DNA of 64,000 bases, from positions 62,001 through 126,000 of the forward strand of contig CAIRYK010000087.1 in assembly GCA_903882805.1 (NCBI GenBank), given 5' to 3'. Shown here in pieces: positions 1 to 64,000 of the stretch; the first letter of the stretch is position 1, and the number at the start of each line of letters is the position of its first letter. Both the position numbers and the translations under genes were made by a program. The notes beneath the pieces were generated by a model. The model had not been told where the DNA came from. It did not search any database and saw only the letters and a program-made list of their open reading frames with translations. The stretch comes from an uncultured Bacteroidota bacterium. GTDB taxonomy: Bacteria > Bacteroidota > Bacteroidia > Chitinophagales > Chitinophagaceae.

Positions 1-1761
1 AAGTTCTTTTACATGAATGTCGATTGGAGGAGTTGTAGTAGTATCTGGGTGATTATTAACAATCAAAGCAACAGAGGGAACAAGACCCTGAACGCCGCTA
101 TAGTTGAAAGAATCTACAGAACGGATAAACGCAGCCTGAGAGAAAGGAATCAGACCGAAGTTAGCGGCTGGAGAACCTGTCATTGGGGTACCGCCAGTGC
201 TATAACCGCCAGCCCACATCATGCTTGAATATTCGAAGAAGTTTGAAGTAACAGCACGGCCAAACATACGTGGGTATGGGCTAGCGCCGCCATCGCAATA
301 CAGCAGGAAGTTAGCAGGAACTTCAGCAGCTATGTAGTAATAAGCGTTTGAATCGAGGAATATAGGACGACCTGGGATTGAAGTAGTAGGATCGCCCCAT
401 GGTGCTGTGAATATAACGCCTGAAGTATCTGTAGTACCGTTGAAAGCTTTGTTAGCCATAGAAACCAAGGTCAACTCGCCATTCTGAACAATGCTATCCA
501 AAGGTTGACCAGCAGCGCCGTCTACCCATTTGAAAGCATACAGGTTCATATTGCTTGCACCCAATGGGCCTAAAGTCTGGCTGTAGATAGAGAACTGTAC
601 TTTGCTCAAGGCAGTACCGCCTCTTGCAACGAAGTACATAGGACCCCAACATACGTCGGTAGTAGCAAATGAAGATGGACCGTGAGCTGCAGTAGCTATA
701 GGCGCCTGAGCTGCGAAATCGTAACGGCCTTTTGAGTAAACGCTATCGCTTGCATAGAAAGAGATAGTAGTTGAGTTATCCAGTGGATACTGATCGGTAG
801 TATCAGACATGATGTTGTACTGCAGATCGTAACGACCAGCGCCAGTTGGAGCAAGGTTGTACTCAGCTGGAGAATACAGTGCATAAATTGAGTCTGGAGC
901 AACATTTGCAGTACCAGTGAAAGTAGTGAGGTTGACGCTGGTATCTCTGCGAACCACGGTAGCCGAACCGCCTGTAGGGGTAAAGCTAAGTGAAGTAGCC
1001 ACTTTTACGTTTTTAGCGTCGCTTGAACCGTAGTTAGCTACGAAAGCGCCGTTAAGACCCTTATATGCCATTGGCGTAGTACCGGTGTTCAACTGATTGT
1101 AAGGAACAGCATAGTTTGCCCATGCAGCAGCGCCGCCCGGAACGAAACCAAGGTCATTACTATTGTTGATACCCCATGGAGTGATAGTCATTTTTACAGA
1201 ACCGGCTGGAAGCGTGTGGTACTGAGCCGATAAAGCTATACCATCGAGGTTGCCGATCATGAATACAGGGATAGTAACAGAAGTACCTGAAGTACCGCCA
1301 GCCATGCCTATTGGGCCTGCGCCGGGATATTCGTTGATGATAACAACAGCAACGGCGCCAGCGGTTTGTGCCTGAAGGGCTTTATAACCAAATTCGCAAG
1401 GCGTTGTAATAGGTCCTCTCCAAATAACGGCAATCTTACCGGTCATGTCTGTAGTAAAAGGTGCGCAACCGAAAGAATCGGGACCGCCCATAATTACAGG
1501 AACATCGATAAGCGGCGTAGTTACAGGCCCGCCCCAAGGAGTAGTACCTGACCATGCAGCTGTAAATTCTTTGTTACCGGCAATTGCAGAGGGAGCAGAT
1601 ACCTGAAAACGTAATCCAACATAGTCTTTGTACCAGTTTGAATCCGGAGTGTAGGTATTTGGACCAAACGCTAAAGGGTGAATCTGGGCATTACTCACAT
1701 TTGCAACGCCTATCAGGGCAGATGCAAGGAGTAACTTTTTAAGAGAGTTGAGATGCTTCAT
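1..1761 (-). CDS. Secreted protein with protease-associated (PA) domain, 3' end cut by window
   Basis: The frame is open from an ATG at 1761 to the window edge, giving 587 codons without a stop. The protein begins MKHLNSLKKLLLASALIGVA and continues to a cleavage-like site after NVSNAQ, a typical Sec signal peptide. Residues about 40-165 read like a PA domain, with GKIAVIWRG near residue 107 followed by GAVAVVIINEYPG and IPVFMIGN. PA domains are usually found in secreted peptidases or large surface proteins. The rest is beta-rich, with choice-of-anchor-like stretches, and no peptidase motif is visible before the edge. The C-terminus, where a T9SS sorting domain would be expected, is outside the window. 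The substrate is unknown. No clear Shine-Dalgarno sequence precedes the start, only an A/T tract. Confidence 0.8.
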   Translation of the reverse strand, partial: MKHLNSLKKLLLASALIGVANVSNAQIHPLAFGPNTYTPDSNWYKDYVGLRFQVSAPSAIAGNKEFTAAWSGTTPWGGPVTTPLIDVPVIMGGPDSFGCAPFTTDMTGKIAVIWRGPITTPCEFGYKALQAQTAGAVAVVIINEYPGAGPIGMAGGTSGTSVTIPVFMIGNLDGIALSAQYHTLPAGSVKMTITPWGINNSNDLGFVPGGAAAWANYAVPYNQLNTGTTPMAYKGLNGAFVANYGSSDAKNVKVATSLSFTPTGGSATVVRRDTSVNLTTFTGTANVAPDSIYALYSPAEYNLAPTGAGRYDLQYNIMSDTTDQYPLDNSTTISFYASDSVYSKGRYDFAAQAPIATAAHGPSSFATTDVCWGPMYFVARGGTALSKVQFSIYSQTLGPLGASNMNLYAFKWVDGAAGQPLDSIVQNGELTLVSMANKAFNGTTDTSGVIFTAPWGDPTTSIPGRPIFLDSNAYYYIAAEVPANFLLYCDGGASPYPRMFGRAVTSNFFEYSSMMWAGGYSTGGTPMTGSPAANFGLIPFSQAAFIRSVDSFNYSGVQGLVPSVALIVNNHPDTTTTPPIDIHVKEL

Positions 1762-1863
1762 AAAAAAAAATTAGATTTTTGGAGTATAAAGTTATAAACA
1801 TTCTTGTACATAAAACAAATTCACCCACAATTGGGCGCTAATATTTTTTATCTCCATATAAAT

Positions 1864-2859
1864 TTATCCTACCAATCCAAGCTGTTTACTCAAAGATAAC
1901 ATACGGTCTATGGGTATTTTGGCTGCAATCCGGAGTTCTTCGTCCATCAATATTTCAGGTAGTTCGTACTTCATACACAGGTACAATTTCTCCAAAGTGT
2001 TTAATTTCATGTGCGGACAGTCGTTGCAGGCGCAGGCATTATTTGGCGGAGCGGCTATGAATGTTTTATGCGGAGCATTCTTCTGCATCTGATGCAGTAT
2101 GCCAGCCTCTGTAGCTACAATAAATGTATCTGCCGCGTTTGTCTCCGAATATTTAAGTAGTTGTGTTGTGGAACCAATGAAATCGGCTATTGCCAATACT
2201 GCCTCTTCACACTCGGGATGGGCAATAAACTTAGCCTGTGGATAACGGCTCTTCAACTTGGTTATCTTCTCGAGCGAAAATATCTCGTGCACCATACACG
2301 CACCGTTCCACAACACCATGTTGCGGCCGGTTTGCTTGTTGATGTATCCGCCCAGGTTCTTATCGGGCGCAAAGATTATTTTTTGGTCGGCAGGCAGACT
2401 CTCTACAATGAGCTGTGCATTGCTCGACGTACAAATAATATCGCTCAGCGCCTTTATTCCTGCCGAACAGTTGATATAAGAAATTACCAGATGGTCGGGA
2501 TGCTTGTCTTTGAATGCTTTAAAAAGCGGCGGCGGACAACTATCGCTAAGACTACAACCTGCGCGCAAATCGGGCAGTAATACTTTTTTGTGTGGATTGA
2601 GGATCTTAGCCGTCTCGGCCATGAAGTGTACGCCGGCAAATACAATTATCTCAGCATCAGTTTGTGCAGCCTTTTGTGCAAGACCCAGACTATCGCCTAT
2701 ATAGTCGGCCACATCTTGTATATCCGGCTCCTGGTAGTAGTGCGCCAGTACAATTGCCTTCTTTTCCTTTTTTAGCTTCTTTATTTCTTCAAACAGATCC
2801 AGCGTGGGGTCTATTGCAACATCTAAAAATCCTTTCTCATTTATTTGTTCGGTAATCAT
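1864..2859 (-). CDS. nadA: Quinolinate synthase A
   Basis: NadA condenses iminoaspartate with dihydroxyacetone phosphate to form quinolinate, the first committed product of de novo NAD synthesis from aspartate. It is a cytoplasmic [4Fe-4S] enzyme. The 331-residue product has the family hallmarks: [20 protein letters not shown] near residues 39-58, [16 protein letters not shown] with Cys102, WNGACMVHE with Cys188, and [10 protein letters not shown] near 275-284 supplying the third cluster cysteine. The spacing of about 86 residues between cluster cysteines fits the three-domain fold. The ATG at 2859 leaves a normal N-terminal extension. The gene runs leftward, away from the origin-like region. 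nadB and nadC are not in the window. Confidence 0.97.
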
Positions 2860-2952
2860 CTTCTGGTGTTATTTATATATAAATTAAATAAAACATTGAT
2901 AAAGCAGACCTTTTTTTCTAAATATTTCCGGCAAAAACTTAAACCACAGCGC

Positions 2953-3700
2953 TTATCCACATTCCTAATAATAGCTTTTAAAGTTTTTAAAACAAATACC
3001 TATTACTATTAGCAGTGGGGATATGGGGAATAAAAAGTGAAAGAGCTATTGCAAAATTAGAACTTTAGGTTTACTAACAGTTTACTACTGGGTTATTAAC
3101 ATAAAAATAGACCACTAAACGATAGCGAACCAACGAAAACGTGGAATTGTTGATAAACCGGACTGTTAGAAAATAACACAACGTTAATATCAGGACAACT
3201 TGTGGACAACGGATTTTGATGTGGGATAACTTTTGTGGATAACGCCCTCAGAAAAAGTTATTCCTGAAACCCGTTTGTTTATACAGGCGTTTTTACCGGT
3301 TATCCACACCGTTTTGGAATAACTAATCTGGTAGAATATGATTGATTATTAATGGGTTGTGGTGTTTTTGCAGCCGTAGTATAGTATTAACAGCGCTATG
3401 ACTGGTAAATAGTTTTCTTAGATTGCAAGCAGTCTATTATTAGCATATAGCTACACTGCTAGTATAACCACCAACCTGCAATTAACTGATATTATATAGA
3501 TGTAGTAGCTCAGGTTATTTGTGTGGATAAATAAATTATAGGCATTCCGGTAATTGCCCGATTAGATAAAGTAAACAAGCTGTGGAGGAGGTCTAAAAGG
3601 CAGCAGAAAAAATAAATACCGCTAAAAACACTACTGGCTTAATAAAAAATGACCAATTTTAGATGCAAATAGGAAAATAAAAGTGAGAATCTGTTGATAA
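2953..3700. other. Candidate replication origin (DnaA-box cluster)
   Basis: This 900-bp gap between the divergent genes nadA and ppiD has no coding potential and is AT-rich. It contains four exact TTATCCACA DnaA boxes: 2953-2961 (+), 3234-3242 (-), 3300-3308 (+) and 3522-3530 (-). Three more sites differ by one base: 3148-3156 (TGTTGATAA), 3201-3209 (TGTGGACAA) and 3692-3700 (TGTTGATAA). By chance, about 0.007 exact boxes would be expected in a stretch this long, counting both strands. Flanking genes point outward, as at bidirectional origins. dnaA is not adjacent, which is common in Bacteroidota. The melting region is not pinpointed. Inferred from sequence only. Confidence 0.75.
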
Positions 3701-3766
3701 CTGTGTGAAATCTCATTATTTCCCATAAATTTGCCGTCCTTAATATAATAAATAATAAAACCTGCA

Positions 3767-5962
3767 ATGTCTGTAATACAAACTATCAGAAATAAGTATG
3801 GGAAAATAGCCGGCGGTATAATAGCCGTTGCTCTCGTTGGCTTTATAATTTCTGACGCCTTCAATGGTTCCTTTGGTAATTTTTTCAGAGGAAGGGATTC
3901 CAACGTAATGAAAGTAGATGGGATTAAAATTGAACCCAGAGAATATCAGGACAGGGTAAAAGAATACGAGACATTGTACGCAATGTTTAATAAGACCCGC
4001 AATCTGGATGAAGCTACCCGCGCACAAATGAGCGAGCAGGTAATACAGATGATTGTGTATGAAAACGTGGTGGGCGAGCAGTGCGACAAACTGGGTATCA
4101 CTACCAGCGAAGAAGAGAAAAAAGAAATGATATATGGCGCCAATCCCGATCCACTGATTCGTCAGTTTCAGATCGATGGTCAGCAGATATTCATCAATCC
4201 GCAAACAAATCAGTTCGATCCACAGATTGTGAAGTGGATGGAAAAACAACTGGACGAAGAGCCGCAGAAAACAGACCCTACCGGAAAAATACGCGAGCAG
4301 TGGGAAACTGTGAAAGCATATGTGAAACGCATGAGCCGCGTTAATAAGTTCAACTCGCTCTATGCAGGTTCGTCTTATGTGCCTATGTATATGATGAAGC
4401 GTATGGCTGCCGACCAAAACTCTATGGCTTCTATCAAGTATGTAAAAATACCTTTCTCTACTGTTCCGGATGCAGAAGTAAAAGTATCTGAAGAAGAAGT
4501 GAAAGCATACATGCAGAAACATGCTGCACAGTACACCAACGATCAGCCTACAAGAACTATTGAATATGTGTCTTTCGACATTCTTCCTTCTTCTGCCGAT
4601 ACTGCCCGCGCTATAGAAGCCCTGGAAGCAATAAAAGCAGATTTGACCAATACTACTAAAGATTACAAAACTTTCGTAAATAATAAGTCGGACGAGGTTA
4701 ACTCTTACAGCGAAGCTTTCCTGAACAAAAGAACATTCATGTCACGCTATGCTGATACCATTATGGGTATGGCAGTAGGATCGATCTACGGACCTTATTA
4801 CGAAAACGGCGGTTACAGACTTACCAAAGTAACAGATCGCAAAACATTGCCAGACTCAGTGAAAATGAGACACATACTGGTGATGACAAAATCGCAGGGT
4901 AAAGAAATAATGAGCGATACGCTTGCCAAAATGAAACTGGATAGCGCTATGACTGCTATAAAAGCAGGCGGCAAATTTGATTCTGTAGTAAATGTATTCA
5001 GCATGGATGAGCAGAGCAAGAAAAACGGCGGCGAATACACGTTCACATTGCAGCAGCGCGTAACCGTATCTAAAGAACTGGGCGACTATATTTTCGATGG
5101 TAAAGCCGGCGACAAAGGCATAGTGAAAGTAAGTAACGACAACTACTCTGGCTACCACTATGTAGAAGTAATAGAGCAGAAAGGTATAGCGCCAAGCATT
5201 CAGTTGGCTACCGTAACCAAGTTGCTTGCTCCAAGCGATAGCACAGTAAATGCTATATATGGTAAAGCAAATGAGTTTGCAGGTAAAAACCAGACAGTCG
5301 CAGAATTTGACGCTACAGTTAAGAAACTTAACCTCGATCGCCGTATAGGTGAAAATGTAAAAGTGAATAGCTTTAGCATTGGCGGCCTGGGCGCAGCTCG
5401 CGAAATAGTAAAATGGATGTACGATCATAAAGTAGGCGATATATCTGCTGTGTTCCAGTTGGGCGACCAGAGATATGTGGTAGCCAAACTTGCTGGTACA
5501 CAGGAAGCAGGTATCATGCCGCTTACGGCTGCAAACCGCCCAATGCTGGAGCAGAAAGTAAGAGAAGAAAAGAAAGCAGAAGTACTTGCTAAGAAATTTG
5601 CAGGTCAGTCATCGCTCGACGCTATTGCACAGGCTGCTAATGTAACCGTACAGGCTGCAGACACAGTAATGATGGGTGGCGGTTTTGTAGCAAATCTGGG
5701 TTACGAGCCTAAAGTTGTAGGTTATGTATTCAATAAAACTTTCCAGCCAAACACTGTTTCTCCTGCAATTAAAGGTCAGGGCGGCGTGTACTTCGTAACA
5801 GTGGGCAACCGCGTTATGAACCCAATTGGTCAGGAAATGATGCCAATGCTTGCTCAGCAGCGCGGAATGCAGGAAAATCAGATGAGAAATCAGATTAGCC
5901 AGTCATTACAGCAAACGCTTACCAAGAAAGCAAAAGTGGAATACAACCATGCTAACTTCTAA
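3767..5962 (+). CDS. PpiD-like membrane-anchored peptidylprolyl isomerase (SurA N-terminal and parvulin domains)
   Basis: This is a periplasmic folding factor for exported proteins, anchored in the inner membrane. The 731-residue protein starts with a short cytoplasmic stretch and one membrane helix at about residues 13-31, followed by a SurA_N-like helical domain with the opening VDGIKIEPREYQ. A parvulin-type rotamase domain starts near residue 364 with KMRHILVMT and continues through GGKFDSVVNVFSMD and KNGGEYTF. A second degenerate PPIase-like region follows. The length is close to PpiD of other Bacteroidota (about 700). A TAAATTTG -7-like element lies at 3726-3733, 34 bp before the ATG. 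A strong terminator follows. Confidence 0.92.
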   Translation: MSVIQTIRNKYGKIAGGIIAVALVGFIISDAFNGSFGNFFRGRDSNVMKVDGIKIEPREYQDRVKEYETLYAMFNKTRNLDEATRAQMSEQVIQMIVYENVVGEQCDKLGITTSEEEKKEMIYGANPDPLIRQFQIDGQQIFINPQTNQFDPQIVKWMEKQLDEEPQKTDPTGKIREQWETVKAYVKRMSRVNKFNSLYAGSSYVPMYMMKRMAADQNSMASIKYVKIPFSTVPDAEVKVSEEEVKAYMQKHAAQYTNDQPTRTIEYVSFDILPSSADTARAIEALEAIKADLTNTTKDYKTFVNNKSDEVNSYSEAFLNKRTFMSRYADTIMGMAVGSIYGPYYENGGYRLTKVTDRKTLPDSVKMRHILVMTKSQGKEIMSDTLAKMKLDSAMTAIKAGGKFDSVVNVFSMDEQSKKNGGEYTFTLQQRVTVSKELGDYIFDGKAGDKGIVKVSNDNYSGYHYVEVIEQKGIAPSIQLATVTKLLAPSDSTVNAIYGKANEFAGKNQTVAEFDATVKKLNLDRRIGENVKVNSFSIGGLGAAREIVKWMYDHKVGDISAVFQLGDQRYVVAKLAGTQEAGIMPLTAANRPMLEQKVREEKKAEVLAKKFAGQSSLDAIAQAANVTVQAADTVMMGGGFVANLGYEPKVVGYVFNKTFQPNTVSPAIKGQGGVYFVTVGNRVMNPIGQEMMPMLAQQRGMQENQMRNQISQSLQQTLTKKAKVEYNHANF

Positions 5963-5985
5963 TCAAGAATAGCAGTTGATATTTG

Positions 5986-6017
5986 ATCGGCCAGTCCTTA
6001 GGATTGGCCGATTTTTT
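5986..6017 (+). terminator. Rho-independent terminator after ppiD-like gene
   Basis: Hairpin ATCGGCCAGTCC / GGATTGGCCGAT with a TTA loop and one G-T wobble, followed by TTTTTTA. It begins 23 bp after the stop codon of the isomerase gene. Confidence 0.9.
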
Positions 6018-6240
6018 ATTTTATGTAACCGATGGAAGTATATTGGTAAAAATCCTCTGGCAAGAGTGTTAGTCCTTCTTTTTCTGCAGACGCTACATAT
6101 CTAGTTAAGTAGCACGCCTTTAGCATTTCCAGAAAAAGGTTATAGATAACAGCAAGTTTTAAAAAAATAGCAATTCGAAAGATTTAACAAACAAATACAG
6201 TATAACCTTAAAGCAAACAGAAAAATGAGGTGCTAGGGTA

Positions 6241-6866
6241 TCATTTCAAAAAATCATTTACTTTACCTTGAATTTTTTTCTGCACTGATTTCCATGTTTG
6301 TCCTTTTAAACTTAGTGGTTCTTCTGTTTCATTTGCATCGGCAAAGTATGTTAGAGCTTGAGGAATAGAAATGAGCATTTGATTATTTGGGTATTTTTTA
6401 TTAAAAAAATCTATGAAGTCAGCTATGCTATAATGATCAAGTAATTCAGCAATATCCCAAAAATCTTTTTTAACGCCTCTTTTAAAAATTGCTGCAATTT
6501 TCATTGCCATTATATCTTGTATACTTGCCAAGCAAATGCCGTCGGTATGTACACACTCATAGATTAATGGATAATGAGAATATTGAACAAAATCAACTTT
6601 GATATTGTCTATAAAACCAAATATACCTATTGGATTAGTTGCATTGTTGTAAACAAATTGGTCAAAGTTTGCTGCTAATACAGCTAACAGTTCATCTTTA
6701 TCAAAATTTGTACTGGAAAACAGGTCTATATCAACCGATATACGATGACCATAATATAAAGCTAATGCCTGCCGCCCACTAAGTAGAAATTTGCTAACTC
6801 AGGTATTAGCATAAGGCGTTTTAGTACACCCAGTGTGTGTGGGTCGATTGTGCTGTATTGTAGCAT
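6241..6866 (-). pseudogene. Frameshifted AbiEii-type nucleotidyltransferase (toxin-like)
   Basis: Two frames together encode one AbiEii/AbiGii-family nucleotidyltransferase, the toxin class of type IV toxin-antitoxin systems. Frame 1 starts at the ATG at 6866 and reads MLQYSTIDPHTLGVLKRLML to NFYLVGG, then stops at 6762. The -1 neighbour frame picks up exactly there with ALALYYGHRISVDIDLF, the GG...DxD active-site region. It then runs without a stop through KVDFVQY and the C-terminal DFWDIAELL helix to 6241. The total of 626 nt is one base short of a full 208-residue reading frame, so a single lost base in the GGCAGGCAT stretch explains it. This could be a real inactivating mutation, a sequencing error, or less likely programmed slippage. 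The start lies inside the end of the DUF6922 gene (46-bp overlap), indicating an operon. Confidence 0.85.
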
Positions 6867-7126
6867 TTGTAATCTGTTAGTTCGTTTTCAAAAAGCGCAC
6901 AAGCAAGGTACACTACAGGTAGCGGAAGCCATTTTGCACCAGTAAGAACACTACATATTTTTTTGTCGCCATAATATCTGCGACATGCACGGATATCGGG
7001 CACATCACCCCTTTCAAATACTCGTTGGATGATGAATGCTGCTTTGCCAGTATAGTCTAATTGTTCAAAATCAACATCCCAAAAAATACGTTTATTGAGA
7101 ATAGGCTTTGGTTGTATAACAGACAT
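6821..7126 (-). CDS. DUF6922 domain protein, probable partner/antitoxin of the AbiEii-like gene
   Basis: 101 residues starting MSVIQPKPILNKRIFWDVDF, with the family pattern FWDVDFEQLDY, then FIIQRVFERGDVPDI and RRYYGDKKI. This small domain is typically encoded directly upstream of AbiEii-type nucleotidyltransferases in Bacteroidota, so an antitoxin or regulatory role is inferred, not demonstrated. The frame extends upstream to 7372, but the ATG at 7126 is preferred because similarity starts there and the upstream part is low in coding character. Its 3' end overlaps the start of the next gene. A perfect 12-bp palindrome lies 12 bp before the start and could be a self-regulatory operator. Confidence 0.75.
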   Translation of the reverse strand: MSVIQPKPILNKRIFWDVDFEQLDYTGKAAFIIQRVFERGDVPDIRACRRYYGDKKICSVLTGAKWLPLPVVYLACALFENELTDYKCYNTAQSTHTHWVY

Positions 7127-7138
7127 GGCTATAAAGAT

Positions 7139-7150
7139 ACTAACGTTAGT
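7139..7150. promoter_or_regulatory. 12-bp perfect palindrome upstream of toxin-antitoxin-like operon
   Basis: ACTAACGTTAGT is fully self-complementary and sits 12 bp upstream of the DUF6922 start codon on the minus strand. Its position fits an operator for autoregulation by the encoded antitoxin; no direct evidence of binding. Confidence 0.4.
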
Positions 7151-7430
7151 GCATGAAAAAAAGTAATTGAATTGTAGCAGACTATAAAATTCCAAACTGT
7201 AGACACTATTTGCTGTTAAGGCTGAAGTAGTCTCAGGAGAATAATCGATTATCAACTCCGTTTGTTGAAGATAATACCATAAGTTACAACAGTTTGTTCT
7301 TAAGTCGACTATTATAGCAGCAGTGTGATTTTTTGTTAGGTTACTGAGTATACCGCCGCATTTCAGCGCCACTTTTTGTGGTATTTCATAAAATTTTATT
7401 AATAGTAATCATGAATTAACCCATGAGTGA

Positions 7431-7460
7431 TTGATGCAAGGTATTATTTCCGTACCTTTG
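7431..7460 (+). promoter_or_regulatory. Bacteroidota-type promoter for typA
   Basis: TTG at 7431-7433, a 19-bp spacer, then TACCTTTG at 7453-7460. This matches the Bacteroidota sigma-ABfr consensus (-33 TTG, -7 TAnnTTTG, spacing 19-21). Transcription would begin near 7467, giving a leader of about 115 nt before typA. Confidence 0.75.
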
Positions 7461-7468
7461 CACGCTGA

Positions 7469-7513
7469 ATAAACAGGCCCTTCCTGATTGTTGGTTCGGG
7501 AGGGCTTATTTAT
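7469..7513 (+). promoter_or_regulatory. Stem-loop in the typA leader
   Basis: A 16-bp imperfect stem (7469-7484 with 7498-7513; two G-U pairs and one mismatch) around a 13-nt loop starts within a few bases of the predicted transcription start. It could stabilise the mRNA, act as an attenuator, or be incidental. Confidence 0.4.
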
Positions 7514-7582
7514 TGGGTGATATTGCAAAGTTGATTTAAGTAAGTTTTAAAAGAAATAGGTTAAAATAGATTAAAATAAAAT

Positions 7583-9385
7583 ATGGATATTCGTAACATC
7601 GCCATCATTGCGCACGTAGACCACGGTAAGACGACGTTGGTTGATAAAATTTTACACACTACCAATGTATTCAGAGACAACCAGGAGACCGGTGAACTGA
7701 TAATGGACAACAACGACCTGGAACGCGAACGCGGCATTACTATCTTTAGTAAGAACGCTTCTGTTACCTACAAAGGAGTGAAAATTAATGTAATTGACAC
7801 TCCGGGTCACGCCGACTTTGGCGGTGAAGTGGAGCGCGTACTGAAAATGGCCGATGGCGTTTTGTTGCTGGTAGATGCGTTTGAAGGCCCTATGCCGCAA
7901 ACACGTTTCGTACTGCAAAAAGCCCTCAACCTGCACCTGCACCCTATCGTGGTTATCAACAAAGTAGACAAACCTAACTGCCGTCCCGATGAAGTGCACG
8001 ATGCCGTTTTCGAACTGTTTTATCAGCTCGACGCTACAGAAGATCAATTGAACTTCCCTACAGTATACGGTTCTTCAAAACAAGGCTGGTTTAACTACAC
8101 GCTCGAAAAAACGGAAGATATCACTGTATTGCTCGATACAATATTGGCTAAAGTGCCTGAGCCCGTTGTGGCAGAAGGTAACCTCCAGTTGCAAATTACC
8201 TCGCTCGATTACTCTACCTTCCTTGGCCGTATAGCTATAGGAAAAGTAACCCGCGGCTCTATAAAAGAAAACCAGACCGTAATGCTGTGTAAAGTAGACG
8301 GCACCATGCAGCGCAGCAAAGTAAAAGAGCTGTATGTGTTTGAAGGAATGGGCAAAAAGAGAGTGCAGGAAGTATTGGCAGGCGATATTTGCGCTGTAGT
8401 GGGTATAGAAGGTTTCCAGATTGGCGAAACAATTGCCGATGCTGAAAATCCGGAAGCCCGCATCATCATACCAATTGATGAGCCTACCATGAACATGCAG
8501 TTCAGCATCAACAACTCGCCTTTCTTTGGTAAAGAAGGTAAGTTTGTAACCAGTCGCCACATACGCGACAGGTTGATGAAGGAACTGGAAAAAAACCTTG
8601 CGCTGAGAGTACAGGAAACAGACGATGCTGATAAGTTTCTGGTATATGGCAGGGGTATATTGCACCTGAGCGTACTGGTAGAAACGATGCGCAGAGAAGG
8701 TTACGAACTTACTGTAGGCCAGCCGCAGGTAATAACAAAAGAAATAGATGGTAAACGTTGCGAGCCTTATGAGGTGCTGGTAGTAGATGTACCAGCGGAA
8801 TACAGCGGTAAAGTGATAGACCTGGTAACACAGCGCAAGGGCGAAATGCTGATTATGGAAACTAAAGGCATGATTCAGCACCTGGAGTTCGACATTCCAT
8901 CGCGCGGATTGATAGGTTTGCGTTCGCAGATGCTCACCAACACTGCCGGCGAAGCAGTGATGGCGCACAGATTTGCAGAATACAAACCATGGAAAGGTCA
9001 TATACCAGGCCGTAACAATGGCGTATTGCTGGCTAAAACGGCAGGCGTGGCTACAGGTTACTCTATAGACAAGCTACAAGATCGCGGAGCTTTCTTTATA
9101 GATCCGGGACAAGAGGTGTATGCAGGTCAGGTGATAGGTGAGCACATTAAGCCAGGAGACCTCGTGGTGAATATTGCAGAAGCAAAAAAACTGACCAACA
9201 TGCGCGCAAGCGGTACAGACGACTCTGTGCGTATTACCCCAAAAATACTGATGACACTGGAAGAATGTATGGAATACATACAGCAAGACGAGTGTATAGA
9301 AGTAACGCCAAAGAACATTCGCCTGCGCAAAATAATGCTGGACGAAGAAGACAGAAAGAAATTCCAGAAAATGATGAAAGGCTAA
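7583..9385 (+). CDS. typA: TypA/BipA ribosome-associated translational GTPase
   Basis: TypA is an EF-G-like GTPase that binds the ribosome and helps 50S assembly and translation under stress. The 600-residue product has the family length. Residues 1-190 form the G domain: [10 protein letters not shown] (P-loop), RERGITI (switch I), [12 protein letters not shown] (G3) and NKVDKP (G4). EF-Tu domain 2, EF-G domain V and the TypA-specific C-terminal domain follow, including [10 protein letters not shown] and [10 protein letters not shown]. It is transcribed alone, from the promoter at 7431-7460 to the terminator at 9446-9483. Confidence 0.97.
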
Positions 9386-9445
9386 TACCTAAGGCGAATT
9401 GCCGAAGTAAAAGACCAACCAATATATGGAACCAAAATAAGTAAC

Positions 9446-9483
9446 AAGAAGCCGACTCTTCATTAAGGGTCGGCTTCTTTTGT
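9446..9483 (+). terminator. Rho-independent terminator of typA
   Basis: 15-bp stem at 9446-9460 and 9465-9479 (one G-U pair), CATT loop, followed by a T-rich tail. The stem core is GCCGAC/GTCGGC. Confidence 0.9.
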
Positions 9484-9602
9484 GTTTACTTCGCCTGTTT
9501 AACATTTGCTGTTTATGGAATACGCTATTTTGGGCGTCTATAGTTATAGTGCAGTCAAATAGTGACATTAAGAATTAAATTTGCAAACAAAAACAACAAC
9601 CG

Positions 9603-9848
9603 ATGAGTTACAGTGAGAATAGCGCGCGCGAAAAGTCGAAAAGACAATTGCGAACGTTTATGGATTTGTTTATGGGTGTTTTTTATGTGTTTATCGGCGG
9701 AGTAGTGTTTTTTGTACAGTCGTTTGGCGGAATGGCTATACCGCCGCTGGTAGCCTACATACTGGGCGGCATGATGATGGTAGGGGGAGCATTAAGGTTT
9801 TGGAGAGGTGTAAAAACGCTGAAACCACAACAGCAGGAGGAAGAGTAA
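9603..9848 (+). CDS. Small two-helix membrane protein
   Basis: 81 residues: a charged N-terminus (MSYSENSAREKSKRQLRTF), two hydrophobic segments at about 20-40 and 45-64 rich in Gly, and a charged tail ending in EEE. I do not recognise a family. A TAAATTTG -7-like element at 9576-9583 lies 19 bp upstream. It precedes the PstS-like and TPR genes on the same strand with a 126-bp gap. In related genomes this pair often follows ExbB/ExbD/TonB genes, so a membrane partner role is possible but unproven. Confidence 0.65.
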   Translation: MSYSENSAREKSKRQLRTFMDLFMGVFYVFIGGVVFFVQSFGGMAIPPLVAYILGGMMMVGGALRFWRGVKTLKPQQQEEE

Positions 9849-9974
9849 TACCTAATATACTATTTGCTGGCGGCGAATGCAGCAATAATACAATTAATGC
9901 ACGCCTGTTAAATTATTGTTAGAGCAGATATAAGCAACCACATTGTTTGAATTTATAAGTAAAATTGCGTTTTT

Positions 9975-10877
9975 ATGCATTATCTGAGAAGTATCTTGTT
10001 TGCGGCAGTAGCGAGTATGACATTACTATCGTGCGATGATGCGCCTAAATTTCCTGATGGATTGGGCAAAGGCGTGATAGACATATCGGCCGACGAAACA
10101 TTTCAGCCCATAATAGAAGAACAAAAAAGGGTCTTCGACAGCAGTTATCCCGAGGCAAAAATCACTATACACTACAAAACCGAGGCAGAGTGCTTTAAAG
10201 ATTACTTTGAAAACAAAGCACGTATAATACTGGTGACGCGCGAGCTGACCAAGGACGAGAAAGCCGCCTGCGAATCTAGAAAGTTATGGCCATCGTCTTT
10301 ATCGCTGGCACGCGATGGAGTGGCGGTGATTGTTAATAAAGAGTCGGAGGATACGGTACTGGATATGAATGGCCTGAAAGGCATACTTACCGGCGTATAT
10401 AAGAAGAAATATACGGTGGTTTTCGACAATCAGGGATCGAGCGCGGTGCAGTATGTAACCGACTCGGTGTTGAGAGGCGAAAAGCTGGGCGCCAATGTGT
10501 TTGCTGCAAAAGGCAATGCCGATGTAGTAGATTATGTAATGAAAAATCCCAATGCCATAGGATTTGTGGGTTTGCAATATGTGAGCGACAGTACCGACCC
10601 CAACAACACCGGCGAGTTTATAAAGAGCGTAAAGGTAGTGGCGCTGAAGAGCGACAAAACCGGAGAATTTTTACAACCCTATCAGGCATATATAGCCCTA
10701 AAGACATATCCGCTAACGCGTACTTTATATTATGTTAATAGTGAGAGCTATCCCGGTCTTGGCACAGGGTTTGCTAATTTTCTTGCAGGGCAGCGCGGAC
10801 AATTGATATTTTTTCATGCGCATTTGTTCCCTACAAGATCGGAAATGGTAATAAGAGAGGCAGCGATAAAACAATAA
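9975..10877 (+). CDS. PstS-like substrate-binding lipoprotein
   Basis: 300 residues with a lipoprotein signal peptide (lipobox LLSC, Cys20) and a phosphate-type periplasmic binding protein fold. Typical elements are GVIDISADETFQPIIEE at the start, VTRELTKDE, DGVAVIVNKE, LKGILTG, DNQGSSAVQYV and NPNAIGFVGL. In PstS the equivalent loops hold phosphate. No PstC/A/B transporter genes are nearby; instead a TPR protein follows 29 bp downstream. In Bacteroidota this arrangement belongs to the conserved ExbBD-TonB-PstS-TPR type clusters, whose ligand is unsettled. The ligand is therefore left open. Confidence 0.85.
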   Translation: MHYLRSILFAAVASMTLLSCDDAPKFPDGLGKGVIDISADETFQPIIEEQKRVFDSSYPEAKITIHYKTEAECFKDYFENKARIILVTRELTKDEKAACESRKLWPSSLSLARDGVAVIVNKESEDTVLDMNGLKGILTGVYKKKYTVVFDNQGSSAVQYVTDSVLRGEKLGANVFAAKGNADVVDYVMKNPNAIGFVGLQYVSDSTDPNNTGEFIKSVKVVALKSDKTGEFLQPYQAYIALKTYPLTRTLYYVNSESYPGLGTGFANFLAGQRGQLIFFHAHLFPTRSEMVIREAAIKQ

Positions 10878-10906
10878 TTATTAATACTAAATATTACAAC
10901 CGTACT

Positions 10907-12523
10907 ATGATGTACAAAATGAAAAGGTTTATGATGCTGGTGGGTGTAGCCGCCGCCATGAATGCAAACGCACAACAACCGGCATTGCAGAATGGTATTA
11001 AAATGTATAATTACAGAAAGTTGCACAGCGCGCAAACACAACTGACGCCGCTGGCCGCAACCGACGCCGTAGCCAACTACTACCTGGGGCTTACCTACCT
11101 GGGCATGGGCGATCTGGCAAATGCTGAAGCTACCTTCGGTAAATATCCGCAAGACCCTGCTAATATTTCGGGTACTGCACGCGTAGCCTTTGCTAAAAAA
11201 GACGCTGCCAAGGGTATGACCATTACCAGAGATCTGGCTAAGCTGGCTAAGAAAAAAGAGTGGATACAGATAAAGTATGCAGCCGATGCGGTAACCTATA
11301 GCGAAGGCGGCGACTACAATCAGGCAATAGCCTGGTATACCGACGCGCTTACCAAAACCGAAGACGCAGACCTGCACATAGGTTTGGCAGACGCCTACCG
11401 CAAGGTGAGCGGCGGCGGCGGTAAAGCTATGGACAACTACGAGCACGTAACCGAAAAAGATAATAAAAACTCGCTGGCCTACAGCCGCATAGGCGACCTG
11501 TGGTATGAAGCACGCAACTATACCAGCGCTGTAGACAACTACAATAAAGCAAAAGACGCCGACAGCACCAACCCGCTGCCCTTTAAAGCCCTGGCCGACG
11601 CCTACTCAAGATCTGCTAAATACCAGATGGCGCTCAGCAACATGAAACGCTACATGACCCTGAGCGACAACACTATGGAAGACCAGGTGCTGTATGTGGA
11701 GTTGCTGTATAATGCTAAAAGCTATTGTGATGCCGCAAAACTATCGCAGGAGTTGCTGCCAAAGCAAACAACACAGGACAAGAAGCTAGAGCTGACCGGT
11801 ATACTCGGTTTCTCTCAGGCAGAGTGCGGCGACAGCGTATCGGCGCTCGGCAACATACGCTCTTACTTCAGCATGCAAGACCCTAAGAAAATAACTCCCG
11901 GAGCATACATACAACTGGGTAAGTTGTACATAAAGCTCGGTCAGTTGGATTCTGCAGGCGAGTATTATAAGAAAGGTATTGCCGGCGATACTACACAAAA
12001 CAAAACAGATGTGTACAGGCAGATAGCCGACGCCTACAAAGCGAAGAAAGACTATGCAAAATCTGCAGAGTGGTATGACAACCTGATAAAGGCCAATCCC
12101 GAAACGCAGGCATTCGACTATGTGTGGAGAGGTATCATGTATTACTATGGTAAGGAGCTGGACAAAGCTGCAGGCGCATTCAGCGATTTCGCTACCAAGT
12201 ATCCCGATCAGCCATCTGCGCTTTACTGGCAGGGCCGCGTAGCATCGGCTATCGACTCTGAAGCATCTACAGGTCTGGCAGTACCCTACTATACCAAATG
12301 GCTGGAAAAAGTAGGTGAAAACTACGAAAAGAAAAACGACCTGAAGAGCGCTTATCAATACATGCTGTATTACAACTACAACAAGAAAGATAAGGAAGCC
12401 ATGAAGGTGTATATGGAGAAAATACGCGCAATAGACCCCAAAGACAGAGCGCTTACAGATATAGAAGCCGCCGAAAAAGCAGGAACAGCCCCTAAAAAGG
12501 CCTCCCCGCCAAAAGCCAAATAG
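10907..12523 (+). CDS. Exported tetratricopeptide-repeat protein
   Basis: 538 residues with a signal peptide (MKRFMMLVGVAAAMNANAQ, cleaved after AQ) and many TPR-like helical pairs. Recognisable units include ANYYLGLTYLGMGDLANAEA, YNQAIAWYTDALT, SLAYSRIGDLWYEARNYTSA and AYIQLGKLYIKLGQLDSAGE. The C-terminal tail is Lys/Pro/Ala-rich. TPR arrays scaffold protein-protein contacts, here in the periplasm. The gene follows the PstS-like lipoprotein by 29 bp and ends at a terminator, so the two are probably cotranscribed and act together. Confidence 0.88.
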   Translation: MMYKMKRFMMLVGVAAAMNANAQQPALQNGIKMYNYRKLHSAQTQLTPLAATDAVANYYLGLTYLGMGDLANAEATFGKYPQDPANISGTARVAFAKKDAAKGMTITRDLAKLAKKKEWIQIKYAADAVTYSEGGDYNQAIAWYTDALTKTEDADLHIGLADAYRKVSGGGGKAMDNYEHVTEKDNKNSLAYSRIGDLWYEARNYTSAVDNYNKAKDADSTNPLPFKALADAYSRSAKYQMALSNMKRYMTLSDNTMEDQVLYVELLYNAKSYCDAAKLSQELLPKQTTQDKKLELTGILGFSQAECGDSVSALGNIRSYFSMQDPKKITPGAYIQLGKLYIKLGQLDSAGEYYKKGIAGDTTQNKTDVYRQIADAYKAKKDYAKSAEWYDNLIKANPETQAFDYVWRGIMYYYGKELDKAAGAFSDFATKYPDQPSALYWQGRVASAIDSEASTGLAVPYYTKWLEKVGENYEKKNDLKSAYQYMLYYNYNKKDKEAMKVYMEKIRAIDPKDRALTDIEAAEKAGTAPKKASPPKAK

Positions 12524-12542
12524 TGTTTGATTATTGCAATAT

Positions 12543-12578
12543 AGCAGAGCCGCTCCGTATAGGGCGGCTTTGTTGTTT
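12543..12578 (+). terminator. Rho-independent terminator after the TPR gene
   Basis: Stem AGCCGCTC / GGGCGGCT (12548-12555 with 1262-12569 in the same block, one G-U pair), six-base loop, then TTGTTGTTTT. It begins about 20 bp after the TPR stop codon. Confidence 0.8.
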
Positions 12579-12680
12579 TAGGGTGGTTACCTTAAAATAA
12601 GGTTAATAAAAATAACTTATCTGGCTATTCGTCAATTATTCGTTCTTACTTCCTATTTTTGAAACTACAACCCCGTAGCA

Positions 12681-13214
12681 ATGACGCTGGAAGAACTGAA
12701 GTACCCGATAGGCAAGTACAATAAACCGGATAGCTATACCGACGACGACCTGAAAGGGTGGATAGATGTGCTTACGGCGTTGCCGTCGTGGGTGGATGCC
12801 TGTATAGAAAATATGGACGAGCATCAGTTGCAAACGCCCTATCGCCCCGAGGGATGGACAGTGCAGCAGGTAGTGCACCACCTGGCCGATAGCCACATGA
12901 ACGCCTATGTGCGCCTGAAGCTGGCCCTCACGGAAGACAACCCAACCATAAAACCCTACGACGAAAATGGCTGGGCTGCGCTGCCCGATACACAGTACAC
13001 GCCGGTAAACATATCGGCTACATTGCTGCATGCGCTACACCGCCGCCTTACTACCCTGCTGGCGCACATGCAGCCCGAACAATGGCAGCGCACTTACTAC
13101 CACCCTGCCCTGCAACGCAATATAGCCCTGTGGGAAATGATGGCGCTGTACGCATGGCATAGCCGACACCATATTGAGCATATAAAAAGTCTTCGTGAAA
13201 GAAATGGCTGGTAA
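12681..13214 (+). CDS. DinB/YfiT-family metal-dependent hydrolase or thiol transferase (BstA-like)
   Basis: 177 residues forming a DinB-type four-helix bundle. The metal-binding histidines fall at His67 (in VVHHLADSH), His160 and His164 (in WHSRHHIEHI), the same positions as in Bacillus YfiT/BstA. The opening LEELKYPIGKYNKPDSYT is also characteristic of that subgroup. BstA transfers bacillithiol to electrophiles, so a bacillithiol S-transferase role is plausible; many members are only annotated as putative metal-dependent hydrolases. TATTTTTG at 12654-12661 could be the -7 element. Monocistronic. Confidence 0.85.
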   Translation: MTLEELKYPIGKYNKPDSYTDDDLKGWIDVLTALPSWVDACIENMDEHQLQTPYRPEGWTVQQVVHHLADSHMNAYVRLKLALTEDNPTIKPYDENGWAALPDTQYTPVNISATLLHALHRRLTTLLAHMQPEQWQRTYYHPALQRNIALWEMMALYAWHSRHHIEHIKSLRERNGW

Positions 13215-13322
13215 TATTGAAGTTAAGTACATTAATTGTAAATAATATAACCTTAGTAAGACCTAAGTCAATATCATTATTTCAGAAAAACCATTATCTT
13301 TAAAAAAATTTTTAACAATAAT

Positions 13323-13799
13323 ATGCAGTCACTTAGTCCGTATTTCCTTTATCTACACAGTATCATACGCTACTTTATCATATTGTTCACTGCTATTGTG
13401 GCTATACAAAGCCTGGTAGGGATGATGGGCAAAAAAGAGTTTAAAAAAACAAACAAGCGCATGGCCTTGTTTATGCTTATATCTTGCGATTTGCAATTAT
13501 TGTTGGGCTTGGCGCTTTATTTTGGTAATGGCTGGTTTAAAGCCCTTACCGCCGGCGGAGCTATGGCCAACCCTGCTACCCGCTTCTGGACAGTAGAGCA
13601 CAGCGTGGGCATGATAGTAGCTTTAGTACTTGTGCACATGGGCTATGCTATAACCAAGAAGAACATGGACGACGACCGTAAGTACAAGCGTTTGTTTTGG
13701 TTTTCTTTTTTGGCGCTGGCAATATTTATGGCTACCATACCATGGGAAGCTAAGCAGCTTGTGGGCCGCCCAAACATACCGAGCCTGCACAGGATGTAA
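13323..13799 (+). CDS. Four-helix membrane protein, cytochrome b-like
   Basis: 158 residues with hydrophobic helices at about 12-32, 46-66, 92-110 and 123-142. His12, His93 (in VEHSVGM) and His105 (in LVHMGYA) lie inside or next to helices and could bind haem, as in the small cytochrome b-like proteins annotated in Bacteroidota. No sequence motif proves this. The gene ends 6 bp before the PlsC-type acyltransferase gene, suggesting cotranscription. Confidence 0.7.
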   Translation: MQSLSPYFLYLHSIIRYFIILFTAIVAIQSLVGMMGKKEFKKTNKRMALFMLISCDLQLLLGLALYFGNGWFKALTAGGAMANPATRFWTVEHSVGMIVALVLVHMGYAITKKNMDDDRKYKRLFWFSFLALAIFMATIPWEAKQLVGRPNIPSLHRM

Positions 13800-13805
13800 A
13801 CCTAC

Positions 13806-14543
13806 ATGATAAGGAAAATAATCCAACCGTTTTATACGGCCTATGTTATCGTTACCTTCGTTATAACCATACTTATAGCGTTTCCTTTCTTTGCGCTTCT
13901 GAGCGTAGGCCGTGATGCGGCAGCGCGCCGCGGTGTGCACAGGGCCATAAGGGTATGGACAGTGGCATGGCTATGGCTCATAGGTATGCCGGTAAGAACA
14001 CTGGGCAAGCGACCAGCCGGAGAACGATACATAATAGTAGCCAACCACATATCGTATATGGATACGCTGGTGATATTTCCGGCTATAAAAGGGTACTTCA
14101 GGCCGCTGGGCAAGAAAGAGGTAGGGAAAATACCTGTGGTGGGCTTTATATACAAGCAGGTGGTGATAATGGTAGACCGCAGCAGCGCAGCCAGCAGAGC
14201 TAAAAGCCTGCGCCTCCTGTGGCGGGTGGTGAAGCACGAAGGCAGCATCATTATATTTCCGGAGGGTACATTCAATGAAACGCCGGCAGTACTAAAAGAT
14301 TTTTACGATGGCGCATTCCGCTTGGCTATCAACACTCATACCCCCATATTACCCGTAATACTCCCCGATACCGCCCACCGCTGGCACTATAGCGGCTGGT
14401 GGAAGCTATGGCCGGGCAAAAACAGAGCCATTTTTCTGGACCCCATACCCGTAGATGGCCTTACCATGGACAAGCTACCACAACTCAAAGCGCAAGTGTT
14501 TGCCGTAATGGAAGCCGAGCTGGGCAAGTATGAGCGGCCCTAA
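13806..14543 (+). CDS. PlsC-type 1-acylglycerol-3-phosphate acyltransferase
   Basis: PlsC-family enzymes add the second acyl chain to make phosphatidic acid at the inner membrane. The 245-residue protein has N-terminal hydrophobic helices (about 10-35 and 50-62), the catalytic NHxxxxD box as NHISYMD at 80-86, and FPEGTFNE at 151-158. Lipid A or ornithine-lipid acyltransferases share these motifs, so the exact acceptor is uncertain. It is separated by 6 bp from the upstream membrane-protein gene. Confidence 0.92.
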   Translation: MIRKIIQPFYTAYVIVTFVITILIAFPFFALLSVGRDAAARRGVHRAIRVWTVAWLWLIGMPVRTLGKRPAGERYIIVANHISYMDTLVIFPAIKGYFRPLGKKEVGKIPVVGFIYKQVVIMVDRSSAASRAKSLRLLWRVVKHEGSIIIFPEGTFNETPAVLKDFYDGAFRLAINTHTPILPVILPDTAHRWHYSGWWKLWPGKNRAIFLDPIPVDGLTMDKLPQLKAQVFAVMEAELGKYERP

Positions 14544-14735
14544 GCATAACAACCTTTAATAACGGAGCATTTGTAAGCACATAGCTCAGGCCATGCGCGG
14601 CTGAAGTGTATTATAAACATAGTAGCAACTGCGCAAGCGGGCGTTAAGCCACTATACTACAGGAAAAAATTAAATTAAGGCAGTATTACCAACCCTTGCA
14701 CAATGTGGAAGGCTCGGCAGTTAGGTGGATGGTTG

Positions 14736-15824
14736 TTACCGCGCATCAAAGTCTACCACTACACGCTCAGTGCGGGGGTGGGCCTGGCAGGTAAGTATGT
14801 AGCCCTTTTGCACTTCGTGCTCATCGAGGGCGTAGTTTACTTCCATTTCGGCTTCGCCTTCTGTTACCAGCGCACGGCAGGTGCAGCACACGCCGCCCTT
14901 GCAGGCATAGGGCAGATCGGCGCCGGCTTTCAGCGCTGCATCCAGTATGGTTTCGCCGGTGAAGCCCAGGCTCAGTTCAAAAGTATTGCCGTCGAGCGTT
15001 ATGGTCACCTTGCTTTTCGGTCCTTCGTCGGCTTGGTGGTCTTTCACCCATTTGTCGTGGGTAGCCTTAGGCTGGTCGGGCGATGAGAATAGCTCCATAT
15101 GCACATTACCGGCAGGCATGCCCAGCTCGGTAAGTTGCTGCCTTACAGACAGTATCATTTCCTCGGGTCCGCACAAATAGGCCGCATCGGTCGATTTAAT
15201 ATCTATCAACGATTTGCAGAACTCTGCGCACTTGGCAGCATTTATTCTTCCGCTAAACAGCGGTATCTCCATATACTCGCGGCTCAGCACATAGTATATG
15301 CGCAGGCGCAGCATATATTTATTTTTCAGGGCCTCTATAGCCTCTCTGAAAATAATGCTGTTTTTAGACCTGTTTCCGTATATAAGGGTAAACGTACTGT
15401 TGGGTTCTTCTTCCAGCACGCTTTTCATTATGCTCAGTATGGGCGTTATGCCGCTGCCTGCCGCAAACGCTACATATTCTTTGCGCTCGCCATCGGCTTT
15501 CTTCCATGTAAAGTTGCCCATGGGCGGCATTGTTTCCAGCACATCGCCAGCCTTCAGGTCGGTATTGGCATACGTGCTGAATTTACCCTCGTCTACTTTT
15601 TTTATTGCTACGCGCAGTTCGCCGTCGTTTACGCCAGAGCATATAGAGTAAGAACGGCGTATTTCGCCATCGGCCAAAAACTTACGAAAAGTGAGGTACT
15701 GGCCCGGCGTGAACCGAAACTTATCGGCCAGATCGGCCGGCAAATCGAGCAATACAGATACACAATCGGCAGTTTCAGACCGTACTTCCTTGACCTTTAG
15801 CGGATAAAATTTGAGAGCAGACAT
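14736..15824 (-). CDS. PaaE-like ferredoxin-NAD(P)H oxidoreductase with C-terminal [2Fe-2S] domain
   Basis: 362 residues in the order FAD-binding beta-barrel (RRSYSICSG near 60), NAD(P)-binding domain (AAGSGITPILSIMKS, then YGNRSKNSIIFR) and a plant-type ferredoxin domain with Cys308, Cys313, Cys316 and Cys346 (CKGGVCCTC...LTCQ). Such reductases pass electrons from NADPH to oxygenases or desaturases; PaaE serves phenylacetyl-CoA epoxidation. No paaABCD genes lie nearby, so the partner is probably a stand-alone oxygenase or desaturase elsewhere. A TTG four codons upstream is possible, but the ATG at 15824 fits the family N-terminus (ALKFYPLKVKEV). Confidence 0.9.
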   Translation of the reverse strand: MSALKFYPLKVKEVRSETADCVSVLLDLPADLADKFRFTPGQYLTFRKFLADGEIRRSYSICSGVNDGELRVAIKKVDEGKFSTYANTDLKAGDVLETMPPMGNFTWKKADGERKEYVAFAAGSGITPILSIMKSVLEEEPNSTFTLIYGNRSKNSIIFREAIEALKNKYMLRLRIYYVLSREYMEIPLFSGRINAAKCAEFCKSLIDIKSTDAAYLCGPEEMILSVRQQLTELGMPAGNVHMELFSSPDQPKATHDKWVKDHQADEGPKSKVTITLDGNTFELSLGFTGETILDAALKAGADLPYACKGGVCCTCRALVTEGEAEMEVNYALDEHEVQKGYILTCQAHPRTERVVVDFDAR

Positions 15825-15912
15825 AAATGGCTGCAAATATAAGAATTGTTCCGTACTTTATTTTTTGCCGGGCACGAAGTGTGCGGTATCTGCCCAAAAA
15901 CGCTGTTGGCGG

Positions 15913-16827
15913 CTACGGCTTCGCCCGCTTTATTTTCACTATTGCCTTACCGCCCTTAGTGTTGTAGGCTATCACGCTGTATTTGCGGGTACCATCAGTC
16001 AGCATCAGGCTGGCGGTGTTTGGCGGGTCGCTGCCTTCGTTGTCGGCGGTTATGGTCAGCACATCTGTTTTGCCGGGCGTTACCGGCACGCGCAGCGTGC
16101 GTTTATCTTTTATCAGGTAGTAGTTGGTTATCAGCGGCTTGCCGTTGTAGTCTATGGTTATGCGGTCGCCGTCTATGTTGCCGCCGTCCCAGGCTTCTAT
16201 TATCACAGTATCGGTATACCAGTCGTAGCTTTTTTCCACACCAGCCGTAATTTTCTCGGTTACCGCGGGTTGCGCTGTAGCGGGGGCTGGCGTAGCTGCG
16301 GCGGGAGGCGCCACCTCGCGCACCCGTTTTTTCATAGATATTATGGTGTCAAATTGTTCGCGCTCTGTAAACAGGCCCTCCAGCTCGCTTTCTTTGTCGA
16401 ACACTATGGCGCCCGGCGTGCAGGCGGTTTTGTCGGCCTCTACGCTTGTTATAGATCCGGCCAGAAACTTACCCTTTGGTCCGCCCTGCACCTGCTCCAG
16501 TTGTGCATTTACCAGGCACATAAACGCCCGGGTGCGGTAGCCATGCGAGTACACGATCTCGTGCTCTTTAAATCGTAATGTACGCGAGCGCTTATCTATT
16601 TTACCCTTAATCGTTGCCTTGGTTTCTTGCGGGGGCGCATAGGTGTAGGAGTAGCCCACCACATAGTCGCCGCTGTCTTTCAGCTCTACCTTGTACGGAA
16701 ACGACTCGCCGGTGGTAACGGTGAGCGTACCATTGAGCGTGGTAAGTTTGCCTTGTGCAAAGCATGGCGCGCTGCCCAAAACACTACCCAAACAAATAAG
16801 CGCAAACGATTTTATAGTCAATTTCAA
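15913..16827 (-). CDS. Secreted protein of unknown function
   Basis: 304 residues. The signal peptide (KLTIKSFALICLGSVLGSAP to CFAQ) requires a TTG start at 16827, because the nearby ATG (16830-16832) is out of frame and closes at once. After it comes a beta-rich domain (LNGTLTVTTGESFPYKVEL), an Ala/Pro-rich linker around 175-190 (PPAAATPAPATAQPAV), and a second beta domain (YDWYTDTVIIEAWDGGNIDG to AIVKIKRAKP). The C-terminal part resembles small beta-sandwich modules of exported Bacteroidota proteins. I do not recognise a named family. The neighbours on the same strand do not suggest a function. Confidence 0.75.
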   Translation of the reverse strand: MKLTIKSFALICLGSVLGSAPCFAQGKLTTLNGTLTVTTGESFPYKVELKDSGDYVVGYSYTYAPPQETKATIKGKIDKRSRTLRFKEHEIVYSHGYRTRAFMCLVNAQLEQVQGGPKGKFLAGSITSVEADKTACTPGAIVFDKESELEGLFTEREQFDTIISMKKRVREVAPPAAATPAPATAQPAVTEKITAGVEKSYDWYTDTVIIEAWDGGNIDGDRITIDYNGKPLITNYYLIKDKRTLRVPVTPGKTDVLTITADNEGSDPPNTASLMLTDGTRKYSVIAYNTKGGKAIVKIKRAKP

Positions 16828-17027
16828 AACATTTGAGCAAAAATAGGCTCATTGCACAAAAAACAGGTTTTTTTAAAAGTGTTGCCGCCATACTAAACCA
16901 CAACATTAACAATCATATGTACAAAACGACCTTTGCAGATGCTAATAATGGGCCTAAATAGCCCTATAGCAATAGTTATGGCGGGCTATTACCTCAATAT
17001 TTCTTATTTTGCCTTCAAATTGTAAAT

Positions 17028-18401
17028 ATGTCACGCAATGTCACCATTTTAGGCGCCGGGCTTGTAGGTTCGCTATTGGCTATTATCCTCCGAAAACGAG
17101 GGTATGGCGTAACCATTTACGAGCGCCGCCCCGATATGCGTAGCTTATCTATGTCGGCAGGGCGATCTATAAATCTGGCCATGAGCGCCCGCGGGTGGAA
17201 AGCCCTGGAGCTGGCCGGACTGAAAGAGGAACTGGAACCCATAGCCATACCCATGTATGGCAGATACCTGCACCAGCCCGACGGACAAACGGCTTTTCAG
17301 CCCTACAGCAAAAACAACGAAGCTATATACAGCGTTAGCCGCGGCGAACTGAACCGCAAACTGATGACGCTGGCCGAAAAAAACGGCGCCGTCATCAACT
17401 TCGAACACAGATGCGCGCAGGTAGAAGTGGCCAACAATGTGCTGCACTTTGAGCTGCCCGACAAAACAAAGAAAACCATACAGGCCGATATGCTGTTTGG
17501 TGCAGATGGCGCTTTCTCTGCCCTGCGCTCCAGCTATGCACAGATGGATAGAGTAAACACCGCCCAAAACTACCTGGAATATGGCTACAAGGAACTGACC
17601 ATAAAGGCGGGCCCTAACGGCGAATGGCTGATGAAAAAAGAGGCCCTGCATATATGGCCGCGCGGCAAATACATGATGATAGCCCTGCCCAATACCGACG
17701 GCACCTTTACCTGCACCATGTTTATGCCCTTTGAAGGCGAAGTGGCTTTCGACAAACTGAAAACTGAAGCCGATGTTACTGCGCTGTTTGATGCGCAGTT
17801 TGCCGATGCAAAGGCGATGATGCCCGACCTGCTTACCGACTTTTTTACCAATCCTACCTCCTCGCTCATAACCACCCACATATATCCGTGGATATATAAA
17901 GACAAGAGCGCCCTGATAGGCGATGCAGCTCATGCTATTGTGCCGTTTTATGGCCAGGGCATGAATGCAGGCTTTGAAGACTGCAGCGTACTGGCCGGCC
18001 TGCTGGATGAGTATGGCGACGACTGGGCAAAAATAATGCCGCAATACCAGCACAAGCGCAAACCTAATGGCGACGCAGTAGCCCAACTGGCGCTGTTCAA
18101 CTTTATAGAAATGCGCGACAAGGTGGCCGACCCTAAATTTTTGGAGCGCAAAAAAATAGAAAAAGAACTGGGTATGCGCTACCCCGATCAGTTTATATCG
18201 GTTTACGAAATGGTGTCGTTTAGCCACATACCGTACAACACAGCAATAAGGTGCATAGAGGCGCAAGACAAGCTACTGCACAGAATAATGGACCAGGGCG
18301 ACTTTTTTAGTAATGTAGCCGGAGCCGACTTTGTAAATAGTCTGGGCGAATGGATAACGGAATATCACAATGCGGTGCAGCAACTTGATTTTGGAAAATG
18401 A
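17028..18401 (+). CDS. kmo: Kynurenine 3-monooxygenase
   Basis: KMO is a FAD-dependent enzyme that hydroxylates L-kynurenine to 3-hydroxykynurenine with NADPH and O2. The 457-residue length matches the family. It shows the dinucleotide-binding GAGLVGSLLA at 8-17, SMSAGRSINLAMSARG near 42-57, the second FAD motif LIGDAAHAIVPFYGQGMNAG near 300-320 and the KMO-specific C-terminal helical part. Its stop overlaps the start of recJ by 4 bp (ATGA), so the two are translationally coupled. Other kynurenine-pathway genes are not in the window; with kynureninase and 3-HAO it would feed NAD synthesis or tryptophan breakdown. Confidence 0.95.
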   Translation: MSRNVTILGAGLVGSLLAIILRKRGYGVTIYERRPDMRSLSMSAGRSINLAMSARGWKALELAGLKEELEPIAIPMYGRYLHQPDGQTAFQPYSKNNEAIYSVSRGELNRKLMTLAEKNGAVINFEHRCAQVEVANNVLHFELPDKTKKTIQADMLFGADGAFSALRSSYAQMDRVNTAQNYLEYGYKELTIKAGPNGEWLMKKEALHIWPRGKYMMIALPNTDGTFTCTMFMPFEGEVAFDKLKTEADVTALFDAQFADAKAMMPDLLTDFFTNPTSSLITTHIYPWIYKDKSALIGDAAHAIVPFYGQGMNAGFEDCSVLAGLLDEYGDDWAKIMPQYQHKRKPNGDAVAQLALFNFIEMRDKVADPKFLERKKIEKELGMRYPDQFISVYEMVSFSHIPYNTAIRCIEAQDKLLHRIMDQGDFFSNVAGADFVNSLGEWITEYHNAVQQLDFGK

Positions 18402-20119
18402 AGCCGGAAAAAAGATGGACCTTAAAACCTGCTGACGAAGAAATTGTAAATAATCTCTGCACAGCGCTCAACATTCACCCGGCTATTTGCCGGATACTGG
18501 CGCTGAGGGGGATTACAGATTACGAAAGCGCACGACTGTTTTTCAGACCCGAACTGGCCCACCTGCACAACCCATTCCTGATGAAGGGTATGACCGAAGC
18601 GGTGGACCGGATAACGGAAGCTATAGCCAACAAAGAACGTATACTGGTATATGGCGACTACGATGTAGACGGCACCACGGCTGTGGCGCTCGTGTACTCT
18701 TTTTTGCGCAAAAACTACGATGGCGAACTGGCCTACTACATACCCCACCGCTACCGCGAGGGCTATGGCGTGAGCAAGCAGGGCATAGAATATGCCCACC
18801 AAAACGGCTATACCCTACTGATAACGCTGGACTGCGGCATAAAAGCTGTAGATATGGTCAACTATGCACAGTCGCTGGGCATAACCGTGATAGTGTGCGA
18901 CCACCACCTACCCGATGCCCATGTGCCCGCCGCCTTTGCCATACTCAACCCCAAGCAGAGCGACTGCCCCTACCCCTACAAGGAGCTGAGCGGTTGCGGC
19001 ATAGGGTTTAAACTGGTGTCGGCGCTGGCGCAAAAGTGGGAGCAACCCATGGAAAACGTATATGTGTACCTCGATCTGGTGGCTACAAGCATTGCCGCCG
19101 ACATAGTACCGATAGACGGCGAAAACCGCATACTGGCGTTTTATGGCATAAAACGTATCAACGAATCGCCATGTCTGGCCATATCTACGCTCAAAGAGCT
19201 GGGAAAAGTGCAGAAGGCGCTCACCATATCTGATCTGGTATTTGTGATAGGACCGCGCGTAAACGCTGCCGGCCGTATGGACGATGCACGCAAGGCCGTA
19301 GAGTTTTTTATAGAAACAGATGCCGAAAAAATACAGTCGCTGGCGGCAGCCCTGCACTCCGACAACGACGACCGTAAGGAGGTAGATAAAAGCATAACAG
19401 AAGAAGCCCTCAATATTATACAGACCGATGAAACGATGATAAGTCGCCGCTCTACGGTGCTGTATCGCAGCCACTGGCACAAGGGTGTGGTGGGCATTGT
19501 GGCGTCGCGGCTTATAGACCATTACTACCGCCCCACTATTGTGCTTACATCGGCCAACGGCAAGGCTACCGGTTCGGCAAGGTCGGTATCGGGTTTCAAT
19601 ATATACGAAGCCATACACGAGTGCCGCGACCTGCTGGAAAACTATGGCGGCCACTTCTATGCCGCGGGTATGACCATGATCGAGGAGAATGTAGTGGCCT
19701 TCATAGAAAAATTTGAAACCATAGTAGCAGCTACCATAACCGTAGATCAGCAAACGCCCGAAATAGAGATAGATGCTGAAATACCGCTATCGCTGGTAAA
19801 ACCTGCGCTCAACAACATACTGAAACAACTGGAGCCTTTTGGCCCTGCCAATATGAAGCCAGTGTTTATGACCCGCCACCTGTACGACTACCAGGGATCG
19901 ACAGTGGTAGTGAAAGACATGCACCTGCGCGTAGTAGCCCACCAAAAAAACGGATCGATAGTAGAAGGTATAGGCTTTGGTCTGGCCGACAAATATGACC
20001 AGGTAAAAGACGGTCCGTTTGATATGATTTACAACATGGAAGAAAACGAATACAACGGCAACACCCGCCTGCAAGTAAAAGTAATAGATGTGAAGCGGAG
20101 TGTGGTTGTTGAGGAGTAA
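18398..20119 (+). CDS. recJ: Single-stranded-DNA-specific exonuclease RecJ
   Basis: RecJ degrades ssDNA 5' to 3' in recombination and mismatch/base-excision repair, using Mn2+. The 573-residue product carries the DHH-phosphoesterase motifs: GDYDVDGTTA (86-95), LDCGIK (144-149), CDHHLPDA (167-174), NAAGRMDDA and the DHHA1 domain motif SARSVSGFN. An OB-like C-terminal domain follows. The ATG at 18398 overlaps the kmo stop codon. A terminator follows at 20142. Confidence 0.96.
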   Translation: MKPEKRWTLKPADEEIVNNLCTALNIHPAICRILALRGITDYESARLFFRPELAHLHNPFLMKGMTEAVDRITEAIANKERILVYGDYDVDGTTAVALVYSFLRKNYDGELAYYIPHRYREGYGVSKQGIEYAHQNGYTLLITLDCGIKAVDMVNYAQSLGITVIVCDHHLPDAHVPAAFAILNPKQSDCPYPYKELSGCGIGFKLVSALAQKWEQPMENVYVYLDLVATSIAADIVPIDGENRILAFYGIKRINESPCLAISTLKELGKVQKALTISDLVFVIGPRVNAAGRMDDARKAVEFFIETDAEKIQSLAAALHSDNDDRKEVDKSITEEALNIIQTDETMISRRSTVLYRSHWHKGVVGIVASRLIDHYYRPTIVLTSANGKATGSARSVSGFNIYEAIHECRDLLENYGGHFYAAGMTMIEENVVAFIEKFETIVAATITVDQQTPEIEIDAEIPLSLVKPALNNILKQLEPFGPANMKPVFMTRHLYDYQGSTVVVKDMHLRVVAHQKNGSIVEGIGFGLADKYDQVKDGPFDMIYNMEENEYNGNTRLQVKVIDVKRSVVVEE

Positions 20120-20141
20120 GGCGAGCCTAAAGTGTATATAT

Positions 20142-20178
20142 ACAACCCTGCATCGGATTTGGTGCGGGGTTGTTTGTT
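20142..20178 (+). terminator. Rho-independent terminator after recJ
   Basis: Stem ACAACCCTGCAT with GTGCGGGGTTGT (wobble pairs at two positions), 8-nt loop, then TTTGTT. It begins 22 bp after the recJ stop codon. Confidence 0.8.
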
Positions 20179-20204
20179 AAATGTATTAATGCATTATCAG
20201 AACT

Positions 20205-20348
20205 TCGATGTCCTTAGTTTTCAAACTAAGGACTATATGGTATCCGGTCTTCAGATCGGTGAACATGCTGTAAATGTTGTGCATCGTTAGCTATAATAGG
20301 AATTATTCTTCATCGTGCCCTCCTTAGTCTGAAGACAAAGGACATCGG
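20205..20348. repeat. MITE-like palindromic repeat, copy A (internal deletion)
   Basis: Non-coding 144-bp element bounded by inverted CGATGTCC...GGACATCG ends. It contains the hairpins TCCTTAGTTT/AAACTAAGGA and CCGGTCT/AGATCGG, then a segment shared with copies B and C (AACATGCTGTAAATG, CATCGTTAGCTATAATAGG). Compared with copy B it lacks about 97 bp of the interior. The rest of the 20120-20549 gap holds no gene I can support. Confidence 0.8.
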
Positions 20349-20549
20349 TGGTAAGTTACTGATATGGCATATTCGGTAACAATACTTACACTCCTTATTT
20401 ATTATTACACCACTCATACGTAACAAAACTACAAAATTCAAAAACTACCTGTTCAAATATGCATTGCGAAAATGCGTTCTGCTCACATAGTTTCTATAGA
20501 ATAACCCAAACACATATAATAGCATAAAACAGTCTTAAGAACGAAATAT

Positions 20550-20891
20550 CTATCTCACAGTCTTGTTTTGTTGGGTCAGTTGTTTGATGATATCTGCAAA
20601 TTCTGAATCATTTTTTTGTCGGTTAGCATAAAAACAACAGCAATAATTACCTGCAAAGTGGTCATGGCATAAACTTTTAATCTCAAAAAACTCATTCCAA
20701 AATAGTCGATCTTTTACCGAATCTGGTAAGTTAGGTAAACCTTGAATGATGCTTACTCTACGTACAAATTCAGTATCGCTATATTCATACATTTCCTTTA
20801 CCGTAACAGGCTTGTTATGAGCTGTATTTTTCAATGGCAATTGGGCAGTACTAATCAACGGGACGAAAAAAAGCACAAACAGAATTTTCAT
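20550..20891 (-). CDS. Small exported protein of unknown function
   Basis: 113 residues from the ATG at 20891 (an ATG three codons upstream is equally possible). The signal peptide reads MKILFVLFFVPLISTAQ. The mature part is about 95 residues, with TVKEMYEYSDTEFVRRVSII and a Cys-rich spot (CHDHFAGNYCCCFYANR) that could bind metal or form disulfides. No family recognised. It sits alone between repeat copies A and B with lower GC than neighbouring genes, consistent with an acquired gene. Confidence 0.6.
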   Translation of the reverse strand: MKILFVLFFVPLISTAQLPLKNTAHNKPVTVKEMYEYSDTEFVRRVSIIQGLPNLPDSVKDRLFWNEFFEIKSLCHDHFAGNYCCCFYANRQKNDSEFADIIKQLTQQNKTVR

Positions 20892-20994
20892 TTCAAACAT
20901 GAATAAGGCCCAAATATAAGATAATATATCAGATGTTATTGGTTGCCAATTAAGGGCAGTGGGATTTTCTTAGCATTACTTTTGGCGGCATACT

Positions 20995-21236
20995 CCGATG
21001 TCCTTTGTTTTCAAACTAAGGACTATAAGGCATCCGGTCTTCAGACCGGTGAACATGCTGTAAATGTTGTGCATCGTTAGCTATAATAGGGATTATTTTT
21101 CATCTATAATCTATTTTTGTAGGCTAAATGGCTTTTAAAAAAGCTGGTAGCCTTTCGTGTGTCCATTAGGTTTACATTACACCGGTCTGAACGTAGGTTT
21201 CCGTGCCGTCCTTCGTCTGAAGACTAAGGACATCGG
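20995..21236. repeat. MITE-like palindromic repeat, copy B (fullest copy)
   Basis: 242 bp with 11-bp terminal inverted repeats CCGATGTCCTT / AAGGACATCGG. Each end is itself a hairpin (TCCTTTGTTT..AAACTAAGGA on the left, TCCTTCGTCT..AGACTAAGGA on the right). Inside lie CCGGTCTTCAGACCGG and, further on, ACCGGTCTGAA. The interior (TTTTAAAAAAGCTGGTAGCC, GTGTCCATTAGGTTTACATT) is shared with copy C. No ORF. Probably a non-autonomous mobile element. Confidence 0.82.
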
Positions 21237-21314
21237 CGGTCATTATATAACAAAAATAACACCTCAAAAATATACCGCTCTTCCGTAAATTTGTAACGGC
21301 TAAAATGGTGAGTT

Positions 21315-21557
21315 ATGACTGCTACAGCAATAAAGGAACTGAAAGAGGAAGTAAAAAAGCATATAGACCTTGCCGATGAAAGTACGGTAAAAGCCATCTA
21401 TGCCCTGCTTGAAGATGGGAGGCAAGAAGGTTGGTGGGACAATGTTAGCGATGGAGAACGGGATGCAATTGAAACAGGCCTGAAACAAATGGAAGAAGGC
21501 AAAACAACTCCACACGAAGAGGTAATGAAAAAATACAGCAAATGGTTCGGAAAATAG
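21315..21557 (+). CDS. RelB-like antitoxin of a type II toxin-antitoxin module
   Basis: 80 residues, mostly helical and acidic (MTATAIKELKEEVKKHIDLA, then DGERDAIETGLKQMEEG and HEEVMKKYSKWF). This is the usual form of Bacteroidota antitoxins paired with RelE/ParE toxins. It would bind and neutralise the toxin encoded next and repress the operon. It overlaps the toxin start by 16 bp. A TAAATTTG -7-like element lies at 21286-21293. The module sits between repeat copies B and C. Confidence 0.85.
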   Translation: MTATAIKELKEEVKKHIDLADESTVKAIYALLEDGRQEGWWDNVSDGERDAIETGLKQMEEGKTTPHEEVMKKYSKWFGK

Positions 21558-21844
21558 AATGGTCTTTAAAAGCCCAAGATTCATTTGAAAACATCATTAC
21601 TTATTTGGAAACTGAATGGACTGAACGGGAAGCAACCAACTTTGCAAGCCGTGTTTATGAAAAACTGGAATTGTTGCGTTCTTTCCCTAAAATAGGCAAC
21701 CCGGATAGCAAGAAAAAGAACATTTATAGAACATTGATACATAAGAAAGTAGCGCTCGTGTACCACTACAAGCCCATTAAAAACGAAATAGTACTTATCA
21801 CCTTTTGGAATAATTTGCAAAACCCTGAGCGGCTTTTATATTAG
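21542..21844 (+). CDS. RelE/ParE-family toxin
   Basis: 100 residues with the ParE-type pattern: an N-terminal strand (KIEWSLKAQDSFENIITYLE), a helical hairpin with TEREATNFASRVYEKLELL, FPKIGNPD, then YRTLIHKKVALVYHY and a final strand IVLITFWNNLQNPE. RelE relatives cleave mRNA on the ribosome and ParE relatives poison gyrase; the sequence does not decide between them. It follows the antitoxin with a 16-bp overlap, so both are made from one message. Only 40 bp later repeat copy C begins. Confidence 0.88.
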   Translation: MVRKIEWSLKAQDSFENIITYLETEWTEREATNFASRVYEKLELLRSFPKIGNPDSKKKNIYRTLIHKKVALVYHYKPIKNEIVLITFWNNLQNPERLLY

Positions 21845-21883
21845 TTGCTCATCAGTTGAATCTTACTGCGTTTGAACGTTAAC

Positions 21884-22048
21884 TGGTATCCGGTGTTCAG
21901 ACCGGTGAACATGCGGTGAATGTTGCGTATCGTTAGCTATAATAGGAATTACGCTTCATCTATAAGCTATTTTTGTAGGCAAAAGGGCTTTTAAAAAAGC
22001 TGGTAGCCTTTCGTGTGTCCATTAGGTTTACATTACACCGGTCTGAAA
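21884..22048. repeat. MITE-like palindromic repeat, copy C (ends missing)
   Basis: About 165 bp aligned to the interior of copy B, from TATCCGGTGTTCAGACCGGTG to ACACCGGTCTGAAA, but without the outer CCGATGTCC ends. It lies directly downstream of the toxin gene and just before the S1/P1 nuclease stop codon. Confidence 0.75.
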
Positions 22049-22065
22049 ACTATAGGCATCGGGCA

Positions 22066-22839
22066 TTACGCCTTTGCGCCAAACAAATGCTGTAATACAG
22101 CCCCCAGCCTGATACCCGCAACCAGCAATTGGTCTTCTACCGTTTTTTTGTTGCGGTCTATATATGCCTGGTCTATGGTATTGTCTTGAAAATCGTAAAC
22201 GCGACCGAGGAGCGCCCTTGGTTCTGTAATCCATGTTGTTGCATTGAGGGTACTGAACTGGTCTATTTCGCGTTTGGTAAACGTATTGAGGCGCAGCAAA
22301 CAATCGTTGAGGGAGATACGCTCGCTCTCTATAATATCGGTGTCCCATACTTTATGCAGATTTGACGGTCGGTTCAGGTATTTTACCTGCACTTCATTAC
22401 CCCCTTTATCGCTGGCATACCCCACATGCAGCGGCATGTAGAAATCGCCAACGAGGTGGCACAGCAACAGTATGTTGAATTTGATATCCTCGTCTTTCAT
22501 TTTGTCGCTGTGTTCCAGCGCCGCTATTGCTTTATCTATTGTGTTCACAATGTTGGCATCGGTATTGGCGCTGTAGGTTGCGCCTTTTTCAATGTTTACG
22601 TAATGCCAGGGCTTCATATGGTCGTATTTATGATTACTACGCATATCGTCCATCCAGTTGCCTGCTTCTTCGTGGGTCATGCCGTCCAGATACCTGGTAA
22701 GCGCGTTGCGGGCGAAGCTGTCTAAGCGTGTATAGGCAATATCTGTAACAATAGTGTGGCCTTTGCGGCCCCATGCCATACAGTTGCCGACCTGGAGTAA
22801 TGAACAGGCAAAAACAAATGCACCAATGATTCTTTTCAT
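22066..22839 (-). CDS. S1/P1-family secreted nuclease
   Basis: S1/P1 nucleases are zinc-dependent enzymes that degrade single-stranded DNA and RNA outside the cytoplasm. The signal peptide ends ..NCMA and the mature protein begins WGRKGH, so Trp23 and His28 supply the N-terminal zinc ligands typical of the family. Further ligand motifs are KPWHYVNI, LLCHLVGDFYMPLHVGY and NLHKVWDT. Total length 257 residues, as expected. The ATG at 22839 is preferred over one 8 codons upstream because it gives a normal signal peptide. The product could scavenge phosphate or nucleosides from extracellular nucleic acid. Confidence 0.93.
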   Translation of the reverse strand: MKRIIGAFVFACSLLQVGNCMAWGRKGHTIVTDIAYTRLDSFARNALTRYLDGMTHEEAGNWMDDMRSNHKYDHMKPWHYVNIEKGATYSANTDANIVNTIDKAIAALEHSDKMKDEDIKFNILLLCHLVGDFYMPLHVGYASDKGGNEVQVKYLNRPSNLHKVWDTDIIESERISLNDCLLRLNTFTKREIDQFSTLNATTWITEPRALLGRVYDFQDNTIDQAYIDRNKKTVEDQLLVAGIRLGAVLQHLFGAKA

Positions 22840-22974
22840 GCAAGCAAGGTATTGTAAAACCATAAGCAGTACGTAAAAAGGGTATTATATAAATGTTACG
22901 GGTTTGGCGAAAGGAGATGTAGTTTGAAAAACGAGGAACTAAACAAGACAATCATTTTTTCTTAATTGGGGCTG

Positions 22975-23036
22975 TGTACAGTATATAAATAACGAAGCGA
23001 CCGTCTCCGGCCGCTTCGTTATTTATATACTGTACA
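22975..23036. terminator. 62-nt near-perfect hairpin, possible terminator
   Basis: Two 29-nt arms (22975-23003 and 23008-23036) pair with a single A-C mismatch around a TCTC loop. The arms start TGTACAGTATATAAATAACG and end GCG.CCG. It lies 11 bp past the stop codon of the DUF4878 gene (minus strand), so it may terminate that message. However, no T-run follows on either strand, and the perfect AT-rich base is longer than ordinary terminators here. Confidence 0.6.
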
Positions 23037-23047
23037 ATTGGTATCTG

Positions 23048-23566
23048 TTATTTGCCTTCCAGCACATTGGTTTCTTCTTTGTGTTTCGATGTGTCGTTGG
23101 GGACGCTTACCTCTATGGTTTGGGTGGCTGGGCCTGTGGTATCGGTATCGGTATTGTGCTCAGGGGTTATTTCCTGGGCCTGTTGCATTTCATCGTTCTT
23201 GGTAAACATCACCTGCCATTGGCCCTTATTTTTTACCAGATTCAGGTACTGATCTTTCGTAGCGGTTTCCGACATTGTATAGGTTACCACTGCCTTATCG
23301 CCTTCCTCTTTCACATCTTTTATGGTAATCACCATTTTCTTCATTTCTTTCTTATCAGAGTCGCTCACGGCATTGGCCAGTTGCTCCACCTGCATCAGCA
23401 GGTTTTTAGTTTCTTCTGTCGAGTATTTCTTAGCGCCGTCATAGTCCAGTTTCCAGAAACAGTTCAACCATGCGCTGGCTACCTCCTTGGGTGTATTTTT
23501 ATTACAGCTCGTCAGCAGCATTGCGGCAAGCAGTAAGATCGATATGGAGCGCAGTAATTTGGTCAT
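23048..23566 (-). CDS. DUF4878-like lipoprotein
   Basis: 172 residues with a lipoprotein signal peptide (MTKLLRSISILLLAAMLLTS then Cys21). The mature part has the DUF4878 pattern: TPKEVASAWLNCFWKLDYDG, then a cystatin/NTF2-like sheet (DKAVVTYTMSE, DQYLNLVKNKGQWQV). The tail is Thr/Asp-rich and low complexity. The function of the domain is unknown; it is typical of surface or periplasmic lipoproteins. The longer frame from 23635 lacks a signal peptide, so ATG 23566 is chosen. It follows the upstream hydrolase gene by 34 bp on the same strand. Confidence 0.8.
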   Translation of the reverse strand: MTKLLRSISILLLAAMLLTSCNKNTPKEVASAWLNCFWKLDYDGAKKYSTEETKNLLMQVEQLANAVSDSDKKEMKKMVITIKDVKEEGDKAVVTYTMSETATKDQYLNLVKNKGQWQVMFTKNDEMQQAQEITPEHNTDTDTTGPATQTIEVSVPNDTSKHKEETNVLEGK

Positions 23567-23600
23567 TATTTTTAATATTTTAGAGCGCAAAGTTACGCTA

Positions 23601-24266
23601 TTATTTAAATTGTGTATGCCAAATGAGCCGCGCATGTTTGTTAATAAACAGATTATCTATAGCCACATAGTCGCCGGCGGGTAGGTGGCTGGTGGGTAGG
23701 TAAGCAGTGTCGCGCGCGGCCTGCGTCAGGGTTTTGTACACAAACTCTGAGCAATACAGTTCGTCGTCTGTTTTCAGGTCAAATTTCAGATCAAAGCGCG
23801 TGCGCCGGCGGTAGTATTCGCGTGCGTTGTTCACCAGGCGGTTTATGCCGCTATCGTCCATATCGTATTGCACAACAGCTATAGCTCCGTTGCGCTCCGG
23901 CGAAAAAAAATACTCCGCCGAATCGCGCCTCAGTCGCGCATCCGGATTATCCTCGCCGCCTATGCTGTGGTATACAAACGGATACCCGTCCTCTACCGCC
24001 ACAATACCGCAATGAGAATAAGACTTATCCTTCTTATTCAGCAGACTCAGCATATAGCTGTCGGTACCCAGACCCATACGCAATACTATATTTCCTGTTT
24101 TCAGCATAGCCACAGCAGTGTCTACCGCCTTTTTGTTATTGGTCTTTGCTGCAATAGGTTCCGCTCCCGCGCTGTGCTTACCACTGCAACCCGACCATAG
24201 CGCTGCCGAAAGGAGCAGCAACGCAATGCGCAGCGAGCGACATAAGTGGGGGCGGGCTGAATTCAT
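23601..24266 (-). CDS. YiiX/NlpC-P60-like cysteine hydrolase, lipoprotein
   Basis: A 221-residue permuted papain-fold hydrolase of the YiiX/YebB type, which acts on cell-wall peptides or lipids. Visible features are a hydrophobic signal ending LWSGC (lipobox), LKTGNIVLRMG, the YSHCGIVAVEDG motif with the catalytic His, and the later DELYCSEFVYKTL motif with the catalytic Cys, the order expected of the permuted fold. An ATG six codons upstream (24284) is also possible. Probably cotranscribed with the downstream DUF4878 lipoprotein. Confidence 0.82.
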   Translation of the reverse strand: MNSARPHLCRSLRIALLLLSAALWSGCSGKHSAGAEPIAAKTNNKKAVDTAVAMLKTGNIVLRMGLGTDSYMLSLLNKKDKSYSHCGIVAVEDGYPFVYHSIGGEDNPDARLRRDSAEYFFSPERNGAIAVVQYDMDDSGINRLVNNAREYYRRRTRFDLKFDLKTDDELYCSEFVYKTLTQAARDTAYLPTSHLPAGDYVAIDNLFINKHARLIWHTQFK

Positions 24267-24570
24267 AGCTGAAAGATAGCGCATTTACCCAATCATAGCC
24301 TTGAGCATGGCGTTAATGGTCAATAATGAATCGTTGATTGTTGGCATCTTTGATATAATACCCAAAGAACGCTATGCGCATCGCTACAGAAAAGTGAACG
24401 ATCAAAAAGCGTGTTTAAGCAACAGAAGGTACCGACTTAGTACGGGCAATTAAGAACCCATTTAGACTTTAGGGAGGTTCAAACAAACGCTACATCACGA
24501 GAGCTACACAGCGCGCTAACTCTTTCAGCTAAAGGAGCAATAGAAAAGCATGAGCAAGTATTTGATAGAA

Positions 24571-24723
24571 TAATACCAAATCGATTAAAATTCGGCGCCA
24601 AAGCATGTCGTTGCGCCGTTAGGCGCTACAGGTTTGTAGTTGTGTTATGTATTATTTATAGGCTGCGCCCCGGAGGGTCGCAACAATGCCCGCATGGCGA
24701 TTTTTAATGTCCAAACGGTATAA
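24571..24723. repeat. Intergenic repeat, copy D (inverted relative to copy E)
   Basis: About 150 bp nearly identical, in reverse complement, to 40753-40904. Shared parts include AATACCAAATCGAT, GCGCCGTTAGGCGCTACAGG, the GGCTGCGCCCCGGAGGGTCG block and ATTTTTAATGTCCAAACGGT. It contains its own small palindromes (GCGCC..GGCGC). The remaining 24267-24570 stretch shows no gene I can support, only a stop-free reading stretch with no start codon. Confidence 0.8.
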
Positions 24724-24752
24724 GAAACAGCAACAAGCATACAGCATAACAC

Positions 24753-24782
24753 AAAAAAGGCGGGCCAAAGCCCGCCTCTTAA
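24753..24782 (-). terminator. Rho-independent terminator of ychF
   Basis: Perfect stem AGGCGGGC / GCCCGCCT (24758-24765 with 24770-24777), 4-nt loop, and on the minus strand a T-run (24753-24757). It lies 20 bp after the ychF stop codon. Confidence 0.9.
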
Positions 24783-24801
24783 AAATATCTGCAAACGCAC
24801 A

Positions 24802-25902
24802 CTATACATTAAACCTGAAGTGCATCACGTCGCCGTCTTGCACCACATATTCCTTGCCTTCTATGCGCAGGCGGCCGTTTTCGCGGCAGGCAGCTTCGCT
24901 CTTGTATTGTACAAAGTCTTTATAGGCAATTACTTCGGCCTTAATAAATCCTTTTTCAAAGTCGGTATGTATCACGCTGGCAGCCTGTGGCGCTTTCCAG
25001 CCTTTGTGTATCGTCCATGCTCTTACTTCCTGCACGCCGGCTGTAAAATAGGTGGCCAGATTCAGCAATTCGTATGCGCTGCGTATCAATCTGTTCAGGC
25101 CGGGTTCAGTAAGGCCATACTCAGCAAAAAACAGCTCTTTATCTTCCTCACTTTCCAATTCCGATATCTGCGCTTCTATCGAGTTGTTCATTACTATCAC
25201 CTGTGCGCCTTCTTCGTTGGCGGCTTTCACCAGCGCATCCGAGTATTTGTTGCCAGTTTTAAGGGCAGCCTCGTCTACGTTAGCTACATACAGCACCGGT
25301 TTGTCGGTCAGCAGAAAAATATCGGCAATAGCCTCTCTGTCTTCACCTTCCAGCGCCCGCGCGCGTATGTTTTTACCCTCGCCCAGGTGTGCAAGGCATT
25401 GGTTCAGCACTTCATGAGCATGTTTAATTTTAGGGTCGCCGGCTTTCAGCATTTTTTCTACGCGTTGCAGCTTCTTCTCTACGCTCTCCATATCCTTGAG
25501 CTGTAGCTCTGTATCTATTATCTCTTTGTCGCCTATCGGGTTTATGTCGCCCTCATCGCGCAGTATGTTTTCGTCTTCAAAGCAGCGTATCACATGTACA
25601 ATAGCATCTACTTCGCGTATGTTGGCCAAAAACTTATTGCCCAGTCCTTCGCCCTTGCTGGCGCCCTTTACCAGTCCGGCTATGTCTACAAACTCTATAG
25701 TGGTGGGCAGTATGCGCTGTGGCTGCACCAGTTCGGCCAGCTTATTCAGTCTTTCGTCGGGCACGTCTACCTGACCGATATTGGGTTCTATGGTGCAAAA
25801 ACGGTAATTCGACGCCTGCGCCTTTGCGCTGTTGCTCACCGCATTAAACAATGTTGATTTTCCTACGTTGGGCAACCCTACTATGCCAGCTTTTAATGCC
25901 AT
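24802..25902 (-). CDS. ychF: Redox-regulated ATPase YchF (Obg family)
   Basis: YchF is a ribosome-associated P-loop ATPase of the Obg group that damps antioxidant responses. The 366-residue product is the standard length: GLPNVGKST at 9-17, the switch region RILPTTIEFVDIAGLVKGAS, a coiled-coil insertion around 130-170, NVDE at the position of NKxD, and the C-terminal TGS domain (AWTIHKG, DFVQYKSEAACRENGRLRIE). The change from NKxD to NVDE fits its preference for ATP. Possible -7 element TACCTTTG at 25923-25930, terminator at 24753-24782. Confidence 0.97.
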   Translation of the reverse strand: MALKAGIVGLPNVGKSTLFNAVSNSAKAQASNYRFCTIEPNIGQVDVPDERLNKLAELVQPQRILPTTIEFVDIAGLVKGASKGEGLGNKFLANIREVDAIVHVIRCFEDENILRDEGDINPIGDKEIIDTELQLKDMESVEKKLQRVEKMLKAGDPKIKHAHEVLNQCLAHLGEGKNIRARALEGEDREAIADIFLLTDKPVLYVANVDEAALKTGNKYSDALVKAANEEGAQVIVMNNSIEAQISELESEEDKELFFAEYGLTEPGLNRLIRSAYELLNLATYFTAGVQEVRAWTIHKGWKAPQAASVIHTDFEKGFIKAEVIAYKDFVQYKSEAACRENGRLRIEGKEYVVQDGDVMHFRFNV

Positions 25903-25922
25903 ACTGTTTCTGAAAATTTGCG

Positions 25923-25930
25923 CAAAGGTA
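25923..25930 (-). promoter_or_regulatory. -7 element (TACCTTTG) upstream of ychF
   Basis: Exact match to the Bacteroidota TAnnTTTG element on the minus strand, 21 bp before the ychF start codon. A TGTG 21 bp further upstream is only a weak -33 candidate. Confidence 0.5.
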
Positions 25931-26018
25931 AGGCTAAAAACGGCTCTTTTTCACAGGGCTCAATTTATTAAATTAAAGCGTCAACAATTCCGGTTTTTTC
26001 TGCCTACCGCCCAAAAGC

Positions 26019-26052
26019 AAAAGGCTCTGTAGCGTGTGCTACAGAGCCTTTT
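26019..26052 (-). terminator. Rho-independent terminator of the endonuclease-like gene
   Basis: Perfect 15-bp stem (26019-26033 with 26038-26052), 4-nt loop, reading into TTTTGCTTTT on the minus strand. It lies 24 bp past the stop codon at 26076. Confidence 0.88.
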
Positions 26053-26075
26053 GGTATATGATTTTTATGGTAAGA

Positions 26076-26792
26076 TTAGTTATTTGGGGTAGCTGTTACA
26101 TAAGGAGCGGTAATAACACCGTTCACGAAATGCACACCTGCCAGCGACTCGATGGTGTTGATATCCACTTTGTGGTTAGCCAGATTGTCTTTAGGATTGA
26201 ATGGCTCTATGTTGTGAAACTGGTAGCACAGGTACTCGTCTGTGCTGGGTATGTATATTACCTTCCAGCACCACTCAGGCACTATCACGTTGTTGTCGCG
26301 GCCAATAACCCAGTTGCGACCCACTGTACCAGAGAAAGATTTAATTTTTTTGTACTTCTTAGCTTTCACTATTTCTTTCTGCTGCAACTTCATCCACAAA
26401 TCTTTGTACAGATTTTTTGGCATTGGCATTACGTTTGAGAAATAAAAGCTTTCAGTATAAGCGTCTTTATCGCAATAGTTCATTTCGGGCGCCATCATTT
26501 GCGCGTCGTCAAACTGTGAGTTGAGATAATCTTGTTTCAAAGAGGTAGCGTCGGGCAACTGAGGATCGGGCGCATAGGTAATGCCATGCTCGCCTTTCAA
26601 CTTGATGCAATTGAACATATCAGGTGTCAGGTTATAGACAACTAATACAGGAATATGCTGGGATTTAGAAAAATAAGACGTAAAATTCTGATTTCTTACT
26701 TTCACTATGTCTTGTCCATGTGCGTTGAAACCGAATACAATACAAAGCATTGCTATCAGTTTTGGGGTGTGTTTCAAAATTCCTTTTTGCAT
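26076..26792 (-). CDS. Secreted DNA/RNA non-specific endonuclease-like protein with degenerate active site
   Basis: 238 residues with a signal peptide (LIAMLCIVFGFNAHGQ). The pattern follows the NucA/Serratia-type endonuclease fold: HIPVLVVYNLTPDMF, then DYLNSQFDDAQMMAPEMNY, ESFYFSNVMPMPKNLYKDLW and KSFSGTVGRNWVIG. In active enzymes the third block contains DRGHLAP with the catalytic His. Here it reads DAQMMAP at 96-102, so both Arg and His are gone; the metal-binding Asn (SNVMP) is present. The protein is therefore probably not a nuclease, but may keep nucleic-acid or protein binding. The fold assignment is by motif only. Its own terminator follows. Confidence 0.6.
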   Translation of the reverse strand: MQKGILKHTPKLIAMLCIVFGFNAHGQDIVKVRNQNFTSYFSKSQHIPVLVVYNLTPDMFNCIKLKGEHGITYAPDPQLPDATSLKQDYLNSQFDDAQMMAPEMNYCDKDAYTESFYFSNVMPMPKNLYKDLWMKLQQKEIVKAKKYKKIKSFSGTVGRNWVIGRDNNVIVPEWCWKVIYIPSTDEYLCYQFHNIEPFNPKDNLANHKVDINTIESLAGVHFVNGVITAPYVTATPNN

Positions 26793-27332
26793 ATAAGCCT
26801 ATTGTTCTTGTTAACAATTTTAGAAAGTGGATTGTCGAGGGATAAAAATATGACTTTCACTGAATTTTTTATAATAAAATCCCATTTTTTGCAACATTAA
26901 TTAAATTTCGGGATTTTTCTACAGTTTTGTGCCTAAGTTTTGGCGCATTTTTTTGGTTTTGCCATAAAGATTGCAATTTGTTTTGTATATATTAACCGGC
27001 TTCTTAGTTTTTCAATTCACTTTGTTCTACATCTGCCAAACAAGCTTAAGATTATTGAAAAATAAAATCATTACTTTCCGGCTTACGGTCGGCGCAACTT
27101 GATGTTTATTTGTATCTGCCGCTATCTTATAATATCTAACCATTTACTTTTGGCAAGGTATGTGTTTTGTATATTCCTTGCCGTAGCATAGGGCTGTCAA
27201 TTATTTCGAGTTGCCGAACATGCAGAGATAAGTAACCACAATCAATACTGACGTGCATATAGCAAAAGGCACCTATATCCTACATCGTAAACCTGACTCG
27301 TAATAAAAATTTGCATTATTCTGTCTATCAGG
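26793..27332. other. Gene-free, AT-rich intergenic stretch
   Basis: 540 bp between two leftward genes, with strong T-richness in its first 250 bp. No reading frame, tRNA-like fold or strong hairpin was seen. A plus-strand TACTTTTG near 27148 matches the -7 pattern, but no gene follows it on that strand. Confidence 0.6.
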
Positions 27333-28664
27333 CTACCTGTCAAACTTCAGGCGCATGCCTCTTATATCATGGTTTATCTGTCCGTTTTGGTAGGCTATGG
27401 CGCCGTTTATAAACGTGGTTACAACAGTAGCCGGGAAACTATGCCCTTCGAAGGGCGACCAGCCGCATTTGTACAAAATGTTGTCTTTGGTTACTTTGTA
27501 GGGAGTGTTTGTGTTCACCAGTACCAGGTCGGCATAGTAGCCTTCTCTTATATATCCGCGCTTAGCTATCTGGAAACACTGTGCTGGTGCATGGCACATT
27601 TTCTCCACCACTTTTTCTATAGTTATGCGGCCTTGCTGCGCATACTGCAGCATTAGCTGCAGCGAGTGCTGCACCAGTGGCACTCCCGAGGGAGCCTGCT
27701 GGTAGGGCTGGCTCTTTTCTTCCCATGTGTGTGGGGCGTGGTCGGTGGCTATAATGTCCAGCCGGTCATCCAGCAGCGCCTTCCACAGGGCTTCCTTGTT
27801 CTCGGGCGCTTTTATGGCTGGGTTGCACTTTATAAGGTTGCCGTATTGTGCATAGTCGTTGGCGGTAAAGTGCAGGTGATGCACGCACACCTCAGAGGTG
27901 ATGCGCTTATCGGGTATGGGAAACATATTGGTAAACAGCCTCAGTTCGCGCTCGGTAGATATATGGAGTATGTGCAGGCGCGTATTATGTTTCATAGCCA
28001 GTTGCACCGCAGTAAACGAGCTTTCAAAACAGGCATCCACATCGCGTATCAGCGGATGGAACGAAGCATTGTCGGCATCCGGATATTTGGCTTTATTGGC
28101 TTTGATGATGTTTTCATCCTCGCAGTGGGTAGCTATCAGCAGTTCCGACTCAGAGAATATACGGGACAGCGTCAGGTAGTTGTCTACCAGCATATCGCCA
28201 GTGCTGGAACCCATAAATATCTTTACTCCGCACACATCTTTCTTTTTGTCGTTGGTGCGCAACACCTCGTCGGCATTGTTGTTGGCCACACCCATAAAAA
28301 ACGAATAGTTGGCTACCGATGTCGCTGCCGCTATATCGTATTTCTGCTCCAGTATTTCCTGAGTAAGGGCTGGTGGATTGGTGTTGGGCATTTCCATAAA
28401 CGAGGTAACGCCGCCGGCTACCGCCGCGCTGGCCTCGCTGCCTATGGTGGCTTTGTGGGTCAGTCCGGGCTCGCGAAAGTGTACTTGGTCGTCTATGACC
28501 CCGGGCAACAAGTGCAGCCCCTCGGCATTGATCTCTTGCCAGCCCGGCTGGGCTGTTATGCTGTCTTCTATGCGCTCTATCAGTCCGTTGCGGAGCAGCA
28601 CATCTTTTACCTTACTGCTGCCTTCGTTTACAACAGTAGCATTTTTTATAAGTATCGGGAACAT
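27333..28664 (-). CDS. pyrC: Dihydroorotase
   Basis: Dihydroorotase closes carbamoyl aspartate to dihydroorotate in pyrimidine synthesis. The 443-residue amidohydrolase has LLPGVIDDQVHFREPGLTHK near 53-72, GGVTSFMEMPNTNP, the catalytic Lys region GVKIFMGSSTG, ATHCEDE, LHILHIST and IIATDHAPHTWEEK. In the usual class I motif DxHxH the first His is replaced here (DDQVHFR), a form seen in Bacteroidota members of this family, so it is not by itself evidence of inactivity. Start ATG at 28664. A possible -7 element (TAGATTTG) lies at 28714-28721 on the minus strand. Confidence 0.93.
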   Translation of the reverse strand: MFPILIKNATVVNEGSSKVKDVLLRNGLIERIEDSITAQPGWQEINAEGLHLLPGVIDDQVHFREPGLTHKATIGSEASAAVAGGVTSFMEMPNTNPPALTQEILEQKYDIAAATSVANYSFFMGVANNNADEVLRTNDKKKDVCGVKIFMGSSTGDMLVDNYLTLSRIFSESELLIATHCEDENIIKANKAKYPDADNASFHPLIRDVDACFESSFTAVQLAMKHNTRLHILHISTERELRLFTNMFPIPDKRITSEVCVHHLHFTANDYAQYGNLIKCNPAIKAPENKEALWKALLDDRLDIIATDHAPHTWEEKSQPYQQAPSGVPLVQHSLQLMLQYAQQGRITIEKVVEKMCHAPAQCFQIAKRGYIREGYYADLVLVNTNTPYKVTKDNILYKCGWSPFEGHSFPATVVTTFINGAIAYQNGQINHDIRGMRLKFDR

Positions 28665-28705
28665 ATTGTTATTTTGAGCGCGGCTAAACGCTTGGGAAGT
28701 TTTGT

Positions 28706-28721
28706 TAGTTTTGCAAATCTA
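28706..28721. promoter_or_regulatory. Back-to-back divergent -7 elements between pyrC and the outer-membrane protein gene
   Basis: TAGTTTTG (plus, 28706-28713) abuts CAAATCTA (28714-28721), which is TAGATTTG on the minus strand. Each fits TAnnTTTG and lies 36-50 bp before a divergent start codon. No good -33 TTG is seen on either side, so this is tentative. Confidence 0.4.
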
Positions 28722-28749
28722 CCAAATACACATCTGCTAAACTTACTTT

Positions 28750-30552
28750 ATGCTTAAAAAAGCGCTTTCTTCCGCTGCCGTGATATTAAGTATTGCCAAC
28801 GCACACGCCCAAACTACATTTCTGCCATTGGGATCGGAGGACTACAGAGTACTCGACAGGCTGGAGACGCTGTCGGGCAGGCTGTGCGACAGTATAGTAA
28901 GCGGCGACAAACCAGAGTCGAGAAGGAACGCAGTGCATTTTCTGGAATACCTGAAAAATAAAAATACCTTCTGTACAGATCCATCGGTGGTGGTAACAAT
29001 AGATAGTTCGGCCCCACGGGCAGAGTATAGCAAAATAGACCGCTACAACCTGGACCAAATGATATCTGAAAGCGGAGAATGGACGCTAAAAGGCGATGGC
29101 GCTATAGATTCTAAGAAAGCCTGGTTCAAGCGGTTTTACCAAAAGCAGTACAACTTCTTTTATATAAAAACAGAAGACTTTGTGCTGGATAAAGACTTTT
29201 TTCTTGTAGTGAACCCCGTTACGAACAACATAGCGAGCATGCAGCAAAACAGTCCCAATCCGGCTGGGATAAATAAAACCACCTTTTTCAGCAGCAGGGG
29301 TGCAGAGGTGCGCCTGTGGATAAGCAAAAAAGTGGGCTTCTACTCGTGCTTTACCGACAACCAGGAGCAGTTTCCGTATTTTGTAAACAACTCGGTATCT
29401 AAAAAGCTGCAGGCTGTGCCCGGCGCCGACTATTTTAAGAACCCTACCAAGCCAACAGGCCAATATGACTATATGCAGGCCAGCGGCTATATGAACTTCG
29501 ATCTGGTAAAAGATCACCTGAATATCACCTTTGGATCGGGCAAGCATTTTATAGGCGATGGTTTTACCAGCCTGCTGCTCACCGACAATTCATCTAATAT
29601 GCCGTTTTTGCAAATGCAGATGCGTATATGGAAGCTGAACTACGAAGCCCTGACGCTGGAGCTGATGCCACAGTATACCAAAGACAAAGATCAGGTGCTG
29701 CCCAAGAAATACAGCTCTATACACTACCTGACCATAAACGCTACGCGCTGGCTGAACATTGGCTTGTTTGAAGCCGAGGTGTTCTCGCGCTCGAATCAGT
29801 TTGAGCTGTCTTACCTCAATCCGTTTATTGTTACTACTACCATAAACCGCTACAATGGCGCCGGCGACAAATCGCTGCTGGGCTTTAGCGGCAAGGCTAT
29901 AATACTGAAGCGGATGCAACTGTATGGTCAGTTTATACTCAACGAGTTCAGGATAGGCGAGCTAACGAGCAATAAGGGCTGGTATGGTAATAAATATGGC
30001 ATACAGGTGGGCGGAAAATACTTTGATGCGGCAGGAATAAGGAACCTGGATCTGCAGGCCGAGGTGAATGCAGTGCGCCCCTATACCTACAGCTCGCAAG
30101 ACACCTTTGCCAACTACACCAACTACAACCAACCAATGGCCGACCCGCTGGGCGCGGGCTTCATTAAAACCATTGGCGAGGTACGCTACCAGCCCATGAA
30201 AAACCTATACCTCACGCTGAGAGCCACCTACTACACGCAGGGCGCCGATACAGGCAATAGAAACTTTGGCAACAATGTGTTTAAAAACTATACAACTGCC
30301 GCAAGTACTTATGGCGTGAGCATGGTAAACGGACCGAAGAATACCTGCAAGATTGTGAACCTGAACGTATCGTATCAGGTGCGCCGCAATATATTCCTCG
30401 ATCTCGGCGGCACCTACCGCAACTACTCGAGCAATGCAGGCATATATCCCGAATACACCACCAATGGACCGGTAACCAGCGCGCTGACCACCACCTATTT
30501 CTACTTTGGACTAAGGGTAAACGCGGCGCGTAGAAATTACGATTTGTTTTAA
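28750..30552 (+). CDS. Outer-membrane beta-barrel protein, Wzi/RemB-like
   Basis: 600 residues with a signal peptide (MLKKALSSAAVILSIANAHAQ). After an alpha-helical N-terminal third comes a long series of amphipathic strands ending in an aromatic-rich C-terminus (TYFYFGLRVNAARRNYDLF), typical of a barrel. The motif FGSGKHFIGDGFTSLLLTD (about 258-276) and the repeated strand pattern are like the capsule-assembly protein Wzi and the gliding-motility protein RemB of Bacteroidota. Whether this organism glides or makes a capsule cannot be told here. A polytopic membrane-protein gene follows 34 bp downstream. Confidence 0.65.
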   Translation: MLKKALSSAAVILSIANAHAQTTFLPLGSEDYRVLDRLETLSGRLCDSIVSGDKPESRRNAVHFLEYLKNKNTFCTDPSVVVTIDSSAPRAEYSKIDRYNLDQMISESGEWTLKGDGAIDSKKAWFKRFYQKQYNFFYIKTEDFVLDKDFFLVVNPVTNNIASMQQNSPNPAGINKTTFFSSRGAEVRLWISKKVGFYSCFTDNQEQFPYFVNNSVSKKLQAVPGADYFKNPTKPTGQYDYMQASGYMNFDLVKDHLNITFGSGKHFIGDGFTSLLLTDNSSNMPFLQMQMRIWKLNYEALTLELMPQYTKDKDQVLPKKYSSIHYLTINATRWLNIGLFEAEVFSRSNQFELSYLNPFIVTTTINRYNGAGDKSLLGFSGKAIILKRMQLYGQFILNEFRIGELTSNKGWYGNKYGIQVGGKYFDAAGIRNLDLQAEVNAVRPYTYSSQDTFANYTNYNQPMADPLGAGFIKTIGEVRYQPMKNLYLTLRATYYTQGADTGNRNFGNNVFKNYTTAASTYGVSMVNGPKNTCKIVNLNVSYQVRRNIFLDLGGTYRNYSSNAGIYPEYTTNGPVTSALTTTYFYFGLRVNAARRNYDLF

Positions 30553-30586
30553 AGAATGCACCGGATAAAAGATAAAAGACAGGAAC

Positions 30587-32053
30587 ATGAATAGATTTAA
30601 GGCTATATTTTATATACTCAGCGCTATTACGTCTATTATTCTCGTTGTTTATGCCATAAACGTGTACCCCATTGCCGGCACCGACTCTATGGTGTTTATT
30701 CCGCCGGCGCTGCTATATGCAAAGGGGCAGGGCCTTGCCAACCCCCTCTACTACGTTACCCAGTTTACCGACCCTACCCACACCAACCGGTTTAACTATT
30801 ATGTGCCTTTCTACTCCTGGTTTTTGGGTATGCTCAGTAAGGTGAAGCCGTCTATACCCACGGTTTTTGCTTTTGCTTCGCTGTTCAGCATTACCAATAT
30901 ATTGCTCTATGCCAAAACGGTATCGTCGTTCATAGACCGGCCGCTGAGCGTGGGCCTTAAGGCGCTGGTGCTGTTGTCGGTTACTTATGTGGCCACCTAC
31001 TTGTTTCCTACAGTTGGGCGCCCCGAGGGTATTACTACTTTGCTGGTGTTTGGTATATACCTGCTCTACCGAAACAGGCAGGGCATAAACCCGGTTGTAT
31101 ACAATATTGCGGTGTGCGGCCTGTTTGGGCTTATGCTGCTGTCGCAGCTTATCTGTTTTTATTTCTGCTTTTTGTTTTTTGTTACCTACGAGCTGTTTTA
31201 TACCACCAACATTTTTAAGACCATATGGGTAAACACTTTGCGGTTTGCGGCCATACTGGGTTTGTTTTGTGCGCTGCTGGCCATATCGCCAAACGGACTG
31301 GCCAATACCATTACCGGCATAAAGCTGCATGTGTCGTTTGTGTTTGAGCGCAACTCGGGCGGGCTGCCGCTCTACCTGCTGTTTTGGGTGTGGGCGCCGC
31401 TCAACTTTGGATTTATACTGGTGTTTTTGCTGGCCGCCGCATTTTACATCCGCGATATTGCCGCCCGTTTCAGGCAGATACCTCCTGTGCAGGCGGTGTT
31501 GCTGGCAGGGGTGCAGTTGTTTATAATATATGGGTTTGCAAAGTTTATACTCTATGCCGCGCCTACCATATATAATGCCACCACTTTTATAATGCCGCTT
31601 ACCGCCTACCTTGTATACAATATTATACGCCTAAGCCCTGTGCGCGCCCGCAATGGCGCTACGGCTATGCTTATGGCCGCTTATGTGGGCGGCTCGCTCT
31701 TGTTTTTACGCAGCTTAGTATTGTTTATAGACTATAAGCAGGATGGGAAAGACTATGCCGCCGCCCGTGCTATAGCCAACAACATAGCCAACAACAACCA
31801 CAATGTGTACACCACGCTCAGCCTGTGGCCGCTGTTCGACAACCTCGACAGCGTGCATTTCTTTAACGAGAACATTATGCACAAAGACGATATAATAATT
31901 GTGCAGCAGGCCTACCATGCCATGCCCGAGGTGATGAAGGGCAAGTATACGGTGATGTATGATTTTACCACTGCCGAGAAAAGAAAGTTTTTGGGAATAA
32001 CGCTCACCAACCGCCCGCAGGGATACAGCTTTATGGTATGTAAAATAAAGTAG
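30587..32053 (+). CDS. Polytopic membrane protein, glycosyltransferase-39-like
   Basis: 488 residues with about 11 hydrophobic helices. The first loop (YPIAGTDSMVFIPPALLYAK) has an acidic residue right after helix 1, as in GT-C glycosyltransferases (PMT/ArnT type), and a larger soluble domain ends the protein (about 400-488: HNVYTTLSLWPLFDNLDSVH). GT-C enzymes transfer sugars from polyprenyl-phosphate donors at the membrane. The family call is from architecture and partial motif only. It follows the Wzi/RemB-like gene by 34 bp, which would fit a role in surface glycans. Confidence 0.6.
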   Translation: MNRFKAIFYILSAITSIILVVYAINVYPIAGTDSMVFIPPALLYAKGQGLANPLYYVTQFTDPTHTNRFNYYVPFYSWFLGMLSKVKPSIPTVFAFASLFSITNILLYAKTVSSFIDRPLSVGLKALVLLSVTYVATYLFPTVGRPEGITTLLVFGIYLLYRNRQGINPVVYNIAVCGLFGLMLLSQLICFYFCFLFFVTYELFYTTNIFKTIWVNTLRFAAILGLFCALLAISPNGLANTITGIKLHVSFVFERNSGGLPLYLLFWVWAPLNFGFILVFLLAAAFYIRDIAARFRQIPPVQAVLLAGVQLFIIYGFAKFILYAAPTIYNATTFIMPLTAYLVYNIIRLSPVRARNGATAMLMAAYVGGSLLFLRSLVLFIDYKQDGKDYAAARAIANNIANNNHNVYTTLSLWPLFDNLDSVHFFNENIMHKDDIIIVQQAYHAMPEVMKGKYTVMYDFTTAEKRKFLGITLTNRPQGYSFMVCKIK

Positions 32054-32146
32054 GCGACCAAATGGGTAGTGATGAGCACAGCAGTAAGGTCCGAAAAAAT
32101 AACTGCAGCTATATAAAACCAAAGTTTTTACTAATTTTAAGTCTTT

Positions 32147-32281
32147 ATGAAATACAGGATTATAAAAATAGCCGCCCTTCTGGCGCTGCTGCTGCACCTA
32201 AGCAGCTGTTTTACATCTGTAAAAACAGATCGTAAGATGCCAACGCACAATAAGTACCGCAAGGCCGGCCGCTACTGGTAA
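32147..32281 (+). CDS. Very small lipoprotein (44 residues)
   Basis: A short frame starting MKYRIIKIAALLALLLHLSS, with the lipidated cysteine at position 21 (lipobox LSSC), then a basic 23-residue tail ending GRYW. The classic lipoprotein signal peptide in a gap of the right size argues that it is real. Function unknown. It lies 93 bp after the GT-39-like gene and 105 bp before purH. Confidence 0.6.
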   Translation: MKYRIIKIAALLALLLHLSSCFTSVKTDRKMPTHNKYRKAGRYW

Positions 32282-32386
32282 GCCTGCGCGCTGCGCTGTA
32301 GTATATGTTTTAACTGCATCTTGTGTGCGGTTTTTTGAATATTGATTATACGAGCGGTATCTTCGCGCCTCAAGTCAATTTCGAAG

Positions 32387-33895
32387 ATGAAACGAACCAT
32401 AAAGTCTGCGCTCATATCCGTTTTTTACAAAGACGGGCTGGAGCCCATTGTCCGCCGTTTGCATAGCCTTGGCGTGGCTATTTATTCTACCGGCGGCACA
32501 CAATCTTTTATAGAGGGGCTTGGCATACCCTGCACGGCAGTAGAGAGCGTTACCGGATATCCGTCTATACTGGGCGGCAGGGTAAAAACGCTGCACCCCA
32601 AGGTTTTTGGCGGCATACTGGCCCGCCGCGATTTTGAAAACGACCAACAGCATATTGCCGAATACGAGATTCCGCTGCTCGACCTCGTGATTGTAGACCT
32701 CTACCCTTTTGAGGAAACCGTAAAGCAAACCACCGACGAGAAAACCATTATAGAGAAAATAGATATAGGCGGCGTATCGCTGATACGCGCAGCCGGTAAA
32801 AACTTTCAGGATGTGTGTATCGTAGCCTCGCGCAACCAATACCAGAGCCTGCTGCAACTGCTGAACGACCAAAACGGCGATACCGAACTGGCCGACCGCA
32901 AAAAATTGGCTGCCGCCGCTTTTGCAGAGTGCGCCCACTACGATGTAGCTATTGCAGAATACTTTAATAAAACCGAAGCTCCCTTCCAGCTATCGGTAGC
33001 TAATAGCCAACACCTGCGCTATGGCGAAAACCCACACCAGAAAGCCACTTACTATGGCGACCTGGATGCGCTGTTTGAAAAACTGAATGGTAAAGAACTG
33101 TCGTACAACAATCTGGTAGATGTAGACGCTGCCTGCGGCATCATAGCCGAATTTGCCGAGCCTGCATTTGCAGTGATAAAGCACACCAATGTATGCGGCA
33201 TTGCCGAACGACCCACTATTACCGAGGCGTGGCTGGCAGCCCTTGCCGGCGACCCCGAGAGCGCTTTTGGCGGCGTGCTCATAGCCAACCGCCCCATAAC
33301 CATGGAGGTAGCGCAAAAAATACACGAACTGTTTTTTGAAATACTGATAGCGCCATCGTTCGACGCCGATGCGCTTGAACTGCTGAAAACCAAGAAAAAC
33401 CGCAACCTGCTGCGCCAGAAAATAGCAGTAGCTCCGGTAAAAGAATATAAGCGCATACTAAATGGCGTGCTGGTGCAAGATGCCGACACCCAAAATTATG
33501 CCGACTGGAAAGAGGTGAGCAGCCGCACCACTACCGATGCCGAGAAGGCCGACCTGATGTTTGCCAACATTGTGTGCAAGCACCTGAAATCGAACGCGAT
33601 AGCGCTGGTAAAAGACAAACAACTGATAGGCAAGGGCTGCGGACAAACCAGCCGTATAGACGCCCTGCGCCAGAGTACCGACAAGGCGCGCCAGTTTGGC
33701 TTCAGCCTCGCAGGCGCTGTGCTGGCGTCCGATGCTTTTTTCCCGTTTGATGATTGCGTGCGTATGGCTCATGAAGCAGGCATTACCGCCGTTATCCATC
33801 CCGGCGGCTCTGTTCGCGATGCCGATAGCATCAATTTCTGTAAAGAAAACAATATGGCCATGGTCATCACCGGCCTCCGCCATTTTAAGCACTAA
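32387..33895 (+). CDS. purH: Bifunctional AICAR formyltransferase / IMP cyclohydrolase
   Basis: PurH catalyses the last two steps of IMP synthesis. The 502-residue product begins [20 protein letters not shown], the normal PurH N-terminus, so the ATG at 32387 is chosen over one 15 codons upstream. The IMP cyclohydrolase (MGS-like) domain has STGGTQSF and [16 protein letters not shown]. The transformylase domain has [22 protein letters not shown] (catalytic Lys-His), ESAFGG and [20 protein letters not shown] perfect 11-bp terminator follows. Confidence 0.97.
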
Positions 33896-33918
33896 TAGTT
33901 TTATTGCCCTCATTATTG

Positions 33919-33952
33919 ATAAGCCCTGCCGAGTTGCGCAGGGCTTATTTGT
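33919..33952 (+). terminator. Rho-independent terminator of purH
   Basis: Perfect stem ATAAGCCCTGC / GCAGGGCTTAT (33919-33929 with 33938-33948), 8-nt loop, then TTTG. It lies 24 bp after the purH stop codon. Confidence 0.88.
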
Positions 33953-34086
33953 GGGTATTCTTGATGTAATTACCGTACGGCAACACACTCACACACATAA
34001 AGGAAATTGAACTAATTTGCGGTAGTTTTTTTACCTTTCCATCTGCGTATGGCTCTGCGCTATTATCAATACCAAGTTCAATAACT

Positions 34087-35193
34087 ATGGGAATACACTC
34101 AATAAGAATACAGAATTTCAAATCTATAAAAGACTCCGAAGAGGTGCTTTTAAAGCAATTGAATGTACTTATTGGAGCAAATGGAGTGGGAAAGAGTAAT
34201 TTCATTAGTTTTTTTAAATTTCTGAACCGCTTATACGAACAGCAATTGCAACTGTACATTGCTCAAAACGGAATGGCAGATAATTTTCTGCATTTCGGAC
34301 GCAAGTATTCCGACTCGCTTACCGGAGAGATTATTTTCGATAGCAAATCTCGTGAGGGATATAAATTCAGTATGATTCCAGATCTTACCGGTAATCTCCT
34401 TTTTTCGGAAGAGTGGTATAATACTATCAATAATGCAGGTAAATATTTCTGTAGTTCGATAGGTAGTAGCGGGAGCGTGGAAAGCGTGCTGAAAACACGA
34501 TTGACTGCCACAAATAATAATTTACTACCTCAGTTTGCCGGACTAAAACTATTTCATTTTCACGATACCGGTTTCAATGCTAAGATGAAGCAACCCTGCA
34601 ACACGCACGATTATGCTTTTTTGCAGGAAGATGGTGGAAATATTGCCGCTTTTTTATACCGGCTGCAAGAGAGTAGCCTTGCCAATTTCAGAATGATAGA
34701 AAAAGTTGTTCAATCGATTGCACCGTTCTTTGGCGGGTTTTATTTGCAACCCGATGAGATTAATGGTCAGCAAATATTTCTGCGATGGAGAGAAAAGGGA
34801 TTCGATCAGTTATTTACGGCCCATAACTTATCTGATGGTACACTACGAATGATATGCCTTGCAACGTTGTTGTTGCAACCCAATCTGCCGGAGGTGATAA
34901 TAATAGACGAACCGGAATTGGGATTACATCCTTTTGCTATCAGCAAGCTTGCAAGTATGTTGCAAAGCGCAGCCGAGCATACGCAGATAATCATATCGAC
35001 GCAATCGGTAACATTAGTCAATCACTTTGAGGCAGATGATATAATAGTTGTAGACAGGGTCGATAACCACGAAACGTTGTTCCGTCGGCAATCTACGGAG
35101 GAGCTGAGCGTTTGGCTCAAAGATTATTCGCTGGGCGAATTGTGGGAGAAAAACGTATTGGGAGGCAGGCCGCGATTAGAGGAATTTACATAA
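34087..35193 (+). CDS. AAA/ABC-type ATPase (AAA_21, OLD/AbiL/AriA-like), first gene of a candidate defence pair
   Basis: 368 residues. The N-terminal half opens IHSIRIQNFKSIKDSEEVLL, followed by Walker A GANGVGKSN (30-38). The C-terminal half carries the signature-like LSDGTLRM (about 248-255), Walker B VIIIDEPELGLHP (about 271-283) and ISTQSVTLVNHFE. This split, SMC-like ATPase domain is that of AAA_21/OLD-type proteins such as AriA of PARIS, AbiLi and the Septu ATPase. The middle, about 60-230, is the variable sensing/dimer region. The next gene overlaps it and encodes a TOPRIM-like DUF4276 protein, the usual effector type in such pairs. The GC content is lower than in the neighbouring purH gene, which suggests acquisition. 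Confidence 0.88.
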   Translation: MGIHSIRIQNFKSIKDSEEVLLKQLNVLIGANGVGKSNFISFFKFLNRLYEQQLQLYIAQNGMADNFLHFGRKYSDSLTGEIIFDSKSREGYKFSMIPDLTGNLLFSEEWYNTINNAGKYFCSSIGSSGSVESVLKTRLTATNNNLLPQFAGLKLFHFHDTGFNAKMKQPCNTHDYAFLQEDGGNIAAFLYRLQESSLANFRMIEKVVQSIAPFFGGFYLQPDEINGQQIFLRWREKGFDQLFTAHNLSDGTLRMICLATLLLQPNLPEVIIIDEPELGLHPFAISKLASMLQSAAEHTQIIISTQSVTLVNHFEADDIIVVDRVDNHETLFRRQSTEELSVWLKDYSLGELWEKNVLGGRPRLEEFT

Positions 35194-35831
35194 TAGTGGA
35201 AGGCCCAACTGAAGAGCAGTTTGTGAACGAAGTATTGCGCCCTTACTTCATTGGTATGGGCATCTACGATGTTAGGGCAATACTGATTCAAACAAGCCCC
35301 GGATACAAGGGTGGGGATATGAAATTTGAACGGTACAAAAACAACATAGAACACTTACTGAAAGCCGAACGCGACATAGTAGTAACATCGCTTATAGACT
35401 ATTTTAGGTTGCGAACTGATTTTCCAAAATATGCCGAAGCACAAAGTATAGTAGATAAGTATAAGCGTGTGGCTTTTCTGGAGCATGCGGTTAGGGAAGT
35501 AATACCAGACGAGCGATTCGTGCCGTATATACAACTTCATGAGTTTGAAGGCCTGTTGTTTTCTGCCGATACTGGTTTTAAATACTTGGGTAATATACCC
35601 GAAAAACACATGACCGAATTGCAGCAGGCTATAGCCGGAGCGCCGGAACTAATAAACGACGGCGCTACCACAGCCCCATCTAAAAGACTGGAAAGGTTGA
35701 TACCCGGCAATAAGAAAAGACAGCATGGCCCAATTGTTGCCATGGAAATAGGTATCCCTATTATATTAGCAAGATGCGATAGATTCAGGTATTGGCTGGA
35801 AACAATAACCGGGATAATGAAGGCGGGTTGA
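35142..35831 (+). CDS. DUF4276 (TOPRIM/RloB-like) protein, second gene of a candidate defence pair
   Basis: About 229 residues. The core motif IYIIVEGPTEEQFVNEVL is the TOPRIM-like first strand with its Glu, followed by VVTSLIDYFRL (acidic strand), then IQLHEFEGLLFSA, a DUF4276 hallmark, and a basic C-terminal part (SKRLERLIPGNKKRQHGPIV). The start is uncertain: no ATG lies near the core, and the GTG at 35142 or TTG at 35112 would both overlap the ATPase gene (52 or 82 bp), implying translational coupling. DUF4276 proteins are often partners of AAA_21 ATPases in abortive-infection-type systems and are predicted nucleases. Action on phage or tRNA is inferred. Confidence 0.85.
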   Translation: MGEKRIGRQAAIRGIYIIVEGPTEEQFVNEVLRPYFIGMGIYDVRAILIQTSPGYKGGDMKFERYKNNIEHLLKAERDIVVTSLIDYFRLRTDFPKYAEAQSIVDKYKRVAFLEHAVREVIPDERFVPYIQLHEFEGLLFSADTGFKYLGNIPEKHMTELQQAIAGAPELINDGATTAPSKRLERLIPGNKKRQHGPIVAMEIGIPIILARCDRFRYWLETITGIMKAG

Positions 35832-36071
35832 TTTGCTTGCCCCAACTCCATCGGCATATGATATGCCCCATAAATTGATAATCTTTACTATCGGTGTGTC
35901 GTTACTTGTATATGCCTCGCACAATAAGTCGTTGCCTATTTCATCAGTACGTAGTTGACGACATCATGAAGCGATGCCCAGCGAAACTATAGAAGCATAG
36001 ATGAAAAAACGCTGACGATTTTTACTGCCTGAGACGCCTAACGAATAAGTTCATCTGCGCTGCAAAAACAG

Positions 36072-39000
36072 CTACTCCAACACGAACCGTAATACATGAT
36101 TTTTGTCGGCGGCGCGCAGTATCAGCACATAATTTCCTTTGGGCAGATTAGCGGGAAGCTGCAGGGTTGCATTTACAGCTGCATCTGCCACAACGTAGGT
36201 CGCCGTTGTTGCTCCATTAATGGCAGCGCCATTGAGCAGCCATTGGTATACCGGAGCGGCGCCTGCATCGGTGGGGGTAGCCGCCAGCGTAACCGGCGTT
36301 CCGCTTAACAGTAAACCAGCGGGCAGCCCGGTAATAGTAACGCCCGGTTGAATGATTGGTTTTACGACTAATGTGTCTTCGTCTGTGACCACCAGCGGAT
36401 AGGCACATTCATGGCTGCCATTCACTTTCAGCGTCACTACATCGTTATTTGCAGGTAGGTAGGTCATGGACATTGTGGTGTCGGTGGATGCGCCATTTAC
36501 TTTCCAAAGGTAGCGAGGGGCATTCCCGCCGTTGGTAGAGATGGCTGTAAACGTAACCGGGGTTCCGGCGCACTCAAATGAGCCTGATGGTGAGCGAGTA
36601 ATACTTGCCGAAAATACCTTATTGCTAATGGTTATTGCCTTTGCGCTGCTTCGCGATACACATGCATTGGTTACTGTATAAATGATGGTGTCTATACCTG
36701 TCGATAAGCCGGTTACAATGCCGCCAGCTACGGTAGCCCGTGTGTTACTAGCCGTCCATACACCGCCGGTTGTAGCGCAGGTCAGCGTTATTTGCCCTAA
36801 GCTGCACACTGAGTCGGGGCCAACAATAGGGGCTATACCAATGGTATTCTCCACCTGGTTGGTCATCACCACCTCATTATCGTCGAAATATATACCTACG
36901 CGATTGGGTATTGTCACGCCGTCGGGCAGGCCATTTTTAACCTTTACTTTAAACGAAAACTGCGCCATGTTCTGCCCATGGTGCGAGCTGTCGGGCAGAT
37001 TGATGCCGGGAAAATCGAACTTCACTACATTATGGCCGCCGGCTGAGGTATAGGCCAGTTGCATACCCTCGGGCGCCGACACTATCTGCATTCTGCGCAG
37101 CTCCACATTGTCCGACAGGGTATCCATAACATGTATATTGTGTGCGGTGTCGTTGCCGGTGTTCTCAAAATGAACGGTATACAGCAGCTCGTCGCAAGGC
37201 AAAACCAAGCTTGATGGGCTTACCTCTATCATGTTGGGGTCCCAACTGGCTTTTATTGTATCTACCCTGATAAAATAGTTATTCGAAACATCGGCATCGC
37301 CTACTGTGGGGGTAATTGTAATTCTTGTTTGCACAGTATCGCCAATAGTCAACCATGAGTCTCGGTTTACGCAATTGAAATAAAGGCAGGTAGGAGGCGT
37401 GTTTCCGGCAAGACCAGTTATATTCCAAATAAGGTTGTTACCGCTAACTGTTGCCGGAGGTGAAGATGATTCTAAACGATACTTGGGGCTAATACTCATG
37501 GTCACCGTTGCATTTTGAGGCGTACGGTAATTGTTGAAAGGACAAATACTACCCTGAAACAGATGCCGCCCGGCATTAGAAACGGAGCGAAAGTAGAGAT
37601 CCATCCCTGATGTTGTGTCGCAACGAATTGCAAAGTGCTTTTCTGTTGACCATGCGCCTGTGTAATAAACAGTATCTTTAATTGTTCCCGAAGTTGGACA
37701 GGAAATTCTCAAACCAGGTACACTTAATAAAGCTCTAAAAGTATAAATTGTACGATTGGGAGCAGATGCCTTGTAATACATACCGCCAGTGACGCTAACA
37801 GTATCTATTGGAATACCATTTGAGTCAACCGCAACTTTAAGGGGAATTTGAGATATCCAATCGTCTGAATTAAGCGTGCAATTGCTATCTCGATCAAAAA
37901 AGAACTTGATGGGCATTATGTAACACGATACTTCATCATAATCATATGAAACTGAATCTAGCGGAGTAGCGCCTTGCAGCAGTAGATGTTTAATACTGTA
38001 CCTGCCGGAAACTCCGTAATTATGCATAAAGCTTGCATCGAGATCACGATCCATGTATCTGGGGGTTACCGTGTCGGAGGCTCCGTCGCCGTAACGGGTG
38101 ATGAGTGTGAGCGTATTAGATACGCCGCAGATTCTAAGCCGGAAATTAGTAGCAGGGCAAACAAAGCCAACCCTTAGTATTGAGTGTCCCAATATTCCGC
38201 TTTGTTTAAATATAAACACTTTATTTGAATAAGACGACAGACCGCTGGCAATGCAGGTATTTTTACAGCGTACGTAGCCGGATGCAAGCGGACTGTAGCG
38301 CACGGGCGTATAATTAGCGCCGGGTATATCTGTCCAGGTAATGCTGTCGGGCGAGCTTTGCCACTGCAGCCTTGTGCCACAGGAAGTGTAACCCGTAAGC
38401 GAAAGCGTATCGGCAGCGCCGGCGCAAGCGCCAATGGTGGCTACCGCTGCTACGCCGGGCGACGGGGCGCCGCTGCAGGACGCCGGAGTAACGGTTATCG
38501 TTTTGGTAGCAATACAATGCTCGCTGGTAGAATAGGTAATAATCGTTGTACCTACGACAACTCCGGTTACCGGGCCGTCGAAACTATGGTCGACGACTGT
38601 AGCGATTGCGGGGGCGCTACTTGTCCAGGTATGACTCCAACCGCCACCGCTTTTCAGGTCAATGGTCGACGAAACACAAACTGAGGAAGGACCGGTTATT
38701 GGCAAAGCTGCTGATAGCGCATATACGGAAATATAAGATTCACATCCGTCGGACGAAAGATAATATATGCCATAGGCATCCCGGTGCAACGCTTTCGTGA
38801 ATCCGGTTGCAGAGTCTACAAAGAAGTTATAGCGAGATCCTGAAAACCAGTATCCGCCTGGAACATCGGTATGTAATGTTGTAGTGTCGCCCTCGCAAAG
38901 AGTAGTTATGCCTGAAAGAACTGGTTTCGGCGTTACTGTAACATTTTTAGTAGCAAAGCCGCAACCCGCGGCGGAATAAGTGATAACTGCGCTGCCAACG

Positions 39001-39431
39001 GAAATTCCAAAGGCATACGGTCTTCCGGATACATAATCTACCTTTACTATTGATGAGTCGCTTGTTGTATATGTGCCACCTATAAATAAGTTGCGTATAT
39101 CACTGCTGTTCGAAAAGTGACAAACTGTAGGACTCCCCGTCCAGATTATTGGCGGCATAGACAAAAAAACACTAATTACTAATACAGCACGTGCTGCGCC
39201 TACTGTGTAAGTAATTGTTGCGCTACCTGCCCCAATTCCTGTAACCACCCCGGTTGCCGAGCCAATAGTTGCTACCGCCATATTTGAGCTGGTCCATACC
39301 CCTCCGGGTGTACCATTAGCAAGGGTATCAGTAGTACCCACACAAACCGTAGGTATACCGGTAATGGCGCCTATGCCAAAAGACGCAACAGAAACTAATA
39401 ACGCTAATAACAGCAGATATGCTTTTTTCAT
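36072..39431 (-). CDS. Large secreted multidomain protein (BIG2/Ig-like repeats, DUF7619-like, truncated T9SS signal)
   Basis: 1119 residues with a signal peptide (MKKAYLLLLALLVSVASFGI). Then come several BIG2-like domains of about 80 residues (VCVGTTDTLANGTPGGVWTS, ATVVDHSFDGPVTGVVVGTT), Ig/PKD-like modules (LQWQSSPDSITWTDIPGANY), a DUF11/DUF7619-type domain at about 730-870 (WDPNMIEVSP, YTVHFENTGNDTAHNIHVMD), and further BIG2 and Ig modules. The last 30 residues (LPKGNYVLILRAADKNHVLR, then FVLE) match only the end of a T9SS type A sorting domain; the usual YPNP start is absent. Such proteins are exported by T9SS and act as adhesins or surface fibres. Ligand unknown. Confidence 0.85.
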   Translation of the reverse strand: MKKAYLLLLALLVSVASFGIGAITGIPTVCVGTTDTLANGTPGGVWTSSNMAVATIGSATGVVTGIGAGSATITYTVGAARAVLVISVFLSMPPIIWTGSPTVCHFSNSSDIRNLFIGGTYTTSDSSIVKVDYVSGRPYAFGISVGSAVITYSAAGCGFATKNVTVTPKPVLSGITTLCEGDTTTLHTDVPGGYWFSGSRYNFFVDSATGFTKALHRDAYGIYYLSSDGCESYISVYALSAALPITGPSSVCVSSTIDLKSGGGWSHTWTSSAPAIATVVDHSFDGPVTGVVVGTTIITYSTSEHCIATKTITVTPASCSGAPSPGVAAVATIGACAGAADTLSLTGYTSCGTRLQWQSSPDSITWTDIPGANYTPVRYSPLASGYVRCKNTCIASGLSSYSNKVFIFKQSGILGHSILRVGFVCPATNFRLRICGVSNTLTLITRYGDGASDTVTPRYMDRDLDASFMHNYGVSGRYSIKHLLLQGATPLDSVSYDYDEVSCYIMPIKFFFDRDSNCTLNSDDWISQIPLKVAVDSNGIPIDTVSVTGGMYYKASAPNRTIYTFRALLSVPGLRISCPTSGTIKDTVYYTGAWSTEKHFAIRCDTTSGMDLYFRSVSNAGRHLFQGSICPFNNYRTPQNATVTMSISPKYRLESSSPPATVSGNNLIWNITGLAGNTPPTCLYFNCVNRDSWLTIGDTVQTRITITPTVGDADVSNNYFIRVDTIKASWDPNMIEVSPSSLVLPCDELLYTVHFENTGNDTAHNIHVMDTLSDNVELRRMQIVSAPEGMQLAYTSAGGHNVVKFDFPGINLPDSSHHGQNMAQFSFKVKVKNGLPDGVTIPNRVGIYFDDNEVVMTNQVENTIGIAPIVGPDSVCSLGQITLTCATTGGVWTASNTRATVAGGIVTGLSTGIDTIIYTVTNACVSRSSAKAITISNKVFSASITRSPSGSFECAGTPVTFTAISTNGGNAPRYLWKVNGASTDTTMSMTYLPANNDVVTLKVNGSHECAYPLVVTDEDTLVVKPIIQPGVTITGLPAGLLLSGTPVTLAATPTDAGAAPVYQWLLNGAAINGATTATYVVADAAVNATLQLPANLPKGNYVLILRAADKNHVLRFVLE

Positions 39432-39704
39432 AGAAGGTTTTTATTAGAGGTTATATTTTGCTCGCAACCTGCGCTGCTATGCAATGGGCTTGCCATTGGG
39501 CTATTTGGCATCAAGAGCGGTATTAACAACAAAAAGCCACACTTTATACTCTTTCAGTTAAAAACAAAAAGTGTATACGAACGTACAAAAAAATACTATC
39601 TATAAATAGTTTGTGTAAAATAAATTGTTGTTTTTATAGAGGCGAGCAGGCTATTTTGACCTCCCTATTTGTAATCCACCAGATAAATCGCCAACAACTC
39701 GCCA

Positions 39705-39733
39705 TAACCCCAAAAACAAAACCGGCTCGCTGC
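39705..39733. repeat. Left 29-bp direct repeat (duplicate of the pepF terminator arm)
   Basis: Identical for 29 bp to 40942-40970, covering TAACCCCAAAAACAAAACC and the following GGCTCGCTGC. The right copy is part of the pepF terminator; this left copy lies in the 39432-39925 gap, which is otherwise gene-free. The pair brackets the lipoprotein gene at 39926-40750 plus repeat copy E. Confidence 0.75.
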
Positions 39734-39925
39734 AATGGCTATTGCAATAGCGTTGAGTTGTGGTAATAAAATTCGCAACTGACCATACATCTGGCTTGTT
39801 GTACATGATTAGTACTGCACAGCATGCTATCTTTCCAAAAGTCGTACACAGTGATGATTCCGGCCAGCGAAATACTTGCTGTTATTGTAAACAGATTATC
39901 GTAATTTCATACCAAATAATCTTTG

Positions 39926-40750
39926 ATGTACTTAAGATATACCTATATGTTTATCTGCTTGTTGTGCTTGTTTGCTTGCCGCAAGAAGGATAATACACCC
40001 GTAAAAGTAACCAACCCTGTATCAACCCCAAGCGACACGGCAATACGATATACCGGCATTGGAGAGATGATTGTTTTCGATCACAGATTTGATACCTTTG
40101 GCCCTCAATATGCTCCAGATGCTTTTGATACATTCAATTTACGGTTTGTGTCTGACAGCGTTGCTATGGTAAATGGTCAATTATTGACTCTGGATTCACT
40201 TGATTCAAATTATCGGATTTACACCAAAATAGGTGGTTATATAAGCGATTCATGGACCTACAAGCTAACATGCGACATTAAGAAAGCGCCACTGAAATAC
40301 TACAATAAAAATAAAGACCGTTGGGGAACACAGTGGTATACAATTTATACAGCTAAGTATTTACCTAATCGGCTAATATCTGATTACATTTCATCTATAC
40401 AGGGTGCAAGGGCGTTAACAGGAACGTGTTTTGTACCATATCATGCGTACGACTCAGCTAATTCTACTTATGTTTTAAGAGATACATTGTACACATTAAA
40501 CCAAAACATAGAATTTATACGGGTTAACGACTCAACTATTAGTTTTCATGGCAACCCTTTGAACTTCGGGGATACTGTAATGCACTACAAATATATCGAC
40601 CATGTCGCAAAAACGGTTACTTTTGAAACATACCATAAATACCAATACAGAGAATCGACGCTTACGTACAATTATATTACCAATAAAGTAACTTTCGAAC
40701 AGCGAGAAGTTAATCAACCTTTCGACAAGCTCGTAAAGCTTGTACAATAA
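39926..40750 (+). CDS. Lipoprotein of unknown function
   Basis: 274 residues with a lipoprotein signal (MYLRYTYMFICLLCLFA then Cys18). The mature part is Asp/Thr/Tyr-rich and beta-like (IGEMIVFDHRFDTFGPQYAP, YRIYTKIGGYISDSWTYKL). No family recognised. Base composition is more AT-rich than the genes on either side. It lies, with repeat copy E, between two 29-bp direct repeats, one of which is the pepF terminator, suggesting that the block was inserted there. Confidence 0.7.
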   Translation: MYLRYTYMFICLLCLFACRKKDNTPVKVTNPVSTPSDTAIRYTGIGEMIVFDHRFDTFGPQYAPDAFDTFNLRFVSDSVAMVNGQLLTLDSLDSNYRIYTKIGGYISDSWTYKLTCDIKKAPLKYYNKNKDRWGTQWYTIYTAKYLPNRLISDYISSIQGARALTGTCFVPYHAYDSANSTYVLRDTLYTLNQNIEFIRVNDSTISFHGNPLNFGDTVMHYKYIDHVAKTVTFETYHKYQYRESTLTYNYITNKVTFEQREVNQPFDKLVKLVQ

Positions 40751-40752
40751 GT

Positions 40753-40904
40753 TATACCGTTTGGACATTAAAAATCGCCATGCTGGGATTGTTGCGACCC
40801 TCCGGGGCGCAGCCTAAAAATAATACATTACTCAACTACAAACCTGTAGCGCCTAACGGCGCAATGACATGCGTTGGCGCCGAATTTTTATCGATTTGGT
40901 ATTA
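40753..40904. repeat. Intergenic repeat, copy E (inverted relative to copy D)
   Basis: Reverse complement of 24571-24723 over about 150 bp, with scattered differences and one short indel. It starts 3 bp after the stop codon of the lipoprotein gene. Contains AGCGCCTAACGGCGC, a short palindrome. Confidence 0.8.
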
Positions 40905-40941
40905 GTATTGATTGTTTTACGGCGCTACTAATAACTCACAA

Positions 40942-40985
40942 TAACCCCAAAAACAAAACCGGCTCGCTGCGAAGCAACGAACCGG
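40942..40985 (-). terminator. Rho-independent terminator of pepF (right copy of the 29-bp direct repeat)
   Basis: Stem CCGGCTCGCTGC / GCAACGAACCGG (40959-40970 with 40974-40985, two wobble pairs), 3-nt loop. On the minus strand it runs into TTTTGTTTTTGGGG. Positions 40942-40970 are duplicated at 39705-39733. Confidence 0.82.
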
Positions 40986-41009
40986 CGATATAAATGCGAA
41001 AATGTTGTT

Positions 41010-42743
41010 TTAAGATGCTATGCCCATGTCGGCAAGTATGGGGGCTATAAAATCGGTGAGCTCTTTTACATAAGCCGGCGAAAAATCGAATTTTATACCT
41101 GCGGTTTGGTACAGTTCGCCAAGGGTCTTTGTATAGCCCAGACTCAGCGCATGCATGTAGTTGCTCAGCGCCTGCTCTTTGTCGGTGCGGTATTGGCGCC
41201 ACATGGCCAATGCGCCCAGTTGCGCAATACCGTACTCTATATAGTAAAAAGGCACTTCAAACAAATGCAATTGTTTTTGCCAGAAGTTGGCGCGGTATTC
41301 CTCAAATCCCGTCCAGTCGGTAATACCGGTCGAGAACTCGCCCAGTATTTGCAACCACGCCGCTTCGCGGTCGGCTACGGTATGTCCGGGGTGGGTGTAC
41401 AGCCAGTGTTGGTATTTGTCTATGGTGGCTATCCAGGGCAGCACGGTTATTGCGCGCTCCAGTTCTTCCAGTTGTGCGCGACGCAGTTCGCCTGCATCAG
41501 TAAAAAACTCATCCCAATGCTCCATCGAAAACAGCTCCATGCTCATGCTGGCCAGTTCGGCAATCTCCATTGGGTATTCCTTAAATGCCGTTAGCGGCAA
41601 CGGATGCGCCAGAAACGAATGAACAGCATGGCCCCCTTCGTGCATCATGGTTATTACATCGCCTACAGTACCTGCGGCGTTCATAAATATAAACGGCGCT
41701 CCGGTTTCTGCCAGCGGACAGTTATAGCCGCCGGGAGCCTTGCCCTTGCGGCTTTCCAGGTTCATGCGGCCAATATCCTTCATGGTTTGCAGGCAACCGC
41801 TAAAGTAACCCCCCAGCCTGTTGAACACCGCTATCGTTTTGTCGCACAGTTCGGCGCCGGTGGTAAAGGGGTGCAGCGGCTCAATGCCTACCGGCTCGGC
41901 ATCGCTGTCCCATGGGCGCATATTGTCCAGCCCCAGCCTGTTTTGGCGGTTGCGCACCAGCAGCGCCTGCAGCGGCACAATATGCTCGCGCACCGCATTA
42001 TGAAACGCAAAGCAATCATCGACCGTATAATCGAACCTGCCCAACTCTCTGAATTTATAATCGCGGTAGTTTTCGAAACCCGCATTAACCGCTATCTGTT
42101 GGCGCACTGCCAGCAACTTGTCAAACAGTTCGTTGAGTTTATCTTTATCTTCCAGCCTGCGGGTAGCCACCTTTGTAAACACCGTTTCCCTCAGGCTGCG
42201 GTCGGGACTGTGCAAGAAGCGGGCCGCCTGCTGCAGGGTATATTCTTTATCGTCAATCGTTACGCCCATAGCGCCCGATATTACCCCATATTGTTGGGCC
42301 ATCAGGTTCATATCGGCCTGCAAGGCCACGTTTTCCTCGCGATATAGTTTGGCGGCATTGTCTACGCTGCGCAAATAGGGGAAGAAAACGCTTTTATCCA
42401 GCTCTTGCGTATAGGGGCAATCCAGTAGTTTTTTGTTGAGCTCAAAGCTATAGGGCTTTATTTTGGGCTCTATTTCCATACAGAAATAGGTAAACGCCGC
42501 TTCATACTCCGCATTGGTAGTGTCGCAGGTCATTTTTATCTGTCGCCAGCAGGCGTCTTCGCTTATCACCGCTTCCAGCTCGCTCATATCGGCCAGCCAT
42601 TGTTCCAGCTCGGCTTTATTGTTCAGTACGCGCTCCTTTAGCTCTTCGTAGTAGGGTTGCAGGGCCTCCCAATTGGTAACTGTAAAATCGGCAGGCAAAA
42701 ACGTTCTTTTTTTCTGCACCAGCGGCACAAAGGATCTGTTCAT
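41010..42743 (-). CDS. M3-family oligoendopeptidase F-like metallopeptidase
   Basis: A cytoplasmic zinc peptidase that trims oligopeptides. 577 residues, with the catalytic HEGGH (MMHEGGHAVHSFL) near residue 367 and the downstream Glu in IAELASMSMELFSMEHW. The N-terminal helical part (YYEELKERVLNNKAELEQWL) and the C-terminal YIEYGIAQLGALAMW motif are typical of the Bacteroidota M3 group, which is close to but not identical with Bacillus PepF. No signal peptide. It ends at the terminator at 40942-40985. Confidence 0.93.
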   Translation of the reverse strand: MNRSFVPLVQKKRTFLPADFTVTNWEALQPYYEELKERVLNNKAELEQWLADMSELEAVISEDACWRQIKMTCDTTNAEYEAAFTYFCMEIEPKIKPYSFELNKKLLDCPYTQELDKSVFFPYLRSVDNAAKLYREENVALQADMNLMAQQYGVISGAMGVTIDDKEYTLQQAARFLHSPDRSLRETVFTKVATRRLEDKDKLNELFDKLLAVRQQIAVNAGFENYRDYKFRELGRFDYTVDDCFAFHNAVREHIVPLQALLVRNRQNRLGLDNMRPWDSDAEPVGIEPLHPFTTGAELCDKTIAVFNRLGGYFSGCLQTMKDIGRMNLESRKGKAPGGYNCPLAETGAPFIFMNAAGTVGDVITMMHEGGHAVHSFLAHPLPLTAFKEYPMEIAELASMSMELFSMEHWDEFFTDAGELRRAQLEELERAITVLPWIATIDKYQHWLYTHPGHTVADREAAWLQILGEFSTGITDWTGFEEYRANFWQKQLHLFEVPFYYIEYGIAQLGALAMWRQYRTDKEQALSNYMHALSLGYTKTLGELYQTAGIKFDFSPAYVKELTDFIAPILADMGIAS

Positions 42744-43230
42744 AATCTTGATTTTCGTTCTGCAAATTACGTGGAATGGGGGAAAAATGGGTGTTGTATT
42801 TTGGGGTGGGTAAGGTATACAATTACGAACAACCGAACTATTGTGTAATTTTATTAAAGAGTAATAAGTTTTGCAGCAATTATACCCCCATTCAATGGTC
42901 TGGAGCCTGAATTGCGCATAGTTCGGAGTCTGAAGACTACAAACATCGGTGAATGCAAACTGCTATAACCGGCAAACATCTGTCTACTACATTCGCTACT
43001 TACTCCCCCCTCCCCCCACTCACAAAAATAATTGCCAACTTTCGGGATTTCATTTTTTTTCTAACACTGTCCACATTACATTTGTGGTAAGTTGTGAATT
43101 TAATGGGTTAGTAAGTAAGAGCTGCCGGATTCCTCCAGCGGCTCTTTTCTGTTTTATTGTATACTTACAATCCCGCTGCGCTTATTGCCTGCTTTCTATT
43201 GTTACACGTTCCACCCCGCTCAATACTGTT
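42744..43230. other. Intergenic region with decayed MITE fragment and C-rich tract
   Basis: No gene is supported. 42917-42952 carries a fragment of the MITE-like family (GTCTGAAGACTACAAACATCGG). 43005-43017 is a CCCCCCTCCCCCC tract. 42778-42810 has four runs of three or more G. TACATTTG at 43077-43084 is a possible -7 element for radA, 147 bp ahead of its start. Confidence 0.5.
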
Positions 43231-44613
43231 ATGGCCAAAACTAAAACCGCTTTTTTCTGTCAGCAATGCGGATACGAAACCCCGAAATGGACCGGTAAAT
43301 GCCCGTCGTGCGCCGCATGGAACTCGTTTGTAGAGGAGGTGGTGCAGCGCGACGACAAATCGAAGCCCGAAACCGTGAGCTGGGACGATGACAACAACAA
43401 TAAAAAAGAAGCCCGCAAAGCCCATAAGCTCGATGAAATAGTGCACACCAGCGAGGCGCGCATGATGGCCCCCGATACCGAACTGAACCGAACCCTGGGT
43501 GGCGGCATAGTGCCGGGCTCGGTAATACTGGTGGCCGGCGACCCGGGTATTGGTAAATCTACCCTGTTTTTGCAGTGTGCGTTGCAATGGCGGTCTATAA
43601 TCACGCTATATGTGTCGGGCGAGGAAAGCGCACAGCAAATAAAACTACGTGCAGAGCGTATAGGCATCACCAACAACAATTTGTACTTGCTCACTGCCAC
43701 CGACACCAATACCCTGTTTCAGGAGGTGAAAAAAGTGCGGCCGCAGCTGCTTATCATAGATTCTATACAAACACTGGAATCGCCGTATGTAGAATCGGCG
43801 GCGGGCAGTGTGTCGCAGGTGCGCGAGTGCGCGGCCGAGCTGCAACGGTTTGCCAAAACCACCAATATACCGGTTATAATAATAGGCCACATAACCAAGG
43901 ACGGCGCCATAGCCGGCCCCAAGGTGCTGGAGCATATGGTGGATACGGTGTTGCAGTTTGAAGGCGACCGCCACTATGCCTACCGCATATTGCGCACCCT
44001 CAAAAACCGCTTCGGATCTACATCAGAGATTGGGATATACGAGATGATAGCAACCGGTATGCGGGCAGTAAGCAACCCATCTGAGATACTGCTATCGCAA
44101 CACGACGAGCCGCTGAGCGGCGTGGCAATTGCCGCCACTATGGAGGCATCCCGCCCGCTGATGATAGAGGTGCAGGCGCTGGTAACGCAGGCCGTGTACG
44201 GCAATCCGCAGCGCACCGTGAGTGGTCTGGATCTTCGTAGGCTGCAGCTACTGCTGGCTGTGCTGGAAAAGCGCGGCGGGTTTCATTTTGCCGCCAAAGA
44301 TGTGTTTGTAAACATTGCCGGCGGACTGAAAATAGAAGATCCTTCTATAGAGTTGGCGTTGGTATGCGCGCTGCTATCGAGCTACGAAGACAAAGCCCTG
44401 CCCTCCAATATTTGCCTGGTAGGCGAAATAGGCCTGAGCGGCGAAGTGCGTGCCGTAAACCGCATAGACCAGCGCATAGCCGAGGCCGACAAGCTGGGTA
44501 TGGATGTAATATTTATACCCAAAGCCAATGCCAAGGGGCTAACACCCGCCACCTACAAAATACAGATAAAGACGGTGAATAAGGTGGAGGATGTGTATAA
44601 GATGTTGTTTTAG
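43231..44613 (+). CDS. radA: DNA repair ATPase RadA (Sms)
   Basis: RadA drives branch migration during homologous recombination and genome repair. The 460-residue protein begins MAKTKTAFFCQQCGYETPKW with a C4 zinc finger (CQQC and CPSC). It has Walker A GDPGIGKST near 103-111, LIIDSIQTLESP, the RadA-specific KNRFGST motif near 258, and a Lon-protease-like C-terminal domain (GLKIEDPSIELALVCALLSS, VGEIGLSGEVRAV). The frame is open further upstream, but the ATG at 43231 is the family start. Confidence 0.97.
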   Translation: MAKTKTAFFCQQCGYETPKWTGKCPSCAAWNSFVEEVVQRDDKSKPETVSWDDDNNNKKEARKAHKLDEIVHTSEARMMAPDTELNRTLGGGIVPGSVILVAGDPGIGKSTLFLQCALQWRSIITLYVSGEESAQQIKLRAERIGITNNNLYLLTATDTNTLFQEVKKVRPQLLIIDSIQTLESPYVESAAGSVSQVRECAAELQRFAKTTNIPVIIIGHITKDGAIAGPKVLEHMVDTVLQFEGDRHYAYRILRTLKNRFGSTSEIGIYEMIATGMRAVSNPSEILLSQHDEPLSGVAIAATMEASRPLMIEVQALVTQAVYGNPQRTVSGLDLRRLQLLLAVLEKRGGFHFAAKDVFVNIAGGLKIEDPSIELALVCALLSSYEDKALPSNICLVGEIGLSGEVRAVNRIDQRIAEADKLGMDVIFIPKANAKGLTPATYKIQIKTVNKVEDVYKMLF

Positions 44614-44659
44614 GTTGGAGATTGAATAGCCTGTAGTAATAGGTTGTCGCAACCGGGAA

Positions 44660-45574
44660 TTATTGATTGGATGTAATCCGCTCAAACAACATATATTCCT
44701 TTCCGTCAAATTCAATATGCATAGGAGGCTCTTTATACCATGGCGCTCCATTATGGGTATTTTGTTGCACCTGTATGTGTAAATGAGGTTCTATACTAAA
44801 ACCTGAATTGCCAACCAGGCCTAAAGGTTGCCCGGTAGTTACGGGTTGTCCCACCTTTACAAATACCTCGTTCATTTTCATATGACACATAAACACATAA
44901 TAGTCGTTGGTAGCTATCAGTACCTGATTAGTGTTGGTAGGGCCTCGTTTACGGTTTGGCGGCGTATTATCCGGATTGTTTTGCGCTGTTTTCAATACCC
45001 TTCCGGCACACGGGCTAAACACCGTGTCGCCGAAAATCGCATAGTCGCCGAGGTTTGAGGAGAATATTTTGTTTGCCCTGTTGCCCGCCCTATTCAGTTT
45101 CACAAGGTCCATTGCATAAACCATGCCTTTGCGCCTGTAGTGAAACAAATTTGTGGGCAAGCCCCTACCGCCCTGAAACACAATATAGTCGCCATGCTTT
45201 AAGGGGAAGGATAAATTGGCCACACCGTAATTCTTGCCCACGCTTCCTGTAAAGTACATTATGGATAAAACCAGCAATATGAGGCTAAACAACCACGAAA
45301 ACGGTCGATAACGTTGCTTCAGTTGCACAGTTTCTACGGGCTTTGAGCCCGTAATGGCAGTAATCAGAAAGAAGATAAAAACTATAGCGTAGGCATATTT
45401 TAAATACAAAGACAGCAACACCCAAGCGCCATACAAGTAAAGAAATATACCTCCGGTAATAGCCAATGCCAAACGGCTTTGGTTTTGCCCAATACCAGTT
45501 GCGCGGCGCCCTACCAAAAACAGCGTGAAGAAGGCAAACAACAGTGTAATCCCAAGCAGGCAATAAATAATCAT
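44660..45574 (-). CDS. M23-like (LytM) peptidase domain protein with four N-terminal membrane helices
   Basis: 304 residues. Four hydrophobic helices (about 2-20, 35-54, 57-75, 92-109) are followed by an M23/LytM domain. The HLHIQVQ motif (264-270) and CHMKMNE (230-236) are conserved, as is the beta-hairpin GDTVFSPCAGRVL. The first ligand region reads YAMDLVK without the usual HxxxD, so catalytic activity is uncertain. M23 proteins cut or bind peptidoglycan; this one would face the periplasm. The ATG at 45574 is chosen because a -7 element (45593-45600) covers the upstream TTG alternative. Convergent with radA. Confidence 0.8.
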   Translation of the reverse strand: MIIYCLLGITLLFAFFTLFLVGRRATGIGQNQSRLALAITGGIFLYLYGAWVLLSLYLKYAYAIVFIFFLITAITGSKPVETVQLKQRYRPFSWLFSLILLVLSIMYFTGSVGKNYGVANLSFPLKHGDYIVFQGGRGLPTNLFHYRRKGMVYAMDLVKLNRAGNRANKIFSSNLGDYAIFGDTVFSPCAGRVLKTAQNNPDNTPPNRKRGPTNTNQVLIATNDYYVFMCHMKMNEVFVKVGQPVTTGQPLGLVGNSGFSIEPHLHIQVQQNTHNGAPWYKEPPMHIEFDGKEYMLFERITSNQ

Positions 45575-45592
45575 ATGGGCGCTAATAATACA

Positions 45593-45600
45593 CAAAGGTA
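45593..45600 (-). promoter_or_regulatory. -7 element (TACCTTTG) upstream of the M23-like gene
   Basis: Exact TAnnTTTG match on the minus strand, 19 bp before the ATG at 45574. No clear -33 TTG at standard spacing. Confidence 0.45.
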
Positions 45601-45832
45601 GGTTTGCAACAATACATTCTCTGATTAGTTATGCGTCCTAGTTTCAAGCAAATCGCAATAGTCAGTTCAGAAAATGCTGCAGAAGAATAGCGCTCTGCAA
45701 TACACAAAATTGTATGGCGCCGCCAAACAAAATACCTACATCAAACAAAAAATGTTAAAATGCTATTTGGTCGCAGGAATTTAGCATTGCTGTCGTCTAA
45801 AACTTAACTTTGAGTAAATTTAAAAAACAGGT

Positions 45833-48133
45833 ATGAGAAAGTCATTGCTATCCATAGCTTTAGGCCTTATAGGGGTGGGCGTTGCCCCTCAGTTGCAAGC
45901 GCAAAATATTTATACCTATGCAGGTATTGCCAATACTGCCGGGTATAGCGGAAACGACAGTCTGGCTACGCTTGCGCGTATGGCGGGTCCGGCAGGTATA
46001 GCCGTCGGCCCTACCGGCAATGTGTATGTGGCCGACAGCCGCAACAATGTGGTGCGGGTAATAGATGGCGCGCACATCATAAAAACTTTTGCCGGCATGG
46101 GCACAGCTGGCTATGCCGGCGATGGCGGCCCGGCTACAGCAGCTCAACTACGCAACCCAACTGCGGTAACCGTAGACGCCGCTGGCAATGTATACATAGC
46201 CGACAGCCGCAATAATGTGGTGCGTATGGTAAGCGCTGCAGGCGTGATAAGCACCGTGGCCGGCGATAATACAGCTGGCTATGCCGGCGATGGCGGCCCG
46301 GCAACAGCGGCGCAACTACGCAACCCAAGCGGCGTGGCTGTAGATGCCACAGGCGGCATCTACGTGTCGGATACAAGAAATTTTGTGATACGTAAAGTAT
46401 CGGCAGGCATAATCAGCACTATTGCCGGTAACAATACGCCCGGCTATAGCGGCGACGGCGGCGCTGCAACGGCGGCGCAATTGGCGCGCCCGTTGGGACT
46501 GGGTATAGATGCCGCAGGCAATATATATGTGGCCGATGCATGGAACAATCGTGTGCGCCGCATTAGCGCCACGGGCAATATTGCCACCTTTGCCGGCAAC
46601 GGCACGCTGGGTCATAGCGGCGATGGCGGACCCGCAACCGCGGCGGCGTTTGCCAGCCCAAGCGATGTAAAAACCGACGCAGCAGGCAATGTGTTTATTT
46701 CCGATTCGGGCAATACGGTGCGTATGGTAAACACTACCAATATTGTTACCGCTTTTGCAGGCACAGGCGCAGCAGGCTACAGCGGCGATGGCGGACTGGC
46801 AACGCTGGCGCGCTTTAGCGGACCCACAGGCCTGGCGATAGATGCCGCGCACAATGTATACATAAGCGCCACTGGCAATAATGTGGTAAGGCGCGTTGGC
46901 GACTCGGTAGCGGGCATCAGCATCACATCGAGCATGGGCGATACCGTTTGTCTTGGCGGCGCTACTATTCATTTTATTGCTACACCTATAGCCGACAGCG
47001 ACCCACACTATCAGTGGCAACTGAATGGCGTAAATGCCGGCGTAGATAGCTTTGGCTTTACTACAGGCCTTGTGCGCGGCGACAGAGTGCGTTGTGTGCT
47101 TACTACTTCGGCCGGTATTCCGCTGGCTATATCTAAAACCATGGTGGTAGATAGTTTCCCGGCTAATGGTACTATTACAGGCCCTACCAGCCTGTGCGTG
47201 GGCGTATCTACCGTGTTGCGCGTTATAGGCGTTCCTCCCGGTCCGGGCGGATTGTGGGTGAGTAGCGATACCACTATAGCAACAATGGGTACGCCTCCGG
47301 GCAGGGTTACTGCCCTCAACGTAGGCGCCGATACTATCTACTATATTACCACCAACGGTTGCGGCTCATCTACTGCCAGTCTGCCTATAGTGGTTGTGCC
47401 CAATACCATAGCCGCCATCAGCGGTCCGCTGAATGTTTGCGAGGGCGAAACCGTAGTTTACACAGATACTACCGTAGGCGGCCAGTGGCGCATCAATCGT
47501 CCGGCTATGTTTGGCGTTATCGACTCTGTTACCGGTTCGTTTACCGCAGGTTTCCGCCCGGGTCCGCTGAATGTTATTTATGCTACTTCAGCAGGCTGCT
47601 TTGTTAATCTCAATATCATGATCGACTCACTGCCAGTAGTAGGACCTATAACCGGCGCTACAACCGTCGATTCGGGCGCTACCATCACCCTTACCGATCC
47701 TACATCGCCGGGCGGTGTGTGGACAAGCGGTAATACTACGATAGCAACAGTAGGTTCTTTGACGGGCATTGTTACCGGCACAGGGTCGGGCGTGGTTACC
47801 ATTACCTATACCATTACCAATGCAGCTGGTTGCACCGCCGATACTACCTACGATATTACGGTGGTAAACACTACCGGTATTGCGCAGGTAGGCAACGCCG
47901 CAGGAATAAACATGTACCCCAACCCTGCCCACAACACCCTGACTATAGCCGCCAATGGCGCAGCAGGCACAGTAACCATTACCGATATTACCGGCCGCAT
48001 TGCCTATACCGGCAAGCTGCAGGCGGGCGCGGCAACTACTGTAGATGTAGCTGGCTTCAATACAGGTATGTACTTTGTAACTGTAGCTACCGCTAATAGT
48101 GTGTATACGGGCAAAATAGAAAAACAGAAGTAG
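45833..48133 (+). CDS. Secreted NHL-repeat beta-propeller with Ig/BIG2-like modules and T9SS sorting domain
   Basis: 766 residues with a signal peptide (MRKSLLSIALGLIGVGVAPQ). Six NHL units of about 56 residues span about 25-355, each with the pattern AGYxGDGGxATxAxL and a GNVYxADxxNNxVR core, forming one six-bladed propeller. Ig-like (HYQWQLNGVNAGVDSF) and BIG2-like (TIATVGSLTGIVTGTGSG) modules follow. The last 75 residues are a T9SS type A sorting domain (INMYPNPAHNTLTI, VTITDITGRIAYTGKL, GMYFVTV). The protein is thus exported and anchored by T9SS; the ligand or enzymatic target is unknown. At the DNA level the NHL units repeat with a 168-bp period. A -7-like TAACTTTG lies at 45805-45812. 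Confidence 0.92.
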   Translation: MRKSLLSIALGLIGVGVAPQLQAQNIYTYAGIANTAGYSGNDSLATLARMAGPAGIAVGPTGNVYVADSRNNVVRVIDGAHIIKTFAGMGTAGYAGDGGPATAAQLRNPTAVTVDAAGNVYIADSRNNVVRMVSAAGVISTVAGDNTAGYAGDGGPATAAQLRNPSGVAVDATGGIYVSDTRNFVIRKVSAGIISTIAGNNTPGYSGDGGAATAAQLARPLGLGIDAAGNIYVADAWNNRVRRISATGNIATFAGNGTLGHSGDGGPATAAAFASPSDVKTDAAGNVFISDSGNTVRMVNTTNIVTAFAGTGAAGYSGDGGLATLARFSGPTGLAIDAAHNVYISATGNNVVRRVGDSVAGISITSSMGDTVCLGGATIHFIATPIADSDPHYQWQLNGVNAGVDSFGFTTGLVRGDRVRCVLTTSAGIPLAISKTMVVDSFPANGTITGPTSLCVGVSTVLRVIGVPPGPGGLWVSSDTTIATMGTPPGRVTALNVGADTIYYITTNGCGSSTASLPIVVVPNTIAAISGPLNVCEGETVVYTDTTVGGQWRINRPAMFGVIDSVTGSFTAGFRPGPLNVIYATSAGCFVNLNIMIDSLPVVGPITGATTVDSGATITLTDPTSPGGVWTSGNTTIATVGSLTGIVTGTGSGVVTITYTITNAAGCTADTTYDITVVNTTGIAQVGNAAGINMYPNPAHNTLTIAANGAAGTVTITDITGRIAYTGKLQAGAATTVDVAGFNTGMYFVTVATANSVYTGKIEKQK

Positions 48134-48160
48134 GATAATAAACCTATTGCAAGAATATAG

Positions 48161-48193
48161 CAGGGCTGCCTACAAGGCGGCCCTGTGTTTTTT
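48161..48193 (+). terminator. Rho-independent terminator of the NHL-repeat gene
   Basis: Stem CAGGGCTGCC / GGCGGCCCTG (one G-U pair), loop TACAA, then GTGTTTTTT. It lies 27 bp past the stop codon. Confidence 0.88.
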
Positions 48194-48365
48194 GTGGGTT
48201 GCTGCATTTAGCGCCGCGTAGTTGCCGGGGCTGCAAGTTTCCCCCAAAAGCGCCTGACGTTCATTTGGCGGCTTTCCAAACCTCAGCGTAACAGGCATAT
48301 TGTATCCGGGCAACCACTATTGCCAAATTCAATGGTGGTATAGTTCAATTGCGCTATACAGCTAT

Positions 48366-48373
48366 TACCTTTG
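48366..48373 (+). promoter_or_regulatory. -7 element (TACCTTTG) immediately upstream of the DAHP synthase gene
   Basis: TAnnTTTG match ending 4 bp before the ATG at 48378. With normal spacing, transcription would start almost at the start codon, implying a leaderless or near-leaderless message. No good -33 element seen. Confidence 0.35.
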
Positions 48374-48377
48374 TAGT

Positions 48378-49457
48378 ATGTCGTATTTCAAAACAGCGAA
48401 GCCTTTTGTTATTGCGGGTCCGTGTAGCGCCGAAACGCGCGAACAAACGCTGGAAACGGCGGCGGCGCTGAGTAAAATGAATGTGCAGCTTTTCAGGGCC
48501 GGCGTTTGGAAACCGCGCACGCGTCCCGGGTCGTTTGAGGGCAATGGCCCCGACGCGCTGGTATGGCTGCAGGAGGCAAAGCAAACCTATGGCCTACCCG
48601 TAACCGTAGAGGTAGCGGAACCCGAACACATAGAGCTGGCGCTGAAACACGATATAGATGTGCTATGGCTGGGCGCCCGCACTACTGTAAACCCGTTTCA
48701 GGTGCAGCGGCTGGCCGATGCGCTAAAAGGTGTGCGAATACCTGTGATGGTAAAAAATCCCGTTAACCCGGATGTGAACCTGTGGCATGGCGCTATAGAA
48801 CGGCTGGAGCAGGCAGGTATAGAACAAGTAGCCGCTATACACCGCGGTTTTTCTGGCTATAGCAGCGCTGCCGGTTACCGCAATCAGCCCAACTGGCCTA
48901 TAGCCATAGAGCTAAAACGCCGGCGCCCTGAGCTGGCTATGATATGCGACCCAAGCCATATAACCGGCGCCCGCAACCGTATAGCAGAGGTGGCGCAGAA
49001 AGCGCTGGATATGCGGTTTGACGGGCTGATGATAGAGACCCACCCGCGCCCCGACGAAGCCTGGAGCGATGCCGCACAACAGGTGACGCCCGAAGCGCTG
49101 AAAACAATACTGGCACAACTAACGGTGCGCGAAGAGTTTACCACCGACATGAGCAGCCAGGTGCAACTGGAGTATCTGCGGCAGGTAATGGATAGCCTGG
49201 ATGCCGAAATAATAGACCTGATAGCCCGCCGAATGGAACTGAGTGAGAAAATGGCGGCAGTGAAAAGCGTGTGCAATATGACCGCCTACCAGCCTGCCCG
49301 CTGGCGCGAAATAGTAGAGACCCGCAGCGAGCGAGCAGCTATGCACCAGATGCCGAAGGAGTTTATAATAGATGTGTACGAAAAAATACACCACGAAAGC
49401 ATACGCAAACAACTATCTGTGCTGGCCGAACTGAATAAGGGCGCATTGACAAAATAA
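48378..49457 (+). CDS. Bifunctional DAHP synthase / chorismate mutase
   Basis: This fusion catalyses the first step of the shikimate pathway (DAHP synthase) and the branch step from chorismate to prephenate. The 359-residue product starts MSYFKTAKPFVIAGPCSAET with the type I DAHP synthase core: AGVWKPRTRPGSFEG, LWLGARTTVNPFQVQ, MVKNPVNPD, IHRGFSGYS, ICDPSHITGAR and IETHPRP. From about 270 a type II chorismate mutase domain follows (LEYLRQVMDSLDAEIIDLIA, RMELSEKMAAVK). The fusion usually lets prephenate feed back on DAHP synthase. ATG 48378 is chosen over 48300 because the latter adds an unrelated stretch. Confidence 0.95.
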   Translation: MSYFKTAKPFVIAGPCSAETREQTLETAAALSKMNVQLFRAGVWKPRTRPGSFEGNGPDALVWLQEAKQTYGLPVTVEVAEPEHIELALKHDIDVLWLGARTTVNPFQVQRLADALKGVRIPVMVKNPVNPDVNLWHGAIERLEQAGIEQVAAIHRGFSGYSSAAGYRNQPNWPIAIELKRRRPELAMICDPSHITGARNRIAEVAQKALDMRFDGLMIETHPRPDEAWSDAAQQVTPEALKTILAQLTVREEFTTDMSSQVQLEYLRQVMDSLDAEIIDLIARRMELSEKMAAVKSVCNMTAYQPARWREIVETRSERAAMHQMPKEFIIDVYEKIHHESIRKQLSVLAELNKGALTK

Positions 49458-49492
49458 AAAAACTAAATTTGCCGGTCTTAAATTAGCAACCC

Positions 49493-50287
49493 TTGGCATT
49501 AAAGCAACACTTAGACGATAAGGTCAGGTTCGACCAGCAGGTAGACAACTCAAAGTCTTATGTATTGCCGTTTATAGAAAAGACAAAGCCTATAACCAAG
49601 GGTACTACGGTGTTTGAGGTAGGCACTGCCGAAGGCGGCGTGCTGCTGCCCTTTATAGAGCGCGGCTGCTACTGCGTGGGCGTAGACCTTGCTCCCGAGC
49701 GTATAGACCTTGCCAATCATTTTCTGGAAAAAGAGGTGGCGGAAGGCAAAGTAACTTTTATACTCCAAAACATATACGAGGAGTCGTTTTTGAAACGGTT
49801 CAAAAACTACTTCGATATTATCATACTTAAAGATGTAATAGAGCATGTGCCGGAGCAAGCCAAATTTGTAGCTTATCTGAAACTGTTTCTGAAGCCTGGC
49901 GGACAAATATTCTTTGGTTTTCCGCCATGGTATATGCCTTTTGGCGGCCACCAGCAAATATGCCGCACCAAGTGGGTGAGCAAGTTGCCGTACTACCATA
50001 TATTGCCGCGGTTTATGTACAGAGGCATACTTAAGATGGCTGGCGAGCATCCGATAATCATCAAAGAATTGATGGAAATAAAGGATACGCAGATTACTAT
50101 TGAGTATTTTGAAAAGATAGCGAAGGAAAATAATCTGCGGATACTGAACAAACAACACTATCTGATTAACCCCATATACAAATACAAATTCGGGCTGCAA
50201 CCGCGCAACCAGTGGGCGCCGCTAAGCTGGATACCCTATTTCCGCGATTTTGTAACTACATGCGTATATTATACGGTGGGCGAATAA
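49493..50287 (+). CDS. Class I SAM-dependent methyltransferase
   Basis: 264 residues with the Rossmann methyltransferase motifs: VFEVGTAEGGVLLPFIERG (motif I, near 40-58), CVGVDLAPERIDLA (motif II), FDIIILKDVIEHVPEQ (motif IV/post) and LFLKPGGQIFFGFPPWYMPF. The target is unknown; the type resembles methyltransferases of polysaccharide, lipid or quinone pathways. No in-frame ATG exists near the start, and a stop (TAG, 49484-49486) closes the frame just upstream, so TTG at 49493 is the likely start. A TAAATTTG element at 49464-49471 is a possible -7. Confidence 0.85.
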   Translation: MALKQHLDDKVRFDQQVDNSKSYVLPFIEKTKPITKGTTVFEVGTAEGGVLLPFIERGCYCVGVDLAPERIDLANHFLEKEVAEGKVTFILQNIYEESFLKRFKNYFDIIILKDVIEHVPEQAKFVAYLKLFLKPGGQIFFGFPPWYMPFGGHQQICRTKWVSKLPYYHILPRFMYRGILKMAGEHPIIIKELMEIKDTQITIEYFEKIAKENNLRILNKQHYLINPIYKYKFGLQPRNQWAPLSWIPYFRDFVTTCVYYTVGE

Positions 50288-50410
50288 CTCAAAACCGAGC
50301 GGTAAGTACAAATGCTGTTTTGTTTCGTTGTTTGATTTCACAAAAAATTACAACCCGCCTTTTAAGTTGCTATTGTATTAATCGCTAAACTTGTAGAAAG
50401 TTTTGAATTT

Positions 50411-51409
50411 ATGATCGATCCTGTAACAGAACCGGTTAGTATCGACGCCGCCCATGCTATACAACGCCTGGTAGGCAATATGGAGCAAGTAATAAAGGGC
50501 AAACGCAGACAAATAGAAATGGTGGTTACCTGCCTTATAGCAGGTGGGCATATACTTATGGAAGATAATCCCGGCACGGGCAAAACTGTGCTGGCGCGCA
50601 CCCTGGCCCAAAGCATAAGCGGCGGCGCCGATGGCGAGCATGTATTGTTTAAGCGTATTCAGTTTACCCCCGACCTGCTGCCTATGGACCTGATAGGCTC
50701 GCACATTTTCGACGATCGTAATAAAGAGTTTGTGTTTAAAAAAGGCCCGTTGTTTTGCAATGTGCTGCTGGCCGACGAGATAAACCGCGCATCGCCCAAG
50801 GTGCAAAGCGCGCTGCTGGAGGCCATGGCCGAGCAGCAAATAACCGTAGGCGACACTACTATGCTGCTGGAGCGTTTGTTTTTTGCAATAGCTACCCAAA
50901 ATCCTATAGAGATGGAGGTCACCTACCCGCTGCCCGCCGCCCAGCTCGACAGGTTTTTTATGAAAATACAGTTTGGCTATGTAAACGAGGAAGCCGAACT
51001 GAATATATACCGCGAATACCTGAGCATTGCCAAAAACCTTACCGACCTAAAGCAGGTATTGAGCATGCAGGATATACTGGCGCTGCAGGCAATGGCCGGC
51101 GAGGTGTTTCTGCATGACGAGATAATTCGCGCCGTCAGCAACATAGTGCGCGCCACCCGCGAGCATCAGGATATTTCGCTGGGCGCATCTACCCGTAGCG
51201 GTATAGCGTTTTTGAAATGCCTGCGAGCCTATGCGCTGGTATGCGGCCGAACGTATGTAATAGAAGACGACGTAAAAGACATAGCCCGCGTAGTACTGGA
51301 CCATCGCCTTGTGTACCGTAACAAAGACGGGAAACAAAAAGCGCTGGACAGCATAATAAACAAAGAAACAGAACGCCTTGCCAAACTGAAATTGTATCAG
51401 GGCAAATAA
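50411..51409 (+). CDS. MoxR-family AAA+ ATPase
   Basis: MoxR ATPases act as chaperones that load cofactors or mature membrane and periplasmic complexes. The 332-residue protein has Walker A DNPGTGKTVLA (about 53-63), FTPDLLPMDLIGS, VLLADEINRASPKVQSALLE (Walker B), the pore/sensor region EQQITVGDTTMLLE and sensor 1 ATQNPIEMEVTYPLP. A C-terminal lid follows. In Bacteroidota MoxR is usually followed by DUF58 and VWA (bat) genes. Here the next gene, 26 bp downstream, encodes a 703-residue exported protein instead. Confidence 0.95.
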   Translation: MIDPVTEPVSIDAAHAIQRLVGNMEQVIKGKRRQIEMVVTCLIAGGHILMEDNPGTGKTVLARTLAQSISGGADGEHVLFKRIQFTPDLLPMDLIGSHIFDDRNKEFVFKKGPLFCNVLLADEINRASPKVQSALLEAMAEQQITVGDTTMLLERLFFAIATQNPIEMEVTYPLPAAQLDRFFMKIQFGYVNEEAELNIYREYLSIAKNLTDLKQVLSMQDILALQAMAGEVFLHDEIIRAVSNIVRATREHQDISLGASTRSGIAFLKCLRAYALVCGRTYVIEDDVKDIARVVLDHRLVYRNKDGKQKALDSIINKETERLAKLKLYQGK

Positions 51410-51435
51410 TAAAGGTATCACCTAAAAAGAGACGC

Positions 51436-53547
51436 TTGAGTTTTGAATGGAAAAAATGCATCGTTGCTGCGGGCATACTGGCTTTAAGCTTGTGTGACTA
51501 TAGCGCTATGGCCCAAACAAACAACAGGCCCAGCCGGACCGCGCCTACGCTGCCGCAACTACTGCCGCAGTTTATGCCGCCGCACCCCGCCAACAAAATG
51601 TCGGAGCGCTATTTTAATATAGACGCAAAGCGCATGATTGAAGACATGGACGGCGAAGACGCCCTGGCAAGGTCGCGCGAGTTTAAGCGGATAGACAGTA
51701 CCTACTACGTGGGATGGATGTTTGAAGGCACTTATAAATACAACCACGCCGCCGACTACCTGGGCTATAAAAATGCCGCGGCCCCGCTGGAACGCGCGCT
51801 GGCGCTTATGGAGCACGACTATGCCAAAGCCCTTGCCACCCGATCGAACGACGTAAAGATTCTGTATCCCATACGCATCATTCAGCCCGACTATACGCGC
51901 ATTGCCAACTACCTGATGAATTGCTACAGCAATACCAATCAGGAAGAAAAATTGTTTAAGCTGCTGCGCCACATACTGAAATGGAATTTTCAGCGGCACT
52001 ACTACATGGACACCTACGACTATATGGCGTGGACCGTGCACCGCAACAGATTTTACACCAGTTCGAAGTTTTCGTTTCTGAAAAACTCGATAGATGAAAA
52101 CGAGGCGCTCGCCAACAGCTACCTGGATAGCAGCCTGATGAAGATAAACAAGAACACAGCCATAAACGATGGTGTGTTTGCCCCCGGATATGCCGATGCC
52201 GAGCGCATGAGCGTGTATCACTACAAAAACATATTGTATAGCTACACCTTCAACATAGACTCGGCAAGCCGATACTTTGAGCTGATGCGCGAAAAGGGCA
52301 GGCTACCCCACAACAACTATGCTACCTTCAGGGCTATATGCGGCGACTTCCGTACAGCAGAGGAGGAGTATAAAATAGCCTCTATGCAAGATGCCGGCGA
52401 TAAACGCCTGCAGGAGTGGTGCTACTACACCAGCATACTGGACATATATAAGGGCGAACCGAAAAACGGCGCAGGTCTGGCCAAAAATATGATAAGGGCC
52501 GCAGGGTCTACCCCCGGCTATGGCTGGTATAATATAGCCTTGTCGCGCTGCATGCTCTATGACGGGCAGATAGCCGAGGCAGAACGTTACTTGAACAAAG
52601 CTGCCGAATTTAAAGAGTTGCACATAGGCACTACGCTGGGCCAAAGCCATTACGACTTTAGCGTGCAGCTACTAAAGCTGGTGAACAAAGAACAGGAATG
52701 GCAGATGCAAAAGTTTGAAAATGCCAACTGGTGGTACAACCCCAACGTGCTGATGACGATGAGTAAGAAACTGAGCGAAAAATACCTGCAACAGTTGCTC
52801 ATCATCAATCTGTTTTCTCAAAACCCCGAGCGCGACAGGGTCATCTACAAGCTGTTTTCCGACGAAAGCACCGTGTCGTGGGACGAGATATGGTACCTCA
52901 TACACGACTTTAGCGCCAAGTATTTTATAAAACGTTTTGAGAAAGAAGCCGCTACCGACAAGCGCAAGGATATACGCAAGTATTTTACGCTTATGGCGGC
53001 GCGGCTTAAAATGCAGCAGGGTAAGTATAACGAAGCAAAAATCATCTTCGACCAACTGCTGCGCGATAAGAATATAGATACCGACTACGAAAAGCTATAT
53101 ATAGCGCGCCTGTTTCAGGCCGAGGCCGAATGTGCTAAAGAGCTGGGCGATGAGGAGCAAAGCCGCCGCTGGCTGTACCAGCTATATGTTACCTATCCGC
53201 AGCTGGTACCGTTTACGGGCCTGAAAATGAATATGAATCTGCACATACTGGGTGCGCCCGATGCAGCAGTAGAAAAACGCCTCCGCGACTGCAACATCAA
53301 CTGGACAACCGGCGCCGATGCGCCCGATGTTTATGTGTCGTTTAGCAAAAACGGCAACCGAAAAAACATACAATATTATGTGATGGGCAAAAACGGTAAC
53401 TTTCTGGTGCAGAAACAATCGTTTGCCTATGCCAAGACCGAGGAAGCCGGTAAGGAGCTGGCCTATCGTATTTTTAATATAGGCGGCAAGGAGCCGGAAC
53501 CCGAACGACCCGAAAAAGATGAAAAAATAACGCCCGCCGTTAGGTAG
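51436..53547 (+). CDS. Large exported helical protein of unknown function, next to MoxR
   Basis: 703 residues. The signal peptide (SFEWKKCIVAAGILALSLCD to YSAMAQ) requires the TTG start at 51436; the nearby ATG is out of frame. The mature protein is rich in helices with aromatic and basic residues and degenerate TPR-like pairs: APLERALALMEHDYAKAL, ALANSYLDSSLMKINKN, GQIAEAERYLNKAAEFKELH and QQGKYNEAKIIFDQLL. The C-terminal domain after about residue 600 is different and beta-like (DVYVSFSKNGNRKNIQYYVM). I know no family. The 26-bp gap from the MoxR gene suggests one operon, so it may be a client or partner of the ATPase in the cell envelope. Confidence 0.8.
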   Translation: MSFEWKKCIVAAGILALSLCDYSAMAQTNNRPSRTAPTLPQLLPQFMPPHPANKMSERYFNIDAKRMIEDMDGEDALARSREFKRIDSTYYVGWMFEGTYKYNHAADYLGYKNAAAPLERALALMEHDYAKALATRSNDVKILYPIRIIQPDYTRIANYLMNCYSNTNQEEKLFKLLRHILKWNFQRHYYMDTYDYMAWTVHRNRFYTSSKFSFLKNSIDENEALANSYLDSSLMKINKNTAINDGVFAPGYADAERMSVYHYKNILYSYTFNIDSASRYFELMREKGRLPHNNYATFRAICGDFRTAEEEYKIASMQDAGDKRLQEWCYYTSILDIYKGEPKNGAGLAKNMIRAAGSTPGYGWYNIALSRCMLYDGQIAEAERYLNKAAEFKELHIGTTLGQSHYDFSVQLLKLVNKEQEWQMQKFENANWWYNPNVLMTMSKKLSEKYLQQLLIINLFSQNPERDRVIYKLFSDESTVSWDEIWYLIHDFSAKYFIKRFEKEAATDKRKDIRKYFTLMAARLKMQQGKYNEAKIIFDQLLRDKNIDTDYEKLYIARLFQAEAECAKELGDEEQSRRWLYQLYVTYPQLVPFTGLKMNMNLHILGAPDAAVEKRLRDCNINWTTGADAPDVYVSFSKNGNRKNIQYYVMGKNGNFLVQKQSFAYAKTEEAGKELAYRIFNIGGKEPEPERPEKDEKITPAVR

Positions 53548-53624
53548 GTACAGCAGAAAAACACTAACTTGAGGTTAAAGAACTATTGATAACACAATAA
53601 ATTCCCGGAAGCGGGAAAAGGCTT

Positions 53625-54866
53625 ATGGCAAAAATTACACCATTCAAGGGGCTGCGTCCCCAAAAAGAGCTGGCAGCTAGCGTGGCTACCTTACCCTACG
53701 ATGTGGTAAGCGTGGCAGAAGCCAGAGAGTTCAGAAAAAACATTCATAACTTTTACCACGTTACAAGGTCGGAGATAGACCTGCCTGAAAACACAGATGT
53801 GCATAGTCAGCAGGTATATGACAAAGCCAGAGAAAATCTGGAAGCGATGATTCACAACAAAACCCTGATTCAGGATTCCGACCCATGCTACTATATATAT
53901 GAGCTGGTAATGGACGGCCGATCGCAAACAGGGCTTATCTGCGGATCATCGGTAGACGATTACAACCACGGCATAATAAAGAAGCACGAATATACCCGCC
54001 CTGAAAAAGAGCAGGATCGTATAAGCCACATAACCACCACAGGCGCGCAAACCGGCGTAGTGTTTTTGGCCTACAACGACTGCGAAAGCGTACAAACCAT
54101 AATAGATGAGTGGAAAGCCAATCACGAACCGGTAAACGACTTTACGGGTACCGACGGCATACGCCACATACTATGGGTGGTAAACGAATATGCCAAAGTA
54201 GCCAAAATAACCCTGCATTTTAGTCAGGATGTGCCCTGCACCTATATAGCCGACGGTCACCACCGTGCGGCATCGGCGGCAAAGGTGTGCAAAGAAATGA
54301 GAGAAAACGGCTATTCGGTAGACGGTGATGAGGCGTTCAATTATTTCATCACCTGCATATTTCCGGCAAGTCAGTTGAAAATAATGGATTACAACCGCGT
54401 GGTGAAAGACCTGAACGGCTATACCATTGAAACGTTTTTAGATGCCCTGAGCGACGACTTTGTAGTAACCCCACATGGCGGCGAACCCTATAAGCCAAAG
54501 CAGCTACATGAGTTTGGTTTGTACATAGGCGCATCGTGGTACAAGCTGGTGGCTAAAGCCGGCGCTTATACCAAAGACCCAATAGGCGTGCTGGATGTAA
54601 CCATACTGCAGCAAAATGTGCTGGCCAAACTGCTGAACATAAACGACCCGCGCACCGACAAACGCATAGACTTTATAGGCGGTATACGCGGCATGGGCGA
54701 ACTGGAAAAACGCGTAGACAATAAAGAAGCCGCTGCGGCTTTTGCACTTTACCCGGTAACGATAAAACAATTGTTTGATATAGCCGACAGTGGAAATGTA
54801 ATGCCCCCCAAGAGCACTTGGTTTGAACCAAAGCTGCGCGACGGACTGGTGGTGTACACTATATAA
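53625..54866 (+). CDS. DUF1015 protein (SerK-like kinase fold)
   Basis: 413 residues, full length for DUF1015. It begins KITPFKGLRPQKELAASVAT and contains LPYDVVSVAEA, FYHVTRSEIDLP, KHEYTRPEKEQDR, ADGHHRAASA (about 209-218) and RIDFIGGIRGMGELEKRV. The family is related to archaeal ADP-dependent serine kinase SerK and ParB-type CTPase folds; the DGHHR loop is the nucleotide/substrate site. In Bacteroidota these genes are often next to serine-biosynthesis genes (serC/serA), which are not visible here. The role is inferred as serine or phosphoserine metabolism. ATG start, alone in its unit. Confidence 0.88.
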   Translation: MAKITPFKGLRPQKELAASVATLPYDVVSVAEAREFRKNIHNFYHVTRSEIDLPENTDVHSQQVYDKARENLEAMIHNKTLIQDSDPCYYIYELVMDGRSQTGLICGSSVDDYNHGIIKKHEYTRPEKEQDRISHITTTGAQTGVVFLAYNDCESVQTIIDEWKANHEPVNDFTGTDGIRHILWVVNEYAKVAKITLHFSQDVPCTYIADGHHRAASAAKVCKEMRENGYSVDGDEAFNYFITCIFPASQLKIMDYNRVVKDLNGYTIETFLDALSDDFVVTPHGGEPYKPKQLHEFGLYIGASWYKLVAKAGAYTKDPIGVLDVTILQQNVLAKLLNINDPRTDKRIDFIGGIRGMGELEKRVDNKEAAAAFALYPVTIKQLFDIADSGNVMPPKSTWFEPKLRDGLVVYTI

Positions 54867-54924
54867 GGCACAGGTAGCTGGTAAACAGCATAAGGGATCA
54901 TTGATGATTTATAAATCTTAGATT

Positions 54925-55908
54925 ATGGAATACAGGAGAATGGGGAAAACGGGATTGCAGCTCAGCGTACTGTCGTACGGATCGTGGGTTACTTTCTCTA
55001 AGCAGGTAGACGACAGCGCATCCGACAGACTAATGGGGCTGGCTTACGACAATGGCATCAATTTCTTCGACAATGCCGAAGCCTACGAAGGCGGCCGATC
55101 GGAAGAGATGATGGGTAGGGTACTGAGCAAGAAAAACTGGGACCGCACTACCTATTGTGTATCGAGCAAGGCGTTTTTTGGGCTGTATGGCAAAAACAAC
55201 AAGCCCAACCAGCATGGCCTGAGCCGCAAGCACCTTACCGAAGCCTGCCACGCCGCCCTGCGCCGTATGCAGGTAGACTATCTGGATCTGTTTTACTGCC
55301 ACCGCCCCGACAGAGATACGCCCATGGAAGAAATAGTATGGACGATGAACATACTGCTGCAACAGGGCAAAATACTGTATTGGGGTACCAGCGAGTGGAC
55401 CGCCGCCGAAATAATGGAAGCCCATGCTGTAGCCAAAGGCCTTGGTCTGATAGGCCCGGCCATGGAGCAACCGCAATACAATATGCTGGAACGCCAGAAA
55501 ATGGAGTGCGATTACATAACCATCTTTAAAAATGTGGGTATGGGTACCACCATCTGGAGTCCGCTGGCATCGGGCTTGCTCACGGGCAAGTACAACGACG
55601 GCATACCCGACGGTTCTCGCCTGGCCATAGAAAACTATGCGTGGCTGAAAGACCGTATGCTGCAAGACGACAAGCTGGCCAAGGTGCGCCAACTGGCCAA
55701 AGTAGCCACCCAACTGGATACCAGCCTCGCCACCCTTGCCGTAGCCTGGACCATACACAACCCCAACGTAACCACAACCATACTGGGCGCCACCAAGGAA
55801 AGCCAGCTACTGGAAAACCTGAAAGCGCTGGAGCTATACCCCAAACTAACCCCCGCAATAATGCAGGAGATAGACGATATTATGGGTAATAAGCCGGTAT
55901 TTGTGTAG
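54925..55908 (+). CDS. Aldo/keto reductase (potassium-channel beta-subunit-like)
   Basis: An NADPH-dependent carbonyl reductase with the (beta/alpha)8 fold. The 327-residue product has the catalytic tetrad Asp49, Tyr54 (FFDNAEAYEGGRSEE), Lys82 (SSKAFFG) and His126 (DLFYCHRPD). YWGTSEWTAAEI and the NADP-binding SPLASGLLTGKY and TTTILGATKESQLLENL motifs complete the set. This pattern is that of the Kv-beta/AKR6 or YghZ-like subfamily, for which sugar aldehydes or methylglyoxal are possible substrates. It follows the DUF1015 gene by 58 bp on the same strand. Confidence 0.92.
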   Translation: MEYRRMGKTGLQLSVLSYGSWVTFSKQVDDSASDRLMGLAYDNGINFFDNAEAYEGGRSEEMMGRVLSKKNWDRTTYCVSSKAFFGLYGKNNKPNQHGLSRKHLTEACHAALRRMQVDYLDLFYCHRPDRDTPMEEIVWTMNILLQQGKILYWGTSEWTAAEIMEAHAVAKGLGLIGPAMEQPQYNMLERQKMECDYITIFKNVGMGTTIWSPLASGLLTGKYNDGIPDGSRLAIENYAWLKDRMLQDDKLAKVRQLAKVATQLDTSLATLAVAWTIHNPNVTTTILGATKESQLLENLKALELYPKLTPAIMQEIDDIMGNKPVFV

Positions 55909-55936
55909 TTGTTTAGTTTTATTAGATAGTATATAG

Positions 55937-56190
55937 TCGCGAGTCGACCACCTCAGAATGCGCAGGGTGCAGCTTCGCTGTCCCTGCGCATTCGTCCCCT
56001 CCTAAAAACAGGAGGGGTGGTGTTTGACGACGGCAGGTTAGGTTATTTTATTGAAAAATGTGTTGTGTATTGTGCTGTAATTAAATGAATTATGTAAAAT
56101 TGCACACCCCTCCTGTTTTTAGGAGGGGATGTTCGTAAGGAATTAGCGAAGCTGTTCCTCACGAACCGGGGTGGTTGGTTCGCGAGTATC
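55937..56190. repeat. Long inverted-repeat element (about 90-bp imperfect arms)
   Basis: Arms 55937-56022 and 56104-56188 are imperfect inverted repeats. Their shared core is a 25-bp sequence made of CCCCTCCTAAAAACAGGAGGGG (itself a hairpin) with flanking T and TG, plus CAGCTTCGCT and CGCGA near the outer ends. The 80-bp centre is AT-rich and has no gene. It resembles non-autonomous palindromic elements common between Bacteroidota genes. Confidence 0.7.
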
Positions 56191-56211
56191 CATGCCACAA
56201 AACCTCGCGAA

Positions 56212-56245
56212 CTGATGTCCTTAGTCCGAAGACTAAGGACATCAG
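56212..56245. repeat. Perfect 15-bp hairpin of the MITE-like family end sequence
   Basis: CTGATGTCCTTAGTC, loop CGAA, GACTAAGGACATCAG. This is the end hairpin of the family seen at 20205-22048, here in isolation, next to the 55937-56190 element. It could also act as a bidirectional terminator, although no strong T-run follows. The rest of the 55909-56394 gap shows no gene. Confidence 0.75.
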
Positions 56246-56394
56246 TTTTATATGAATTTGTAGTATAATAGCCCATTCAACATCTATCAGCGTTGAGCAG
56301 ATAGATGAAGTTTAAATGGTATTACGTTCATTTACCTTCCTATCGCGATGCATACGCAGCAATAAAGCGATACTAATACTCAATTTCAAATGCT

Positions 56395-56772
56395 TTATTC
56401 AGTAGCGTTTTTCTTCGACCTTGATAGCCCGGTATTTTTCTTTTTAGAGGCTTTCGCAATTTTGTTGTACTCAACGCATAGATTTATCCAATACTCAAAA
56501 TCTTGTTTTGTTTTCATGCCATCTGCATTTACATATACGTAGCCCTTCATGGTTTTGCCCGTGAAGTCCATCATTCTGCAGCCATCCCGCTCCACAACTT
56601 CTTCAAAAATAGCCGGGTCTATCCGGCACATCATTTCCTCCTTTACTACCCCAACGCACATTTTGCCATCCAACATGTAGCAAACGCCGCCAAACATATG
56701 TTTCTCCTCCACATTCGGATATACGGCAATCGCCTCCCTGATTCTATCATTTAGTTGTTCATTATATGCCAT
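56395..56772 (-). CDS. TfoX N-terminal-domain protein
   Basis: 125 residues with the TfoX_N pattern: LNDRIREAIAVYPNVEEKHM, MFGGVCYMLDGKMCVGVV, MCRIDPAIFEEVVER, MMDFTGKTMKGYVYV and a C-terminal helix DFEYWINLCVEYN, then a Lys/Ser-rich tail. In gammaproteobacteria TfoX/Sxy activates competence genes, but single-domain proteins in Bacteroidota have no proven role. It lies alone between repeat-rich stretches. 56773-57063 downstream of its start contains only a degenerate MITE fragment (56811-56866) and no gene. Confidence 0.88.
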   Translation of the reverse strand: MAYNEQLNDRIREAIAVYPNVEEKHMFGGVCYMLDGKMCVGVVKEEMMCRIDPAIFEEVVERDGCRMMDFTGKTMKGYVYVNADGMKTKQDFEYWINLCVEYNKIAKASKKKNTGLSRSKKNATE

Positions 56773-57045
56773 TTTATGTACGGTTTTTTACGAGTTTGTA
56801 TATCTGCAATTCACCCGATTTCCTTAGTCTTCCGACCATGGACGGCAAGTAAACCGGTCTATAGACAGGTGTATGTGAATATAATGCAAAATCGGCAGTA
56901 GAAATGTGTATTTATGTTGATAAATTATAGCACAGTATTGTTTTATAATTTACCGGTTGGCTACACTACTCCCTGTATAAACCTTTATTATAGCTTTATT
57001 TACTGCCGCCGCCGGCTATGTTCACCATAATTCGCGCTAAGTTTA

Positions 57046-57053
57046 TACTTTTG
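57046..57053 (+). promoter_or_regulatory. -7 element (TACTTTTG) upstream of the epimerase gene
   Basis: TAnnTTTG match 10 bp before the ATG at 57064. No matching -33 TTG at 19-21 bp. Confidence 0.35.
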
Positions 57054-57063
57054 GCATCCCCTC

Positions 57064-58047
57064 ATGGTATTAATCACAGGAGCAAGCGGTTTTTTAGGGC
57101 AGCGCCTTGTCCGGTATTTATCGGCCGGGGGGCAGCGGGTGCGCGCTCTCTACTATAACAGCATTCCTACCGGCGATCTGGCATCTATGCCGGGTGTAGA
57201 GTGGTTGCAGTGCGATCTGCTCGATGTGTTTGCGGTAGCAGAAGCCATGGAGGGCGTATCGCATGTATATCATTGCGCGGCTATTGTGTCGTTTTTACCC
57301 GCCGATCGCGAGGTTATGCTGCACTTCAATACAGAAAGCACGGCCAATGTGGTGAATCAGGCATTGGAACAGGGTATAAAGAAAATGGTGTACGTAAGCT
57401 CGGTAGCTGCGCTGGGTCGCACTGGCAACGAAGACAAACCAATAACTGAGGAAGAAGAATGGGGTGAAAGTGGCTATAATTCGGCTTACGGACTGAGTAA
57501 ATACCTTGCCGAGACAGAAGTGTGGCGAGGTATAGGCGAAGGGCTGAATGCAGTAATCATCAATCCCGGCGTAATATTAGGAGCGGGCAACTGGGATCGG
57601 GGATCGGCGCAACTGATGAAAGTAGCCTACGATGAGTTTCCGTTTTACACTACAGGTTCAACATCGTGGGTAGACGCCGACGATGTAACCCATATTATGA
57701 CGAGCCTCATGGCGGGCAGCGCCACTGCCGAAAGGTATATAGTAAGCGCAGGCAACTATAGTTACCGCCATGTATTTACCCTGATGGCTGGCGCTCTGGG
57801 GCGCAGGCCGCCGCGCTACCTGGCTGGCAGCATGGTAACAGGTATTGCCTGGCGTCTGAGTATGCTAAAAAGCGCTATAACTGGCGCAAACCCTGTAATA
57901 ACAAGAGAAACAGCCATAAACGCACAAGGTATATCTATATATAAAAACGAAAAATTGCTGGCAGCGTTGCCCGGATTTACCTATAGGCCCATTGAAATAA
58001 CAATAAAAAATATGGCGCAAGCCTTTTTAGATTCTTACAAAAAATAA
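57064..58047 (+). CDS. Extended SDR NAD-dependent epimerase/dehydratase-like protein
   Basis: 327 residues with the N-terminal Rossmann motif TGASGFLGQRL (about 5-15), the DLLD and HCAAIVSF (NAD adenine/ribose) regions, VYVSSVAALG, the catalytic YGLSK (Tyr-x3-Lys) near 140 and INPGVILGAGNW. This is the pattern of dihydroflavonol-reductase-like and sugar-nucleotide-modifying extended SDRs, so the substrate cannot be named. The hydrophobic C-terminal stretch (GSMVTGIAWRLSMLKSAITG) may associate with the membrane. Confidence 0.88.
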   Translation: MVLITGASGFLGQRLVRYLSAGGQRVRALYYNSIPTGDLASMPGVEWLQCDLLDVFAVAEAMEGVSHVYHCAAIVSFLPADREVMLHFNTESTANVVNQALEQGIKKMVYVSSVAALGRTGNEDKPITEEEEWGESGYNSAYGLSKYLAETEVWRGIGEGLNAVIINPGVILGAGNWDRGSAQLMKVAYDEFPFYTTGSTSWVDADDVTHIMTSLMAGSATAERYIVSAGNYSYRHVFTLMAGALGRRPPRYLAGSMVTGIAWRLSMLKSAITGANPVITRETAINAQGISIYKNEKLLAALPGFTYRPIEITIKNMAQAFLDSYKK

Positions 58048-58240
58048 ACGTTTTTTTCTTTATTATCAAAAACAGTCGTAAACTTGCATCAAGGAAAGAA
58101 TAATTGTTCCAGCCTTCTTCAGGTTATCTGAAAAAATTCCCGTTTCAATAATCCGGTTTATTAAAAACGAGTACAATCAACTTTTAACGAATAACCATAT
58201 TTATTTTCCAAAAAAATAATTATTCAGAAAAAATCCAAGC

Positions 58241-60739
58241 ATGCCTTACGACATTTTGCAGTTAAATGATATGCTCATTCCTGAGCTTGTAGATGTAGCC
58301 GATAATTTAAAAATGAAAAATACTGGTTCATTAGATAAACAAAGCCTGATAGCAGGAATTATGGAGCAGCAAGCAAAAGCAGTAGAAGAGCCAAAGAAGA
58401 AACGCGGACCCAAACCCAAAACAACTAAGGCAGACACCAATACCAACGACGCGGCCGAAACACCAATACCGCAAGAAACAACCGCAACAGTAATAAGCGC
58501 TCCGGCTGCCGAAACAATAGCCGAGCCTCAGCCAGCCCCTGCAGCTGCGCCGGCAGAGCGGAAACCAGCCCCGGCAGCGCGAAAACCTAAAGCACAACCT
58601 GCAGCGCCGGTAGCAGAAACGGTAACCCCGGTAGAAATACCAGCAACACCCGCCCCGCAAGAAGCCCCCGCAACGCCCGAACCCATAGCAATACCAGCAA
58701 ACCCGGCTCCGCAAGAAGCGCCGGCAACGCCCGAACCAACGGCAATACCCGCCACGCCGGCTCCGCAAGAAGCCCCGGTAATGCCCGCCACGCCGGTAGT
58801 ACCCGCAACGAGACCAAATCCGCGCCCGGCGCCAAGACCGCAGGAACGCCCCAACAACCCGGTGCGCAGAGAGGCGCCGCCGGTAAGAGAAGTTCCGGCA
58901 ACAGCTATTCCGCAGGAGGCGCCAGCGATGCCGCACAATAACGAAATACAGGCAGTAGCCCCAAGCGAAACTACGATAACAACTAACGAAAATATAAGCG
59001 CAGCGCCCGCAGCCGATAACACTCCCGACGCCGACAATACCAATGCCGGAGCAACGGGAGAAGACGGCGACAAAAGAAGACGCCCGCGCAAACTGAAAGA
59101 AGAAATAATACAGGCGCGACTGGGTAAAGAACCCATTACCGACAACCGCACACCTGACAACCGACAGGTGCGCGAGCCACGCCAGATGAACGATGGCAGA
59201 ATGCCTCAACGCCCGGGGCGCGACGATATGAATATGGGCCGCCCAATGCGCGACAACCGCCCAATGCGCGACGACCAGTTTAACAGACCGCAACGCGAAC
59301 AAAACAATATGCAACGCCCCGACGGTATGAACCGTATGGAGCGCATAGATACCCGCGGCGAAAACCGCAACGACAACAGGCCGGAACAACGACCTGCACA
59401 GCAACCCATACTACAGCCCGAACGCACTACAATGCCGGAAGCAGTGGTAAGTCAGCAGCAGGAAGAAGAACCATCAGGCATTACAATGCCGTCTACCGAC
59501 AATCCGGAGGTGCAACCGCCGCAAATGTCGGTAGAGGGAGAGGCAGAAAAACCCGCAGCAGCTCCGCAACACCAGCACAACAATCGCCCCAAGCGCGAGC
59601 AGGCTCCGGCTTTTAATATAGAGTTTGAAGGTATAGTAGCCAGCGAAGGCGTGCTTGAAATGATGCCCGATGGCTATGGTTTCTTGCGCAGCAGCGACTA
59701 CAACTACCTGAGCTCACCCGACGATATTTATGTATCGCCATCGCAAATAAAACTTTTCGGTCTGAAAACCGGGGACACCGTAAAAGGCAATGTTCGCCCG
59801 CCCAAGGAAGGCGAAAAGTATTTTGCACTACTTAAGGTGGAGAGCATAAATGGCCGCCTGCCCGACGAGATACGCGACCGAGTACCGTTCGACTATCTGA
59901 CGCCGCTGTTCCCTTACGAAAAGCTGAACCTTACTACTACCGCCAATAACTACAGCACCCGCATCATGGACCTCTTTACGCCGATAGGCAAGGGCCAGAG
60001 GGGACTGATAGTGTCGCAGCCCAAAACGGGTAAAACCATGTTGCTGAAGGAAGTGGCCAACGCCATAGCCCGCAACCACCCCGAAGTGTACCTGATGATA
60101 GTGCTGGTAGACGAACGCCCCGAGGAAGTAACCGATATGCAACGCAGCGTGAACGCTGAGGTAATAGCATCTACATTTGACGAGCCGGCCGATAAGCACG
60201 TAAAAGTATCGACCATAGCCCTGCAAAAGGCCAAACGTCTGGTAGAGGTGGGCCACGATGTGGTAATACTGCTCGACTCTATAACCCGCCTGGCGCGCGC
60301 CCACAACACCGTAGCCCCTGCCAGCGGCAAGGTGCTGAGCGGCGGCGTTGAGGCCAACGCTATGCAGAAACCAAAGCAGTTTTTTGGCGCAGCACGCAAA
60401 ATAGAAAACGGCGGTTCGCTGACCATATTGGCCACAGCCCTCATAGACACCGGCTCTAAAATGGACGAGGTGATATTTGAAGAGTTTAAGGGCACCGGCA
60501 ACATGGAACTGCAACTGGATCGCAAACTATCGAACAAGCGTATATACCCAGCTATAGACATAACCAGCAGCAGCACCCGCCGCGACGACCTGCTTATGGA
60601 CAAAGACGTGCAAAACAAAATGTGGCTGCTCCGCAACCATATAGCCGACATGAACACCGACGAGGCTATGCACTTCTTGCTGCAGCAAATGAAAGGCACC
60701 CGCAGCAACGAGGAGTTTTTGGCTACAATGAACAAATAA
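58241..60739 (+). CDS. rho: Transcription termination factor Rho with long disordered N-terminal region
   Basis: Rho is the hexameric RNA-dependent ATPase that terminates transcription. At 832 residues it is about twice the size of E. coli Rho. Residues 1-50 are the Rho_N (SAP-like) domain ([20 protein letters not shown]). About 50-455 are low-complexity: Pro/Ala-rich with three 18-residue repeats (133-186), then Arg/Asn/Met/Asp-rich ([20 protein letters not shown]). The cold-shock-like RNA-binding domain starts near 457 ([16 protein letters not shown]). The ATPase has Walker A PKTGKT at 594-599, [11 protein letters not shown], the Q-loop SGGVEANAM and the R-loop. Long disordered Rho insertions are known in Bacteroidota. 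A strong terminator follows. Confidence 0.97.
58637..58798 (+). repeat. Three 54-bp tandem repeats inside rho
   Basis: Three in-frame units encoding [18 protein letters not shown] and two close variants (the third diverges at its end). They lie within the disordered region of Rho. Such repeats change copy number easily. Confidence 0.85.
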
Positions 60740-60755
60740 CTACTACTTACAAATG

Positions 60756-60805
60756 CTATAAAAGCAGAGTGCGCAACCACCCGGTTGCGCACTCTGCTTT
60801 TATAG
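60756..60805. terminator. Bidirectional terminator between rho and pirin
   Basis: Perfect 23-bp stem (60756-60778 with 60783-60805), ACCC loop. The A/T-rich base serves as a T-tract for both directions. It lies between the convergent stop codons at 60739 and 60818. Confidence 0.93.
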
Positions 60806-60817
60806 TATACCCACTTA

Positions 60818-61783
60818 TCAGCGTTTATCTACCAATTGCGGATTTCCCATTTTGCCCGACTGATAGTCGGCGATACATTTACGTATTTCCTGTTCGGTGT
60901 TCATCACAAAGGGGCCGTAGGCAAACACAGGCTCGTTGTGCGGCTTGCCGCCCAGTAATAGTATTTCGGCTTCGTGTTGTGCAAACAATTCAATAACGCT
61001 TTCACCGCGTTCATACAGGGCCACCTGGTTTTGGTTGATCTCTTTACGTCCTTCGGTCTCTATTTTGCCATTTATCACATACATAAAGGCGTTGTGTTGA
61101 GGGTCGGTAGGTATGGTCAGTTTAGCTCCGGGTTTCATTTTTAGATGAAAATAAAAAACAGGGAACAATGTTTCCACCTGCGATTTAGCGCCAAACAGCT
61201 CGCCGAGCACAACGGTGGCCGAATAATCTTTTTCGGCGAGGTGGGCCATCTTTTCGGGTTTGAACACTTCTGTTGCCGGCGCTACAAATTTGGTTTTAGC
61301 CGGCATATTCAGCCATATCTGAAAACCATGGTAGAGCCCGCCTTCGTCATAGAGTTTTTGTCCGGTTTCCTCCATGTGTATGGCTCCGCGCCCTGAGGTA
61401 AACATCATAAAGTCGCCCTTGCTTATCTGAAAGTCGTAGTTCAGGCTATCGCGGTGGTGGCCATTGCCGGCCAGAAAGTAGGTAGTAGGTATTATTCCGG
61501 CATGTGGGTGGGCGTCTACGCGCAGCGGCTTGGCGCGCGGGTCTACCTTTACCGGACCAAACTCATCGAAAAATACATACGGCGATACATAGTCGTTGTT
61601 GTCGCCGGCAAAAGCGCGCAATACGGGCAGGGTTCCCACCATAGTTTTATTGGCGCTGATAACCTGATGCACTTTTCTAGACTTGCCACCGGACACCAGA
61701 CCAGAAGCCGCTTTGAGCAAATTAGGAAATGCCACCGACGCTCCTATAATTGCCGAGCCTTTTATAAATTCACTGCGTTTCAC
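60818..61783 (-). CDS. Pirin-family protein with Tat-like signal
   Basis: 321 residues with a bicupin pirin fold. The metal ligands fall at His92, His94, His136 and Glu138 (DAHPHAG and GAIHMEE), matching the His-His-His-Glu set of human pirin and YhhW. Such proteins bind iron and include quercetinases, but substrates differ. The N-terminus (KRSEFIKGSAIIGASVAFPN) looks like a Tat signal with Lys-Arg in place of Arg-Arg, which would place it in the periplasm, unusual for pirins. The start codon is GTG at 61783. It converges on rho with a shared terminator. Confidence 0.9.
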   Translation of the reverse strand: MKRSEFIKGSAIIGASVAFPNLLKAASGLVSGGKSRKVHQVISANKTMVGTLPVLRAFAGDNNDYVSPYVFFDEFGPVKVDPRAKPLRVDAHPHAGIIPTTYFLAGNGHHRDSLNYDFQISKGDFMMFTSGRGAIHMEETGQKLYDEGGLYHGFQIWLNMPAKTKFVAPATEVFKPEKMAHLAEKDYSATVVLGELFGAKSQVETLFPVFYFHLKMKPGAKLTIPTDPQHNAFMYVINGKIETEGRKEINQNQVALYERGESVIELFAQHEAEILLLGGKPHNEPVFAYGPFVMNTEQEIRKCIADYQSGKMGNPQLVDKR

Positions 61784-61888
61784 CTGTTATAATTTTACAT
61801 AAAGGTACCTTAACTGCAATTTATTTGCACATGTACCTAAATTAATACTACTTATACCTGTATAGCGCAGCGGCCCGGAAGCCTGCAT

Positions 61889-64000
61889 TTATAACGGCAG
61901 GTATATGTGCACGGTGGTTCCTTCGTCGGGTTTGCTTTCCAGCGATATCGAGCCATTGAGCGCGTCTACCTGTGTTTTGGTCATAAAGAGACCTAAACCT
62001 TTCCCCTCCGAAGTGTTGAAGAATCTGCGGTTGAGTACAAAAATCTGATCGCCATACTTTTGCATATCAATGCCAATTCCGTTATCGGTGATGTTTATCA
62101 ATATATAGTTGCCTTGTTTTTCTGTAGTTACCTTAATAACCGGCGCACGTTCGGCTGCCCGGTATTGCAAACTATTGGTAATGACGTTGTACAGTATGTT
62201 GTATATATAGGAAGGTATGGTAAACAACTCATCGGCCGCGCTAAGATCGCATACTATGCTGGCGCGACTATTGGTTATAGCTATTGTACAATTGTGTTTT
62301 ATTTCTTCTATTACACTACTTAGCGATACGATTTTGCGCTGTTCGGTCGCCTCATTTCTCACATTAAGTATGTGTATTAGTTCGCGCACCACCTGGTCCA
62401 GTATTTGTGCCGAAGCGCCTATTCCTTTTAATACCTGTTGTTTGTCTTCTTCGCTTATTTCGTATTGTATCAGATTGACGAGGCCCATTACAGTGGCCAG
62501 CGGCCCGCGAATATTGTGCGACACCATTTGCGCAAACTCCTGCAAATCTTTGTTACGGTGGATCAGGTCCGAAACTATTTTCTGTCGTTCAAATTCCAGT
62601 AGTTTTCGGTTGGTAATCTCTATCGAAGCCATGCAAACGCCTATCACCGCTGCGCCATTGAGCACCGGCGACACCGTAACGCTAAAGTACCGTGGTTTAC
62701 CTTTGTTTTCGTAGCAGGTCTCGTACTCAATAGCCTGCGAAGTGGATACAACTTCGGTAAGTATTTTCTTTACATGCGGCGCCTTTTCTGGAAACAGCAG
62801 ATTTAGGAAATTAGCGCCTTCATCCAGCGAGAAGCCAGTTTGTTCAAAATACCCTTTCTTAAAATAGTCGTTTACGGCAACCACATTAAACTCGGTATCC
62901 ATCAGCAGATAAGACATTTGTGTATTATCGAAAATGGATTTCAGATTGGCCTCTGATTTTTTCAATTGATCATACACCTGTTTCTTCTCGGTGATCACCT
63001 CGGTAAGCATTATCAGTCCGCCCACTTCGCCTGTAGCTTTGGTCCATGGGAGAATTTCCCACCTCAGCCATTCTAAAGTGCCGTCTGCTTTCAAAAACGA
63101 GTCCTCGTCGCTTTTGGCGGTATTGCCTTGCAGGCAATACATGTGCACATCTTTCCAGCGTTGAGGCAACGTCGGGAATATTTCATAGTGGCTTTTGCCT
63201 ATTATGTCTTTTTCTGTTAGTCCGTAATCTATTATCCACCGCTTGCTTACCTGCAGGTAGCGCATATCTTTATCTACCATAGCCAGTGCAGCCGGACTAT
63301 GCTCTACAAACAACTGGAGCACATTAGCGCTTTCGGTAAGCTGGTCTGATATTGTTTTGCGGGCAGTAATATCTTCTATTTGCGCTACAAAGTAGAACGG
63401 CTCTCCTACAGCATTTTTAACCACCGACACATTAACGTTTCCCCATATTACAGAGCCATTTTTGTGCAAATACCGTTTTTCTGCATTATACACCTCTATG
63501 GAGCCGCTTTTCAAGGCTGCCATGCGTTGCACATCATCCTCCCGGTGGTCCGGGTGTGTCATTTCCAGAAACGTGGTTCGCCGCAGCTCCTGTTCTGTAT
63601 AGCCCAGCATACGTTGCAGCATAGGGTTTACCCTTAGCCACCGGCCGGTGAGCGATACTATAGCCATACCTATACCCGCATATTCGAACGAGCTCCTGAA
63701 ATTGGCCTCCGACTTTGCAAGTGCATCCTGATTGAACCTCCGATTGAAATAGCTCTCTATTGTTCCGGCAATGGTTTCTATAAGTTCGCGTTCTTCTTTC
63801 AAAAACGGGTCGCTACCGGGTATAAACCGCTTTTCGGTGTATATTATTTCTACGCTACCTGTTCGTCCGTCGCGGGTATTTATTCTGGCTTGCTGGCTAA
63901 ATACCGGGGATACCCCATATTGCGAGGCGCAGGTTTTACCATCAAACTCAATTTTCGAAACACAAATATCCGGATATTGCCAGCCTGCGGGCAGCAGGTT
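61889..64000 (-). CDS. Multi-PAS sensor histidine kinase, 5' end cut by window
   Basis: The frame is open from the stop at 61889 to the window edge (704 codons), so the start lies outside. The visible N-terminal region carries PDICVSKIEFDGKT and a helix KEERELIETIAGTIESYFNR. At least three PAS domains follow (FRSSFEYAGIGMAIVSLTGR with its PAC, FVEHSPAALAMVDKDMRYLQ, IFDNTQMSYLLMDTEFNVVA). The kinase core has an H-box (FAQMVSHNIRGPLATVMG), N-box (NVITNSLQYR), G1 (ITDNGIGID) and G2 (GKGLGLFMTKTQVDAL). No membrane helix is visible in this part, so it may be a soluble sensor of redox, light or a ligand. The cognate regulator is not in view. Confidence 0.9.
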   Translation of the reverse strand, partial: NLLPAGWQYPDICVSKIEFDGKTCASQYGVSPVFSQQARINTRDGRTGSVEIIYTEKRFIPGSDPFLKEERELIETIAGTIESYFNRRFNQDALAKSEANFRSSFEYAGIGMAIVSLTGRWLRVNPMLQRMLGYTEQELRRTTFLEMTHPDHREDDVQRMAALKSGSIEVYNAEKRYLHKNGSVIWGNVNVSVVKNAVGEPFYFVAQIEDITARKTISDQLTESANVLQLFVEHSPAALAMVDKDMRYLQVSKRWIIDYGLTEKDIIGKSHYEIFPTLPQRWKDVHMYCLQGNTAKSDEDSFLKADGTLEWLRWEILPWTKATGEVGGLIMLTEVITEKKQVYDQLKKSEANLKSIFDNTQMSYLLMDTEFNVVAVNDYFKKGYFEQTGFSLDEGANFLNLLFPEKAPHVKKILTEVVSTSQAIEYETCYENKGKPRYFSVTVSPVLNGAAVIGVCMASIEITNRKLLEFERQKIVSDLIHRNKDLQEFAQMVSHNIRGPLATVMGLVNLIQYEISEEDKQQVLKGIGASAQILDQVVRELIHILNVRNEATEQRKIVSLSSVIEEIKHNCTIAITNSRASIVCDLSAADELFTIPSYIYNILYNVITNSLQYRAAERAPVIKVTTEKQGNYILINITDNGIGIDMQKYGDQIFVLNRRFFNTSEGKGLGLFMTKTQVDALNGSISLESKPDEGTTVHIYLPL

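Follow-up and report, generated by a model that had tools for sequence, protein, structure and literature searches.

A conserved DnaA-box locus upstream of nadA is a probable chromosomal origin in Chitinophagaceae

Background

Does a gap between two divergent genes, with dnaA nowhere beside it, hold the chromosomal origin of a Chitinophagaceae bacterium? Most tools and annotators seek oriC at dnaA. The DNA analysed here (the window) is a stretch of 64,000 nucleotides, G000:C87:62001-126000, from a draft genome of 95 contigs, and a preliminary description of it had called the gap between nadA and a ppiD-like gene a probable chromosomal origin. This proposal is supported by a cluster of DnaA boxes, by a conserved core and by a switch in strand composition in the closed genome of a relative, Chitinophaga sp. 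E66. Judging from sequence comparison, we put at about 90 % the probability that the nadA-ppiD gap holds oriC, with opening driven by DnaA and bidirectional replication. For the genome itself the origin is well supported through its relatives, whose behaviour it presumably shares.

DnaA boxes cluster locally in the nadA-ppiD gap

Scanning the window recovered, in both orientations, all seven boxes given in the preliminary description, four exact copies of TTATCCACA and three copies with one mismatch (Table 1). They lie, as had been stated, in AT-rich intergenic DNA (33 % G+C in the gap compared to 47 % in the window), and domain matches agree with a leftward nadA and a rightward ppiD-like gene on either side; a search of the latter gene against NCBIfam gave no match. 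One count has to be amended: the exact box at 29315-29323 had been taken for the only other one in the window, and a second is present at 2237-2245, within nadA.

Among the box counts, the excess is confined to this local cluster. Across the window we found 21 boxes with at most one mismatch compared to a mean of 15.1 in shuffled sequences, and since at least 21 occurred in 11 of 100 shuffles a window-wide excess is unclear. Exact boxes are not in excess genome-wide (61, compared to 60 for a reversed control pattern). The local density is unusual, with four exact boxes in 578 bp where 0.007 are expected (Poisson probability about 1e-10 before correction for about 8,500 such windows).

The next densest cluster of exact boxes that we noticed is upstream of mraZ (3 boxes in 163 bp, G000:C3:1505-1667). 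Together with one box carrying one mismatch these occupy 165 bp before mraZ-rsmH-ftsL-ftsI, and possibly reflect control of the division cluster by DnaA (or MraZ). In E66, three exact boxes with a 72-bp spacing are found at 5625924-5626076, about 8.5 kb downstream of nadA.

Table 1 Features of the proposed origin and its flanks (window coordinates)
Feature	Position	Strand	Basis
nadA, quinolinate synthase; gene usually found next to the core across the family	1864..2859	-	TIGR00550 396 bits; PF02445
Proposed oriC, the AT-rich DNA that separates nadA from the divergent ppiD-like gene	2860..3766	.	G+C, box cluster, conservation in relatives
DnaA box, exact, part of the second (opposed) unit	2953..2961	+	box scan; position kept across genus alignment
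Core, match of profile R1 (G000:C87:64955-65039)	2955..3039	-	E 8.4e-18
Second unit, trio-like repeat TTC CTA ATA ATA as read on the strand of the box (the trios being on its complement)	2962..2973	+	meets strict BUS rule
AT-rich stretch separating the two units, candidate unwinding core	2974..2999	.	sequence
Trio-like repeat CTAATAGTAATAG, family-wide unit	3000..3012	-	in 23 genus sequences T and A hardly vary, with A/G at every third base
Box-like site ATATCCCCA, two mismatches, adjoining the trio-like repeat	3016..3024	-	BUS-rule scan
Weak box-like site TTATTCCCC, three mismatches, abutting the ATATCCCCA site	3025..3033	-	genus-conserved
DnaA box, one mismatch	3148..3156	-	box scan
DnaA box, one mismatch	3201..3209	-	box scan
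DnaA box, exact	3234..3242	-	box scan
DnaA box, exact	3300..3308	+	box scan
DnaA box, exact	3522..3530	-	box scan
DnaA box, one mismatch	3692..3700	-	box scan
ppiD-like SurA_N/rotamase protein, divergent to nadA	3767..5962	+	PF13623, PF13616

dnaA is distant from the site

That dnaA is not beside the site, as noted earlier, holds more widely. In this genome the gene, whose product has both the ATPase and the helix-turn-helix domain, is on another contig (G000:C94:25632-27032), and in 12 of 12 single-contig genomes it is 0.4-3 Mb away from the core described below (E66 being counted by its nadA locus). A denser cluster near dnaA had been named among the findings that would speak against an origin at nadA; the 20 kb around dnaA contain no DnaA-box cluster.

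The single-contig record G446:C1 starts at dnaA (position 25); its core, at 7.07 Mb of a total of 7.8 Mb, is separated from that gene by about 0.7 Mb of the circle. A small protein encoded on the minus strand beyond the window, at G000:C87:33489-33782, matches the DNA-binding end of DnaA only (E 4.9e-5), and similar ones are found in many genomes of the genus. The gene that does recur nearby is mnmG (gidA). Among loci with full flanks, 13 of the 16 Chitinophagaceae-like ones and all 13 from Sphingobacteriaceae have it no more than 10 kb from nadA, as do 10 of the 11 genus genomes whose flanks were examined; here it lies about 4.6 kb from the core, just beyond the window.

The gap contains a conserved core with a trinucleotide repeat

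An alignment of 23 upstream regions from the genus, made prior to any motif search, places the best-conserved stretch at about 70-190 bp from nadA. On the nadA strand the consensus reads TTTATTCCCC-aAtcCaCaC-cC-TAATArTArTAG, then an AT-rich stretch, then ACTATTAwTAGG-nn-TGTGGATAA, and corresponds to window positions 2953-3033. The key part of the locus is a core of about 90 bp (2953-3039) that goes beyond the boxes listed earlier and consists of box-like sites, a spacer, a TA-trinucleotide repeat and an AT-rich stretch, with 80 % A+T at 2962-3012. The T and A of the repeat are constant (six positions in 23/23 sequences, a further T in 22/23), with A and G about equally frequent as third base. 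Starting at the box-like sites, the strand opposite the repeat reads as a run of 3'-NAT-5' triplets. As a sequence pattern this fits the DnaA-trio rule, which the relevant part of PMC8287927 gives as 3'-NAN-5' with 3'-GAT-5' closest to the box. We abandoned a reading in which the trios point away from the AT-rich stretch, as it goes against that same rule.

We built a sequence-only profile, R1, from 45 cores (23 from the genus and 22 from the family) out of 102 upstream sequences. The 45 were picked by a word search requiring TAATA, so the selection itself accounts for part of the conservation of these letters in the R1 alignment; they are conserved likewise in the genus alignment, which was built without this word search. 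Plausible sites at L108, L115, L121, L127, L165 and L171 were omitted, and the remaining upstream sequences were left out as misplaced, of other lineages or absent. The core is the sole R1 site in its own genome at E ≤0.1.

These results bear on the possibility that replication starts elsewhere in this genome, such as at mraZ (G000:C3) or at dnaA (C94), and that the nadA site is an old origin. The boxes before mraZ and the flat skew of the contig itself (see below) would agree with this. Against it, both the mraZ and the dnaA site are without the core, dnaA is also without a box cluster, and a mean column identity of 74 % for the core across the genus is not expected of a decayed origin. We rejected both sites and consider an origin elsewhere extremely improbable.

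The core is single-copy and separable from nadA

One strong R1 site (E ≤2e-14) is present in 24 of 25 genus genomes, always upstream of nadA, with any additional matches at E 0.003 or worse. The exception, G016, has no core and is also without nadA and without a full ppiD match. Of 147 family genomes sampled, 137 have a core match (E ≤0.01), most of them with one listed; in the other 10 R1 found no core at this threshold. The comparison of the gap in relatives that had been suggested therefore shows boxes and the core of about 90 bp kept upstream of nadA, in the genus and in the family.

For box counts, loci were oriented to the gene strand. Clusters are located upstream of nadA in all 23 genus sequences examined, some of them thin (two one-mismatch boxes in G002, two boxes in G009), and upstream of ppiD only where nadA is the neighbour. 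Thus, within the genus the site travels with nadA and not with ppiD, which refines the preliminary description. At least three boxes (at most one mismatch) occur within 700 bp upstream of nadA in 23 of 29 Chitinophagaceae-like loci, with a mean of 4.2 boxes upstream compared to 0.37 per 700 bp downstream (20 loci). The gene divergent from nadA is usually ppiD in these loci and nadB in those of Sphingobacteriaceae. Most loci of Saprospiraceae, and most other distant ones, are without a cluster upstream of nadA.

One explanation for such company is that the locus is a regulatory leader of nadA (or ppiD), an operator or RNA switch in which the box-like words are incidental. In 119 of the 126 family genomes with both listed, the core precedes the nadA match by 3-146 bp (median 22) on the same strand, a position that such a leader would give. 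The remaining 7 have the core away from nadA, and in 9 family genomes the core is present and nadA was not found at E ≤1e-60, which argues that the core is not a nadA leader. Furthermore, an Rfam search of 2700-3900 gave no match up to E 1, whether to an NAD-related RNA switch or to any other known RNA leader, and strand composition switches at the locus in E66 (see below). We rejected the leader on the distribution of the core and hold it to be very improbable.

Six family genomes have nadA without a listed core, two of which (G376 and G389) had a weak core match. G439 has two sites with core and nadA (C118:61125 and C173:1798), reflecting either a duplication or a mixed bin.

In a sample of the class, R1 matched 22 of 295 genomes at E 0.001, 7 from the own family and 15 from others. 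In a raw tally of 11 of these 15, six sites are amid at least four boxes within 600 bp and one has none. The neighbours of the six, read by eye, are an acyl-CoA ligase, rpiB, or nadD/metK. The core-like sites of other Bacteroidota families (L296-L307), some in DnaA-box clusters, are beside genes other than nadA, and judging by their sequence they are likely the origins of those lineages.

Strand composition switches at the locus in a closed relative

The preliminary description had pointed to GC skew as a check, and the outcome is divided: a switch is present at the locus in closed E66 and none is seen in the draft contig itself. E66 (CP079103.1; L145, equal to G040) was sampled in 40 segments, each of 20 kb. 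When the chromosome is divided in two by third-position G-C asymmetry, the boundaries of the best division are at 5.59-5.65 Mb and 2.41-2.57 Mb. The nadA match starts at 5,617,392, with its antipode at 2.473 Mb. Signs are as expected in 32 of 40 samples, and the bootstrap offset of the switch is -67 to +133 kb. Raw skew agrees in 31 of 40 signs, with a marginally better rotation at 6.04-6.12 Mb.

Other genomes give a mixed profile. In closed G153, third-position asymmetry is weak (12/20 signs, permutation 0.21), and raw skew follows in 16/20 signs (0.0011) with its best rotation at 3.02-3.04 Mb compared to a core at 3.711 Mb. On the largest contig of G002 (37 samples, core at 0.733 Mb), asymmetry is negative in 13 of the 16 samples left of 0.62 Mb and positive in 8 of the 11 to the right of 0.88 Mb; the interval in between was picked post hoc from the data, is mixed and, up to about 100 kb from the core, has the sign reversed. 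Neither raw nor third-position skew switches at the site in the 167-kb contig itself, and the pooled flanks of 10 genus genomes have no switch. The flanks of 13 Sphingobacteriaceae show a sign change near the nadA upstream region, several bins being filled by genes of one strand only.

Box clusters are insufficient to define an origin, and this genome has a second one at mraZ. It is therefore conceivable that the gap is a locus for titration or reactivation of DnaA (datA- or DARS-like), or a promoter under DnaA control, with oriC elsewhere. The best-conserved part of the gap, however, is the trio-like repeat with its AT-rich stretch, the core is single-copy, and composition switches at this very locus in E66, all of which makes such a role highly improbable.

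Two facing units and how the proposed origin may open

According to the portion of PMC8287927 that gives the BUS rule, a BUS has a box with at most two mismatches, a spacer of at most 16 bp and at least three NAN trios. We used a stricter version (same box and spacer limits, at least four NTN on the box strand), and in this genome two units satisfy it, ATATCCCCA/CTG-CTA-ATA-GTA-ATA on the minus strand and the exact TTATCCACA/TTC-CTA-ATA-ATA on the plus strand. Under the strict rule the family-wide (forward) unit is found in 10/23 genus sequences, the second (reverse) unit in 17/23 and both in 9/23, compared to 18/22, 1/22 and 1/22 in other Chitinophagaceae. Dinucleotide shuffles gave 0.03-0.05 per unit and 0.00 for both. 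R1 also matches the opposite strand of the core (2952-3017, E 1.8e-5), as it does, coinciding with the core, in all 24 core-bearing genus genomes and, among the matches listed, in 12 further family genomes. As R1 was partly trained on those sequences, these matches reflect self-complementarity and are not an independent find. In sequence, the core conforms to the published BUS layout, to which the genus seems to add a second unit facing the first across the AT-rich stretch.

Most probably, DnaA would occupy the box cluster (2953-3700) and nucleate at the box-like sites bordering the AT-rich stretch. From there a DnaA filament would spread along a single strand of the TA-trinucleotide repeats (DnaA-trios), opening the AT-rich DNA, after which helicases would be loaded and replication would proceed in both directions. 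More speculatively, the two units may be convergent unwinding units on opposite strands, each the starting point of a filament of DnaA on the strand that carries it. Both strands would then be kept open and each would offer a platform for helicase loading; we regard this as doubtful. If true, the double unit would be a symmetric solution, encoded in sequence, for loading two helicases in bidirectional replication; PMC10201434 describes this step as unclear. Dual helicase loading would then be testable by mutating the two sides singly.

An origin at nadA would also mean that placement of oriC by dnaA in Chitinophagaceae errs by 0.4-3 Mb. The 90-bp profile locates the likely origin even in drafts. 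Such a position is needed when growth rates are estimated from sequencing depth, and when chromosomes are to be oriented. Through the TA-repeat pattern, the argument for an unwinding module of general occurrence would come to include a phylum for which we found little experimental origin work in the literature searched.

Comparison with known origins

The oriC of E. coli has its boxes beside an AT-rich unwinding region, as at the nadA site. The R1/13-mer layout of E. coli and the strand of the trios relative to the box in B. subtilis are the background of this comparison. The E. coli origin shares mnmG as a nearby gene (gene order from the part of PMC10225481 that concerns it); at the site described here the other neighbours are nadA and ppiD, the box layout is another and mioC was not seen.

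With the BUS of the B. subtilis oriC, as sections of PMC8287927 and PMC6669920 describe it, the core shares boxes, a short spacer, trinucleotides on one strand with a constant middle adenine, and adjoining AT-rich DNA. It differs in the first base of the trios, often a pyrimidine, in the second, facing unit on the opposite strand in this genus, and in the distance to dnaA.

Closest in phylogeny are the predicted oriC of Prevotella intermedia chromosome I and the Bacteroidetes oriCs of DoriC, treated in part of PMC4755523, which share the phylum, a box cluster at a GC-skew transition and a dnaA-distant location. Box clusters of this kind in Bacteroidetes are thus already known, and adjacency to dnaA is no requirement in that account. 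Compared to what that source gives in the relevant portion, the gene neighbours, the core and the trio-like repeat are described here only. BUS elements are held to be widespread in the cited part of PMC8287927, and given both points an oriC at nadA with a family-wide BUS-like core would be in keeping with what is known. Among the papers that our searches listed, none that we saw treats an origin beside nadA or an opposed double BUS. The less expected part of the locus is this opposed double unit, in the genus and in some of its relatives.
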